A model generated the notes under the pieces. That model did no database searches. It worked only from the letters and a program-made list of their open reading frames with translations, and was not told the origin of the DNA. Positions 1-44,544 of a stretch of 44,544 nt of DNA are shown here, one piece after another. Each line of letters opens with the position of its first letter. Within the stretch, counting starts at the first letter, position 1. Location: the IMG/VR virus record IMGVR_UViG_3300020185_000088, positions 1 through 44,544 of that record. One strand, 5' to 3'. Made by a program: the position numbers and the translations under genes. The DNA is from a virus.

Positions 1-494
1 CCAGCAGTGACACTTTCTATATCACCTGCATCATTAGTGAATGATATTACACCAGTTGTAGAGTTATAGGATAAATCTCCACTTGCACTAATTGATGCTC
101 TTGCTCTTGTTGTTGTAAAGTATTCGTTTGTCGAACCTTCTGAAAGGTCATCTGTATCGAATGCACTCATATTTACTGCAATATCGTCTGCATTTACAGT
201 GATACCTGTTCCAGCACCAATGTTTAGGGTTGCATCACCTGAAGTTGCAGTACCAGTTAAACCAGCACCTGCGTTTACTCCTGTGATGTCACCTTGTTGA
301 CCATTAATTGTAAGTGTACCAGCAGAATCATCATATGATAATGATACGCCTGTACCTGCTGTTAATAGACTATTAACTCTATCGTCAATTGAATCTTCTA
401 TTGCAGTACCTGTTAAAGCACCAGCACTAGTTATAACCTCTACACCACCAACGGATAGACCATTTTTAATATTAAAATTCTTTTCTCCAGCCAT
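1..494 (-). CDS. Fibre-like virion protein (C-terminus cut by window edge)
   Basis: The ATG is at 492-494 and the frame runs off the left edge, so 164 codons are visible. The N-terminus reads MAGEKNFNIKNGLSVGGVEV, a version of the K-F-x(3-4)-G-x-S-V-G start seen in the next gene upstream. The body is Gly/Thr/Ala-rich beta-type sequence with a LSEGSTNEYFTTTRARASIS module, the EGSxxYY/F repeat also found in the 494-724 and 7388-9181 products. This composition is typical of fibre or tail-surface proteins of marine T4-like phages. The start overlaps the upstream stop by one base (TAATG), so translation is probably coupled. The exact role in the virion cannot be read from sequence. Confidence 0.75.
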   Translation of the reverse strand, partial: MAGEKNFNIKNGLSVGGVEVITSAGALTGTAIEDSIDDRVNSLLTAGTGVSLSYDDSAGTLTINGQQGDITGVNAGAGLTGTATSGDATLNIGAGTGITVNADDIAVNMSAFDTDDLSEGSTNEYFTTTRARASISASGDLSYNSTTGVISFTNDAGDIESVTA

Positions 495-724
495 TATAAT
501 GTTCCTCCGTCAATCTGAACATTCGCCAGAGTTTTAGATGTAGATGCGTCTGATAAATGCGTGTCTACTAATGAGTTTGCGTAGTACTTAGCGGAACCTT
601 CTGCAAGATTATCAGTTGTTAAATCTGAAATTGCAGCTGCAACGATTTTACCTGATGAATTGATTACTTCGGTTGTTCCGACACTGACTCCGTATTCTAC
701 TACAAATTTGTTTTGTGTTGCCAT
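494..724 (-). CDS. Small fibre-module protein ending in IDGGTL
   Basis: This 76-residue protein begins MATQNKFVVEYGVSVGTTEV and carries one LAEGSAKYYANSLVDTHLSD module, the EGSxxYY repeat shared with neighbouring fibre-like proteins. It ends in IDGGTL, nearly the same as the IDGGTF ends of the 2903-4468 and 4617-4862 products. It has no signal peptide or membrane segment. An AGGA about 12 bases upstream of the ATG is a poorly spaced ribosome binding site. A TCTAAATA late-promoter variant lies about 45 bases upstream. It is probably a small virion surface subunit, or a detached N-terminal piece of a longer fibre. Function is unknown. Confidence 0.7.
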   Translation of the reverse strand: MATQNKFVVEYGVSVGTTEVINSSGKIVAAAISDLTTDNLAEGSAKYYANSLVDTHLSDASTSKTLANVQIDGGTL

Positions 725-767
725 TTTTTCATGTGTCCTATTTTGAAAAATTACTTTATCTACATAC

Positions 768-775
768 TATTTAGA
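768..775 (-). promoter_or_regulatory. Late promoter variant TCTAAATA
   Basis: On the minus strand this reads TCTAAATA followed by GTATG, one base away from the T4 late octamer TATAAATA. It sits in the gap between the 808-1551 and 494-724 genes and points at the latter, about 45 bases from its ATG. That leaves room for a normal leader with AGGA. The call rests on sequence similarity only. Confidence 0.5.
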
Positions 776-807
776 AGATAGTGTTCTTTATAAAGGTGTG
801 TTTTAGG

Positions 808-1551
808 TTAAACTTTTAATAAATTTCTACTTATTTTAAATGCAGTTGAAGAAGTTGATGCAGGAGTGACTCTTAATCTTACATTTCCTGAATTGGTATC
901 AACAGATAAACTAAACAATGAAGTGTTCGTATAGATATCTCCAAACTGAGAAAAATAAGCATTAGTAGAATTATGTATCACCATAACTTCTGTTGCATGG
1001 TAGTTAGTTCCTTGTGATGCTTGTATGTGATACTTTGCACTTCTATAACTTAATAGAGGAAATGTATCTAAATCTACTTCAGTTGTTGCAGTTGTTGTTA
1101 AATTTTGGTCTGCGTCCATTCTCAAATTACTTAGAGAAAGTGGGCCTACTGCAGTTAACTGACCTGTTGCTTCTATATCACCAGCTTTAAAGTCTGCATA
1201 TGCATAACCTGTTCCACTAATGTTTACTGTATTTCCTGGCTCAACTTCTAATCCATCAAATAATTTCCAAGTTGAATCAGTTGCGTCTCTAAAAAGACCC
1301 GTAAATTCACTTGCACCATCTGATAGACCGTCATCATAGTTTCCGTATATACCTATATCAATGATATCACTTGTAGTGTTTCCACTTGCAAGTTCAAACA
1401 TAGAATCAGTGACTGAAACTGTTGTTGAGTCAATTGTTAAACTAGTTCCTTGAACAGTAAAGTTTCCAGTGACTGTTAAGTCTCCGTCTACGGTGCTGTT
1501 ATCTAAGGATTGAAACCCTAAATCAGTAAAGAACTTAGTTTTAGTTGCCAT
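808..1551 (-). CDS. Fibre-like virion protein with shared C-terminal domain
   Basis: The 247-residue protein starts MATKTKFFTDLGFQSLDNST, then has a DGDLTVTGNFTVQGTSLTID beta-repeat segment common in phage fibres. Residues about 170-247 form a domain (YHIQASQGTNYHATEVMVIH, then QFGDIYTNTSLFSLSV) that recurs at the C-termini of the 1618-2028 and 2039-2863 products. The ATG at 1549-1551 lacks a Shine-Dalgarno sequence. A perfect TATAAATA ends five bases before it, with an intrinsic terminator just upstream, so its own transcript should be leaderless. It is a likely virion surface or receptor-contact protein, inferred from composition and context. Confidence 0.75.
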   Translation of the reverse strand: MATKTKFFTDLGFQSLDNSTVDGDLTVTGNFTVQGTSLTIDSTTVSVTDSMFELASGNTTSDIIDIGIYGNYDDGLSDGASEFTGLFRDATDSTWKLFDGLEVEPGNTVNISGTGYAYADFKAGDIEATGQLTAVGPLSLSNLRMDADQNLTTTATTEVDLDTFPLLSYRSAKYHIQASQGTNYHATEVMVIHNSTNAYFSQFGDIYTNTSLFSLSVDTNSGNVRLRVTPASTSSTAFKISRNLLKV

Positions 1552-1556
1552 AATAC

Positions 1557-1564
1557 TATTTATA
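1557..1564 (-). promoter_or_regulatory. T4-type late promoter TATAAATA abutting a start codon
   Basis: The minus strand reads TATAAATAGTATTATG, with only five bases between the octamer and the ATG of the 808-1551 gene. In T4 the octamer occupies about -13 to -6, so transcription should begin at or within a base or two of the ATG. The A/T-rich tail of an upstream terminator runs directly into this promoter. Confidence 0.8.
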
Positions 1565-1565
1565 T

Positions 1566-1594
1566 AAAAAAAGAGGGGGACTTAGTCCCCCTCT
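1566..1594 (-). terminator. Intrinsic terminator after the 1618-2028 gene
   Basis: The minus strand forms a perfect 10-bp stem (arms 1572-1581 and 1585-1594, AGAGGGGGAC pairing with GTCCCCCTCT) with a 3-base loop, followed by seven T residues. It sits 24 bases past the stop codon of the 1618-2028 gene and directly before the TATAAATA of the next gene. Transcription therefore ends and restarts here. Confidence 0.85.
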
Positions 1595-1617
1595 AAAATA
1601 ATTCTATTTTATTTCGC

Positions 1618-2028
1618 TTAAGCGTCTACTGTCAATCTATCAAACTTTACAACTGTTGAACTAGATGATGCAGGTGTACATAATAGTCTCAAATTTGAGC
1701 CTGATATGTCTGCATCAAAAGTTGCAAGACTTTTAGATTTCATAGTTCCGTATTGAGTTAACGTGACGGCCGAACCATCGTGAACAACAACAAGTTCTGA
1801 AGAGTGAAAATCACTTCCCTCTGACATTGCAATAACATATCTTGCAGCTCTGAAATCTGCGTGAGCAAATGTATCGAGTGCAAATTCTGTAGTTGCAGTT
1901 TTTGTTGCGTCTCCTGATGTTCTATCCTTCGATTTGACTTTCTTAGTAGTCGTAATCTCATCGTTGTCTACATCAAATTGTATACCACGAATTAACTCAG
2001 CGATTTTAAATGCGTTAGTTTTCGCCAT
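1618..2028 (-). CDS. Small virion protein with shared C-terminal domain
   Basis: This 136-residue protein has an N-terminal part (MAKTNAFKIAELIRGIQFDV) unlike its neighbours. Its C-terminal domain, residues about 62-136 (ARYVIAMSEGSDFHSSELVV, QYGTMKSKSLATFDADISGS), is paralogous to the ends of the 808-1551 and 2039-2863 products. AAGGAGT at a good distance from the ATG supports the start at 2028. A strong intrinsic terminator follows the stop. Three adjacent genes with one common tail and different heads suggest a family of exchangeable virion decorations. The role is inferred. Confidence 0.75.
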   Translation of the reverse strand: MAKTNAFKIAELIRGIQFDVDNDEITTTKKVKSKDRTSGDATKTATTEFALDTFAHADFRAARYVIAMSEGSDFHSSELVVVHDGSAVTLTQYGTMKSKSLATFDADISGSNLRLLCTPASSSSTVVKFDRLTVDA

Positions 2029-2038
2029 GTTTTACTCC

Positions 2039-2863
2039 TTATGAAAGTCTAATTTGGAAGGTTTTAAATGTTGTATTTGTATTTGCAGGTGTGACTAATA
2101 ATCTCATGTTTCCACTATCTATATCACTTGAAAGTGAGAATAATGAAGAACTTGAGAATGCATCACCGTATTGTACAAAGTACGCATTTGAACCATCGTT
2201 GATTAATAATACTTCAGTCGCATGAGTTCCAGCACTAGCATGAGATGCCATTACGACATACTTAATTGCTTTATTACCAGTTGCGTTTGAACTCAAGACT
2301 TGGTCAGCCGTAGTTGCAGTCAATTCACTTGTTGTGAAGAAACCTTGAACTAAGTTTGAAATCGAAGTCTGAGCGACTATCTCTAAAACATCTCCTGAAA
2401 CTGCATTTGCTTGTAGTGTAATTGAACTAGTAGAAGTTCTTGCATAGTCGTCTCCGACAACAAGTTTAATACCGTTCAGGTAAACCTGTTCTAAACCAAG
2501 TGTATACGATAAAGATGTTCCGTTATCGTCATTACCTGAGAATAGAGTTTGGTTTCCAGTCACACTATAAGTAAATGTAGTGACACCAGTAGAAGGTGCG
2601 TCTGTGAAACCTATGGTTCCACTTCCGTTAGTGGACAATAGTTGTCCATTTGTACCATCACTGGTTGGGAATGTTAATGCATCATTTATTGTTAGAGAGG
2701 CTGGGTTAGACCCAACTTCCACAACAGCAGCGCTTCCATCGTTCTTTTCAGTGTAAAACCTACCGTGGTAAGTATTTACAGCAAGTTCCCCTAGTGATAA
2801 ATCACTAGTCGCAGGGACTTCGTTCTGAGTCGAACTTCTTTTGAATTGGATTACTGTTGCCAT
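2039..2863 (-). CDS. Fibre-like virion protein, MATVIQxKRS N-terminus
   Basis: The 274-residue protein starts MATVIQFKRSSTQNEVPATS followed by LSLGELAVNTYHGRFY. This resembles the short N-terminal module of many phage tail-fibre proteins (IQxKRGTxxxRP...LxxGELAxN). The middle has a TNGQLLSTNGSGTIGFT linker. Residues about 198-274 are the C-terminal domain shared with the two genes downstream (HATEVLLINDGSNAYFVQYG). AGGAGAG precedes the ATG. A virion surface protein is likely. Sequence alone does not say whether the common tail domain binds a receptor or the virion. Confidence 0.75.
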   Translation of the reverse strand: MATVIQFKRSSTQNEVPATSDLSLGELAVNTYHGRFYTEKNDGSAAVVEVGSNPASLTINDALTFPTSDGTNGQLLSTNGSGTIGFTDAPSTGVTTFTYSVTGNQTLFSGNDDNGTSLSYTLGLEQVYLNGIKLVVGDDYARTSTSSITLQANAVSGDVLEIVAQTSISNLVQGFFTTSELTATTADQVLSSNATGNKAIKYVVMASHASAGTHATEVLLINDGSNAYFVQYGDAFSSSSLFSLSSDIDSGNMRLLVTPANTNTTFKTFQIRLS

Positions 2864-2902
2864 TTTACTCTCCTATTGAATTGGTTGATTGAACTATTTT
2901 AA

Positions 2903-4468
2903 TTAAAATGTTCCACCATCAATAGCTGTAATTGCAACATCACCTGAAGTGAGTGTGAAATTAGCAGAGTCAAATGAAGCAATACCTTTTACTGAATCAG
3001 TTGCATCTTTAATAGATACAGCACCACTTGAAACATCAAAGATAGCAGAAGCAAAACTTGCGATACCTTTATTAGATGTTGTAGCGTCTTCTGCAGACAA
3101 TGTGATTGCACCGTCAGCGTTAGTCACATCAAGTCCTTCACCAGCAGTTAAAGTTGCAAGTTCCATGTCTCCATTAGAACCATTACCAATCATTAACTGT
3201 CCAGCTGTTGGAGCTGCACCGTCTAATGAAGTAATTGAACCTGATAGAGCAAGACCTGTTGCTTCTAATCCACCGAATACTGCGTCCATCGCTGTACCAG
3301 TAAATGTTGAAGAACTATCTGTTGCAGCTTTTAATGCAGTAAATTTCTGAGTATTTTCGTCCATACCGAAGAAACCAAGTTTAGCAGCTCCATCGTTATA
3401 TTTGAATTTAATACCACGGTCTAGGTTGTCATCTGAAGCGTCATCACCAATTTCAAACACTGGGTCTGCAATTGATACTGTTGTTGAATCTACAGTTGTT
3501 GTTGTTCCTGAAACAGTTAAGTTTCCAGTGATTGTAGCATTACCTGCAACACTGATATTTGTAGATGTGATATCATCTGAAGTAAGTGTTCCGTCAACAT
3601 CTACGTCATTAAATGTCACGTTAGATGTTGTTGCAACTGCCTGACCAATAGCGAAAGTCGCTGCTTGACCTGATACAGAAGTTGTCACACCAGTTCCACC
3701 AGTAAATGTGATTGACTGAGAGTCTAAATCGACTGCACCAGTTCCTGAATCACCAGCAAGGTCTAAGTCCTGTGCTGTCACTTGTGAATCTACATATGCT
3801 TTAACAGATTGTTGAGAAGGAACTTTAACTGCAGAGTCTGAAGCCATATTGTCTTCGTCTACAAAGAAGTCAATATTTCCAACTTGAACTGCGTTAGAAG
3901 CGATTGTGACTGCACCACTTGATGCCATAGTCACGTCACCACTTAGTGATACGTTATCAAATGAATTAGAACCATCATGAACAAGCAATTGTCCGCCTGT
4001 TGGAGATGTTATATCTGAGTCTGTTGCACCTGCAAGTGTTGATGTTGTTGATAAGAATGATAAGTTTCCACTACCGTCTGTACCAATTACTTGGTTTGCA
4101 GAACCGTCTGCAGTTGGAAGTGTGAATGTTGTTGAAGCACTTAATGTATCGGCAGCTTTCAATGCAACGAAGTTTGTTCCGTTGTCTGAATCTTCCAATA
4201 ACTGTACACTTGCACCAGCAGTTGCACCATTACCAACCTTAAGGTTAGATGGAGTTGCTTTTGCACCGTCCAAGATGTCTGTATAGTATTTACCACCGAC
4301 TTCGTGAATAGCTGCAGCCCCTAATGAGTCTACTGATTCTATGTATAATTTAGCACTTGCACCATCATTCGACCTATCCTGAACGTACGCCAATTCACCT
4401 TCTGATAAATCAGATACTGCAGGAGCAGCCGAACCCGTACTTCTTTTAATTTGAATTACTGTTGCCAT
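2903..4468 (-). CDS. Long fibre-like virion protein, MATVIQIKRST N-terminus
   Basis: I take the ATG at 4466-4468 (521 residues, beginning MATVIQIKRSTGSAAPAVSD) because it has AGGAAAA upstream and matches the paralogous start at 2863. An in-frame ATG 45 bases earlier adds residues without homology. After the N-terminal module come fibre-type repeats such as ADGSANQVIGTDGSGNLSF and GNATITGNLTVSGTTTTVDS. The C-terminal part has two KGIASF repeats, and the protein ends in IDGGTF. Serine, threonine, glycine, alanine and aspartate dominate, as usual for trimeric beta-helical fibres. The gap upstream holds hairpins and a late-promoter variant. Confidence 0.75.
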   Translation of the reverse strand: MATVIQIKRSTGSAAPAVSDLSEGELAYVQDRSNDGASAKLYIESVDSLGAAAIHEVGGKYYTDILDGAKATPSNLKVGNGATAGASVQLLEDSDNGTNFVALKAADTLSASTTFTLPTADGSANQVIGTDGSGNLSFLSTTSTLAGATDSDITSPTGGQLLVHDGSNSFDNVSLSGDVTMASSGAVTIASNAVQVGNIDFFVDEDNMASDSAVKVPSQQSVKAYVDSQVTAQDLDLAGDSGTGAVDLDSQSITFTGGTGVTTSVSGQAATFAIGQAVATTSNVTFNDVDVDGTLTSDDITSTNISVAGNATITGNLTVSGTTTTVDSTTVSIADPVFEIGDDASDDNLDRGIKFKYNDGAAKLGFFGMDENTQKFTALKAATDSSSTFTGTAMDAVFGGLEATGLALSGSITSLDGAAPTAGQLMIGNGSNGDMELATLTAGEGLDVTNADGAITLSAEDATTSNKGIASFASAIFDVSSGAVSIKDATDSVKGIASFDSANFTLTSGDVAITAIDGGTF

Positions 4469-4503
4469 TTTTATTTTCCTATAAAAATTAATTGTTTTTA
4501 AAT

Positions 4504-4590
4504 GACCCGTCACTTTCGGGGTCGTTGATTACATAATATTTAAAACCTGTCCACTCACTATGTGGGTCGATACCTTCACTGGTTGGTATC
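4504..4590 (-). other. Two intergenic inverted repeats before the 2903-4468 gene
   Basis: The 148-base gap contains two small inverted repeats. GACCC (4504-4508) pairs with GGGTC (4519-4523), and GATACC (4569-4574) pairs with GGTATC (4585-4590) across a 10-base loop. Neither is followed by a T-run on the minus strand, so they do not look like strong terminators. They would lie in the 5' leader of the 2903-4468 mRNA if it starts at the TCTAAATA element. Confidence 0.45.
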
Positions 4591-4605
4591 CTTGATTTGT
4601 ATTAG

Positions 4606-4613
4606 TATTTAGA
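4606..4613 (-). promoter_or_regulatory. Late promoter variant TCTAAATA
   Basis: The minus strand reads TCTAAATA immediately after the stop codon of the 4617-4862 gene and about 138 bases upstream of the ATG at 4468. It is the same variant as at 768-775. It would give a transcript with a leader of roughly 130 bases containing two hairpins. Confidence 0.45.
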
Positions 4614-4616
4614 CAA

Positions 4617-4862
4617 TCAAAATGTTCCACCGTCTATAGAAGTGGTAGTTGTCCATTTATCAGAAGAGGCATCATATGAAAGAAGTCCGTCATCTGTTTC
4701 TGTTGCATTTACATCTGCAAGTTCGTTTAAATTTTTAGTTGATATGTCTGTAGAGGTTGATGCATTTCCTATCGCAACCTGTTTTGCACGAAGATTACCT
4801 TGTCCTTGTATTCTTCCACCGATAGTTGCAACTCTACTTAATGTTCCTTTTATGTTGCTCAT
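4617..4862 (-). CDS. Small virion protein ending in IDGGTF
   Basis: This 81-residue protein begins MSNIKGTLSRVATIGGRIQG. It then has LNELADVN...DDGLLSYDASSDKW, the LxDLxDVx...DGxxLxYDxxxxxW module found in many phage fibres. It ends TTTSIDGGTF. The start overlaps the upstream stop as ATGA, and GGAGTGA lies just before it, so it is translated with the 4859-5191 gene. It is probably a minor virion surface protein or fibre adaptor. The common C-terminal hexapeptide with two other proteins of the cassette is the most informative feature. Confidence 0.7.
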   Translation of the reverse strand: MSNIKGTLSRVATIGGRIQGQGNLRAKQVAIGNASTSTDISTKNLNELADVNATETDDGLLSYDASSDKWTTTTSIDGGTF

Positions 4863-5191
4863 CTTGTCACTCCTGGCGTCACAATTGCCTGTCCTTCAAC
4901 AACTCTAGTTTTGTTTCCTCCACCACTGGTGACTGTCATATCGTAAACATATCTACCAGCTTCTAATGCTGTTGTTTGTGTATCTGTTAATGCCATGGTC
5001 ACTTGCCCACTCGCTTCTTGTACGGTGCATGTGAATGTTCCACTTGCAGTTGCAGAAGAATATGTTTTTCTTATTTGTGCAGCTGCAGAATATCCTGACA
5101 TGTTTAATACATCACCTGAAGAGTCTGTGACATCTACAGTGATTGAAAAGTCAGCACCTTGGTCGATAAATATGTTTGCAAGTATAGCCAT
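4859..5191 (-). CDS. Small beta-sandwich virion protein, possible fibre adaptor
   Basis: This 110-residue protein (MAILANIFIDQGADFSITVD, later YSAAAQIRKTYSS and TTALEAGRYVYDMTV, ending VTPGVTR) follows a pattern common to small phage structural proteins. An initial 'gadf/dt' strand precedes 'sGysaraqiR', then 'L.aGrYvYDv', then a final V-T-x-x-V-T-R. It is predicted to be one beta-sandwich domain. The ATG has no Shine-Dalgarno at useful distance, and TATAAATA ends six bases before it, so its transcript is predicted to be leaderless or nearly so. Position beside the fibre genes suggests a baseplate-fibre adaptor, which is an inference. Confidence 0.7.
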   Translation of the reverse strand: MAILANIFIDQGADFSITVDVTDSSGDVLNMSGYSAAAQIRKTYSSATASGTFTCTVQEASGQVTMALTDTQTTALEAGRYVYDMTVTSGGGNKTRVVEGQAIVTPGVTR

Positions 5192-5197
5192 ATATAC

Positions 5198-5205
5198 TAT
5201 TTATA
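5198..5205 (-). promoter_or_regulatory. T4-type late promoter TATAAATA abutting a start codon
   Basis: The minus strand reads TATAAATAGTATATATG, with six bases between octamer and ATG (5189-5191). It lies in the 19-base gap after the stop of the 5211-6119 gene. No Shine-Dalgarno is placed correctly, because the nearest AAGG lies upstream of the octamer. Confidence 0.8.
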
Positions 5206-5210
5206 CCTTT

Positions 5211-6119
5211 TTAACCCTTATTGAATTGAGCAGTTGGAACTGACTGGTGAATTTTCTCTAAAGTTCCACTGTCATTGACATAAATCTCGTCAACCTTCTC
5301 TACACTTCCAGCATTATTTCTGTATACACCTTTAACCTTTGCAATTGGGCCAACCGTTCTAGTTGTTGTATATGGTTGTTGGAATGTATAATTTTGTTGG
5401 AAACTATAAGGTGATTGATATGCATGTTGATATGTTGAAGGTTGTCTAGCATTTGCAATATAAGGATTTCTATAGATTACGGGGTGTTGGTAAATACTAG
5501 GTTGTTGATTCACATATGTACTTGGAGTTCTTGCAGGTGTTTCAAAACTGTATGATGCCTGACGGTTATATGTAAATGGTGTTCTACCCTGTCTTGCATA
5601 CGTACTTGGAGTTTGAGATATGTATGGGTATGGTTGTTGTGCGTTTGCCTCATATGGATACGGTTGTTGTGCATTTGCTATGTACGGATAAGGTTGTTGT
5701 GCAATATATGGATATGGTGTTTGATTATCAGCAATATACGGATAAGGTTGTTGTGCTTGAGCAACTGGTGTAGTTGCAGGTCTTCTTGCAGTGTATGGGT
5801 ATGTTATCTGACCACTATTAATAAATGGATATGGATTCTGTTTATTTGCACTATATGGATAAGTTCTTACTGCAGCTGCAATAGGTCTTGTTCCACTTGT
5901 TTGTTTATTTGCTTGATATGACACTTGAACAATATGTGGATATTGTGCAGTGTTTTGTCTGTTTGCAGTAAAAGAATATGGTTGTTGACTAATATTCTGA
6001 ACATTTAATGGTTGCCTTGTAGGTTGTTGAAAACTATAAGGTTGTTGAGATGTGACCTGCAATGTATATGGAGTCTGATATTGAAAACTATAAGGTTGTT
6101 GTGTTTGTCCTATTGCCAT
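5211..6119 (-). CDS. Q/P/Y-repeat virion protein (unrecognised family)
   Basis: I do not recognise a family for the first 250 of 302 residues. They are an imperfect 7-10-residue repeat of the type Q-x-P-Y-P-Y-x-A-N-A, for example QQPYPYIANAQQPYPYEANA. Variants include TPSTYARQG and QSPYSFQQN. The region is rich in Gln, Pro, Tyr, Asn, Thr and Ala and has no Cys. The last 47 residues form a separate segment (KVKGVYRNNAGSVEKVDEIY) like short beta modules in other phage virion proteins. GGAGGA precedes the ATG. It is adjacent to and clearly paralogous with 6133-7386. An extended fibre or a prion-like flexible coat are possible roles. Both are inference. Confidence 0.7.
   Translation of the reverse strand: MAIGQTQQPYSFQYQTPYTLQVTSQQPYSFQQPTRQPLNVQNISQQPYSFTANRQNTAQYPHIVQVSYQANKQTSGTRPIAAAVRTYPYSANKQNPYPFINSGQITYPYTARRPATTPVAQAQQPYPYIADNQTPYPYIAQQPYPYIANAQQPYPYEANAQQPYPYISQTPSTYARQGRTPFTYNRQASYSFETPARTPSTYVNQQPSIYQHPVIYRNPYIANARQPSTYQHAYQSPYSFQQNYTFQQPYTTTRTVGPIAKVKGVYRNNAGSVEKVDEIYVNDSGTLEKIHQSVPTAQFNKG
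5360..6110 (-). repeat. Degenerate Q-x-P-Y-x-Y coding repeat
   Basis: Imperfect tandem units of about 24-30 bases, seen on the plus strand as TATGGATA(T/C)GGTTGTTGTGC and its variants. The best-conserved units are at about 5620-5760, where four to five consecutive QxPYPYI units occur. Drift at the edges suggests expansion by duplication followed by divergence. Confidence 0.75.
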
Positions 6120-6132
6120 TTCTTATCCTCCA

Positions 6133-7386
6133 TTAAAATAACGCTAATGTGACGCTTTGACCGTTAAAAATTATATGAGTTGGGAATTGTGATGCTGTAA
6201 TAGGCATACTTCCACTCCACAATGAAGCTGGTGGTGTCATAGGCGAGCCATTTGGAGTAAAGGTTGCATAAGGTATATTTGTAGTAGTACCACTTTTAAT
6301 AATTTGAAGATATTGAAATGTAGAACCATATGTTATCGAAGGTGAAAAGATTCCAACATTCAGTGTTCCCGATAAAGTAGAATTACTTGGTCTATTCAAC
6401 CAATATTGTCGCTGCATAAATTGATAGCTTGGAGTACTTGAAGGAATCGCAGGCCAAGGACTTGAACCAAATGAAGCTCCATATTGCGTTGGTGCAACTG
6501 GATTTTGACTTCTAAATCCTTCATAATAGTAAGTATAACTAGACAATAGTCCACCTTGCACTGGATAAGGGCCCCAAATTGCAGGGTCGGGATAAGTGTA
6601 TGTTGTAGGTTGTCTTCCAATTGTAGTTGCAGGAGTTCGAGCTGTATAAGGGTGTTGATACGTTATTTGTGCTTGTACTGTAGTTTGAAATACACTCTGA
6701 GAATTCGTAGGGTGTCTGTAAGTTATCTGCGCCTGATGTTGATATGTAGTCGGGTGTTGATATGTTGCTTGACTATTGGTACTTACTTGGGCAGTGTATA
6801 TAGTTGGGGTCTGATAATTCTGTTGATAACTATATGGTTGTGTTCCCTGCGCTTGATATATAGAAGGTTGTTGACCAGTATCATTAAATGTATAAGGTTG
6901 TTGTCCTTGTGTTTCATATGGTTGTTGGAAACTCTGTTGAAAACTATATGGTGAACGTCCTTGGTGTTCATACGTAGAAGGTAGTCTTCCAGTTGCACTA
7001 TATGGTGTTTGTCCTTGTCTTGCATATGTAAATGGTGTTCGACCTGTTGCCTGATATATTATAGGCGCTCTTCCTGTATTTTGAGTAGTAGTTTGTGCAT
7101 TTGCAATGTAAGGATATGTCTGTTGTGCAGATGCAATATATGGATAATTTGCAGTTGCCTGAACTATGGAAGGGGTCTGTCTATTTGCAATATAAGGTGT
7201 TTGTGCAGATGCAGGTTGTCTTGCATTTGCAGGTTGTCTATTTTGATATGTAAAAGGTGTTTGTGCATTTGCAGGTTTTCTTGCAATATATTGTGCTATA
7301 ACAGGTGTACGACCTTGTGCAAGTCCTTGTCCTTGGTAGGGTTGTTGGAACGAAGTTCCTATATTTACATAAATTTCATCAGACAT
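6133..7386 (-). CDS. Q/P/Y-repeat virion protein with globular C-terminus
   Basis: The 417-residue protein opens MSDEIYVNIGTSFQQPYQGQ. Its DEIYVN echoes the C-terminal segment of the gene downstream. Residues about 10-270 are the same Q/P/Y-rich degenerate repeat (AQTPYIANRQTPS, GRTPFTYARQGQTPYS, TYQHPTTYQHQ). From about residue 275 the sequence changes to an aromatic-rich, apparently folded domain of about 140 residues (PDPAIWGPYPVQGG to FNGQSVTLALF). There is no Shine-Dalgarno. The ATG follows the upstream stop by two bases, so translation probably depends on re-initiation. A fibre shaft with a terminal head domain is plausible but unproven. Confidence 0.7.
   Translation of the reverse strand: MSDEIYVNIGTSFQQPYQGQGLAQGRTPVIAQYIARKPANAQTPFTYQNRQPANARQPASAQTPYIANRQTPSIVQATANYPYIASAQQTYPYIANAQTTTQNTGRAPIIYQATGRTPFTYARQGQTPYSATGRLPSTYEHQGRSPYSFQQSFQQPYETQGQQPYTFNDTGQQPSIYQAQGTQPYSYQQNYQTPTIYTAQVSTNSQATYQHPTTYQHQAQITYRHPTNSQSVFQTTVQAQITYQHPYTARTPATTIGRQPTTYTYPDPAIWGPYPVQGGLLSSYTYYYEGFRSQNPVAPTQYGASFGSSPWPAIPSSTPSYQFMQRQYWLNRPSNSTLSGTLNVGIFSPSITYGSTFQYLQIIKSGTTTNIPYATFTPNGSPMTPPASLWSGSMPITASQFPTHIIFNGQSVTLALF
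6580..7359 (-). repeat. Degenerate Q/P/Y coding repeat, second copy
   Basis: About 260 residues of imperfect units similar to the 5360-6110 array but more diverged, with His (QHPTTYQHQ) and Arg (RTPFTY) variants more common. The two arrays are in adjacent genes, read in the same direction, and are probably the products of gene duplication. Confidence 0.7.
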
Positions 7387-7387
7387 A

Positions 7388-9181
7388 TCATATCACAAAC
7401 CATAAGTGTCCAGTCGAAGTACTACCTACTTGAGTAGGTGCAGTACTTGTAGTCTCGTAATCTAACTGAACAGAATTACTACTAACGGTTAATCCGTTCG
7501 AGGTATTTAGGTCGATTGTGATTGTCCCATCTAAAGGGTCATCAGCACCACCATTCGCATTGTCCACGTATGTTTTTACAAGACCTTTAGAAGTTGCAAC
7601 ATCTATAATTGCATTCATTCTATCGTCTGAGAAATACTTATTGTTCGAACCTTCTGAAACATTATCTGTAGTATTACTTGGGTCTACAGGTTCCCAATAT
7701 CCTGCACTAGCATCCCATGCAAGGATTTGACCTGCAGTAGGAGATGAAGTATAATTAATATCACTTAAATCATTTGCAGTATTGTTTGCAAGGTTGTCTT
7801 CTGTTGCAGATAATCTCAACTCATCACCAACTTTACTTACTGTAATATTAGTGTGGTTAGAGTGATTTAATATAGTGTCTGTTCTTGTTGATACCCTTGC
7901 ATCAGTATAATACAAATTGGTGCCTTCACTCAAGTTTGCTGTATTTTTAGTTGCAAGTCTAGTATCAAAAGCAGAGTTTGCTCTAGTATCAGTATAATAC
8001 AAATTAGACCCTTCTGTTAAGTCTCCTGTATCATGATTTGCAATACTAGAAACTGTACCAGTGACATCACCAGTTAAGTCTCCTGCAAAGTTTGTACTTG
8101 CAGTAATTAATGTACCAGTAATTGCAGCTGCAGTTGAACTACCGATTACTGTACCGTCTATATTACCACCATTAATGTCCACTGTAGACAATGTAGAGGT
8201 TCCTGTTGCATTTAAATCAACTGCATATAGGTCTGACCACCTTTTAGTAGTAGACCCTAAGGCACGAGTATTATTCGTATCTGATATTATATCAGAATCT
8301 ACTGAACCTGTCAAGCTAATCGTATCACCACTAGCATTACCTAAATCAATATTACCATTTAGTGTAGTGTTTCCAGTGACTGTTAAATCTGAAGAGAAAG
8401 TACCTGCAGTTGCAGATATACTTGAAGAGAATGTACCAGTTGTTCCTGCGACATCTCCTGAAGAAGTAAGTGAACCAACTCCAACATTACCACTAAATGA
8501 ACCAGTAGTTGCACTTGTGATTGCACCACTATTGATAGACATAGTTCCATCTGTAAGTGTTGGTGCAGTTAATGTTTTACCACTTGCAAGTGTGACATTA
8601 TCTTGGTGATATACATTTCCGTCAAACTCTATTTTTGCACTTGTTGAAAGTGTAGTTGTTGCATTAATAGAAGTCTCATTAAATATGATTCCACTATCAT
8701 TGTTGTTGTAAATTACATTTTCTGCAGTTTGGTTAAAGAACCCTGTTGCAACACCTGAGTCTGCAACTCCTAAGTATGAACCAGTGTATGAATATACAGT
8801 TATCTTATCACCAGTAGTTGCACCAGTAGCAAGTGTAATTTGACTATAAGTGTTTCCACTTAATACACCAAATCCACCTATTGTATAGTCGTCATCTTTT
8901 ATTTGGTGGTCTCTTTCTACATAAACTTGTAATCTATCTTTTTTAAATTCTAGTGTATTTCCAAAACTATCTGTTCCTGAAAATGTAGTTTGTCCTGAAG
9001 TTGCAATAAAAATAAATTCTTGGAAAAAGAATGACTTGTCTTCAATACTGTTTACTGCGTCTACAATAGTACCTTGACTTGTAGTTCTAAGTCCACCTAT
9101 ATCGCCAACATCTATAGAAACCTCATTAAAGGTTTTTCTGAAGTCTTCTAAAGTACTGAATTGGTCTACTTGTTTAGCCAT
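7388..9181 (-). CDS. Tail-fibre-like virion protein with EGSxxYYTDxR repeats
   Basis: The 597-residue protein has a distinct N-terminal domain of about 110 residues (FSTLEDFRKTFNEVSIDVGD, then DRLQVYVERDHQIKDDDYTI), which resembles the virion-attachment end of marine phage fibres. A long Thr/Ser/Gly beta-repeat region follows (SGDVAGTTGTFSSSISATAG). Three LTEGSNLYYTDTRANSAFDT-type repeats come next, then a C-terminal tip ending STSTGHLWFVI. Its start overlaps the end of the 9174-9386 gene by eight bases. It is the best candidate in the window for a major tail fibre, by architecture and position after the baseplate genes. Confidence 0.75.
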   Translation of the reverse strand: MAKQVDQFSTLEDFRKTFNEVSIDVGDIGGLRTTSQGTIVDAVNSIEDKSFFFQEFIFIATSGQTTFSGTDSFGNTLEFKKDRLQVYVERDHQIKDDDYTIGGFGVLSGNTYSQITLATGATTGDKITVYSYTGSYLGVADSGVATGFFNQTAENVIYNNNDSGIIFNETSINATTTLSTSAKIEFDGNVYHQDNVTLASGKTLTAPTLTDGTMSINSGAITSATTGSFSGNVGVGSLTSSGDVAGTTGTFSSSISATAGTFSSDLTVTGNTTLNGNIDLGNASGDTISLTGSVDSDIISDTNNTRALGSTTKRWSDLYAVDLNATGTSTLSTVDINGGNIDGTVIGSSTAAAITGTLITASTNFAGDLTGDVTGTVSSIANHDTGDLTEGSNLYYTDTRANSAFDTRLATKNTANLSEGTNLYYTDARVSTRTDTILNHSNHTNITVSKVGDELRLSATEDNLANNTANDLSDINYTSSPTAGQILAWDASAGYWEPVDPSNTTDNVSEGSNNKYFSDDRMNAIIDVATSKGLVKTYVDNANGGADDPLDGTITIDLNTSNGLTVSSNSVQLDYETTSTAPTQVGSTSTGHLWFVI

Positions 9182-9386
9182 TTATCTTTTCCACTATTTG
9201 AGTAAGAATGTTTTTCATATCGTTTATATCACTCTTAATATTATTTATTTCTTCTACTTGTTTTTTATAGTTATCTTTTCTAAGTTTTTGTAATCTCCAT
9301 GCACTTATGTCCGTATTTACAATTGCAGAAGATTCGGAATCTCTTAACAAAGATGTATGTCCTTCTACTTTGATATACTCAGACAT
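9174..9386 (-). CDS. Small conserved structural-cluster protein
   Basis: I place the start at 9384-9386 (MSEYIKVEGHTSLLRDSESS, 70 residues), where ATG overlaps the upstream TAA by one base. A further in-frame ATG at 9404 would lie inside the upstream gene. The protein is charged. Its C-terminal half is predicted helical, possibly a coiled coil (VEEINNIKSDINDMKNILTQ). Its position between the giant DUF4815-like protein and the tail fibre suggests a small chaperone or connector. Similar small proteins occur at this place in marine T4-like phages, but no function is known to me. Confidence 0.7.
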   Translation of the reverse strand: MSEYIKVEGHTSLLRDSESSAIVNTDISAWRLQKLRKDNYKKQVEEINNIKSDINDMKNILTQIVEKING

Positions 9387-12300
9387 TATGCAAGACCTAA
9401 ACATCTTAATGCAGATACCATAGGTACTACTGAACTATTTGTTCCTTTACCAACAATCTTAATTGCGAATGCACTAAACTCGGGTAGGTCATCAACAGTC
9501 CACTCATATTCTTTAAAGTTTCTTGCGTCTGCCTCTACAGTTGTATCAGGCGTTCCTGTTGTATTGAAATACTCCCAGTTTAAATCATCAAATGGTGTTG
9601 ATTCATCATTCTTAAGAACTTTGTATAACACTTCAATTTCTGTTGTTGGTGGTCTAAACACATCTGAAATAACTTTAAGTGTTGTTGCAGGTGTTTTTAA
9701 ATTAACCTTTCTTGTACAATATACCATTGCATTATTATCTCCATCAGGTTCTGTTGAAGGAGTATAGACTGTTCCTGTTTGTACATCTGAAGAACTATCA
9801 ATATTATTAATTCTATTTGAAATACCTATTGCACCTATTGTCCCAACATCAATTACTGGTGAAACATTTCCGTTTACAGATTGTAATTGAAGTGTACATG
9901 TAAATGATTTCTCTGAAGACATCTCATTAGTTTCGTTTAATGGAGATGCAACTACACTTGGTGAATCAAAGAACACATTATCATTTAATGTGATAAACTT
10001 ACTTGTTGTGTTTTTAGTGTATGCAGTTCCATTACTATATCCTTCAGGTGAATCCATAGGTGTTGTTAATACACTTGCACTAATTCTAGTCATGTTGTAA
10101 TTTAAACTTGGAATCAATGTATGCAGTGTATCATAGTAATAGTTTCTAGTTGAAGTTGCGTTTTCTCCACCACCAACTGTTGAGTCATTCGATGCGTATG
10201 TTGTTTTAACATCATAACTAGATATATCGGGGATTACTGTAAATGAATCTATTTCCATATTTGCAACTGCAGTAAATGTTTGATTGATTGCAGCCACTGG
10301 AACTCCGCCTAATGTATCTCCGACTATATCTACATCCACTGTTAAGTCTGCAGTTCCACCGTCAAAGTTTACTGCACTTAATGTATCTGTTGTTGCATAT
10401 CCTGTGCCTGGGTCTGTTATGTATGAAGTAGTTATAACATTACTTGCAACTGTAAATTCTGCAGTTGCACCTGTTCCTGTTCCACCAGTAAGAGACACAT
10501 TAAATGTTCCATTAGTAGGTGTTCCACTTACTGAAGGTGTTGCAATATTTAATACACCATTTTCTTTATCACCCGTCACTCCTGCAATAGTCACATTAGA
10601 GTTTGTAGTGTACATACCATGCATATAGTTGTAAACTTTTACATACTGTTGACCACTAAATGTTTCAACAGGATTTGTTTGTAAAGTAGAAACTGGTAAT
10701 GCTTTGTTTTCAAATTTCAATACTGGTATTTTAGATACATCAAAGTTTGCAATTTTCATGTGGAACTTAAGGTCATCTTCTTGTGTTGCAGTCCATGTTG
10801 ATGCATTCTGAGACACAAATAATGAACCTGCATATGGTTGTCCTGAAATTGTCTGACTTGTTGCAAGGTCTTTCTCACCCATTCTTGATATGAATGCAGT
10901 GTACTCATTTGAGTTAGAATAAACAACAAATGAATATTCAAAATCTTCTTCTAAGTAAACTGGAGATTCAAATGTAAATGTTGTCACTGCAGAACCGTCT
11001 GTTGAAGTGTTTACATCGCCTGGGTTCTTAGTCACTGTTGAGAAAGGTATTACAGTTTGGCCTGGATATCCATTTACCATATTTCTAATTTCAACAGAAA
11101 CTGGTAATGTTGTATCTTTTTTCTCAAAGTATAAATCTAAAGATGTCACGAACATACCACCTGATTTTTCAACCAAGAATGATTGTGCAAGTGGGTCTCC
11201 CCAACCTCTTTCTAATGGGAAATCAAAGAATCTTCTGTCTTCTATCCTATCAGGTACATCAAGTATTTGTCTTGTTGTAGGAATAAATACTGGAGGTGCA
11301 ATGAATGGTTCTGGCTCAACCAATGGTGGCAATGGTGCCGCAATGAATGGTGGAGGTACTGGTATTGGTACAGGGTCTTGTATAATCTCAGGTATTACAG
11401 GTAATTCTGGCACTGGTGGTACTGGTGGAGACACGGTATCAAATACTTGTGCATTTATTCTTTCACCACTTCTAGTAATTTGTCTAGAACCATTAGTTCT
11501 TTCTAATATTACTCTACCGTTTCTTGTAGATGTAATCTCTGTTTGGTTAGATTGTAATAAACCTTGTGCCTGATAGACACCACTCGCTTGTGAGCCTGGG
11601 TTTGTTAAATCATAATAACTAGAAGTTAATCTTAGTTCTCTTTGTCCTGTTGGGAATCTCTGTACATTACTATTAGGCAAATCAAAGTATGCACGAAGTC
11701 TACCATTACCGTCTGATTTACATTCTGATGTAGTTGTAATTCCACCGTCTTGTGAATATGTTGTACTAAATGGTTTAGTAAATTTATCAACTCGTATTCC
11801 GTCAAAGAAGAAATAGTGGTTTGTATTTGGTTTTAAGTTGGTTGCATCTATCTCAATAGTTCTAGACCTCATGAAAGGTACTATTGATATACTTACAACT
11901 CTATCGTTTCTTGTTTCTACAAAGTCTTCTACAACACTTGTTGTCACACCTGTTCTTGTTTGTGTTTCTACAGTTTCAGTGACTTCTCTTGTGACGGATA
12001 ACCCTGCAACCCATTCACCACCTTGTGCTGGGTCTCCACTCCAAGAACCATTAGAAGTGGCCTGCACTTCTGTTGATACTACGTTAGGTTCACCAACCCA
12101 TGTTGTCTGCCATGAGTTCCAAACTGTTCCTAGTGAGTTTGTATTTTCAGCAAGAACTGCATCAAAGTTTCCTTCTCTGTTAATTCTTACTTCGGGTAAT
12201 TGTTCTGTATCATTCCATATATCTGTTTCGGGTGATAACTTAACTGTTCCAAAGAAATTAAATACATGATATGGATTGACATTAATTGTTCTTGAGGCCT

Positions 12301-15300
12301 TATCTTGATTTACATATGTTGCAGGTGTATAAGGTAAAGTAATTAAGTCTCCAGTCTTTTGGAAGTTTGATGACAATACACTATTAAACTCAATGTCAAA
12401 GAATTGTGAATAAGACTTAGGTCTCATTGCACCAAGTTTAGTATCTACACTATTTTGATAGTCGGGGTGATTTACATCACCAACTCTATGGCCTCTAAAG
12501 TTATCTACTAAGAATCCTGATTTAAATCTATCGAATCCGTCTGCGTCTAAAATTTGTTTTGTTTGTGTATCTCTTTCTAATAAAGATAATGCAGTAATTC
12601 GTTCTAAGTTTGTGACACGGTTATTGATTTTACCGATATCTTTCATTGTAAATCTTCTATGGTCTTGTGTTCTGACTCTTATATTTTTTAAATTCTTTGT
12701 ATATGCAGGAATCTGAACTTCAAATAATTCTATTGCATCATCTACTGCCTTTGGTTTGGTTGGAGATAATGCAGGAATACCTGAAGAAGTTTGGAATGAA
12801 CCTGACTTATGTAAAAATACTTTATCAATTCTACCAACATAGAAAGATATGTCACCAACTACACTTGAACCTGTCACTGGGGTATCGTTTGCACTTGCAC
12901 CAGTAGATGATATACCAACTCTTGATGAGCCAAAATCTCTACCAGTATCATATCCAAACGGTGCATAAACAGCACCCTCTGTACTATGTGATAAGTTTAC
13001 TGGGTTAGTTGGGTCTTGTGTATTTGTTGTACCAAATGTTGAGGTACCAATAATTTGTCCTACAACTGGTCTAAAGTCAACTGCGTCTGAAAGTTCAAAT
13101 GTTCCATCAGGCTCTAAACCACCTAAATCTACTCTACTTGGAGAGTATACTGGAATGTCTTGATATGATACAGAGTCATATGATTCAACATCAAAGAAGT
13201 CTCCACTATCTGAAGTGAAGTAATCGAATACAATTAATACTTTTCCTGAAGGAACTGGTTCTCCAACCTTTCTTGTAATTTTTGCAAGGTCATAGAAACC
13301 ATCTCTTTGTCCATTGTCAAAGAAGAATCTAGACTTGATATCGGGTGAACCTTGTGATACACTAGTAATTGTTGCGACTGCAAGTGAAGTCTGACCGACA
13401 ATACTTTCACCTTCTGTAAATGTACCTGATACCATTCTATAATATGAAGTTGAAAGTGAACCACTATATGTAATAAGAATTGCACGTGCGTCTGAAGTCT
13501 GTCCTACTATTGTTTCATAGACTTGGAAGGTTCCACTATCTACTGAGAAATATGAAGAAGGTGGTAGAGGTGTTGTTCCTCCTACTCCTTCGTATATTGC
13601 ATGAATTTTATGAACGTCTGCAACACCTAGTGTAATTTCTTTATCGTCATATGCAGTACCAAAGAATCCACCAGCACTTCTTGCACTTTCAACACCAAGT
13701 AATCTCGATTGTCTCAATGTCTTATTTCTAGAAGCTGGGTTTGTTCTATTGACTGTAAATGTTATTTTAAGTTTTGCACCATTATTGTTTGCAATTGATT
13801 TAGTAAGTGTTTGACCTGAACCACCATCTGAAGCTGCAGTTCCTGTAAAGTCTTCTATGTTTAAAAGGTCTCCTAAATCATATGCACTTCCATCTGTAGA
13901 AGCCTTTACAACTGCAATTGTAAAGTTATCGGTATTTAATGCACCGAAGGTTGCGTTTGAACCTGTAGATATAGTAAATGAACCACCTGATACATCAACC
14001 ACTTGTTGTCTTCTTACTTGAATAGAATCACATGAATGTGTTTTTACCCAGTCTCTTGGCCATGAAAATATAGAAGCAGTTTGGTCTTGGTTATATAAAG
14101 TTGCACGATTTCTAGTGACATTACCTGTATATGCACTTGAAGATGCACTTGAGAGTACAAGGTTAGTGTCATCAGTGACACTTGCAACTATTAGTGATTG
14201 ACCACTTGCAGGGTTTACTATAAAATCACCTTCTTTTAATTCTGTTGTAAATGATGTTGCAAAACCAGTGACTGCAGTGTTAGTACCAAATGTCAATGTT
14301 CCCAATAAAACTTTAGAAGCGTCTACCTTAACATTTGCAGTAAATATTGTTGAACTTGCATCTACAGGGTCTTGTGATACACCTCTTGCACGGTCAATGT
14401 TGTAGTTTCTTACAGCAGTGACTGTTGTTGTTCCACTAGTTGTACCATTAGTTGTAATTGCATCACCAACTACGAATGTTCCTACTACGTCATGAATATA
14501 TAACTGACCACTTGCAGTATATGAAACAATACCAGTTGCACCTGAAGTTCCACCAACTACTTGGTCACCTTCTGTAAATGTTCCACTAAGTGTACCACTT
14601 AGTTTTGTTAGCATTTTAATGTCAAATAAGTATAAGTTCCATACAGAATTTGCATCATATTCTTGTGAAGATGCAGTACCACTTTGTAAATCTATGTTTC
14701 TTAATCTTGCAAAACCAATCTTTCCACTTGTAGGTTCTGTTCCGTCACTTGATATTGTAGTATCCCAAAGTGTGACTTCTTTAAATGGTGATATACTTGC
14801 ATCTCCACTCTCATTACCAAACTCAGGTAAGGAGTGAACATTTGTAATTCTTAATTTGTTTCCAAGTCTAACTGGAGTGTTTGTGTTGTTTAGTGTGACT
14901 GTAGACCTTGCCTTATTGAAAGGTATTGGTGTTGTTCCAATCTTGTCTATTTCATATCCTTTAACATATGCTTTACCAGGCGATACTTGCATTACAAATT
15001 TATCTACATCTCCGCCATTTGTTGAAGTATAGTATCCTCTGTTTGTAGTGTCGTCTAAGTGTTCTCTTAAACTATGTGTAAATTGTCTTACAACAAAATC
15101 ACCATTTGCATCGAATGTTCTTCGTGCCATTGAGTTTTCTATCTCATTGTATATCGGTCTAGTGATTTTTAATTCTATGATACCCTGATTAACCCTGACA
15201 AGTTCTACAAAGTCCACATCATTAGCAGTATCAAGTGTGTACTTAGATAGTGTAAAATCTAATTTAAGTCTATCAGCACCAGCTGCATTTTCGTTTGTTG

Positions 15301-16039
15301 TACCTGAAGAATTATCTAACAAAGTTGTATCATCTGCAGAAGATAAAAGACTTTCTGCAATTGTTAGACCTACTCTGTATGTTGGTTTACCTGAATACTT
15401 TTCTAAAATTAATGTTTGTGCATCAACCTTACAAAAGAATCCTCTGGCAAATATGATACCTTCTGATATACTTGCAATTGAAGAACGACCAACTGGACTA
15501 TCTGTTTTAGGTTTAATTGTAAACTCATTATTATTAGCACTGTTTACAGTGACTGTTCCATCTTCACCTAATGTACACTCTTGTAATTCTTCACCTGAAT
15601 AAAAAACTACTGAGTTATTTGTATCTGTTCCTTGTGAATGAAATTTTACGAATAGTGTAATTGCATCATCAGTTGTTTCTTCACTTGAAGTGAATACTTT
15701 ACCAACAACACCTGAAGATTTACCTCTTATAAATTTACCATGAAAAAGTTTTCTATAATCTTCAACATTTGCATCTCCACCTGAATTAGGATTTGCAGAA
15801 TTTACCTTTACATAGAATACATCTAAATCTACATCTGATTCTGCACCAGTGACTAAAGACCCCTCTTCAAACATATGAGAACCAAATCTTTCAATTTGAT
15901 TTTGTAATATGGATTGTGTTTGAGTTAGTTCTCTAGACTGTAATGGACGACCCGCTCTAAAAAGAACTTTATTGAATTTCTTATCTTCCGAAAAGTCATC
16001 GTAATACGGTGCTATATTTAAATCAGTTTTTTCTGGCAT
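9386..16039 (-). CDS. Giant virion protein, DUF4815-like N-terminus
   Basis: At 2,217 residues this is the longest gene in the window. The N-terminus (APYYDDFSEDKKFNKVLFRA, then RPLQSRELTQTQSILQNQIE) matches the DUF4815-type structural proteins of marine T4-like phages. A fibre-like middle has many Gly/Ser/Thr strands with repeats such as GTFTEGDQVVGGTSGATGIV. Residues about 1533-1588 are a proline-rich hinge (PVPPVPELPVIPEIIQ and similar). About 630 residues follow, with beta modules such as GGTGTGATAEFTVASN. AAGGA precedes the ATG at 16037-16039. It follows gp8, where T4 has gp9/gp10, so a peripheral baseplate or fibre-anchoring role is likely, by analogy only. Confidence 0.8.
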   Translation of the reverse strand: MPEKTDLNIAPYYDDFSEDKKFNKVLFRAGRPLQSRELTQTQSILQNQIERFGSHMFEEGSLVTGAESDVDLDVFYVKVNSANPNSGGDANVEDYRKLFHGKFIRGKSSGVVGKVFTSSEETTDDAITLFVKFHSQGTDTNNSVVFYSGEELQECTLGEDGTVTVNSANNNEFTIKPKTDSPVGRSSIASISEGIIFARGFFCKVDAQTLILEKYSGKPTYRVGLTIAESLLSSADDTTLLDNSSGTTNENAAGADRLKLDFTLSKYTLDTANDVDFVELVRVNQGIIELKITRPIYNEIENSMARRTFDANGDFVVRQFTHSLREHLDDTTNRGYYTSTNGGDVDKFVMQVSPGKAYVKGYEIDKIGTTPIPFNKARSTVTLNNTNTPVRLGNKLRITNVHSLPEFGNESGDASISPFKEVTLWDTTISSDGTEPTSGKIGFARLRNIDLQSGTASSQEYDANSVWNLYLFDIKMLTKLSGTLSGTFTEGDQVVGGTSGATGIVSYTASGQLYIHDVVGTFVVGDAITTNGTTSGTTTVTAVRNYNIDRARGVSQDPVDASSTIFTANVKVDASKVLLGTLTFGTNTAVTGFATSFTTELKEGDFIVNPASGQSLIVASVTDDTNLVLSSASSSAYTGNVTRNRATLYNQDQTASIFSWPRDWVKTHSCDSIQVRRQQVVDVSGGSFTISTGSNATFGALNTDNFTIAVVKASTDGSAYDLGDLLNIEDFTGTAASDGGSGQTLTKSIANNNGAKLKITFTVNRTNPASRNKTLRQSRLLGVESARSAGGFFGTAYDDKEITLGVADVHKIHAIYEGVGGTTPLPPSSYFSVDSGTFQVYETIVGQTSDARAILITYSGSLSTSYYRMVSGTFTEGESIVGQTSLAVATITSVSQGSPDIKSRFFFDNGQRDGFYDLAKITRKVGEPVPSGKVLIVFDYFTSDSGDFFDVESYDSVSYQDIPVYSPSRVDLGGLEPDGTFELSDAVDFRPVVGQIIGTSTFGTTNTQDPTNPVNLSHSTEGAVYAPFGYDTGRDFGSSRVGISSTGASANDTPVTGSSVVGDISFYVGRIDKVFLHKSGSFQTSSGIPALSPTKPKAVDDAIELFEVQIPAYTKNLKNIRVRTQDHRRFTMKDIGKINNRVTNLERITALSLLERDTQTKQILDADGFDRFKSGFLVDNFRGHRVGDVNHPDYQNSVDTKLGAMRPKSYSQFFDIEFNSVLSSNFQKTGDLITLPYTPATYVNQDKASRTINVNPYHVFNFFGTVKLSPETDIWNDTEQLPEVRINREGNFDAVLAENTNSLGTVWNSWQTTWVGEPNVVSTEVQATSNGSWSGDPAQGGEWVAGLSVTREVTETVETQTRTGVTTSVVEDFVETRNDRVVSISIVPFMRSRTIEIDATNLKPNTNHYFFFDGIRVDKFTKPFSTTYSQDGGITTTSECKSDGNGRLRAYFDLPNSNVQRFPTGQRELRLTSSYYDLTNPGSQASGVYQAQGLLQSNQTEITSTRNGRVILERTNGSRQITRSGERINAQVFDTVSPPVPPVPELPVIPEIIQDPVPIPVPPPFIAAPLPPLVEPEPFIAPPVFIPTTRQILDVPDRIEDRRFFDFPLERGWGDPLAQSFLVEKSGGMFVTSLDLYFEKKDTTLPVSVEIRNMVNGYPGQTVIPFSTVTKNPGDVNTSTDGSAVTTFTFESPVYLEEDFEYSFVVYSNSNEYTAFISRMGEKDLATSQTISGQPYAGSLFVSQNASTWTATQEDDLKFHMKIANFDVSKIPVLKFENKALPVSTLQTNPVETFSGQQYVKVYNYMHGMYTTNSNVTIAGVTGDKENGVLNIATPSVSGTPTNGTFNVSLTGGTGTGATAEFTVASNVITTSYITDPGTGYATTDTLSAVNFDGGTADLTVDVDIVGDTLGGVPVAAINQTFTAVANMEIDSFTVIPDISSYDVKTTYASNDSTVGGGENATSTRNYYYDTLHTLIPSLNYNMTRISASVLTTPMDSPEGYSNGTAYTKNTTSKFITLNDNVFFDSPSVVASPLNETNEMSSEKSFTCTLQLQSVNGNVSPVIDVGTIGAIGISNRINNIDSSSDVQTGTVYTPSTEPDGDNNAMVYCTRKVNLKTPATTLKVISDVFRPPTTEIEVLYKVLKNDESTPFDDLNWEYFNTTGTPDTTVEADARNFKEYEWTVDDLPEFSAFAIKIVGKGTNSSVVPMVSALRCLGLA

Positions 16040-16056
16040 ATTCCTTAACCTGTTGT

Positions 16057-16073
16057 GGGGACACTAAGTCCCC
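16057..16073 (-). other. GGGGAC/GTCCCC hairpin between gp8 and the giant gene
   Basis: A perfect 6-bp stem (16057-16062 with 16068-16073) with a 5-base loop in the 39-base gap. The minus strand has no T-run after it, so it is unlikely to stop transcription efficiently. The sequence closely resembles the core of the 1572-1594 terminator stem. Confidence 0.6.
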
Positions 16074-16078
16074 GATAA

Positions 16079-17542
16079 TTACATTTCTATAATTAATTTA
16101 ATATCTTCGATTTGGTCTGCAGCTCTAGTCACAGCACCCCTGTTTTCAATATACAGAATATTACCTGTAAATCTTTCCACTTCGGGGAATGTACTATCTA
16201 TTGTATCAGCATTACCAATGGTTGCACCACCTTTAAAAACAGTATCATTTTGTGTAAAGTTTACATATCCACCATCACTATTTGCAATTGGTTGGTGAGA
16301 TACTACTGAACCATTAATTGATATAATTCTTGATACTGCAACTCCGTTTCCGTCTGAAGAAGCATTAAGAATAGTATCGTCTACTGATAGACCTGAAACA
16401 CTTGATAAAGTCATTTTATAATATGCACCAAGTGTTGTTGCAGTTGCAACTGTTGTTGTTCCTGCAGTGAATGGGTCTTGTAATAAACCTATTCTTCTGA
16501 AATCGTTATCTGTTGGGAAGTCACCTGAACCTTCATTAAACTCAAATCTTGAGTTTACGATTACATAGTTTCCACCAAGTTCTTCAACTGGGTCTGCACC
16601 ATGTCCGTTCATAGGTGAAATGATTGGTGTTAATACTGCACTTGAACCACTTCCAATTCCTGATATACTTGCAACATCAATAGATGCACGATTATAACCT
16701 GAACCATATGCACTTGTAGTCACTGAAACTGATGTGATTGCACCACCACCACCAACAGTCACTGAACAAGTTGCACTTGAACCGTCACCATCTATAGCAA
16801 CAGTGTTATATGTTCCAGGCGTATAACCTGAACCACCGTTATCTACTCTTACATGGTATATTGCACCTGCAGTTGCAGAGTTTTCTACGTCCCATAATGA
16901 AGATGAGTCGTTGTCTGCACTTGAACCTAACTGACCGTTAGTTCCAGTACCTGAAACAGCAGTTTTTGCACCCAATGATTTTACTGGGATAAAGTCTGAA
17001 GTCACATACTTAATTGTATCAGCAGCAGATACTGTATACATGTACTTCCAAATATATCCTGCAGCTGCACCAGTGTCTGAGGTATACACTAGGTCTGTTG
17101 CACTTGTTCCAGTTGGTTTTACAGTTGAAGCAACTGTTGCACCTGAAGAATTTCTTCCTGTTCTTAAACATTTGTATACATTATAGTCGTCTGTTATTAC
17201 ATAGAACTTAGAACTAAACAAATTGTTTGCACTTGTACCTGATGAAGTTTCTGTAGAACTTATATCATGTGCATATTCGTCATATGTGGTTCCTGTTGTC
17301 CAGTCATACCTTGTTAATGCATGAGAAACATCTGCAGTAGACACTTTCTTCATAGAAAGCATATCTGAAAATGAATCCATCTCCTCACTTGTTCCGTTTA
17401 CTGGAACTGGTGGGGAAGTGTCGTCTGCCCATGAATGGGAACGACCTATGAAAATGTATGTTGATGAGGCACTTTCACCGAAGTCCTCTTTAAATTGTTT
17501 CGCATTATGTGTACGAAACTTCTCTGTTATTATTGCTGCCAT
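16079..17542 (-). CDS. 8: Baseplate wedge protein gp8-like
   Basis: The 487-residue protein begins MAAIITEKFRTHNAKQFKED, then SASSTYIFIGRSHSWADDTS, the pattern of gp8 baseplate wedge proteins in marine T4-like phages. T4 gp8 is 334 residues, and the marine versions are longer. A conserved segment (YKCLRTGRN, then AAAGYIWKYMYTVSAADTIK) lies near residues 130-180. Inserted Gly/Ser repeats (GDGSSATCSVTVGGGGAITS) follow. GAGGAGA is well placed before the ATG, and TATAAATA lies about 30 bases upstream, so this gene can head its own late transcript. In T4, gp8 is a dimer in the wedge that joins gp7 and gp10. Confidence 0.7.
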   Translation of the reverse strand: MAAIITEKFRTHNAKQFKEDFGESASSTYIFIGRSHSWADDTSPPVPVNGTSEEMDSFSDMLSMKKVSTADVSHALTRYDWTTGTTYDEYAHDISSTETSSGTSANNLFSSKFYVITDDYNVYKCLRTGRNSSGATVASTVKPTGTSATDLVYTSDTGAAAGYIWKYMYTVSAADTIKYVTSDFIPVKSLGAKTAVSGTGTNGQLGSSADNDSSSLWDVENSATAGAIYHVRVDNGGSGYTPGTYNTVAIDGDGSSATCSVTVGGGGAITSVSVTTSAYGSGYNRASIDVASISGIGSGSSAVLTPIISPMNGHGADPVEELGGNYVIVNSRFEFNEGSGDFPTDNDFRRIGLLQDPFTAGTTTVATATTLGAYYKMTLSSVSGLSVDDTILNASSDGNGVAVSRIISINGSVVSHQPIANSDGGYVNFTQNDTVFKGGATIGNADTIDSTFPEVERFTGNILYIENRGAVTRAADQIEDIKLIIEM

Positions 17543-17570
17543 TTTAAGTATCTCCTCAGATATTTTATAC

Positions 17571-17578
17571 TATTTATA
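17571..17578 (-). promoter_or_regulatory. T4-type late promoter TATAAATA
   Basis: The octamer lies right after the stop of the gp7-like gene and 28 bases before the gp8 ATG. Unlike the abutting promoters, it leaves space for a leader containing GAGGAGA. It is the conventional arrangement in the window and a useful contrast to them. Confidence 0.85.
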
Positions 17579-17581
17579 ACA

Positions 17582-20500
17582 CTAGGCAGACTTTATGTAT
17601 GCACTATATGTAATATTTGTTCTTTTTAACTCCCTTTTTTCAAATTCGGGAATGAATAGGTTAGGATAGTAATCATTTAAGTCACTAATTCTCAAACCTT
17701 CGGGTTTAGACTCTTCACTTAGAATGTTTCCATACCCATCTTCTAATAATATATCATCGCCATCAGTTTCATCTTTTAGGTAATATGATATATCGTATAT
17801 TCTTTGTCCTGTAATGGTATTTAGGGATTTAAAGTTTGTTCCAAATGATGCAAATGTAGTAGAAGGTACTGAAGAATCTGATGATTGTTCATCAATCATT
17901 GCACTTTCGTCCTCAAATACAATCCTATCTCCATTTTCAAACAGAGTATACTTATCATTTAAGTCGGGATTCCTCTCTGATACAAAGTATTGCACCTCTT
18001 CTGTAGTTGTTGCAGTTTCTAATCTTATCAAAGTCTCATTGTCTTCAGATATAATTCTATCTCCAGCCTCTCCCTTGACTTCTGCAAATCTTCTTTCTTC
18101 AAATCTCATGATACATGCTTCTTCTTCAAGTTCTATCTTACTTCCATCTTCCATTACTAAGATTTCTTCACTTGGTTGATATAAATCTACAATTTTACCT
18201 TGGTCTGCAGCTACAAATTTTCTATTATGGTAGTCTAATGTGTCTTGATTATCCATTAAATTAATTGAACCTACAGAACGGACAACACCTCTTACATTAT
18301 TAGTTCTAACTGAAGGTATAGATTTGTTTACAATCTTCAGAATGTTCATGTGTCGGTTTCTCATTTTAGAGTCACCATATTCTGTATCGGGTTCTGTTAT
18401 TCCACCACCAGTTCTAGGGTCTGTATTATATACAGGTTGTCCTGCTTCGTCAAGCGTTAATAGACCAATACCACCTTCGGGGCCTGTTGCAGACATATCT
18501 GCATGTAAGAGATATGTTCTTAATGAATTTGCAAATGCATTTGATACAGAAAGAACAGGTTCCATTACCATAATAATTGTTGGTTGGAACTTAGAAGTTC
18601 TTGTTTGTCCACTAATTGAATTTTCTAATGCAACCTCACCAAAGAATATATGTCCAGCAGGGTGAAGTAGGTCTTTAACTGTAGACCTATATTTGTTAAT
18701 TGATTCCCCAACCTTAATAACATATGAATGAGTTTGATAGTATCTACTGTCTTGAAGGTTTGTTGCAGATGCGTTTATATGTCCTTTGTCTGTTAAGAAT
18801 TGTTCTTGTATTATACCTTCACCACCAAACTTACCTCTTGCATTAAATGGGTTGGATTTCATTACCTCAAATTGGTCGGTGTTTTGATATGTGACAACTT
18901 CGTCTATTAAGAAGTGTCCGTTTAACTTTGTATACTTTAATATGTGTCTATCTGCATCATAGTTAACAACCTCAGCAGTTGTTCCTGATGATTGACCTGT
19001 AATAGTCACACCTTTGTTTAAAGTATTAGTTGGTGTAGTAATCAACATGGGGAATACAGATTTGTCTGATACTACTGAATCTTCTGTATAGTCTCTACCT
19101 TGTTCAACAATGTTTAGTGATTTAATTCCACCAATCTCATCTGAGAAACAGAATATCTTACCACCTGTACCACTTGAAACACTTACTTGTGTGTTTGCAC
19201 GTGCAGTAAGAGATGTTCCACCATTGATTATTTCACCATTTTGGAATACACCAGTATCAGTTGATAATCTTTTTACAACTACTCGTTTCTTATCTTCTTC
19301 TATTTTTATAATAGTTGCTGTTGCGTTAGATGTTCCACCAGTCAAAACTTCATTTAAAACAAACCCACTAAGGTCATCAAAGTAAATGTATCCGCCTGGG
19401 AATGCAGTAGGAATTGATTGATAACCTGCACCACCACTTAATATTTTAACACTTCTAATATTACCAACAGTAGTTTCTAAGTTTATCTCTTCTCCATCTT
19501 CATATAATAACTGATTGAACTCAGTATACATGTCAACTCTTTGACCAACAGATAGTGCAGTTGTAAATGTCACTCTATCGTTTTTATGTGAATAGTCTCT
19601 TTCAGTATATGATGTGTTTGGTGTTTGTAATACATCATCAACAAAAACTTTAAGTGTATTATCGTTGAATATAATTAGATTACCATTGTCGTCTCTAACA
19701 CCAGGCCCACCCACTAGGGTTTGACCTGCAGTTGCAGTGACTTCATAATGTCCAAATACTGAACCACCTTCGAGTAATACCTCGTCTCCTACAGAACCAA
19801 TTACTGCTTCTGCACCACCACCTTGTGTTCCTGTATTTTCAAATACAATTAGGTCTCCACCTTCATAGTTTTGACCACCTTCCTCAATGAAAATTTCTGT
19901 AATACCACCTTTAGATAAACCGTCAACTCTTGCTTGACATTCTGACGCATTCGTGTTATTCTTACTACCTGCAAAGAAAACTTTGTCATTGAGTGAATAC
20001 AATGAACCTATTGAAGATTCTTCTAGTAATAAACCACCACCTGTTTCTAATAGTAAGTCCCCACTATCATTATGTGATATGTAGGTAGAAGATGATTCGT
20101 CTGATACATCATTCACAACACCTATTACAGTTCCAGTATATTCTGTAATACCATCACGGTCTATAAATGTGACGGTAGAGCCTTGTGTGAATTTACCAAT
20201 GTGATTATCTGTAATCTCTAGTGAATACTTTCTGTCTTCAACAGAATCTACAAATACATTTTCTATAACTGATTCTGCCTCAATTATTTTAGTACCACTT
20301 TGATACTGAACAATTCTATCTGTTTGTTGTGGTGGTGCAGATACAACTTCCACTCTCATTCTTCTTACTTGACTATAATCTGATTCACTTAGATATATTG
20401 TTTCATTATCGGGATATCTAATTGTTGCGTCTTGACCATATAACAGTCTCATTAAGAACTGTACAGATTCTGCAGTTCCTTTTGTCTGATATAAATCTTT

Positions 20501-21109
20501 AATGTGTTTTATTGTTAACCTTCGGTCAACAGTAGAACCTATATCCAATGAAGGTATAAAATCATTTTGGAAGTATTGTAAAAATTCTTCAGAGGTTCTA
20601 TCAATATCAGAGTAGTCTAATAGTTTATTGTTTGCAAGAACAGAGTTCTGTTTAAAACTTCCAACTACACCTGTTTGTTTTGATTCTCTACCAGTAATTG
20701 TTTCTCCTTTTAAGAAACCATTTCCTGATATAGTGTTTACATAAATCTTATCCTCAATTACAATATCAATTCTTGCAACGGATTTAGATTTAGTACCAAC
20801 AACATATTCTCCTTTAGTAAATGGAGAGGCTAATAATGTTGGATTTAAAATTGATTGTTCTGTAATAATTTTAGATGACTCTGAAGTCGGTGAAAAACTG
20901 GTATCGGATTCCAATAATAGGTCTCCGACACCGTCTTCCAAACTTAAATTATCAAGAACTGATTGCGAAGATAATGTAATTATCTCTGCTTCTAAGTATT
21001 CAAAATATGACTTTAGAAATGCCTCAAGTGCAGGACTTTCCTCTCTTACAAATTCAGGTAAGAGATTTGGAAGTCTAGAACTTAGACTATCTGTTGCATA
21101 TTCCTTCAT
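17582..21109 (-). CDS. Baseplate wedge protein, gp7-like by position
   Basis: The 1,175-residue protein starts MKEYATDSLSSRLPNLLPEF, followed by ESPALEAFLKSYFEYLEAE, the N-terminus of large wedge proteins of marine T4-like phages. It lies between gp6 and gp8, where T4 has gp7 (1,032 residues), but I see no convincing similarity to T4 gp7 itself. A short motif of the type LLEDGxGxIxLEE recurs at least seven times (for example residues 56-67, near 345-365, and near 1120-1135). Near residues 195-230 is an IKHIKDLYQTKGTAESVQFL helix, typical of the marine family. The stop is nine bases before the next start upstream. Confidence 0.65.
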   Translation of the reverse strand: MKEYATDSLSSRLPNLLPEFVREESPALEAFLKSYFEYLEAEIITLSSQSVLDNLSLEDGVGDLLLESDTSFSPTSESSKIITEQSILNPTLLASPFTKGEYVVGTKSKSVARIDIVIEDKIYVNTISGNGFLKGETITGRESKQTGVVGSFKQNSVLANNKLLDYSDIDRTSEEFLQYFQNDFIPSLDIGSTVDRRLTIKHIKDLYQTKGTAESVQFLMRLLYGQDATIRYPDNETIYLSESDYSQVRRMRVEVVSAPPQQTDRIVQYQSGTKIIEAESVIENVFVDSVEDRKYSLEITDNHIGKFTQGSTVTFIDRDGITEYTGTVIGVVNDVSDESSSTYISHNDSGDLLLETGGGLLLEESSIGSLYSLNDKVFFAGSKNNTNASECQARVDGLSKGGITEIFIEEGGQNYEGGDLIVFENTGTQGGGAEAVIGSVGDEVLLEGGSVFGHYEVTATAGQTLVGGPGVRDDNGNLIIFNDNTLKVFVDDVLQTPNTSYTERDYSHKNDRVTFTTALSVGQRVDMYTEFNQLLYEDGEEINLETTVGNIRSVKILSGGAGYQSIPTAFPGGYIYFDDLSGFVLNEVLTGGTSNATATIIKIEEDKKRVVVKRLSTDTGVFQNGEIINGGTSLTARANTQVSVSSGTGGKIFCFSDEIGGIKSLNIVEQGRDYTEDSVVSDKSVFPMLITTPTNTLNKGVTITGQSSGTTAEVVNYDADRHILKYTKLNGHFLIDEVVTYQNTDQFEVMKSNPFNARGKFGGEGIIQEQFLTDKGHINASATNLQDSRYYQTHSYVIKVGESINKYRSTVKDLLHPAGHIFFGEVALENSISGQTRTSKFQPTIIMVMEPVLSVSNAFANSLRTYLLHADMSATGPEGGIGLLTLDEAGQPVYNTDPRTGGGITEPDTEYGDSKMRNRHMNILKIVNKSIPSVRTNNVRGVVRSVGSINLMDNQDTLDYHNRKFVAADQGKIVDLYQPSEEILVMEDGSKIELEEEACIMRFEERRFAEVKGEAGDRIISEDNETLIRLETATTTEEVQYFVSERNPDLNDKYTLFENGDRIVFEDESAMIDEQSSDSSVPSTTFASFGTNFKSLNTITGQRIYDISYYLKDETDGDDILLEDGYGNILSEESKPEGLRISDLNDYYPNLFIPEFEKRELKRTNITYSAYIKSA

Positions 21110-21117
21110 ATTCTATT

Positions 21118-21591
21118 TTACTGTACTGTTGCACCGAAAACAGAAATTGGGTACCATTTAGAACCGTCCCAAATACAAATCACAGCTTCACCTTGTGAGT
21201 CAAGTACTATTTCAGTACCTGAAGTTGATGAATAACCCCAGTTAGTGACTTCAATGTTTGCACTGTATGAACTTGCTGGTTCAGTTTTTGCATAAATGAT
21301 TTTAATTTGACCAACATCTGTACCGTCATCTAAAGTAAATGCAACTGAAGCTCCAGCACCTGACAAGTCAATCGCTGATACGAATGATGATGCAAGGTTT
21401 GATGCTGTTGCAGTCAATGTTGTGATATCATCTACTGCAAGGTGAGTAGGGATATTTTCAAACAATTGACCAATTGTCATTTTCTTATTTACTGGTGTTC
21501 CGCCAGGATTATCTACTATATGCAATAAATCATCAGCACCGATTTCTGAATCTGCGACTGCTGTTAAAGCACTTATTTTTTTATCTGCCAT
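21118..21591 (-). CDS. Small fibre-type virion protein between gp6 and gp7-like
   Basis: The 157-residue protein begins MADKKISALTAVADSEIGAD, then DLLHIVDNPGGTPVNKKMTI. This is the KISxLTxxxxxxxxDLLxIVD...KKxTxxxL module that opens many phage fibre and head-decoration proteins. The remainder looks like a single beta domain ending IWDGSKWYPISVFGATVQ. AGGAGT precedes the ATG. It lies within the otherwise T4-ordered baseplate block, where T4 has no counterpart, so it may be a baseplate-bound decoration or adaptor. This is inference from position. Confidence 0.7.
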   Translation of the reverse strand: MADKKISALTAVADSEIGADDLLHIVDNPGGTPVNKKMTIGQLFENIPTHLAVDDITTLTATASNLASSFVSAIDLSGAGASVAFTLDDGTDVGQIKIIYAKTEPASSYSANIEVTNWGYSSTSGTEIVLDSQGEAVICIWDGSKWYPISVFGATVQ

Positions 21592-21633
21592 TTTAATTTT
21601 ACTCCTATAAAATCCAAATTAATGGGAAACTAC

Positions 21634-21648
21634 TCGGGGGACTCCCGA
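21634..21648 (-). other. TCGGG/CCCGA hairpin between gp6 and the next gene
   Basis: A 5-bp stem with 5-base loop (TCGGGAGTCCCCCGA on the minus strand) in the 75-base gap after gp6. No T-run follows. It belongs with the other G-rich intergenic hairpins carrying a GACT/AGTC core. Confidence 0.5.
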
Positions 21649-21666
21649 CCACTTTCTACATAACGA

Positions 21667-23538
21667 TTAATAACTACTGGAAGAGGTTGATGTATAACCA
21701 ACTCCAGCACTTGATTCACCACTTGCGATGGTGTCTATTTCACCTTTAACCGTAATAGATTGTTGGTCGATATCAACTAGATTGCCTCTAGTTGCAACCA
21801 CATCTAAACTATTAGGGATAACGGTAAAGTCAATCGTACTGTCTACATTTACTACTGAAGTAAAGAAAACAGTATTGATTGAAATTTTTCCAGTTGAATA
21901 GTCTACAGTACCTGCAGAACTATCTTGATAGATTCTTGTTGACCCCGATAGATAGTATCTTCTTAGATTACCATTACCGTCATCATCGAAATACTGAGTA
22001 TTTACTGAATCACCTGAAACTTTAAAACCAGTAGTGGATAAAATACCACCACTAGCCTTTGCATGACCTACATGTGGGTTGTAAAGTCCATTACCGAACT
22101 CAACAACTACACCTCTTGTAGTGTCTGTAAAAACTTTTTGGGATTTTTTCAATCTAATGTTTGTTGTATTAGAAAGAATTGAATCGTTTGAATTGTCTAT
22201 ATCTTTTATAAGATTAGAGTGTCTAAAGATTGAATCAAAATTACTTAAGTTTTGATTATCGAATGTGTTAATTGCATTTGTCACTACAGTCTCTAACTCA
22301 CCTTCTGATAACGAAGTTGCATTTGGGTTATATTTAAAAGAAGTAGAAATTAATATTTTGATTATTTCGGGGTCAACAATAGTCGGTCTAACTGTTAACA
22401 TGTTCAATGCATTTAACTTTTTAATAACATTACTTTTTTCAGTATCGGATAAGTAATCAGAGTTCTTAGGTTTTAAAGCAACAAATATCTTTCCATACTC
22501 GGGTGGATTGTTATCTTCGCCACCCCATACTGCAACTGCGTCTGCATTTGGATAATACTCACTGACTTTTGCTTTGTAGTCATTCAATGTGACTAGTCTG
22601 TTTTGTGAAGTATAGAACTTATTGGCTTTAAACTTGATAGAATCTATAGACTCTTTCTCTGCACCACCTTGAGCAACTGAAGAGGCAGTTATTGTGGTAT
22701 TTGAAAACCCATTGATATTGTTTAACATTGAAAATGTTCTAGCACCATTTGCATGATTCTTATCTACTATAATATAAGTTATAGTTATAATGTCACCGTC
22801 TAATAGTTGTTTACCTAATACTCCATCTCCAAAATATATTTCTCTAAACCCATCTTCGTTTTCTTGTTCATAAAAAACAGTAGACTCTGTTGTTATTGTT
22901 GAGATATTAGTTGATAGTGCATAGGTTGTTGAAACACCATTTGAGTTTACACTTACTTGTATTCTTGATTTATCAACTCTGTTGTTAGTTAATACAAATT
23001 TAGGATTAGGTAATTGTGAATCATATACGAAAGTATCACTTGCATATATTCCTTGAACTAAGTTTACTTGATTGTAAATATAAGAATCACCATTTTGTGT
23101 TGGTTTTATTGTAGTTGGACACACAAAGGAATATGTTTTACCGTCAAAGGTAGTATTAAAAATAGAACCTCTACTTAAAGTCATTTCAGTAGTTGTCGGG
23201 TAAGTTCCATCAGGGTTTCTAACATCACTAAGTGTAATATCTACAATTGCAGTTGAACCCGTTTCTGATTGAGGAACAAATCCTAAATCTTTTGCACGAG
23301 ACACTACATTTTTTCTAATTTGAGCAGAGTCTAAGAATAACTCTGAAGCTGCAATGTTTGTATTTACTGCACCAATGTGTGAAGCGTATGCAAGTAAGTC
23401 TATTAATACAGACATGTTTGAACCATCAAAGTCATAGTCTTTGAATTGGTCTTGTCCTTTAAGATAATTTCTAAGGTTTACTGATATATCATCAAAATCT
23501 AAATCGGTTATGTTTAATTGTGAACTTTGTATAGCCAT
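21667..23538 (-). CDS. 6: Baseplate wedge protein gp6
   Basis: The 623-residue protein matches T4 gp6 (660 residues), which forms the inner ring joining neighbouring wedges. The N-terminal part carries LLAYASHIGAVNTNIAASEL near residues 48-67, then a conserved helix (DSAQIRKNVVSRAKDLGFVP). The middle has the baseplate J-like region (GDGVLGKQLLDGDIITITYI, and NRLVTLNDYKAKVSEYYPNA). The C-terminal third is variable. The ATG overlaps the last base of gp25 and has an AAGGACAAG before it. The order gp25-gp6-gp7-gp8 follows that of the wedge genes in related phages. Confidence 0.88.
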   Translation of the reverse strand: MAIQSSQLNITDLDFDDISVNLRNYLKGQDQFKDYDFDGSNMSVLIDLLAYASHIGAVNTNIAASELFLDSAQIRKNVVSRAKDLGFVPQSETGSTAIVDITLSDVRNPDGTYPTTTEMTLSRGSIFNTTFDGKTYSFVCPTTIKPTQNGDSYIYNQVNLVQGIYASDTFVYDSQLPNPKFVLTNNRVDKSRIQVSVNSNGVSTTYALSTNISTITTESTVFYEQENEDGFREIYFGDGVLGKQLLDGDIITITYIIVDKNHANGARTFSMLNNINGFSNTTITASSVAQGGAEKESIDSIKFKANKFYTSQNRLVTLNDYKAKVSEYYPNADAVAVWGGEDNNPPEYGKIFVALKPKNSDYLSDTEKSNVIKKLNALNMLTVRPTIVDPEIIKILISTSFKYNPNATSLSEGELETVVTNAINTFDNQNLSNFDSIFRHSNLIKDIDNSNDSILSNTTNIRLKKSQKVFTDTTRGVVVEFGNGLYNPHVGHAKASGGILSTTGFKVSGDSVNTQYFDDDGNGNLRRYYLSGSTRIYQDSSAGTVDYSTGKISINTVFFTSVVNVDSTIDFTVIPNSLDVVATRGNLVDIDQQSITVKGEIDTIASGESSAGVGYTSTSSSSY

Positions 23539-23957
23539 TATCTTGTCCTTGTCAATACGTATTGAATTTCTTCTACATTAATACTGTTTATTACTTTAAA
23601 TTGAATTGTCATGTTTAGTTCATTACGATTTACTTCGTCTAATGATATTTGTACATCACTTACTCTAGGTTCATATGTTTCTATTTTATTTGCAATTTTT
23701 TGTGCAACCCTGCCATGACCAAACATGGTAGTATCTAATTCAAATAACATAGACCTTATGTCTGCACCAAAATTTGGTTTGAACGGTCTTTCATATGCAT
23801 TAGTTGAGACTATATTTTTTATAGACCTTACAACTGCATCAACATCAGTGGTTCTTGTCACATCTCCTGTAATTGGGTGTGATTTAAAAGAAAGATTTAA
23901 GTCTGAGTAAATGTTCTCACTTGCGACTGTTTTTCCGTTGTTAACATATTGTGCCAT
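23538..23957 (-). CDS. 25: Baseplate wedge protein gp25
   Basis: The 139-residue protein is a clear gp25 homologue of the GPW/gp25 family, close to the 132 residues of T4. Diagnostic parts are AVVRSIKNIVSTNAYERPFK, then PNFGADIRSMLFE, the conserved turn and helix, and a C-terminal strand (LNMTIQFKVINSI). gp25 binds gp53 and gp6 and helps set the sheath-initiating end of the baseplate. The ATG at 23955-23957 has no Shine-Dalgarno, and TATAAATA ends five bases before it. Its own late transcript should therefore be leaderless. Confidence 0.92.
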   Translation of the reverse strand: MAQYVNNGKTVASENIYSDLNLSFKSHPITGDVTRTTDVDAVVRSIKNIVSTNAYERPFKPNFGADIRSMLFELDTTMFGHGRVAQKIANKIETYEPRVSDVQISLDEVNRNELNMTIQFKVINSINVEEIQYVLTRTR

Positions 23958-23962
23958 AATAC

Positions 23963-23970
23963 TATTTATA
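23963..23970 (-). promoter_or_regulatory. T4-type late promoter TATAAATA abutting the gp25 start
   Basis: The minus strand reads TATAAATAGTATTATG, identical over 16 bases to the element at 1549-1564. The octamer overlaps the stop codon (23966-23968) of the gene upstream, so coding and promoter functions share the same bases. Confidence 0.82.
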
Positions 23971-25048
23971 CACTCTTAGGAACTGAAATGTCAATTGATT
24001 GTGGAAAGCCTACAAGTTTTAGTATATCACAAAATGTTAGATTTATAAAATCGAATATCTTACCAAGACCTATTGCTTTAAAGAACTTTTCTACAATTTT
24101 AACCCAATCAAATAATAGTTTCTTCTTCCAGTTAATTATAAAATCTCTAAAGTCTGAAATTATCTCATTGATTTTATCTTCTAGTGATTGTACACTTAAT
24201 TCAACCTTACTACCTATGATTGCAAGTATGTCAAATCCAGCAATGTTTAAACTTTCTAGTTTGTTTATAATATACTCTCTATACTCTTTACTCTTTTCTC
24301 CAAACTTTGCTTTTGCTTGTGCCTTCCATAGATTAATTAATGCACCTAAATCAAATTCAAAAAGAGCAGGTAGTTTTGGAAGTCCTAGTGAATCCCATAT
24401 CTCTTTGAATTTACCAATGAGTTTATCAAATAACTTGAATATGGAGTTAGTCACCCAATCCATAATTTCACTCTTTAAATATCTCCATATAACTTTTGCT
24501 TTCCACTCATTACATTCTACTCCAAACTCACCGTCAAACAATTTGAACTCATCAGGAATGAGTGCATAAAAGTTATCTATCCTTGCACTGATTTGGAGTT
24601 TTATATTTGTCTGTTCTTCTTTAGTTAAGATTTTAAGTACATCTATCTGTATTCCTAAAAAAGTGACCTTGAATGATACTGGAATAATCTTACTAATCAA
24701 TTCCATAATCTTTACTGGGATATAGATATGAAACTCTTGCAATAATTCTTCTATTGTTTCTCTGGCCTCTTTACCCCAATTACGAACTGTTCCCTTGTCC
24801 CAATATGGAGAAGCAATATTTGCAAGTTTGTCCATGAAGTCTTCTACTTCTTTAATAATTTTTTGTATTTCTTTTCTTGCATCTTCAGTTATCTCACTTG
24901 CATTTGTCACAAGATAAACTTTTAGTTTACTGGGTATATCTCCTATCTTTGCAATTGCATTGGCTAAGTCTGCCTTGGTTGGAAGATTTATTATAGTTCC
25001 ATCAGGACATGGAAGACTATTGGGTATAACTGGAAGTACAAGTGCCAT
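23966..25048 (-). CDS. Helical protein between gp5 and gp25, unknown
   Basis: I do not recognise a T4 counterpart for this 360-residue protein. It begins MALVLPVIPNSLPCPDGTII and then is almost wholly helical with long amphipathic stretches (ARKEIQKIIKEVEDFMDKLA, NKLESLNIAGFDILAIIGSK). Hydrophobic helices are frequent but charged residues break them, so membrane segments are not clear. It lies in the hub-wedge block and overlaps gp5 by one base (TAATG), so it is made with gp5. It may be a hub or central-disc component, or a protein delivered with the spike. Both are inference. Confidence 0.7.
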   Translation of the reverse strand: MALVLPVIPNSLPCPDGTIINLPTKADLANAIAKIGDIPSKLKVYLVTNASEITEDARKEIQKIIKEVEDFMDKLANIASPYWDKGTVRNWGKEARETIEELLQEFHIYIPVKIMELISKIIPVSFKVTFLGIQIDVLKILTKEEQTNIKLQISARIDNFYALIPDEFKLFDGEFGVECNEWKAKVIWRYLKSEIMDWVTNSIFKLFDKLIGKFKEIWDSLGLPKLPALFEFDLGALINLWKAQAKAKFGEKSKEYREYIINKLESLNIAGFDILAIIGSKVELSVQSLEDKINEIISDFRDFIINWKKKLLFDWVKIVEKFFKAIGLGKIFDFINLTFCDILKLVGFPQSIDISVPKSV

Positions 25049-26094
25049 TATGAGTTCAACTTAATATTATTGCCATTTAAACTTATTAGTGGTGCAACGA
25101 CTGATAGGTTTCCTGTAGATTCTATATCAGTTGTTCCCTTGACTTCTATCTTTGCATCACCTTCTACAAACACTTTACAGTTGCCACCAACATACATTTC
25201 ATTGTCTTTGTATACAGCATACCAATTGTCATTTACAATTCTAGTCACTTGAGAACCATCAGGGTGTATTTCAAAGAAGGTTCCTGTTCTATGTTCTACT
25301 GCAATCCTTTCTGCATCTCTTGTATCGTCTACTTCTATTACGTGACCCGATTCAGATTCATAAACTTTATTGTATGGATATTGTGGTGAAGGTATATCAT
25401 GAAAACTAGAAGGTGGATTCATGATAGTAGAATTAAAATAAGTCTCTCTTCCCCCCAATCCTACGACACCAGCTTTCTCGTTATCACCACCTTCATCATA
25501 TACTATCTCACCTCTTGCATATTTTGATACATCTGATTCGTCTGTATATAAAGGATATAGTGGTAAATCTTTTTCAGTAAGTTTTGGATTTTCAAATGAA
25601 GACCCCTTTCCTGAATAGTTTAACTTTAATTTTTTTGGTTTGATAGGTGCAGTGTCTAATCCATGTTCTAGTCCAAAAGGTCTTTTAACTTCGGGTGGAT
25701 TTTTACCGTCAACCGTTTTATCATAATCAGCTTTAGTTAATCGTCTAGGGTCACTGAAACCTTCATCGGGAGTTCTTTTTCTAATCTTATCTTCTACATC
25801 TTTTTGATAACCTTCTGAAGGTATACCTGCAACAGAACCAATGACAATGAAATCTTGCATATCAATATCATTACGAAAGAACCCAACAATAGTTGACCCT
25901 TCAACTAAACCATGTTGTGTTCCAAATCCTGAAAGACCTGCAGAGGTTGTTGGAAGTAATACCTGAGACCATGGAAGGTCGGGTGTTGCAATTAGTGATT
26001 TGTTTTCAGTATGAATACCATAGATACGAACTCTCACTCTACCTATTTCAAGAGGGTCATTTCTATCTTCAACTATTCCGTAGTAATGTATCAT
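25048..26094 (-). CDS. 5: Baseplate central spike gp5, lacking the lysozyme domain
   Basis: The 348-residue protein has the N-terminal OB fold of gp5/VgrG proteins in residues 1-95 (GIVEDRNDPLEIGRVRVRIY, then LPWSQVLLPTTSAG and GSTIVGFFRNDIDMQDFIVI). The end (IEVDDTRDAERIAVEHRTGT, then FFEIHPDGSQVTRI and repeated short strands to the C-terminus) is the start of the spike beta-helix. T4 gp5 is 575 residues, with a lysozyme inserted between these parts. Here the roughly 140 residues between them show no lysozyme-like motif. It should trimerise as the membrane-piercing spike. The ATG overlaps the end of the gp27-like gene by four bases (ATGA). Confidence 0.85.
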   Translation of the reverse strand: MIHYYGIVEDRNDPLEIGRVRVRIYGIHTENKSLIATPDLPWSQVLLPTTSAGLSGFGTQHGLVEGSTIVGFFRNDIDMQDFIVIGSVAGIPSEGYQKDVEDKIRKRTPDEGFSDPRRLTKADYDKTVDGKNPPEVKRPFGLEHGLDTAPIKPKKLKLNYSGKGSSFENPKLTEKDLPLYPLYTDESDVSKYARGEIVYDEGGDNEKAGVVGLGGRETYFNSTIMNPPSSFHDIPSPQYPYNKVYESESGHVIEVDDTRDAERIAVEHRTGTFFEIHPDGSQVTRIVNDNWYAVYKDNEMYVGGNCKVFVEGDAKIEVKGTTDIESTGNLSVVAPLISLNGNNIKLNS

Positions 26095-27485
26095 GTTTTT
26101 TTAGTGTCCATACCTGTTAGTAATACTGCCACCTTTTCACTATAATTACTTTCCATTTTTGATAATAGTTTACTTTCTTTTGAACATTCTAAATTACATG
26201 TTCCCACTTTAGTCGCATTATCTATATGAATAGAAACTCCTGTAATTAAGTAATAATCATCAAAGTCAATTCCCTTGTTTGTACCTATTTTAACTTGACC
26301 TTTTGGTAAATCTAATTGTATTTTTTTACCAGCCCTTATCTTAGTAGTAAAGGGTACGACAACCTCTATTCTATTTTGATTTAAGATTTCTAGTAATGCA
26401 TGTCTTTCTAATTTACTATTATCAGTATGTTTAACACCCATAAAAACTTCCTCATCATCAATCTTATCTTTGTTATCAAACATATGAGTTGTGGTATACT
26501 CATGAAGTATGGTAGTAGGTTGTTCTAACTTATGTGGTTTAGGAAATGTAGTATCTTTTGTTATGAGAGATGTTAGTGGACTTTCTTTTGCAAGAATACT
26601 ATTACCATCTCTAACATCTTGTCTCCTTTGAATAGTATCTTCAATATCATATTCTTTAACACTTTCTAGTTTTCTAATAGGGTCATATATTTTTAATAGT
26701 GAAGCGTATGCACCAGTCGACAATCCACGAAGAGTATCAAACTCTTGTGGTTTATTTGAACTTAGTATAACTAAATTACGTTCTTCTGCAGATACTTCAC
26801 TAAATGCATTGTATGGAACATGGTGAAAAACTTCTTCTTCTATATCAACTAACATTTTGTCCATAGATTTAAACTGATACTGTCCTTTCATGTCTTGATA
26901 CAAAAACATTGAGTTTTTATAAGACGTTTCGTCAATTGGATTACTATTGTTTACTAACCAATCTAATGTTTTATTAACAGACCAATTTGGTACAACGAAT
27001 TGATGATTGTCACCTTGTGTTTCTTCAAATTCAGTAAATAGTGGTATAAAATTAGGGTCTCCACTAAGTTCTTCAAAAAGACCTTCAATCATATCTGTAT
27101 GAGAACCCCTAAGAGCTTGACTTATTCTTTCTTCTTTACTTCTGTACATTAATGGGTCACAAAAGTGCATAGTGTATATCTGAACTAAATCTCCCTCTCT
27201 TATAAGGTTAGAAATTTTATATAATCTAAAGGTTCTGTTTACAGGATTTCCACCCTCTAGCATTTCACAATTAATAGTTATATTCTCTTGACCAGTCAAT
27301 AGTAAGTTATTGATTAGATTTCTTGCATCAACAACAACAACATTTCCAGTAAGATGTTTACTGAATATACTTTCATATATTGAAATTGAATTTACTAGAT
27401 TTACTATATTAACAGAGTCGGTTTCTTGGTCTCCATATTGAATGGTGACTTCTCTTACTACAACTTTTCCTAATTGATTGTCCAT
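26091..27485 (-). CDS. Baseplate hub protein, gp27-like (tentative)
   Basis: The 464-residue protein lies between gp53 and gp5. An early stretch (VNLVNSISIYESIFSKHLTG, then NVVVVDARNLINNLL) fits the first strand-helix of gp27-type hub domains. A later segment (NWSVNKTLDWLVNNSNP) and a C-terminal VPFTTKIRAGKKIQLDLPKG are typical of hub proteins that form the ring under the tail tube. T4 gp27 is 391 residues and is the partner of gp5. The overlap with gp5 supports joint production. Assignment is from pattern and context, because direct identity to T4 gp27 is not obvious. Confidence 0.6.
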   Translation of the reverse strand: MDNQLGKVVVREVTIQYGDQETDSVNIVNLVNSISIYESIFSKHLTGNVVVVDARNLINNLLLTGQENITINCEMLEGGNPVNRTFRLYKISNLIREGDLVQIYTMHFCDPLMYRSKEERISQALRGSHTDMIEGLFEELSGDPNFIPLFTEFEETQGDNHQFVVPNWSVNKTLDWLVNNSNPIDETSYKNSMFLYQDMKGQYQFKSMDKMLVDIEEEVFHHVPYNAFSEVSAEERNLVILSSNKPQEFDTLRGLSTGAYASLLKIYDPIRKLESVKEYDIEDTIQRRQDVRDGNSILAKESPLTSLITKDTTFPKPHKLEQPTTILHEYTTTHMFDNKDKIDDEEVFMGVKHTDNSKLERHALLEILNQNRIEVVVPFTTKIRAGKKIQLDLPKGQVKIGTNKGIDFDDYYLITGVSIHIDNATKVGTCNLECSKESKLLSKMESNYSEKVAVLLTGMDTKKT

Positions 27486-27486
27486 A

Positions 27487-28224
27487 CTATTTGGACATTA
27501 AGGTTTCAAACTCTCGTAAAACTATATTCATATAAGATGGTTTCACTATTTTTATTCGCCTTTTGTTTTCATTTTTATTGTATTCGTTTTGCCATAAAGA
27601 GACACTAGTATAACCAGCTGTAGGAACATTGGTTTTAACTCCATCAACATTTTCGTAATGTACTATAACATCTCTAGGTTCTATGATACTTACTATCTCA
27701 GAAGATTTATTTAAACCGACTAAAGTTTCCCCCTGTTCCCATAGTCCCCTTTCCACTCTAACTCTTTTATTTAGAGGGTCTACTTCTAAGATATGTCCAG
27801 TCCCTTTTGCAGTAGTGACCTTCTCTCCTAACAAATATTTTCTAGTGTTCAGTAAGTTTCCTTGACTGTCATAGTTAGGGTATTGTACAACATCAACAGA
27901 AGTTGCAAAAGTTAAGTATTGACCAGTATACTTAGAATCTATATGTGTTTCAAATGTTTCTGAACTCATATACCAGTCATAGTAATTTTCCATGTCATTG
28001 ACTAAAAAGAAAATCCAATGTAAATCGCTGTCACCATATATCTTAGATGCAGCTACATCAGGTCGTTCACCTTCGTCTAATTCGTAGTATTCATAGTCAA
28101 CAACTTTATCAAGACTGAAAGATGATATTCTAGCCTTTCTGAAGAAATCTTTTATTGTGACAACTTTACCGTTAGATAAAGTATACTGTATTTCGGGAAA
28201 ATTTTTATATAGTTCGTTTGCCAT
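27487..28224 (-). CDS. 53: Baseplate wedge protein gp53
   Basis: The 245-residue protein carries the gp53 signature YYELDEGERPDVAASKIYGD, followed by SDLHWIFFLVNDMENYYDWY at about residues 45-84. The C-terminal end (KRRIKIVKPSYMNIVLREFE) is also typical. T4 gp53 is 196 residues. The extra length here is a middle domain with a small beta barrel (LLGEKVTTAKGTGHILEVDP). gp53 clamps gp6, gp25 and gp7 and joins neighbouring wedges around the hub. The stop is one base before the ATG of the gp27-like gene. Confidence 0.85.
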   Translation of the reverse strand: MANELYKNFPEIQYTLSNGKVVTIKDFFRKARISSFSLDKVVDYEYYELDEGERPDVAASKIYGDSDLHWIFFLVNDMENYYDWYMSSETFETHIDSKYTGQYLTFATSVDVVQYPNYDSQGNLLNTRKYLLGEKVTTAKGTGHILEVDPLNKRVRVERGLWEQGETLVGLNKSSEIVSIIEPRDVIVHYENVDGVKTNVPTAGYTSVSLWQNEYNKNENKRRIKIVKPSYMNIVLREFETLMSK

Positions 28225-28229
28225 GGTTA

Positions 28230-29420
28230 TTATCCAGCCCCAAAAGGTCTTTGGTAAGTTATTTTACCATCTTTAAATTTAGTTCCATCAGGAGCTGTGT
28301 AATCGCCAGGGTCGGAGTATGTTGGAATCACTGTTCCTATATTAGATTTTGCATTATTAACCTCGTTAGTTGATGCGGCATCTCTTATCTCTCTAGCACT
28401 TGGAGATTTTTTAAGGTCTACTTTTTTACTACTTGCACTAATACCCTGATAATTTTCTTGTGTCATTAAGACATTCTCTACAAATGAAAGTGACATATCT
28501 ACAACCAAAGGCATACCATCAGAAAAGGTTTCTAGTTTATTACCACCATTGTATTGAACTGATACATTAGTTATGAATGAAGGTAAAAATCCATCAATCT
28601 TCTTTGCAATTGCACCATGCCACTTTATCTTTACATTATTGGGTAAGTTAAAGTAGTTTTCACTAAATTTTTCTGATTCTTTACCGATTCCTTGAGCCAT
28701 TTGAAATGTATCTGGCAACATTGCAGTCTTAAATGCCCATATAATGTTATTAATTTCTTCTGTCTCTTCTTGACTATTTGGTCTAAATTGAAATGCCATA
28801 TCAAAAGTTCTAAACTGAATACCTTCAAACATAACTTCTTTTTGTGGATTAAATGTTCTATCGTCCCTAAAATTACTTGTACCCAATGCAATGCTATTAC
28901 CTAATTTCGTAAACATCTCTCTTATTTCAGCACTAACACCACCATCCATATCTAAAATATTAAGTCCACCACTTAATATATCTCTCTGCACGTTTCCAAA
29001 ATCAACATTATTATAAGAAATGGAAGGTGCGTCATTCTTTACATTTGGAGCATATAGATAAATCTCTGTGAGTGAAGTTGATAATGCACTTGGTGAACCT
29101 TCTCTTTTTTTTCTTGGTTCAATTGTAAAGTGAATATAATTGTCTACAGGATTATCCCTTGGATAAACTAATTCAGTTGCTGGAAGTGAAGGATTTATTT
29201 TAGCTTCATAGTTGGGTATCATATTTAACCCAACATTTTTACTTTTTAGAGCTTTTGCTCTTTCCTGAAGTCTTCGTCTTTCAATTTCAACATCTTGTTC
29301 TTGTGTAGATACATTTGTTTGATATCCTGTACCAAATATTTTACTCGATATACCTTTAACTGACTTAAGTGCTGTAGTTGCCTGATTGAGTTTTGATAGA
29401 AATTTGTTTACTGATGCCAT
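28230..29420 (-). CDS. 48: Baseplate-tail tube cap gp48
   Basis: The 396-residue protein has a conserved core at about residues 195-245 (EVMFEGIQFRTFDMAFQFRP, then ETEEINNIIWAFKTAMLPD). This is the tail-tube-like fold of gp48 that caps the hub and begins tube growth with gp54. T4 gp48 is 364 residues. The N-terminus is basic and helical. Near its middle is IYLYAPNVKNDAPSISYNNV. It is the first gene of the minus-strand baseplate run, behind a CATAAATA late-promoter variant and a weak AGG, and faces gp4 on the other strand. Confidence 0.82.
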   Translation of the reverse strand: MASVNKFLSKLNQATTALKSVKGISSKIFGTGYQTNVSTQEQDVEIERRRLQERAKALKSKNVGLNMIPNYEAKINPSLPATELVYPRDNPVDNYIHFTIEPRKKREGSPSALSTSLTEIYLYAPNVKNDAPSISYNNVDFGNVQRDILSGGLNILDMDGGVSAEIREMFTKLGNSIALGTSNFRDDRTFNPQKEVMFEGIQFRTFDMAFQFRPNSQEETEEINNIIWAFKTAMLPDTFQMAQGIGKESEKFSENYFNLPNNVKIKWHGAIAKKIDGFLPSFITNVSVQYNGGNKLETFSDGMPLVVDMSLSFVENVLMTQENYQGISASSKKVDLKKSPSAREIRDAASTNEVNNAKSNIGTVIPTYSDPGDYTAPDGTKFKDGKITYQRPFGAG

Positions 29421-29421
29421 G

Positions 29422-29429
29422 TATAAATA
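29422..29429 (+). promoter_or_regulatory. Late promoter TATAAATA for the plus-strand block
   Basis: The octamer starts two bases outside the gp48 start codon (29418-29420) and reads away from it. Predicted transcription start is near 29435, giving gp4 a leader of about 23 bases without a Shine-Dalgarno sequence. Confidence 0.78.
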
Positions 29430-29452
29430 CCTGTATATAACTTATTCATATC

Positions 29453-29460
29453 TATTTATG
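29453..29460 (-). promoter_or_regulatory. Late promoter variant CATAAATA for gp48
   Basis: The minus strand reads CATAAATAG, one mismatch from the T4 octamer. It overlaps the start codon of gp4 (29458-29460) and lies 32 bases upstream of the gp48 ATG. With the TATAAATA at 29422-29429 it forms a compact divergent pair. Confidence 0.62.
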
Positions 29461-29889
29461 TCGTACAGCGGAAGGTTTAAACCAAAGAACTATAAAAAAT
29501 ACAAAGGAGACCCTACAAAGATAATATACAGGTCTCTATGGGAAAGAAGATTCATGGTCTATTGTGATACTAATACTAATATCATAGAGTGGGGTAGTGA
29601 GGAAGTTATCATTCCATACAAGTCTCCTTTAGACAAAAGAGTACATAGATACTTTCCTGACTTCTACATAAAGTTTGTTAATGATAAGGGTCAATCTATA
29701 AGAGAGATTATAGAAGTTAAACCTAAGAAACAACTTAAACCCCCAAAGGAACCTAAACGACAAACCAAACGATACCTCAATGAGATTGCAACCTATGCTG
29801 TCAATCAAGCAAAGTTTAAAGCTGCAGAAGAGTATTGTAAAGATAGACGATTGAATTTTAGAATATTAACTGAAGACCACTTAACATGA
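29458..29889 (+). CDS. 4: Head completion protein gp4
   Basis: I start at ATG 29458-29460 (MSYSGRFKPKNYKKYKGDPT, 143 residues) because it aligns with the N-terminus of T4 gp4 (150 residues). In-frame ATGs upstream would run through the promoter. Matching parts are IIYRSLWERRFMVYCD, then RYFPDFYIKF, then EIIEVKPKKQLKPP, and finally a C-terminal LNFRILTEDHL. The D-x(n)-E-V-K arrangement recalls a PD-(D/E)XK nuclease fold. In T4 the protein (gp4, also called gp50) finishes DNA-filled heads before tails join. There is no Shine-Dalgarno. Confidence 0.9.
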   Translation: MSYSGRFKPKNYKKYKGDPTKIIYRSLWERRFMVYCDTNTNIIEWGSEEVIIPYKSPLDKRVHRYFPDFYIKFVNDKGQSIREIIEVKPKKQLKPPKEPKRQTKRYLNEIATYAVNQAKFKAAEEYCKDRRLNFRILTEDHLT

Positions 29890-30464
29890 AGACATTATAC
29901 ATATTTGATTTAGACGGAGTCTTAATCGACTCAAAAGAAAATATGGAGAGGTCATTCAACTCTCTTAACACTGGTAGAGATTTTAAAGATTACTTCAAGT
30001 TAATAGGTAAACCATTCAAAGATATACTAACTGAAATGGGTATACTTACTGACCAAGATGAGTTAATGATAAAATATAACGAGTTCTCATCAAAGAATAG
30101 TAAGTTGATTAAGTTTTATGACGGTGTAGAAGAACATTTACAACACCTTAAGTCACAAGGAAAGAAACTTGCAGTCGTCACATCTAAACACAAAGATAGA
30201 ACACATGACATTCTGTCTAAACTAGATGTTGAGTTTGACTTCGTATGTTGTCCTACTGAAGGACTAAGAGGTAAACCCTCACCCGACCAATTATTATTTA
30301 CTCTTGCACATTGTAATACTAATCCTAAAGATGCAGTCTATGTTGGAGACATGATAGTAGACAAAGAATGTGCAGATTTATCAGGCGTAGATTTCATACA
30401 TGCAGAATATGGATACGGTGAGGTAGAATGCTGGAACAAAGCAAAATCAATACAGTCGGTTTAA
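29886..30464 (+). CDS. HAD-superfamily phosphatase
   Basis: The 192-residue protein has all four HAD motifs: FDLDG with nucleophile Asp8 and Asp10; VVTS with Ser100; Lys130 followed by Pro131; and VGDMIVD with Asp155 and Asp159. A helical insert of about 75 residues between motifs I and II is a C1-type cap, as in phosphoglycolate phosphatase-like enzymes. KdsC, the Kdo-8-phosphate phosphatase, has no cap, so simple KdsC identity is not supported. It overlaps gp4 by ATGA and the next gene by 37 bases. Dephosphorylation of a sugar or nucleotide-sugar precursor for KdsB is the natural guess. The substrate is unknown. Confidence 0.82.
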   Translation: MKTLYIFDLDGVLIDSKENMERSFNSLNTGRDFKDYFKLIGKPFKDILTEMGILTDQDELMIKYNEFSSKNSKLIKFYDGVEEHLQHLKSQGKKLAVVTSKHKDRTHDILSKLDVEFDFVCCPTEGLRGKPSPDQLLFTLAHCNTNPKDAVYVGDMIVDKECADLSGVDFIHAEYGYGEVECWNKAKSIQSV

Positions 30465-31138
30465 TACCAGCCCGTTGGGGTTCAATTAGATTCGAGGGTA
30501 AACCCCTTGCAATGATTAATGGACAAACAATGATACAAAGGGTTTATGACCGTGCAACACTGTCAAAGAGACTGGACAAAATCTATGTGGTCACTGATAA
30601 TAATAGAATTGAAACCTATTGTAATGACAATGACCTGAATGTAATCAGGATTGATAATGTTGTTCCTACTGGTACTGACCGAATTGCACTTACACTTGAT
30701 ACACTACATGCAGACATATATGTTAACATTCAAGGTGACGAACCCCTGATTGACCCTGACGCAATTGATAAAGTAATAGAGTCTTACACACTAGGTAGTG
30801 TATCAAATGCATATGTTAAAATAGAACAAGATTATAAAAACAGTGATATCAATGTTGTTAAAGTTGCATTCAATAAAGATAACTATGCAACTCATTTTTC
30901 TAGACTACCTATTTCACCTTATCAACAAATGGGATTGTATGCATTCAGTAGAGACATGTTATCAATGTTCTCAACACTTACTAGAGGTGAGTTTGAAAAA
31001 AGAGAGAATGTAGAAATGTTTAGATACATAGAGAATGGATATAAAGTTAAAATGGTAGAGGTTAATGATATCGGATTATCTGTAGACACACCTAACGATA
31101 TAAAACTAGTAGAGGGATATTTAAATGGAAGAGATTAA
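30428..31138 (+). CDS. kdsB: CMP-Kdo synthetase family (3-deoxy-manno-octulosonate cytidylyltransferase)
   Basis: KdsB couples CTP to Kdo, giving the CMP-Kdo used to build the lipopolysaccharide inner core. Motifs of the 236-residue protein in order are IPARWGSIRFEGKPL (13-27), TGTDR (81-85), NIQGDEPLI (100-108), FSRLPI (157-162), MGLYAFSRDML and VDTPNDI (219-225), all in KdsB order. Cellular enzymes are about 245-255 residues. The first ATG, with GAGGTAG before it, is required because IPAR lies at residue 13, so a 37-base overlap with the phosphatase gene is real. Cytidylyltransferases for related 3-deoxy sugars are the main alternative. It is an acquired metabolic gene among tail genes. Confidence 0.85.
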   Translation: MLEQSKINTVGLIPARWGSIRFEGKPLAMINGQTMIQRVYDRATLSKRLDKIYVVTDNNRIETYCNDNDLNVIRIDNVVPTGTDRIALTLDTLHADIYVNIQGDEPLIDPDAIDKVIESYTLGSVSNAYVKIEQDYKNSDINVVKVAFNKDNYATHFSRLPISPYQQMGLYAFSRDMLSMFSTLTRGEFEKRENVEMFRYIENGYKVKMVEVNDIGLSVDTPNDIKLVEGYLNGRD

Positions 31139-31751
31139 GCACTTAAACACCCAAAATGATATAGACGAGCTTAGAATAATATTTGATGGGTTAGTGGTCA
31201 AACCCAAATTAGTCACATTGGGTGAAGCACTAGAAAACGATTGGGAACCTAGACCTGAAGACCATATAAGACTAGCAAAACATTTACTAGAAAACAAAGA
31301 ACTAGAACCAGTTGTTGCAGAAAACTTCAGAGAGAAAATGGATATCTATGAATACAACGAAAACTTTCATGCAACAAAACTTATATGGTTAATCAATGAG
31401 ATTAAAACTAAAGGATTGTATTCGGTTCCTCAAGCCTATATGAATAATAACAAATGGGTTGTTCACCCTGGCACCCATAGAGTTCATGCACTTATACATT
31501 TAAATAAGTTAGACCAAGAGTTTGTTCTATGGGACAAAGAATCTACTTCAAACGAAACACTTGATTTTGATACTTGGTTAGGTTTGTATTCTAAGAGTGG
31601 TAATAATATGTTTGCAGTTATTACACCTAACATGATTGAGATGCATGTTTCGGAAGACCGACCTGAAATGTATGCGAACAGTATTAAGGTTATGCAAACT
31701 ATAAAAGAAGTTAAATTTACAGAAGAATCTCTACTAAATTATTCCTTTTAA
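31125..31751 (+). CDS. Unknown protein with ParB-like HPGTHR motif
   Basis: I do not recognise this 208-residue protein. The one notable motif is VVHPGTHRVHALIHLNKL near residues 112-129, which resembles the catalytic G-x-H/S-R turn of ParB/sulfiredoxin-like domains. The rest is mixed helix and strand, with no membrane segment. It overlaps kdsB by 14 bases and has AGAGGG before the ATG, so it seems to be the third gene of the phosphatase-KdsB set. It precedes a late promoter that starts the next gene. A link with sugar metabolism is suggested only by position. Confidence 0.65.
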   Translation: MEEIKHLNTQNDIDELRIIFDGLVVKPKLVTLGEALENDWEPRPEDHIRLAKHLLENKELEPVVAENFREKMDIYEYNENFHATKLIWLINEIKTKGLYSVPQAYMNNNKWVVHPGTHRVHALIHLNKLDQEFVLWDKESTSNETLDFDTWLGLYSKSGNNMFAVITPNMIEMHVSEDRPEMYANSIKVMQTIKEVKFTEESLLNYSF

Positions 31752-31752
31752 C

Positions 31753-31760
31753 TATAAATA
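31753..31760 (+). promoter_or_regulatory. T4-type late promoter TATAAATA abutting a start codon
   Basis: The plus strand reads TATAAATAGTAATATG, with five bases between octamer and ATG (31766-31768). This is the same spacing as at gp25 and the 808-1551 gene but on the opposite strand. It lies in the 14-base gap after the preceding stop (31749-31751), and no Shine-Dalgarno is present. Confidence 0.82.
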
Positions 31761-31765
31761 GTAAT

Positions 31766-32365
31766 ATGATTAATCTTGTCACACGTCTTAGTGCAATGAC
31801 TCCTGTTGAGTTAAAACGACAATCGCAAGAATCTTTAAACTGGTTTAGAGGTGCGATAGGGTCTATGAAAATAAGTTCTAGAGTAAGAGAAGAATACTCT
31901 GAAAATTATATTGATAAAGATAGACCAATCATAGGAGGAATGTTTATGTTCTCATACATTGCAAAATGGAGAGATGTACTACCTTACTATGATAGATTTC
32001 CATTAGTCATACCATTTAGATTTACAACAGATGGTTTTTATGGATTGAATTTACATTACATTCACCCATTAAGAAGAGTAGAATTGTTAACAGAATTATT
32101 AAGATATACTAGAGACTTTGACGGTCAAGATGAAATGGATACAAGGATACAAATGAGTTATGATTTGATTCGTAAATCTTCTAAGTTAAAATGGGCAAGG
32201 CCTTGTATTAAAAGATATCTTACATCTGAAATACAAGGACAAATTAAAGAAGTACCATATAGTGATTGGGATATTGTAAGTTTACTACCAGCTTATAAGT
32301 TTACTAACAGTACAAATGCACATACAGTTTACAAAGATAGTAGGATAAAAGTAGAGAGTTATTAA
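31766..32365 (+). CDS. Conserved tail-cluster protein of unknown function
   Basis: The 199-residue protein has a highly patterned core at residues about 58-105 (MFMFSYIAKWRDVLPYYDRF, then PLVIPFRF and GFYGLNLHYIHPLRR). I recognise this type from other large phages, without a firm function. It is basic and rich in aromatic residues. The ATG has no Shine-Dalgarno and directly follows a late promoter, so it is probably translated from a leaderless late mRNA. Its stop overlaps the gp54 start (TAATG), so the two are co-translated. A tail assembly, DNA end-binding or packaging role is possible. None can be shown here. Confidence 0.7.
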   Translation: MINLVTRLSAMTPVELKRQSQESLNWFRGAIGSMKISSRVREEYSENYIDKDRPIIGGMFMFSYIAKWRDVLPYYDRFPLVIPFRFTTDGFYGLNLHYIHPLRRVELLTELLRYTRDFDGQDEMDTRIQMSYDLIRKSSKLKWARPCIKRYLTSEIQGQIKEVPYSDWDIVSLLPAYKFTNSTNAHTVYKDSRIKVESY

Positions 32366-33423
32366 TGGAAATAAAAAAATATAAAATACCAAGTATCAAA
32401 GATGTTCAACCAAAGATAGATGTTGAAGCATTACAAGAAGGACTAAGAAGTGATGCAGCTAATGCTGAAGCAAAAAGAATAAGTTCAAGACCAAGTTTTT
32501 CTATAGACAAGTTAATGGCAAACTTATCTACTCCTGCAATGACAAACCAGTTCAGAGTAAACTTCTTTGGGCCTACTTTATATAAAACTAGAAATACTAG
32601 AACTAACCAAAGACGAATATTTGAAGAGTTTGAAGACGCAGACGGCAATGAAAATGTCACTACAGCAGGTGGTAATAACTCAAGTGCTGTAAGTCTTTCA
32701 CTAGAAGGTGTGAGATGTAGAAATGCTTCTTTACCTTCAAGGACAATAGAAACTGAAGGATATTCTCCAGTAGGAAAAACTAAAATAGTTCCAACAGGTG
32801 TTGTCAATGATATGCATGAAATGGAAATATCATTCTATTGTGATACAGATTTTGTAGACAGAAAGATATTACAAGCATGGATGGATTATATTGTATCTAC
32901 TGATACTGCACCTTTAACTGACGGTGAATATGACTCAGTATCGCACGAAAGAAATAAACTTCCAGTATTCCAATATCCTATTTCATACCATGGAAGTGTT
33001 GAAATTGAACATTTAAGAAGAGACGGAAGAATGGGTGAAGGAACAACAACAGTTAAGAATACATTACATAATGCATTTCCAAAAGCAATTGCAGTACAAA
33101 CTCTATCAATGGATAGTTCTGATATGTTATTATTTTCAGTCACCATGGCATTTCAACATTTTACTACAGAATATAAAGATGCAAAATTAGTTGCAGACTT
33201 ATCAGACTTACATAGTGTGTACAACGGTAATAATAAAGTTAATCCTAGTGGTCTAAATAGTGGTAGAAGAAGATTTGATGGTATTTTAGAAGGTCTAGGA
33301 CTTGCAGCCCAGTTTGGTGACGATAGGGCAGAAAAATACCTTAAGAGATTTAATAAATATGATTCACAAGTAAACAGACTAAAAGACTCATTAAGAGATT
33401 TTAGTAGTTTATTTGGTGGTTAA
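32365..33423 (+). CDS. 54: Baseplate-tail tube initiator gp54
   Basis: The 352-residue protein shows the gp54 and tail-tube pattern. The core begins MTNQFRVNFFGP near residue 62, followed by VRCRNASLPSRTIETEGYSP and MHEMEISFYCDTDFVDRKIL. Then comes KAIAVQTLSMDSSDMLLFSV and a strand (TMAFQHFTTEY). T4 gp54 is 320 residues and, with gp48, starts polymerisation of the gp19 tube. The N-terminal 60 residues and C-terminal basic helix are additions. It is translationally coupled to the gene upstream. Confidence 0.8.
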   Translation: MEIKKYKIPSIKDVQPKIDVEALQEGLRSDAANAEAKRISSRPSFSIDKLMANLSTPAMTNQFRVNFFGPTLYKTRNTRTNQRRIFEEFEDADGNENVTTAGGNNSSAVSLSLEGVRCRNASLPSRTIETEGYSPVGKTKIVPTGVVNDMHEMEISFYCDTDFVDRKILQAWMDYIVSTDTAPLTDGEYDSVSHERNKLPVFQYPISYHGSVEIEHLRRDGRMGEGTTTVKNTLHNAFPKAIAVQTLSMDSSDMLLFSVTMAFQHFTTEYKDAKLVADLSDLHSVYNGNNKVNPSGLNSGRRRFDGILEGLGLAAQFGDDRAEKYLKRFNKYDSQVNRLKDSLRDFSSLFGG

Positions 33424-33441
33424 TAAAATATGGAGTAAATT

Positions 33442-34143
33442 ATGGGATTACCAATCCAAGCTGCACCAACATATGTGTGCAATTTAAGTGATGGAAGAGA
33501 AGTTAAGTATAGACCTTTCTTAGTTAAAGAACAGAAGTATCTTTTGATTGCAAAAGAGAGTGAAGACGGTAAAGAAATTGCAGAAGCACTCACTCAATTG
33601 ATTGAAAGTGTGACTTTTGGTAAGATTGATGCAAATAAACTTTCTTTATTTGATTTAGAGTACTTGTTTTTACAAATTAGAACTAAATCTGTAGGTGAAA
33701 CTACTAAAGTTAAGTTTTTATGTGGAGAAGAAGACTGTACAGGTAGTGGAAGTGCAGAAATTAACTTAAATGAAGTTAAACTTACTGAAAATCCACTAGA
33801 TTCTAAACTTATGTTAACAGATAACTTAGGTTTAGTGTTAAAATACCCTACAGTTGGAGAATTATCCATAGTAGAAGGCATAGAAGACACTGATGACCGT
33901 CTAATTGCAACAGTTATGTATGGTATAGAAACTATATTTGACGAAAATGAAGTTTATGAGTGTAAAGATGTACAAAGTTCTGACTTAAAAGAGTTTGTAG
34001 AGTCCCTTACACTAGAACAGTTAGAAAAAGTAAATGAGTATTTCATACAAACACCTTCATTGAAGGAAAATATTGAGTATACTTGTGAGTTATGTGGTAC
34101 TAAACAAGAAAAAGTACTACAAGGACTTAACTCTTTTTTTTAA
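33442..34143 (+). CDS. 26: Baseplate hub assembly protein gp26 (T4_baseplate family), zero-frame product
   Basis: The 233-residue product has the signature VKYRPFLVKEQKYLLIAKES at residues 21-40, then LSLFDLEYLFLQIRTKSVGE, both typical of the T4 gp26 family (203-243 residues). Four cysteines (94, 99, 215, 218) could bind zinc. GGAGT is well placed before the ATG. The frame ends TTT TTT TAA inside a run of eight T. A -1 slip there would fuse it to the open frame that follows (34140-34328). In T4, gp26 takes part in hub assembly together with gp51 and gp28. Confidence 0.85.
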   Translation: MGLPIQAAPTYVCNLSDGREVKYRPFLVKEQKYLLIAKESEDGKEIAEALTQLIESVTFGKIDANKLSLFDLEYLFLQIRTKSVGETTKVKFLCGEEDCTGSGSAEINLNEVKLTENPLDSKLMLTDNLGLVLKYPTVGELSIVEGIEDTDDRLIATVMYGIETIFDENEVYECKDVQSSDLKEFVESLTLEQLEKVNEYFIQTPSLKENIEYTCELCGTKQEKVLQGLNSFF

Positions 34144-34328
34144 TATCTCTTTCTCATGAGAGTTTAGTTGGTTATTATCAATCTAACTTTCAGTTAATGC
34201 AGGAACACAAGTACTCATTAACAGAATTAGAAGAAATGATACCATGGGAAAGGGAGATATATGTAAAACTTCTTGTCAATCATTTAGAAGAAGAACGAGA
34301 GAGGATTAGACAAGAACAACAAAGTTAA
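34134..34328 (+). CDS. Probable -1 frameshift extension of gp26
   Basis: The -1 frame is closed by TAA at 34128-34130 and then open to TAA at 34326-34328, giving 62 codons from Leu at 34140-34142. The product contains SHESLVGYYQSNFQLMQEHK and LTELEEMIPWEREIYVKLLV, a helical acidic sequence like the frameshift-encoded parts of tail assembly chaperones. The slippery heptamer T TTT TTT (34134-34140) is in the correct phase, with the zero-frame stop directly after it. Independent starts (ATG at 34197 or 34236) lack a good Shine-Dalgarno. The predicted fusion is about 295 residues. Confidence 0.72.
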   Translation, partial: FFLISLSHESLVGYYQSNFQLMQEHKYSLTELEEMIPWEREIYVKLLVNHLEEERERIRQEQQS

Positions 34329-34372
34329 CTTTCGTTATGTTTACGTGATTCATAATATAGAGGACACAAATT

Positions 34373-34759
34373 ATGAGTGATGAAAAGAAAGTAAGTACTG
34401 GTAATGTTGAGATAGACGTTGCAAAGTATACAGAAATGGTCTTGAAGTTAGACGAAGCACAAGACAAAATTAAAGAGATGGAAAAAATTTCTAAGGAACT
34501 TCAGATTGCAACAGCAGCTGCAAAACCTAAAGAACGATTCTCTATCGGTGCATTGTTCAGAGATGAAAATGACATTAATGAAAAGGCAATCATAGGATTT
34601 GCATCATTCTTTTTAATGGTCGTATTCGGTTGTGCAGATTTAATTACTGCATTTTGGGATATGGACTTAAAGGTATCTGACACTATCTACACTTCTTTTG
34701 TTGTAGTGACATTAGGTGCATTTGGTATATCAGAAGCAGGAAAGGCATTCGGTAAATAG
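34373..34759 (+). CDS. Two-helix membrane protein in the tail cluster
   Basis: The 128-residue protein has a charged helical N-terminal half, likely a coiled coil (VLKLDEAQDKIKEMEKISKE). Two hydrophobic segments follow at residues 72-95 (IIGFASFFLMVVFGCADLIT) and 103-122 (DTIYTSFVVVTLGAFGISEA). AGAGGAC precedes the ATG. Size and topology are compatible with a holin, but the location between gp26 and the tape measure instead suggests a tail protein, perhaps one inserted into the host membrane during DNA entry. I cannot separate these from sequence. Confidence 0.7.
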   Translation: MSDEKKVSTGNVEIDVAKYTEMVLKLDEAQDKIKEMEKISKELQIATAAAKPKERFSIGALFRDENDINEKAIIGFASFFLMVVFGCADLITAFWDMDLKVSDTIYTSFVVVTLGAFGISEAGKAFGK

Positions 34760-34768
34760 GAAAAATAA

Positions 34769-37171
34769 ATGGCAGACGATAGCATAAACATACTAAGACA
34801 ACAAAATGCACAAGACCTTGCTAAGACTACAGAACAGTTTAGTAAGAAATTTAAAAATGTCGTCTCAAATTTACAAGAGGTTAACACTCCACTTGCAAAA
34901 ACTATTGCAGACTTAAGAGAAACTACTAAAGGTTCTTTTAAGGCGGCCTCAAATGCTAAAGAACTACAGAACTATACTCAACAAATAGTTAAAGCAACTT
35001 CTGATAATGTAGATAAGACTACAAAAGAATATAAAAAACTCTCAGAAGGTTTAGATAGACTTAGTGGAAGTACTGGATTTGTAGACAAACTTAAACTTGC
35101 ACAAGATACATATAGTCTAAATCAATTAAAAGCAATAACACTAGAACAGGAAATTGCAGAAGCAGAAATTAAAAACCGTAAAAAGATTCAAGACTACAGA
35201 GATAAAATACAACAACTTGAATATGATAGTATCCGTGCAGAAGGTTTTGGTGATGAGAAGAAACATAAAGAACTTTTGGAAGAAAAGAAAAAGCAATCTG
35301 CAAGTCTTCTAAAGTTTGAAACTGAAATTTATGATACTAAGAGAGAAGAATTAGAAGTACAGAAAAACTTAATGGATAAGTCTAAATCTAATTTAGACAA
35401 ACTTAATGAGACCGTTGAAAAACAATCAAAAGAAATTGCAGAACAAGATACTAAGTTTACTATGTTCGGTCAAGGACTTAAAGAACTTACAGGTTTTGAT
35501 TTATTAGGAACTTTAGATACAGTTGTTGATAAGGTAGATGCAGTAGGTAAGATATTTGGAAACAAAGACTTGTCTGGCAGTATCGCTAGTGCTTTCTCCT
35601 TTGGTGGTGAGGAAGGTATTGCAGCTTCAATTGCTGGAGATACTCAAGAACAAGACCCTGCAATAAAAATCGCAAGAAAGGAACTAAAAGAAACTGAAGA
35701 AGTTAACGAAGGTGTTCAGACAACTAATAAACTGTTAAGAACATTGGTAGTTGGAGGCGCTCTTAGGAATGCAAAGGGTGGGGACGAAAACACCAAAAAC
35801 AGTCTCACCCTTCTTCCTGGCCTTTCAAAAGCTCTTGTTCCTCTTGCTGGTGCATTAACAGGTGCTTTTGGACTTAACAAAATATCTGATAAATTATTTA
35901 AATTAGCTGATAAAGATGCTGGAAAAACTAAACCAGGCATGCTCAGAAGAGGACTTGGTGGTTTAAAAAATATTGCAGGTGGAAGGGGTAAACTTATTGG
36001 GGGACTTTTAGTTGGTCTTGCAAGTGCCATAGGCCTCGGGAAACTTTTTGGTGATAATGATACACAAGAAGATAATCCCATGTCCCCAGGCTCTATGGGT
36101 GCAGAACTTGGTTCTAATTCAAATAGTGCTATTGGCAGGTCACTGGATAGTTATAAAAATGCCATACCAGGCGGAATAAGACCTGATGAACTTGCAACAG
36201 AATCTTATGAATCTTATAGTTCAAGGTGGCATTATTTAAATGACATACAAGATTTTGATGACCAAGACCCTAGAAAGGTTGATAAACTATTTAATAAAGA
36301 TGGCAAGTTAGATAAAAGAACTAAGTTTTGGAAAAACTGGAAGGCAGAAAATTCTAACATATACGGTAAGGATAAGTTGAATGACCCAGCAGAACTGAAA
36401 AAAATGCTAAACGTATCCCCTTCAGAGTTAGATGACATTCTCGATAAGTCAATAGCGAACAACAAGAAAATGAAACTTGCAGCAAGCTTTGATAGACAAG
36501 TTGTGAAAAATCTAGGTGCAAAATTGCCTTTCGTTGGAAGTGGACTAGATATATTCTTTGATAATAGAGAACAGAACCAATATGGTAAAGGTATAGAGGG
36601 GTTAGAATCAGAAGGCCTTCTAACAGGTGATATGTTAAAGACTGCTGAAGGAGCTCAATCTGCAAATAAAAGAGGTAGTATTGGTCGTGGTATTGGAAGT
36701 TGGGCAGGCGGTCTCTTAGGTGCAGCTCTTCCAGCCGCAGGCGCAATTGCATTAGGTTCAAATCCTGTTGGTTGGGGTATACTTGCTGCTAGTTTAGGTA
36801 CTGGTATATTAGGTGCAATGGGTGGAGGAAGAGCAGGAGACAGTATTGCAACATTCGATAGTGGAGCTCAAACTTTAACACAAGAATTAGCAATGATTGA
36901 TAGTTCAAATGCTTCTAAAGAACAAAAAGAAAGTATGGTTCTAGCTGCACTTAAAAAGTATAAGGGTATTATGAATGACGGAACACCTACAGAAATTGTT
37001 CTTAAGAATGCTTCAAACACTGGATTAGATTCGTCCTCTAAACTAAGTGACGGAAATACTAGTGTGAATACTAATGTTGTGAATAATAAAAATACAACAA
37101 TACAAACTGGTAGACATAGTTTTAGAAATCCCGATGATACTGCGAGACTAGTAGACCTTAAGTACTCTTAA
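34769..37171 (+). CDS. Tail tape measure protein (gp29-like by position)
   Basis: The 800-residue protein opens with about 230 residues of charged coiled-coil helix (EIKNRKKIQDYRDKIQQLEY). Then come hydrophobic Gly/Ala-rich stretches near residues 355-425 (LVPLAGALTGAFGLNKI, LIGGLLVGLASAIGLGKLFG) and 645-695 (GLLGAALPAAGAIALGSNPV). This is the usual tape-measure pattern of a long helical ruler with membrane-active segments. T4 gp29 has 590 residues. At about 0.15 nm per residue this one would suit a tail tube near 120 nm, which is an estimate only. AGGAAA precedes the ATG. The stop codon lies inside a terminator hairpin. Confidence 0.78.
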   Translation: MADDSINILRQQNAQDLAKTTEQFSKKFKNVVSNLQEVNTPLAKTIADLRETTKGSFKAASNAKELQNYTQQIVKATSDNVDKTTKEYKKLSEGLDRLSGSTGFVDKLKLAQDTYSLNQLKAITLEQEIAEAEIKNRKKIQDYRDKIQQLEYDSIRAEGFGDEKKHKELLEEKKKQSASLLKFETEIYDTKREELEVQKNLMDKSKSNLDKLNETVEKQSKEIAEQDTKFTMFGQGLKELTGFDLLGTLDTVVDKVDAVGKIFGNKDLSGSIASAFSFGGEEGIAASIAGDTQEQDPAIKIARKELKETEEVNEGVQTTNKLLRTLVVGGALRNAKGGDENTKNSLTLLPGLSKALVPLAGALTGAFGLNKISDKLFKLADKDAGKTKPGMLRRGLGGLKNIAGGRGKLIGGLLVGLASAIGLGKLFGDNDTQEDNPMSPGSMGAELGSNSNSAIGRSLDSYKNAIPGGIRPDELATESYESYSSRWHYLNDIQDFDDQDPRKVDKLFNKDGKLDKRTKFWKNWKAENSNIYGKDKLNDPAELKKMLNVSPSELDDILDKSIANNKKMKLAASFDRQVVKNLGAKLPFVGSGLDIFFDNREQNQYGKGIEGLESEGLLTGDMLKTAEGAQSANKRGSIGRGIGSWAGGLLGAALPAAGAIALGSNPVGWGILAASLGTGILGAMGGGRAGDSIATFDSGAQTLTQELAMIDSSNASKEQKESMVLAALKKYKGIMNDGTPTEIVLKNASNTGLDSSSKLSDGNTSVNTNVVNNKNTTIQTGRHSFRNPDDTARLVDLKYS

Positions 37172-37178
37172 GTTTTTT
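37157..37178 (+). terminator. Terminator hairpin within the convergent gene overlap
   Basis: CTTAAG (37157-37162), a TACT loop and CTTAAG (37167-37172) form a 6-bp stem followed by six T on the plus strand. The hairpin contains the tape-measure stop codon (37169-37171) and also the last codons and stop of the opposing 37158-37352 gene. The stem is weak in GC, but a clean T-run follows. Confidence 0.68.
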
Positions 37179-37352
37179 ACGATTGTATTTTGTTTTGTCC
37201 GAATGGACTTGTGATGCACCATGACTAGGTGTTTCTTTTCTTACTTTAATTTCAGGTTTCTTTTTACCAAAGATTTTTTCCCAGTTATCTGCATAGGCTT
37301 CTTCGTTTGAGTTCCTTCTCTTGGAACCTTTACCCCCATGCCAATTACTCAT
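37158..37352 (-). CDS. Small basic protein coupled to ribosomal protein S21
   Basis: This 64-residue protein ([20 protein letters not shown], then ADNWEKIFGKKKPEIKVRKE) is strongly basic and resembles short conserved proteins in marine T4-like phages without a known role. Its ATG overlaps the stop of the S21 gene by one base (TAATG), so the two are made together. The charge pattern would suit RNA binding, which is a guess. Its 3' end overlaps the tape-measure gene on the other strand by 14 bases. Confidence 0.68.
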   Translation of the reverse strand: MSNWHGGKGSKRRNSNEEAYADNWEKIFGKKKPEIKVRKETPSHGASQVHSDKTKYNRKKLKST

Positions 37353-37588
37353 TATCTTATCTTTCTAAAAGAAGCAGATTGCATTCGCTTCTTGTTTAAC
37401 TTTTTCCTTCTTTTTAAATCTTGATTCTTTTGATTCTTAGTATCGTTAGGTTTCTCGTGATACTTTCTATCTCTAACCTCTTGAACAATACCTGCCTTAT
37501 CGCATTCCTTTTTAAATCGTCTTAACATTCTATCGAATGGTTCAACATTATTACTTTTCCTATCTATTCTTGGTTTTACTTCTGGCAT
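37352..37588 (-). CDS. rpsU: Ribosomal protein bS21
   Basis: The 78-residue protein contains the bS21 signature ESFD-type start ([20 protein letters not shown], then [13 protein letters not shown]) and a lysine/arginine-rich tail ([13 protein letters not shown]). Bacterial S21 is about 65-75 residues and sits by the 3' end of 16S rRNA next to the anti-Shine-Dalgarno sequence, where it affects start-site choice. S21 is one of the ribosomal proteins most often found in phages, including marine T4-like ones. The ATG at 37586-37588 follows the methyltransferase stop by one base. It may replace host S21 late in infection. Confidence 0.88.
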
Positions 37589-37589
37589 A

Positions 37590-38471
37590 TTACTTAAAAA
37601 ATTGTTCTAAAGATTCCTCTCTGTTTTTTATTTTATCTGAACTATATTCTAGTTCTCCTTCTTTACGAAACACTAGGACAAATTCATGAACCTTTGCAGT
37701 GTATCTTTTACTTGCACACTTACCTGCTTGTAAGGCTGCAAATATAGTGTCGTTCTTCATTACAATTATATCATGTAATTTAAGACCCGACTTAGTGAAC
37801 ATATTTATAGTATCTGAATGAAAAGGTTTATATTCTCCGTCTTTTCTCCAATCACCACAAACCCATACACAAAAACCACCTGGCTTTAAAACTCGTTCTA
37901 TATTATCTCCACAAACTTGTATCCTTTCACAAAAGGGTTCATACTTTCTTAGGTCGGATAACTGACCCTCTGCACTTTCATATCTTTCTATATCACCGTA
38001 AGGTGGACAAGTCATAACTAAGTTTGCAGATTCATTAGGTGTTGATTTCATTTCACACCCGTCTTCTTCATAAATGGTTGCACCGAGTTCATGTCTATCT
38101 AACTCGTGTCTAACTCTATCGACTGTTTCAGAAGATACATCATAACCATAATAGTTTCTTCCTAAAGATTGCGATACGAATGCACGTGTCAATCTTCCAG
38201 CAAATGGGTCAACGATTGTATCACCAACCATAGACCAATAGTGAACTATGTTCTCACATAAACCAGCATGAAACTCACTCATCATTAAACCATTAGGAAG
38301 ACGAGGACAAACTCCTCTCTTCTCTTCGTATGCAGTTAAGTATGCATCGTCCCAATTGTTCTTAGACGATTTAGTTGGAGTGATAACTGATTGTGGGTTC
38401 CAACCAAACTGGTCAATAACCCTCTCGTTCTCATTCCAAGGTAGTATGTTTTTATAGTATTCACTTTTCAT
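37590..38471 (-). CDS. DNA methyltransferase (N4-cytosine or N6-adenine type)
   Basis: The 293-residue protein has S-adenosylmethionine motif I as [13 protein letters not shown] (87-99) followed by [10 protein letters not shown], and catalytic motif IV as TCPPYG (154-159). These are in I-then-IV order. The C-terminal part ([20 protein letters not shown] and [13 protein letters not shown]) fits the N4/N6 methylase fold. Phage enzymes of this kind usually protect their DNA from restriction or mark it for regulation. No cognate nuclease is nearby, so it appears to be an orphan enzyme. The ATG has no clear Shine-Dalgarno and lies behind a structured non-coding stretch. Confidence 0.82.
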
Positions 38472-38641
38472 AATATAATCTTAAATTAGATGTTAAGTCG
38501 CCCCTTCACTTTACAGCATTCCCGCTCTTAACCGATTCTTCCGCTCTGACCCCAAGAATCTTTCCCTTACTGATTAACCCCACTCCTTCGTTATCAGTTC
38601 GGTGTTGACTATTCAAGGACACATAATGATATGTCAACACC
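38472..38641 (-). ncRNA. Candidate structured RNA or leader between gp32 and the methyltransferase
   Basis: The 188-base gap has no gene but is rich in inverted repeats when read on the minus strand. In 5'-3' order the arms are: GGTGTTGAC with GTCAACACC (38633-38641 and 38601-38609); AACTGATAAC with GTTAATCAGT (38590-38599 and 38569-38578, one bulge); GATTCTT with AAGAATC (38554-38560 and 38534-38540); and GTTAAG with CTTAAC (38527-38532 and 38492-38497). Loops are purine-rich and more GC-rich than the surroundings. A TTGACA sequence lies at the upstream edge. It could be a small RNA, a riboswitch-like leader or an attenuator. It does not fit a tRNA or an RNA family I can name. Confidence 0.5.
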
Positions 38642-38648
38642 CCCGTTT

Positions 38649-38680
38649 AAAAAACTTACTTATTCAGAAGCAAGTTTTTT
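38649..38680 (-). terminator. Intrinsic terminator overlapping the gp32 stop
   Basis: The minus strand forms AAAAAACTTGCTT paired with AAGTAAGTTTTTT, a 13-bp stem with one G-T wobble and a 6-base loop, ending in six T. The hairpin begins in the last codons of gp32, and the stop codon lies in the loop and descending arm. Strong gp32 expression would be insulated here from the methyltransferase and S21 genes. Confidence 0.8.
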
Positions 38681-39550
38681 GAAGTAATCCATCGCATCAT
38701 CTTCTTCACCTTCAGAAGTAGATTCTACTGATGAGATTACAGGTTCTTCAGCAACAGATTCAGTGTTTACATTTGACCAAGGCACTTCGTCTAGGTCTTC
38801 TGCAACTGACTCTGCAGTCGAATTACTTACTGTACCAGTTAAACCTAATACTCTATCGAGTTTCTCTTTGAGTTCCTCGTAAGTTTTAAATTCATTTGGT
38901 GCAATAATGTCCGTCAAAGAATGAGCAGAACTAAATGTTTCGTTCAACTTATCCTCGTCCTCGAATAGTGGTGCAACTGAATCGAACTCTGATTTATCAT
39001 AGTTCCAGTATCCGTCCACTTTTCTTATTTTGATTTTGAAGTTTGCACCTTCCCTTAAATCAAAAGGGTTGATTGCACTTTCATCTTCAAATGCTGGAGA
39101 GATAGCCTCTTTGAGTTGTTCAAAGATTTTCTTTCCAAATTTATACAAGAATACTTTACCTTCGTTATCGGGATTTTTAGGGTCTGAAACAACTAAGACA
39201 TTAGAAACATAGTGAAGTCTTCTCTTCTGTTTTCTAGCAATCTCTTTGTTTGCTTCAATACCTGTATTCCATAACTGGGTATTGTACTCCGACACTGGGT
39301 CTTTTTTATTAAGAGTCGTTAAAGACTTCTCAATATACCAACCACCAGGCCCTTGGAAACCGTGGTCAAAATAACTGACCCAAGGCATTTCTTCGTTTTG
39401 GGGTGTTGGTAAGAATCTTACTACAGCAAAACCGTTTCCAGTTTTATCTAGTTCAGGTTTCCAGTACCTTTCATCGTTGTAGGATTTTTTTGCACCTTCT
39501 GTAGGTGAAGCAGTTTCCATGGCTGCTCTTAGTTTATCTAATGATGACAT
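38660..39550 (-). CDS. 32: Single-stranded DNA-binding protein gp32
   Basis: The 296-residue protein aligns along its length with T4 gp32 (301 residues). Shared parts are a basic N-terminal arm (SSLDKLRAAMETA), the core with VSNVLVVSDPKNPDNEGKVF and LYKFGKKIFEQLKEAI, then LREGANFKIKIRKVDGYWNY and an acidic C-terminal tail (EGEEDDAMDYFKKLASE) that binds replication partners. It contains no cysteine. Where T4 has its zinc ligands (CPVCxY), this protein has DPVSEY. AGGAGAATA precedes the ATG. Neighbours gp59 and gp33 are as in T4. It coats single-stranded DNA during replication and recombination. Confidence 0.92.
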   Translation of the reverse strand: MSSLDKLRAAMETASPTEGAKKSYNDERYWKPELDKTGNGFAVVRFLPTPQNEEMPWVSYFDHGFQGPGGWYIEKSLTTLNKKDPVSEYNTQLWNTGIEANKEIARKQKRRLHYVSNVLVVSDPKNPDNEGKVFLYKFGKKIFEQLKEAISPAFEDESAINPFDLREGANFKIKIRKVDGYWNYDKSEFDSVAPLFEDEDKLNETFSSAHSLTDIIAPNEFKTYEELKEKLDRVLGLTGTVSNSTAESVAEDLDEVPWSNVNTESVAEEPVISSVESTSEGEEDDAMDYFKKLASE

Positions 39551-39583
39551 TGTATTCTCCTATTGTATTAACATTGTATCGCA

Positions 39584-40306
39584 TTATATCAAAGACTCTA
39601 GGCCTAAACCTAAAATCCACTTCTCACTACTTTCATAATAAGACAATTCATTATACTTGATTTCGTCCTCTTTGTCAAGAGGATTTTTCCAGTATACTGA
39701 ACCTTTTCCATAGTACCATTCTAATAGTGCTATGAACTGACTCCTCTGAACATCAAGAACAGTTGAGTCGGTATTATATTTATGCCCGTAGTTAGCACTA
39801 CCTTCATAAATATTATCACAAATATCACTTTCCAGTGCATCAAATCCCACCATGTTTATAGTCTTATAACCTTGTTGCATAGCATAACTTAATGCTGACA
39901 TTCCAGTAAACAAGTTCCTAAACATAGGGTCATTGTATGTGATTATTATTTCAGGATTTACTAATCCCAAAAAATCTGTATAAGTTTCATTACCTTGAAC
40001 AATGAAGTGTGTATCATTATCCTTTTTAGATATTCGTATATCGTCATGACTGTAGTTAAACCCTGCAGACATTAACTCCAACATTTCTATTGGAAGGGGT
40101 TCAATGTCAGCAAAACACACTAGGTTTTCTTTATAATATCCTGTCTCTACAATTTCTTTTTGTAAAGGCATATCAGCTGCAAACACTATATCACACTTAT
40201 TAGTGTCCCTATAGATTGCATTACAACCCCATACTTCATGTATGCAATTGTCAATATCAAAATCCTTTCTACTAGGCCCGTTTCCCAATATAGTTATTTC
40301 TGACAT
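39584..40306 (-). CDS. GNGPS Rossmann-like protein, possible glycosyltransferase
   Basis: The 240-residue protein begins with a strand-loop typical of a Rossmann-like fold (ITILGNGPSRKDFDIDNCIH), then HEVWGCNAIYRDTNKCDIVF. Later it has LFTGMSALSYAMQQGYKTIN, then MVGFDAL. The order GNGPS, CN, hydrophobic helix, GYK and G-F/I-D occurs in GT42-type sialyltransferases (Cst-II) and in MptE-like proteins. Related GNGPS proteins are common in T4-like marine phages, without tested function. It overlaps the end of gp59 by 13 bases. If it is a CMP-sugar transferase it could use the KdsB product, which is speculation. Confidence 0.6.
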   Translation of the reverse strand: MSEITILGNGPSRKDFDIDNCIHEVWGCNAIYRDTNKCDIVFAADMPLQKEIVETGYYKENLVCFADIEPLPIEMLELMSAGFNYSHDDIRISKKDNDTHFIVQGNETYTDFLGLVNPEIIITYNDPMFRNLFTGMSALSYAMQQGYKTINMVGFDALESDICDNIYEGSANYGHKYNTDSTVLDVQRSQFIALLEWYYGKGSVYWKNPLDKEDEIKYNELSYYESSEKWILGLGLESLI

Positions 40307-40887
40307 AACTCTATTGTTTTAGTTTTGTATTTTGTATAATCAAAGTCTATGAAAGACTTATACTTTTGAATCTTTATGTGTATTTCGGGATAGACTATCT
40401 TCTCTGATATGAGTCTCTCCCAGTCGGAACTGAATCCGATAATAGAATCCATTATACAAAGTGTCTCTAAAGATATGTTCTTTGCCATGTATTCTTTTAA
40501 TAGTATAGGGTGTTGACCTTTCTTTACTTCCAATACCTTTTGTATACTTCTTTTAAGTAGGATATCAGAGAGTTCTGTTTCATACATATATGACAATTTT
40601 TGTTGTCTCTTTTTCCATTCTTTATAAATTCGTTCACATTCATTGTCTAATAGGTCTCCTGCCCAACTGTCTTTAAGACTTAGATTTGCAATATAGAAAT
40701 CTTGTAAGTCTTGTTTGTAAGTTTTAAATAACTTACCAAAATGAAATTTATCTTTTCGTTTTAGAAAGGAATTGATGTCACTCTTTACTTTACCATTATA
40801 CTTTATAAAGTCATAGTCTTTAGAATAGAAGTGTAATTTTATTCCAAGATAAAGAGTGTATGCATCGTATCCTTCCCTACTTGTCAT
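40294..40887 (-). CDS. 59: Replicative helicase loader gp59
   Basis: The 197-residue protein matches T4 gp59 (217 residues) most clearly at the N-terminus (YDAYTLYLGIKLHFYSKDYD, then FIKYNGKV and KRKDKFHFGKLFK). The mostly helical C-terminal half ends FDYTKYKTKTIELCQK. gp59 binds forked DNA and gp32 and loads the gp41 helicase. It stands next to gp33 and close to gp32, as in T4. Its start overlaps the upstream stop (TAATG). Confidence 0.88.
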   Translation of the reverse strand: MTSREGYDAYTLYLGIKLHFYSKDYDFIKYNGKVKSDINSFLKRKDKFHFGKLFKTYKQDLQDFYIANLSLKDSWAGDLLDNECERIYKEWKKRQQKLSYMYETELSDILLKRSIQKVLEVKKGQHPILLKEYMAKNISLETLCIMDSIIGFSSDWERLISEKIVYPEIHIKIQKYKSFIDFDYTKYKTKTIELCQK

Positions 40888-41189
40888 TAAGTTATGATAG
40901 TAGGAGTTTTTGGTGGTGTCACTATAGACCCAGTTGCTTGTTGGTATGCTTCTTGAATAGGTTGGTTTGTTGCAACAACAAATACAAATTCATTGAATGA
41001 AACTTCACTTGGATTCTCTTCTCCAGTGACTGCAATGCCTCTTGCAAATCCCATACCACCGTCTCCGTTAGGATGAGAGATTACCATTCTAGGGTCTTCA
41101 ATATTTAAAATACCATTTTCTAAACCTTTGAATTTACCAATGTATTCACCACTTGTGGCCACTACCGTGACTATATCATTAATTTCCAT
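40887..41189 (-). CDS. Small conserved protein between gp33 and gp59
   Basis: The 100-residue protein begins MEINDIVTVVATSGEYIGKF, then GMGFARGIAVTGEENPSEVS. Short strands at the start suggest a small Sm- or SH3-like barrel. Such proteins accompany gp59 and gp33 in marine T4-like phages, and I know no function. GAGGAAAAG precedes the ATG, and both ends overlap neighbouring genes by one base, so it is part of a tightly coupled 33-x-59 unit. Threonine and proline are frequent in the last 15 residues. Confidence 0.68.
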   Translation of the reverse strand: MEINDIVTVVATSGEYIGKFKGLENGILNIEDPRMVISHPNGDGGMGFARGIAVTGEENPSEVSFNEFVFVVATNQPIQEAYQQATGSIVTPPKTPTIIT

Positions 41190-41434
41190 TATTTCTTTTC
41201 CTCATAAAATCGTGTGATTGTTCCTTGACTAGTCCTACCACGATTGATTAGGTTTAGTCCTTGTGCTTCTGCTTCTAACTTCTCTTTAAGAGGTGGTGTT
41301 AAAAGTCTCTTAGCACTTTCAGGTTCTAATTGATTCTCTTCACAAACTTTAACTATTGCACCCATTACATCAACACCTTTTCCTCGTGAGAGTAATCGCT
41401 CTACCTTTTCAGTAAATTCTTTTCTTGATATCAT
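41189..41434 (-). CDS. 33: Late transcription co-activator gp33
   Basis: The 81-residue protein resembles T4 gp33 (112 residues) in size class, position and its C-terminal half (SAKRLLTPPLKEKLEAEAQG, then LNLINRG). In T4 it bridges the beta flap of host RNA polymerase and the sliding clamp, and works with gp55 at TATAAATA promoters. It is short and helical, without Cys. The presence of TATAAATA elements at structural genes in this window agrees with the assignment. gp55 itself is not in the window. Confidence 0.78.
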   Translation of the reverse strand: MISRKEFTEKVERLLSRGKGVDVMGAIVKVCEENQLEPESAKRLLTPPLKEKLEAEAQGLNLINRGRTSQGTITRFYEEKK

Positions 41435-41435
41435 A

Positions 41436-41888
41436 TTAAAACCTTGTGTTGTATCTGTTATCGGGGTCTACTTCGTCTGCAATTAAAGGTAGTCCAAAGA
41501 AGTGTTCACAATCCCATGAGTCATAGTTGTTTTCCCATAACCAATCATGTCCTTCTTCTTCAAGTAGTTCTTGCATTTCGTCTTCGTCTGCTTCACTATC
41601 TTCTGCAAGGTGGATATAATAGTCACGTCCACACTCGTCAAACGATTCTATAAATTCATTCTCTTCGAACTCACATGGCTCCATGTCACCAGTTGCATCT
41701 TCTGAAAGATATGCTTCTAGTTGTTCCTTCTCTTCCTCGTTAGTAATCTTAACGATATATGCACCACTTCTCCATAGTGCTTCTATGACTACTCTATCTT
41801 CGTTGTCATTGTTCTTAAACACTTCACGTTCAGTGTAGGACTTTTTAAACTTTGGGTAGATATGATATTCTTTTCCAACTTCAATCAT
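41436..41888 (-). CDS. Acidic protein of unknown function
   Basis: I choose the ATG at 41886-41888 (150 residues, MIEVGKEYHIYPKFKKSYTE). A GTG four codons earlier is possible. About a third of the residues are Asp or Glu, with a very acidic middle (EDSEADEDEMQELLEEEGHD). The N-terminal 50 residues look like a small beta-barrel with basic residues. DNA-mimic proteins of phages are often this acidic, but nothing else supports such a role. It is read with gp33, whose start lies two bases after its stop. Confidence 0.65.
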   Translation of the reverse strand: MIEVGKEYHIYPKFKKSYTEREVFKNNDNEDRVVIEALWRSGAYIVKITNEEEKEQLEAYLSEDATGDMEPCEFEENEFIESFDECGRDYYIHLAEDSEADEDEMQELLEEEGHDWLWENNYDSWDCEHFFGLPLIADEVDPDNRYNTRF

Positions 41889-41889
41889 C

Positions 41890-42195
41890 TTAATACCCAC
41901 ACTCTAAGTTGTCTCTCCAATTCCTAACTATACTATAGTATGCATAGTAAGTTGGACTAGTGTCATGAACACCGAGACCACCTTCTGCATAAGGTGTTGT
42001 TAGGTAATCTATGAGATGGTCTGCCTTATCTAACACTTCTTCTGTCACATCTTCCTCACTATCGATTGCAAGATACTCTAGTAGATTATCATAAGCACTA
42101 TCGTATGCTTGAGACTCAACCCACTCATCACCGTTAGAGATTATCTTATTCCAATTCCAATCTCCTTCTAAATTAAATTCTTTTACTTCTGCCAT
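41890..42195 (-). CDS. Acidic protein of unknown function
   Basis: The ATG at 42193-42195 (101 residues, MAEVKEFNLEGDWNWNKIIS) has GGAGT at good distance, so I prefer it to the in-frame ATG at 42252, which lies within the nuclease gene. The protein is acidic and aromatic-rich (SEEDVTEEVLDKADHLIDYL, PTYYAYYSIVRNWRDNLECG) and probably helical. It comes between the nuclease and another acidic protein. I see no recognisable family. Confidence 0.65.
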   Translation of the reverse strand: MAEVKEFNLEGDWNWNKIISNGDEWVESQAYDSAYDNLLEYLAIDSEEDVTEEVLDKADHLIDYLTTPYAEGGLGVHDTSPTYYAYYSIVRNWRDNLECGY

Positions 42196-42196
42196 T

Positions 42197-42865
42197 CTAT
42201 ACTCCGTGTAAACTTCTATAACGGTTTCTAAGGTCATAGAGTTTGTCAACATAATCTAAAGGGTCTGCTTCAAATATTTGAACACCCCCACCATCAACAG
42301 CGACAACTGCCACTATATCTTCAACGACTTCTCCAGTGAGTTCCTCAACCATGATTGCGTATGCAGTCATCTGATGGAACCATGGGTCTGCCATGTATTC
42401 TTCTTTATATTTTGAACTTGTTTTAAAGTCTATAATAGAAAGTCTGTTATCCCAAACACCAACACAATCTACTTGTCCTGCCATTTGTAATGAATCACTC
42501 CACATACCTGCTTCTAAAGCAAAGGGAACTATTTCATCTAATACTGGTTGTACTGCATTAAACATAGATTGGTCTAATACATTTTCAAAAACTATTTCTT
42601 CTTCTTGTCTTAGATACTGTTCAAAAAGAGAATGCATTTTAGTTCCTCTTTTTGCAGCTTGTGTAGATACTCTATTTGCTTCCTCAGCACCCACTCGTTC
42701 TCTCCACAACTTAATGTGGTCTCGTGTAAGCAGTCCAGTGACTGTAGTGACACTTGGGTATCTTTGACCTTCGGGTGTTTGATAAAACCTTTTTCCGTCT
42801 TCTTGCACACGAGTCATTGTCTTCTGCAAGTCTTCTAGGTCATAAATTGATATTTGATTTTCCAT
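42197..42865 (-). CDS. PD-(D/E)XK exonuclease, RecB/MGME1-like
   Basis: The 222-residue protein has the motifs of the RecB-like nuclease family: RGTKMH (73-78), GQVDCVG with Asp133, IDFKTS with Asp146 and Lys148, and a following Q-x3-Y (Gln165, Tyr169). An N-terminal YPSVTTVTGLLT (36-47) is typical of MGME1-like nucleases. Phage versions process DNA ends during recombination or break down host DNA. It has no helicase domain and no Cas4-type cysteine cluster. It lies in the replication block with gp33, gp59 and gp32. Confidence 0.82.
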   Translation of the reverse strand: MENQISIYDLEDLQKTMTRVQEDGKRFYQTPEGQRYPSVTTVTGLLTRDHIKLWRERVGAEEANRVSTQAAKRGTKMHSLFEQYLRQEEEIVFENVLDQSMFNAVQPVLDEIVPFALEAGMWSDSLQMAGQVDCVGVWDNRLSIIDFKTSSKYKEEYMADPWFHQMTAYAIMVEELTGEVVEDIVAVVAVDGGGVQIFEADPLDYVDKLYDLRNRYRSLHGV

Positions 42866-42882
42866 AATATAGATATAGTATA

Positions 42883-43191
42883 CTACTTAATACCCTGTAA
42901 GTCAACATGTTTTTTAATAACATCTCTTGTCTTAACTTCTTTTGCTGATTTCCTATGATACCTTTCACCCATAGGTGAATCGGGTTGTGTTGATGCAATC
43001 TTCTGAAGCACATCATTAAATCCACCGTCCACTTTAACACGGTCTCCATGACCATGTACAGTCATAGGTGCTCCAAGTATTTGTTGTTTAAGATGTGGGT
43101 TGTCTTCTTTGAACTGGTCTAACTTAGTGTAAGACATTATATGCTCTTCAACTTCACCTGTATCATTGTTTAAGAAATCGTATGCTGGCAT
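42883..43191 (-). CDS. FmdB-like small protein lacking zinc cysteines
   Basis: The 102-residue protein starts MPAYDFLNNDTGEVEEHIMS, then YTKLDQFKEDNPHLKQQILG. This follows the FmdB-type zinc-ribbon pattern (MPxYxFxCxxCGxxxE), but the Cys positions are occupied by other residues and the protein has no Cys. The C-terminal half (GGFNDVLQKIASTQPDSPMG) also resembles that of FmdB-family phage proteins. Similar proteins occur in cyanophages. The function is unknown. The ATG overlaps the upstream stop by one base. Confidence 0.65.
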   Translation of the reverse strand: MPAYDFLNNDTGEVEEHIMSYTKLDQFKEDNPHLKQQILGAPMTVHGHGDRVKVDGGFNDVLQKIASTQPDSPMGERYHRKSAKEVKTRDVIKKHVDLQGIK

Positions 43192-43370
43192 TATATACCT
43201 TTGTCTTGAATATGTTTCTCTACAAGTTGAATTACTTTTGATTCAGAATACCAAATACCACTGAACATTGATTCAGTTCCGTCTTCCCATTCAACGTGAT
43301 ATCTTTTATAACCGAATGGTCTATCTGAAAAGATTCTAATATCACCATAACTCTCAACTAACATTCTCAT
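43191..43370 (-). CDS. Small protein (59 residues) in a coupled gene run
   Basis: Reading from ATG at 43368-43370 gives MRMLVESYGDIRIFSDRPFG, then YKRYHVEWEDGTESMFSGIW, ending VEKHIQDKGI. The ATG overlaps the upstream TGA (ATGA) and the TAA overlaps the next ATG (TAATG), as in its neighbours. This is strong support for a real gene, although it is short. It looks like a small beta domain with a terminal helix. Function is unknown. Confidence 0.75.
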   Translation of the reverse strand: MRMLVESYGDIRIFSDRPFGYKRYHVEWEDGTESMFSGIWYSESKVIQLVEKHIQDKGI

Positions 43371-43909
43371 ACCATACTCATAAATTGTGGGACTGGTCTA
43401 TCAGTCCATACTGCAAAATCTTTCTTGTAGTTTGCATAGTATTTATGGTATGCAGAGATAGAGTCATTTTGAACTTTGACATCTTCAGGCATACACTGGG
43501 GTGGTTCTGAATAAGAACCTAGTGTAATATTGTTTGGTATTTCATTGAGTAAGTCTCTGAGTTTTGTATCAGTCAAGTGTACCTTACCATAACGATAAGT
43601 GTATTCATCACATAGTGCAGTAAACATATCGTATGCATACTGATACTGAATTGCATTCTCTCTGACCCAACGTGTAGAAGGGTGGTTGATATGTGAGGCC
43701 TTGTATAAGATACCGTCCATATTAGAGTTGTCTAGTCTCCACCTTTGAATCCTACGACCACTAGATGCATCAGTGTATTGTGTTCCGTCTAGCATTCTAT
43801 GTGCAGTAGATAACATTTGTGCATACTCAATAATCATCTTGACTACATGTTTGTCACAATGTAGTGTAGCAGATTCTACTGGGTCTTTGTGTAAGTAAAA
43901 TAAATTCAT
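43367..43909 (-). CDS. Conserved phage protein with CDKHVVKM motif
   Basis: The 180-residue protein starts MNLFYLHKDPVESATLHCDK, then HVVKMIIEYAQMLSTAHRML. This is the beginning of a family widespread in phages and some bacteria (MNIFYLxxDPxxAAxxHCDKHVVKMILE). Other conserved parts are HPSTRWVREN and YRYGKVHLTD, with a C-terminal YHKYYANYKKDFAVWTDRPV. Conserved His, Cys and Asp near the start suggest an enzyme or metal site. I know of no proven activity. It overlaps both neighbours by four bases. Confidence 0.72.
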   Translation of the reverse strand: MNLFYLHKDPVESATLHCDKHVVKMIIEYAQMLSTAHRMLDGTQYTDASSGRRIQRWRLDNSNMDGILYKASHINHPSTRWVRENAIQYQYAYDMFTALCDEYTYRYGKVHLTDTKLRDLLNEIPNNITLGSYSEPPQCMPEDVKVQNDSISAYHKYYANYKKDFAVWTDRPVPQFMSMV

Positions 43910-44190
43910 AGTTGTTTAATCTCTAATAAGAACTCTTCGACATTCTTCCATGTCAAGTGTCCGATAACATCTTCAGTTATACCACTAGTATAACACAATT
44001 CACCAGTCTTGTCTATAGAGTAATCTAATACTGCAAGTTCCCACAATCCACTCTTACCACCATAACTTCCGTCATGTTTAACTACACTTGCACCATAATT
44101 ATTTGGAAATGCATATTTGTGTTGCACTCCATTCATAATATAATTCGTATCCTTTAGATACTCTCTAAATTGCTCTACCCTATCGTACAT
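43906..44190 (-). CDS. Small conserved phage protein
   Basis: The 94-residue protein has the pattern FPNNYGASVVKHDGSYGGKS, then GLWELAVLDYS and VIGHLTWKNVEEFLLEIKQL. I recognise it from small proteins of marine T4-like phages and related phages, without a known function. GGAGAAAAT before the ATG supports the start. It overlaps the next gene by four bases. Confidence 0.7.
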   Translation of the reverse strand: MYDRVEQFREYLKDTNYIMNGVQHKYAFPNNYGASVVKHDGSYGGKSGLWELAVLDYSIDKTGELCYTSGITEDVIGHLTWKNVEEFLLEIKQL

Positions 44191-44199
44191 AATTTTCTC

Positions 44200-44544
44200 C
44201 TACTTATAAAATATGTGGTCTGTTATTCTAACAGTCTCGTTTAATGAATCTGCCCAATATGGATTAACGTATACACTATGGTAGTGTGTTGCACCTTCAG
44301 TGATATCTCCGTATGCACCTTGCACTACGTTCCTTGCAATGTTGAGTGAGGATAACCATGTTGGACTATCCACTGGGTCGTCTGACTTACCATCACAAAA
44401 CCAACTGAACTGACATTGATTCCTTATAGGAACTTCTACACCTTTCCAGTTGATTCTAGTTTTTGATTGATAGATAACACCACAAGCAGTTGTTGGGTAG
44501 TTAGGGTGTTCAGTCCTATTCAACACTACTTGTGTCACTGCAAT
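44200..44544 (-). CDS. SleB-type cell wall hydrolase (N-terminus outside window)
   Basis: The frame stays open to the right edge, so 114 codons are visible and the true start is beyond it. The sequence (AVTQVVLNRTEHPNYPTTAC, then GVIYQ, CQFSWFCDG and THYHSVYVNPYW) matches the SleB/hydrolase-2 family, which cleaves peptidoglycan glycan strands. The catalytic Glu of an upstream E-A-R/x-G motif would be outside the window. A GTG at 44536-44538 is within the conserved VxxVVLNR strand, so it is not a start. As gp5 here has no lysozyme, this enzyme may serve lysis or entry. Confidence 0.82.
   Translation of the reverse strand: MAVTQVVLNRTEHPNYPTTACGVIYQSKTRINWKGVEVPIRNQCQFSWFCDGKSDDPVDSPTWLSSLNIARNVVQGAYGDITEGATHYHSVYVNPYWADSLNETVRITDHIFYK

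Follow-up and report, generated by a model that had tools for sequence, protein, structure and literature searches.

Ribosomal −1 frameshifting at the end of gp26 very probably yields the long form of a two-form tail assembly chaperone in the marine T4 relative represented by IMG/VR record IMGVR_UViG_3300020185_000088, whose 44,544 nucleotides are the stretch of DNA analyzed here (the window). We infer the slippage, how efficient it is, and the role as chaperone from the sequence features and comparisons described below. The gp26 gene (33442–34143, + strand) encodes 233 amino acids, and its 3′ end reads ...CTT AAC TCT TTT TTT TAA, with eight consecutive T at 34134–34141. The heptamer T_TTT_TTT (34134–34140, + strand) abuts the stop codon TAA (34141–34143, + strand) and sits in the X_XXY_YYZ phase relative to the gp26 codons. 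The −1 frame is closed just upstream by TAA at 34128–34130, and its stop-to-stop ORF, stop codon included, occupies 34131–34328 on the + strand. After a −1 slip, this frame would read TTA (34140–34142) ATA TCT and onward to AGT (34323–34325) before TAA at 34326–34328. The resulting C-terminal extension of 62 codons (34140–34325, + strand) gives a predicted fusion of 295 residues (233 + 62). The sequence-only reading had described the TTT TTT TAA ending within eight T, the slippage phase of the heptamer, and a 62-residue −1 frame opening immediately before the site, and direct reading of the letters bore out all of these. Among the window ORFs of at least 100 amino acids, the gp26 end is the sole place where an in-phase T6 or A6 heptamer lies directly on a stop codon. 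By sequence, the locus has the arrangement of the lambda G/GT type: a putative slippery site, in phase, lies close to where the short ORF ends, and the shifted frame stays open beyond it.

In profile searches, gp26 matched PF12322 (T4_baseplate) over residues 9–233 (E = 5e-54, 183.7 bits against a cutoff of 24.5) and phrog_150, annotated as baseplate hub (E = 6e-58), which assigns it at the sequence level to the T4 gp26 family. NCBIfam gave no match for gp26 or the extension, and a PDB sequence search with gp26 gave no match. The AF2 model of gp26 had a pLDDT of 85, and the model of its N-terminal domain ranked the HK97 tail assembly chaperone 2OB9 first among 995 aligned chains (VIA). This match covered 83 of 107 residues at 3.8 Å with a Z of 7.2, and the next chain reached a Z of 3.6; the match is supportive of a chaperone fold in the modeled N-terminal domain, but its Z stays below 8. 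A Foldseek search of the PDB with the gp26 model returned no significant match, and 2OB9 was absent from the top 50; the matches in BFVD were baseplate hub chaperones from many myoviruses. Together with the two family matches, the model points to gp26 as the short tail assembly chaperone (TAC-N). A subthreshold Rfam match to SNORD78 elsewhere within gp26 was taken as chance.

The extension, which corresponds to the “gp51” of marine T4-like phages, matched phrog_634, annotated as baseplate hub assembly catalyst (E = 7e-27), and also the last part of phrog_150. Its model was helical, with a pLDDT of 84. PDB sequence matches of the extension to the coiled coil of HIV gp41 were weak and were taken to reflect composition. 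Coding selection was assessed in 27 distinct segments from the clade of the window, each being the opening 63 nt of the extension. No stop codon occurred in the −1 frame of these segments, and 72% of the single-base codon changes were synonymous in that frame (19% expected), compared with 29% and 12% when the other two frames were read. By this substitution pattern, purifying selection acts on the extension ahead of any start codon that could be used.

The sequence-only reading had looked to an alignment of gp26 loci for conservation of the T run and the −1 frame. In that comparison, an in-phase T_TTT_TTN, the −1 frame, and the junction were kept at 179 of 182 related junctions, and the −1 relation was present at every junction with enough sequence. 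Eighty IMG/VR relatives were found with gp26, and 77 of them reach the stop codon. All 77 carry either T_TTT_TTT abutting the stop or T_TTT_TTA with one codon before it; where the sequence is long enough, the −1 frame always holds the extension. A further 82 IMG/VR loci (78 distinct junctions) were found by the extension alone, using cyanophage P-SSM2 and Vibrio phage PVA23 as queries, with the PVA23 extension scan yielding two loci only; the extension is in the −1 frame with T_TTT_TTC in 82/82. The isolates comprised 23 genomes spanning many genera of Kyanoviridae, Straboviridae, and Pootjesviridae, as well as other rhizobial, pseudomonad, Stenotrophomonas, Aeromonas, Vibrio, and Desulfovibrio phages, and T_TTT_TTN was carried by 20 of them. 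The remaining three, Cygsa01, Vibrio phage D532, and Erwinia phage Bue1, have ATT TTC or CTT TTC (that is, N_NTT_TTC) without the T6 heptamer, and the −1 frame of their gp26 homologues is still open; their junction resembles the type of site found in T7 gene 10. The conserved heptamer, the conserved −1 frame, and the coding selection lend strong comparative support to the earlier suggestion that a tail-chaperone fusion is made by programmed −1 frameshifting. The accompanying reservation, that such a frameshift was not standard for the T4 gp26 family, did not stand, as it is standard in the T4 superfamily outside T4’s own subfamily.

T runs are cheap in this DNA because the window is AT-rich (gp26 GC, 0.32), which would suit a chance meeting of a T-rich gene end with an unrelated frame, or an assembly indel that splits one gene. 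The same structure recurs at over 180 separately sequenced loci, including GC-rich ones, and the coding selection in the −1 frame also argues against chance, so that the probability of either origin is negligible in our judgment. Codon usage alone would give ..T TTT with a joint probability of ~10^-24 over 40 representatives and of 10^-10 over the nine representatives with GC >0.42; these values are conditional, because the representatives were picked for carrying the heptamer and are not independent, and the unselected count is the 179/182 given above. Among these same representatives, chosen for the heptamer, its T-rich codons are retained even in genomes that prefer TTC, GC-rich ones included. 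The second frame could also be reached if RNA polymerase, rather than the ribosome, slipped on the T8 run. Transcriptional slippage on homopolymers is a known route to two products (PMC5009743, PMC4256274), and the window does offer eight consecutive T. Half of the representatives (20/40), however, have just six T (T_TTT_TTA, C, or G) with the codon phase of the heptamer still kept, and this disfavors polymerase slippage. The SD-like element upstream of the heptamer likewise suits a ribosomal event, and we consider slippage by the polymerase quite improbable.

The features flanking the heptamer were examined for ribosomal stimulators. An SD-like AAGGA (34121–34125, + strand) lies 8 nt upstream of the heptamer in an anti-SD energy dip and is a likely stimulator of frameshifting; its spacing is like that of the dnaX stimulator. 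Across the 40 representatives, the mean anti-SD pairing energy dropped sharply to its lowest value for 8-mers whose first base lies 17 to 13 nt ahead of the heptamer, and AGG, GGA, or GGG was present at the SD-like position in 39/40. The energy was −6.1 kcal/mol, compared with −4.8 kcal/mol in synonymous recoding (z −5.5). Hairpins 4–10 nt past the heptamer had a mean of −4.5 versus −2.7 in synonymous recodings (z −6.8); both z-scores are upper bounds, because the tested sequences are related. In the window, folding predicted a small, weak 5-bp hairpin (34147–34162, + strand; −3.4 kcal/mol), 6 nt past the heptamer and a possible stimulator, and a larger stem–loop (34157–34192, + strand) that competes with it. 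The folding energy of 34141–34240 had a z of −2.5 against dinucleotide shuffles. The hairpins vary between clades: they are long in P-SSM2, S-H34, S-CAM1, and Bellamy, and some representatives have none. Both kinds of stimulator of −1 frameshifting, an upstream SD-like element and a downstream structure, are thus predicted at the junction.

The −1 frame might instead be a separate small gene 51, translated by coupling or reinitiation. gp51 is annotated separately in many cyanophage GenBank records, and stops and starts lie near each other at the gp26/gp51 junction. Against this, −1-frame homology among relatives begins at the slippery codons, and in 23/40 representatives, the window included, no ATG, GTG, or TTG occurs early enough to start the frame. 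The first ATG of the −1 frame in the window is at 34197, and a start there would leave out 19 of the extension’s 62 residues, those at its N-terminal end; the SD-like element is too distant from any −1-frame start codon to serve initiation. The annotated gp51 starts vary among relatives, and the S-CAM1, DSL-LC03, AS-szw, and S13 records have no gene annotated there. T4 gp51, moreover, is a full-length counterpart of the fusion. We regard a separate gene 51 as very improbable and read the −1 frame as an extension of gp26.

The relationship with T4 was then considered. T4 gp26 matches phrog_150 over 14–235 only, whereas T4 gp51 matches phrog_150 over 13–280 plus phrog_634, and the window fusion spans phrog_150 5–278. 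Pfam also places PF12322 on T4 gp51. The fusion aligned with T4 gp51 by blastp over 272 columns (E = 1e-14), and its C-terminal KYSLTELEEMIPWERE aligns with NYSLNSISKMIPAERG of T4 gp51. The suggestion that the small frame may correspond to gp51 was correct in that the frame matches the C-terminal domain of T4 gp51. T4 gp26 is thus homologous to the short form of the window and T4 gp51, over its full length, to the fusion; because the one spans the short form and the other the fusion, the T4 pair would be a short and a long tail assembly chaperone. Judged by homology, the short and long forms that one locus encodes in the window are split in T4 between two genes, 26 and 51. The two systems differ in that T4 has two separate full-length genes, divergently oriented and needing no shift, whereas the window has one gene with a −1 extension. 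Cyanophage gp51 has been described as ~20% of the normal length, lacking ~200 N-terminal residues (PMC3037559); frameshifting would explain this, with gp26 providing the residues that are absent.

With a little less than even confidence, we propose that across the T4 superfamily the chaperone pair comes from one conserved signal (SD-like AGGG, T_TTT_TTN, and a hairpin), that the frameshift is ancestral, that T4 genes 26 and 51 are a derived duplication fixing the short and long forms, and that hundreds of small “gp51” are not genes. This proposal covers Kyanoviridae, Schizotequatrovirus, other non-T4 Straboviridae, Pootjesviridae, and rhizobial, Stenotrophomonas, and SAR11/Methylophilales phages.

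Under −1 ribosomal frameshifting, most ribosomes would stop at TAA 34141–34143 and release the 233-residue short form. A minority would slip at U_UUU_UUU, probably aided by the upstream AAGGA and the downstream hairpin. In tandem slippage, the P- and A-site tRNA-Phe would each shift by −1 and pair again in full, so that translation resumes at UUA AUA UCU and yields the 295-residue long form. If the lambda gpG/gpGT pair is a guide, the two forms may coat the tape measure protein via their common N-terminal part, and the helical extension may recruit or start tail-tube assembly. Counting against this reading, U_UUU_UUU proved less shift-prone than A_AAA_AAG in Escherichia coli (PMC5009743).

Pairs of the lambda gpG/gpGT and HK97 gp13 type are likewise co-N-terminal short and long forms, made when the ribosome slips by −1 shortly before the short gene ends, as proposed here. 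They precede the tape-measure gene; the pair in the window precedes a gene that is tape-measure-like by length and synteny. With HK97, the likeness may extend to the fold, given the resemblance of 2OB9 to the gp26 N-terminal model. No sequence homology to the lambda gpG/gpGT or HK97 gp13-type chaperones was found; gp26 is about twice the length of their short chaperone and has a second domain, and the lambda shift site, GGGAAAG, is unlike T_TTT_TTT. P-SSM2, Bellamy, Mosig, phiM12, PVA23, and S13 share the gene, the −1 junction, and T_TTT_TTN with the window, and their chaperone loci also have a long tape-measure-like gene downstream. Kyanoviridae and other T4-superfamily loci mostly have T_TTT_TTC, and their stop comes 3 nt later, whereas in the clade of the window the heptamer abuts the stop. 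Phage Adele (Vandenendeviridae/Andersonviridae) has a −1 extension of the tail chaperone with an invariant GTTTTT site (PMC12846349); tail chaperones of this type belong to phage families other than that of the window.

T4-like gp26/gp51 have already been called tail assembly chaperones with poly-T shift sites by Vladimirov et al. (2022), going by the passages that cite this work (PMC10885494, PMC12846349). On the strength of those passages, this kind of system is therefore already known, and the window is a further well-supported case of a known tail-chaperone frameshift. Relative to the same passages, what may be new is how widely the frameshift occurs, the SD-like and hairpin features that the loci share, and the argument that it is ancestral. 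The slippage join was absent at the gp26/gp51 locus from all 22 annotated isolate records examined, which flags a systematic misannotation. The frameshift would explain the apparent tiny “gene 51” of marine T4-like phages and offers a testable account of gp51, the long-obscure “catalyst” of the T4 hub.

The second gene past the chaperone (34769–37171, + strand) encodes an 800-residue tape-measure-like protein with hydrophobic segments around residues 409 and 646, and the syntenic downstream gene of phiM12 is annotated as tape-measure-like. Profile searches gave no strong family match for this product, and its putative identity comes from synteny and length, with hydrophobicity in keeping. Between it and the chaperone, 34373–34759 encodes a 128-residue protein with hydrophobic stretches. 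A small membrane-like protein fills the same slot in Mosig, P10VF, Melnitz, phiM12, and IC12; EF-hand-like DxNxDGxI loops occur in three of these slot proteins. Elsewhere among the structural genes, a HAD-like phosphatase and a CMP-KDO-synthetase-like nucleotidyltransferase were read from the letters at 29886–31138. Amid tail-fibre-like genes, two adjoining proteins on the − strand (5211–7386) consist largely of low-complexity repeats of the QQPYSFQ and ARQPSTYQ types.
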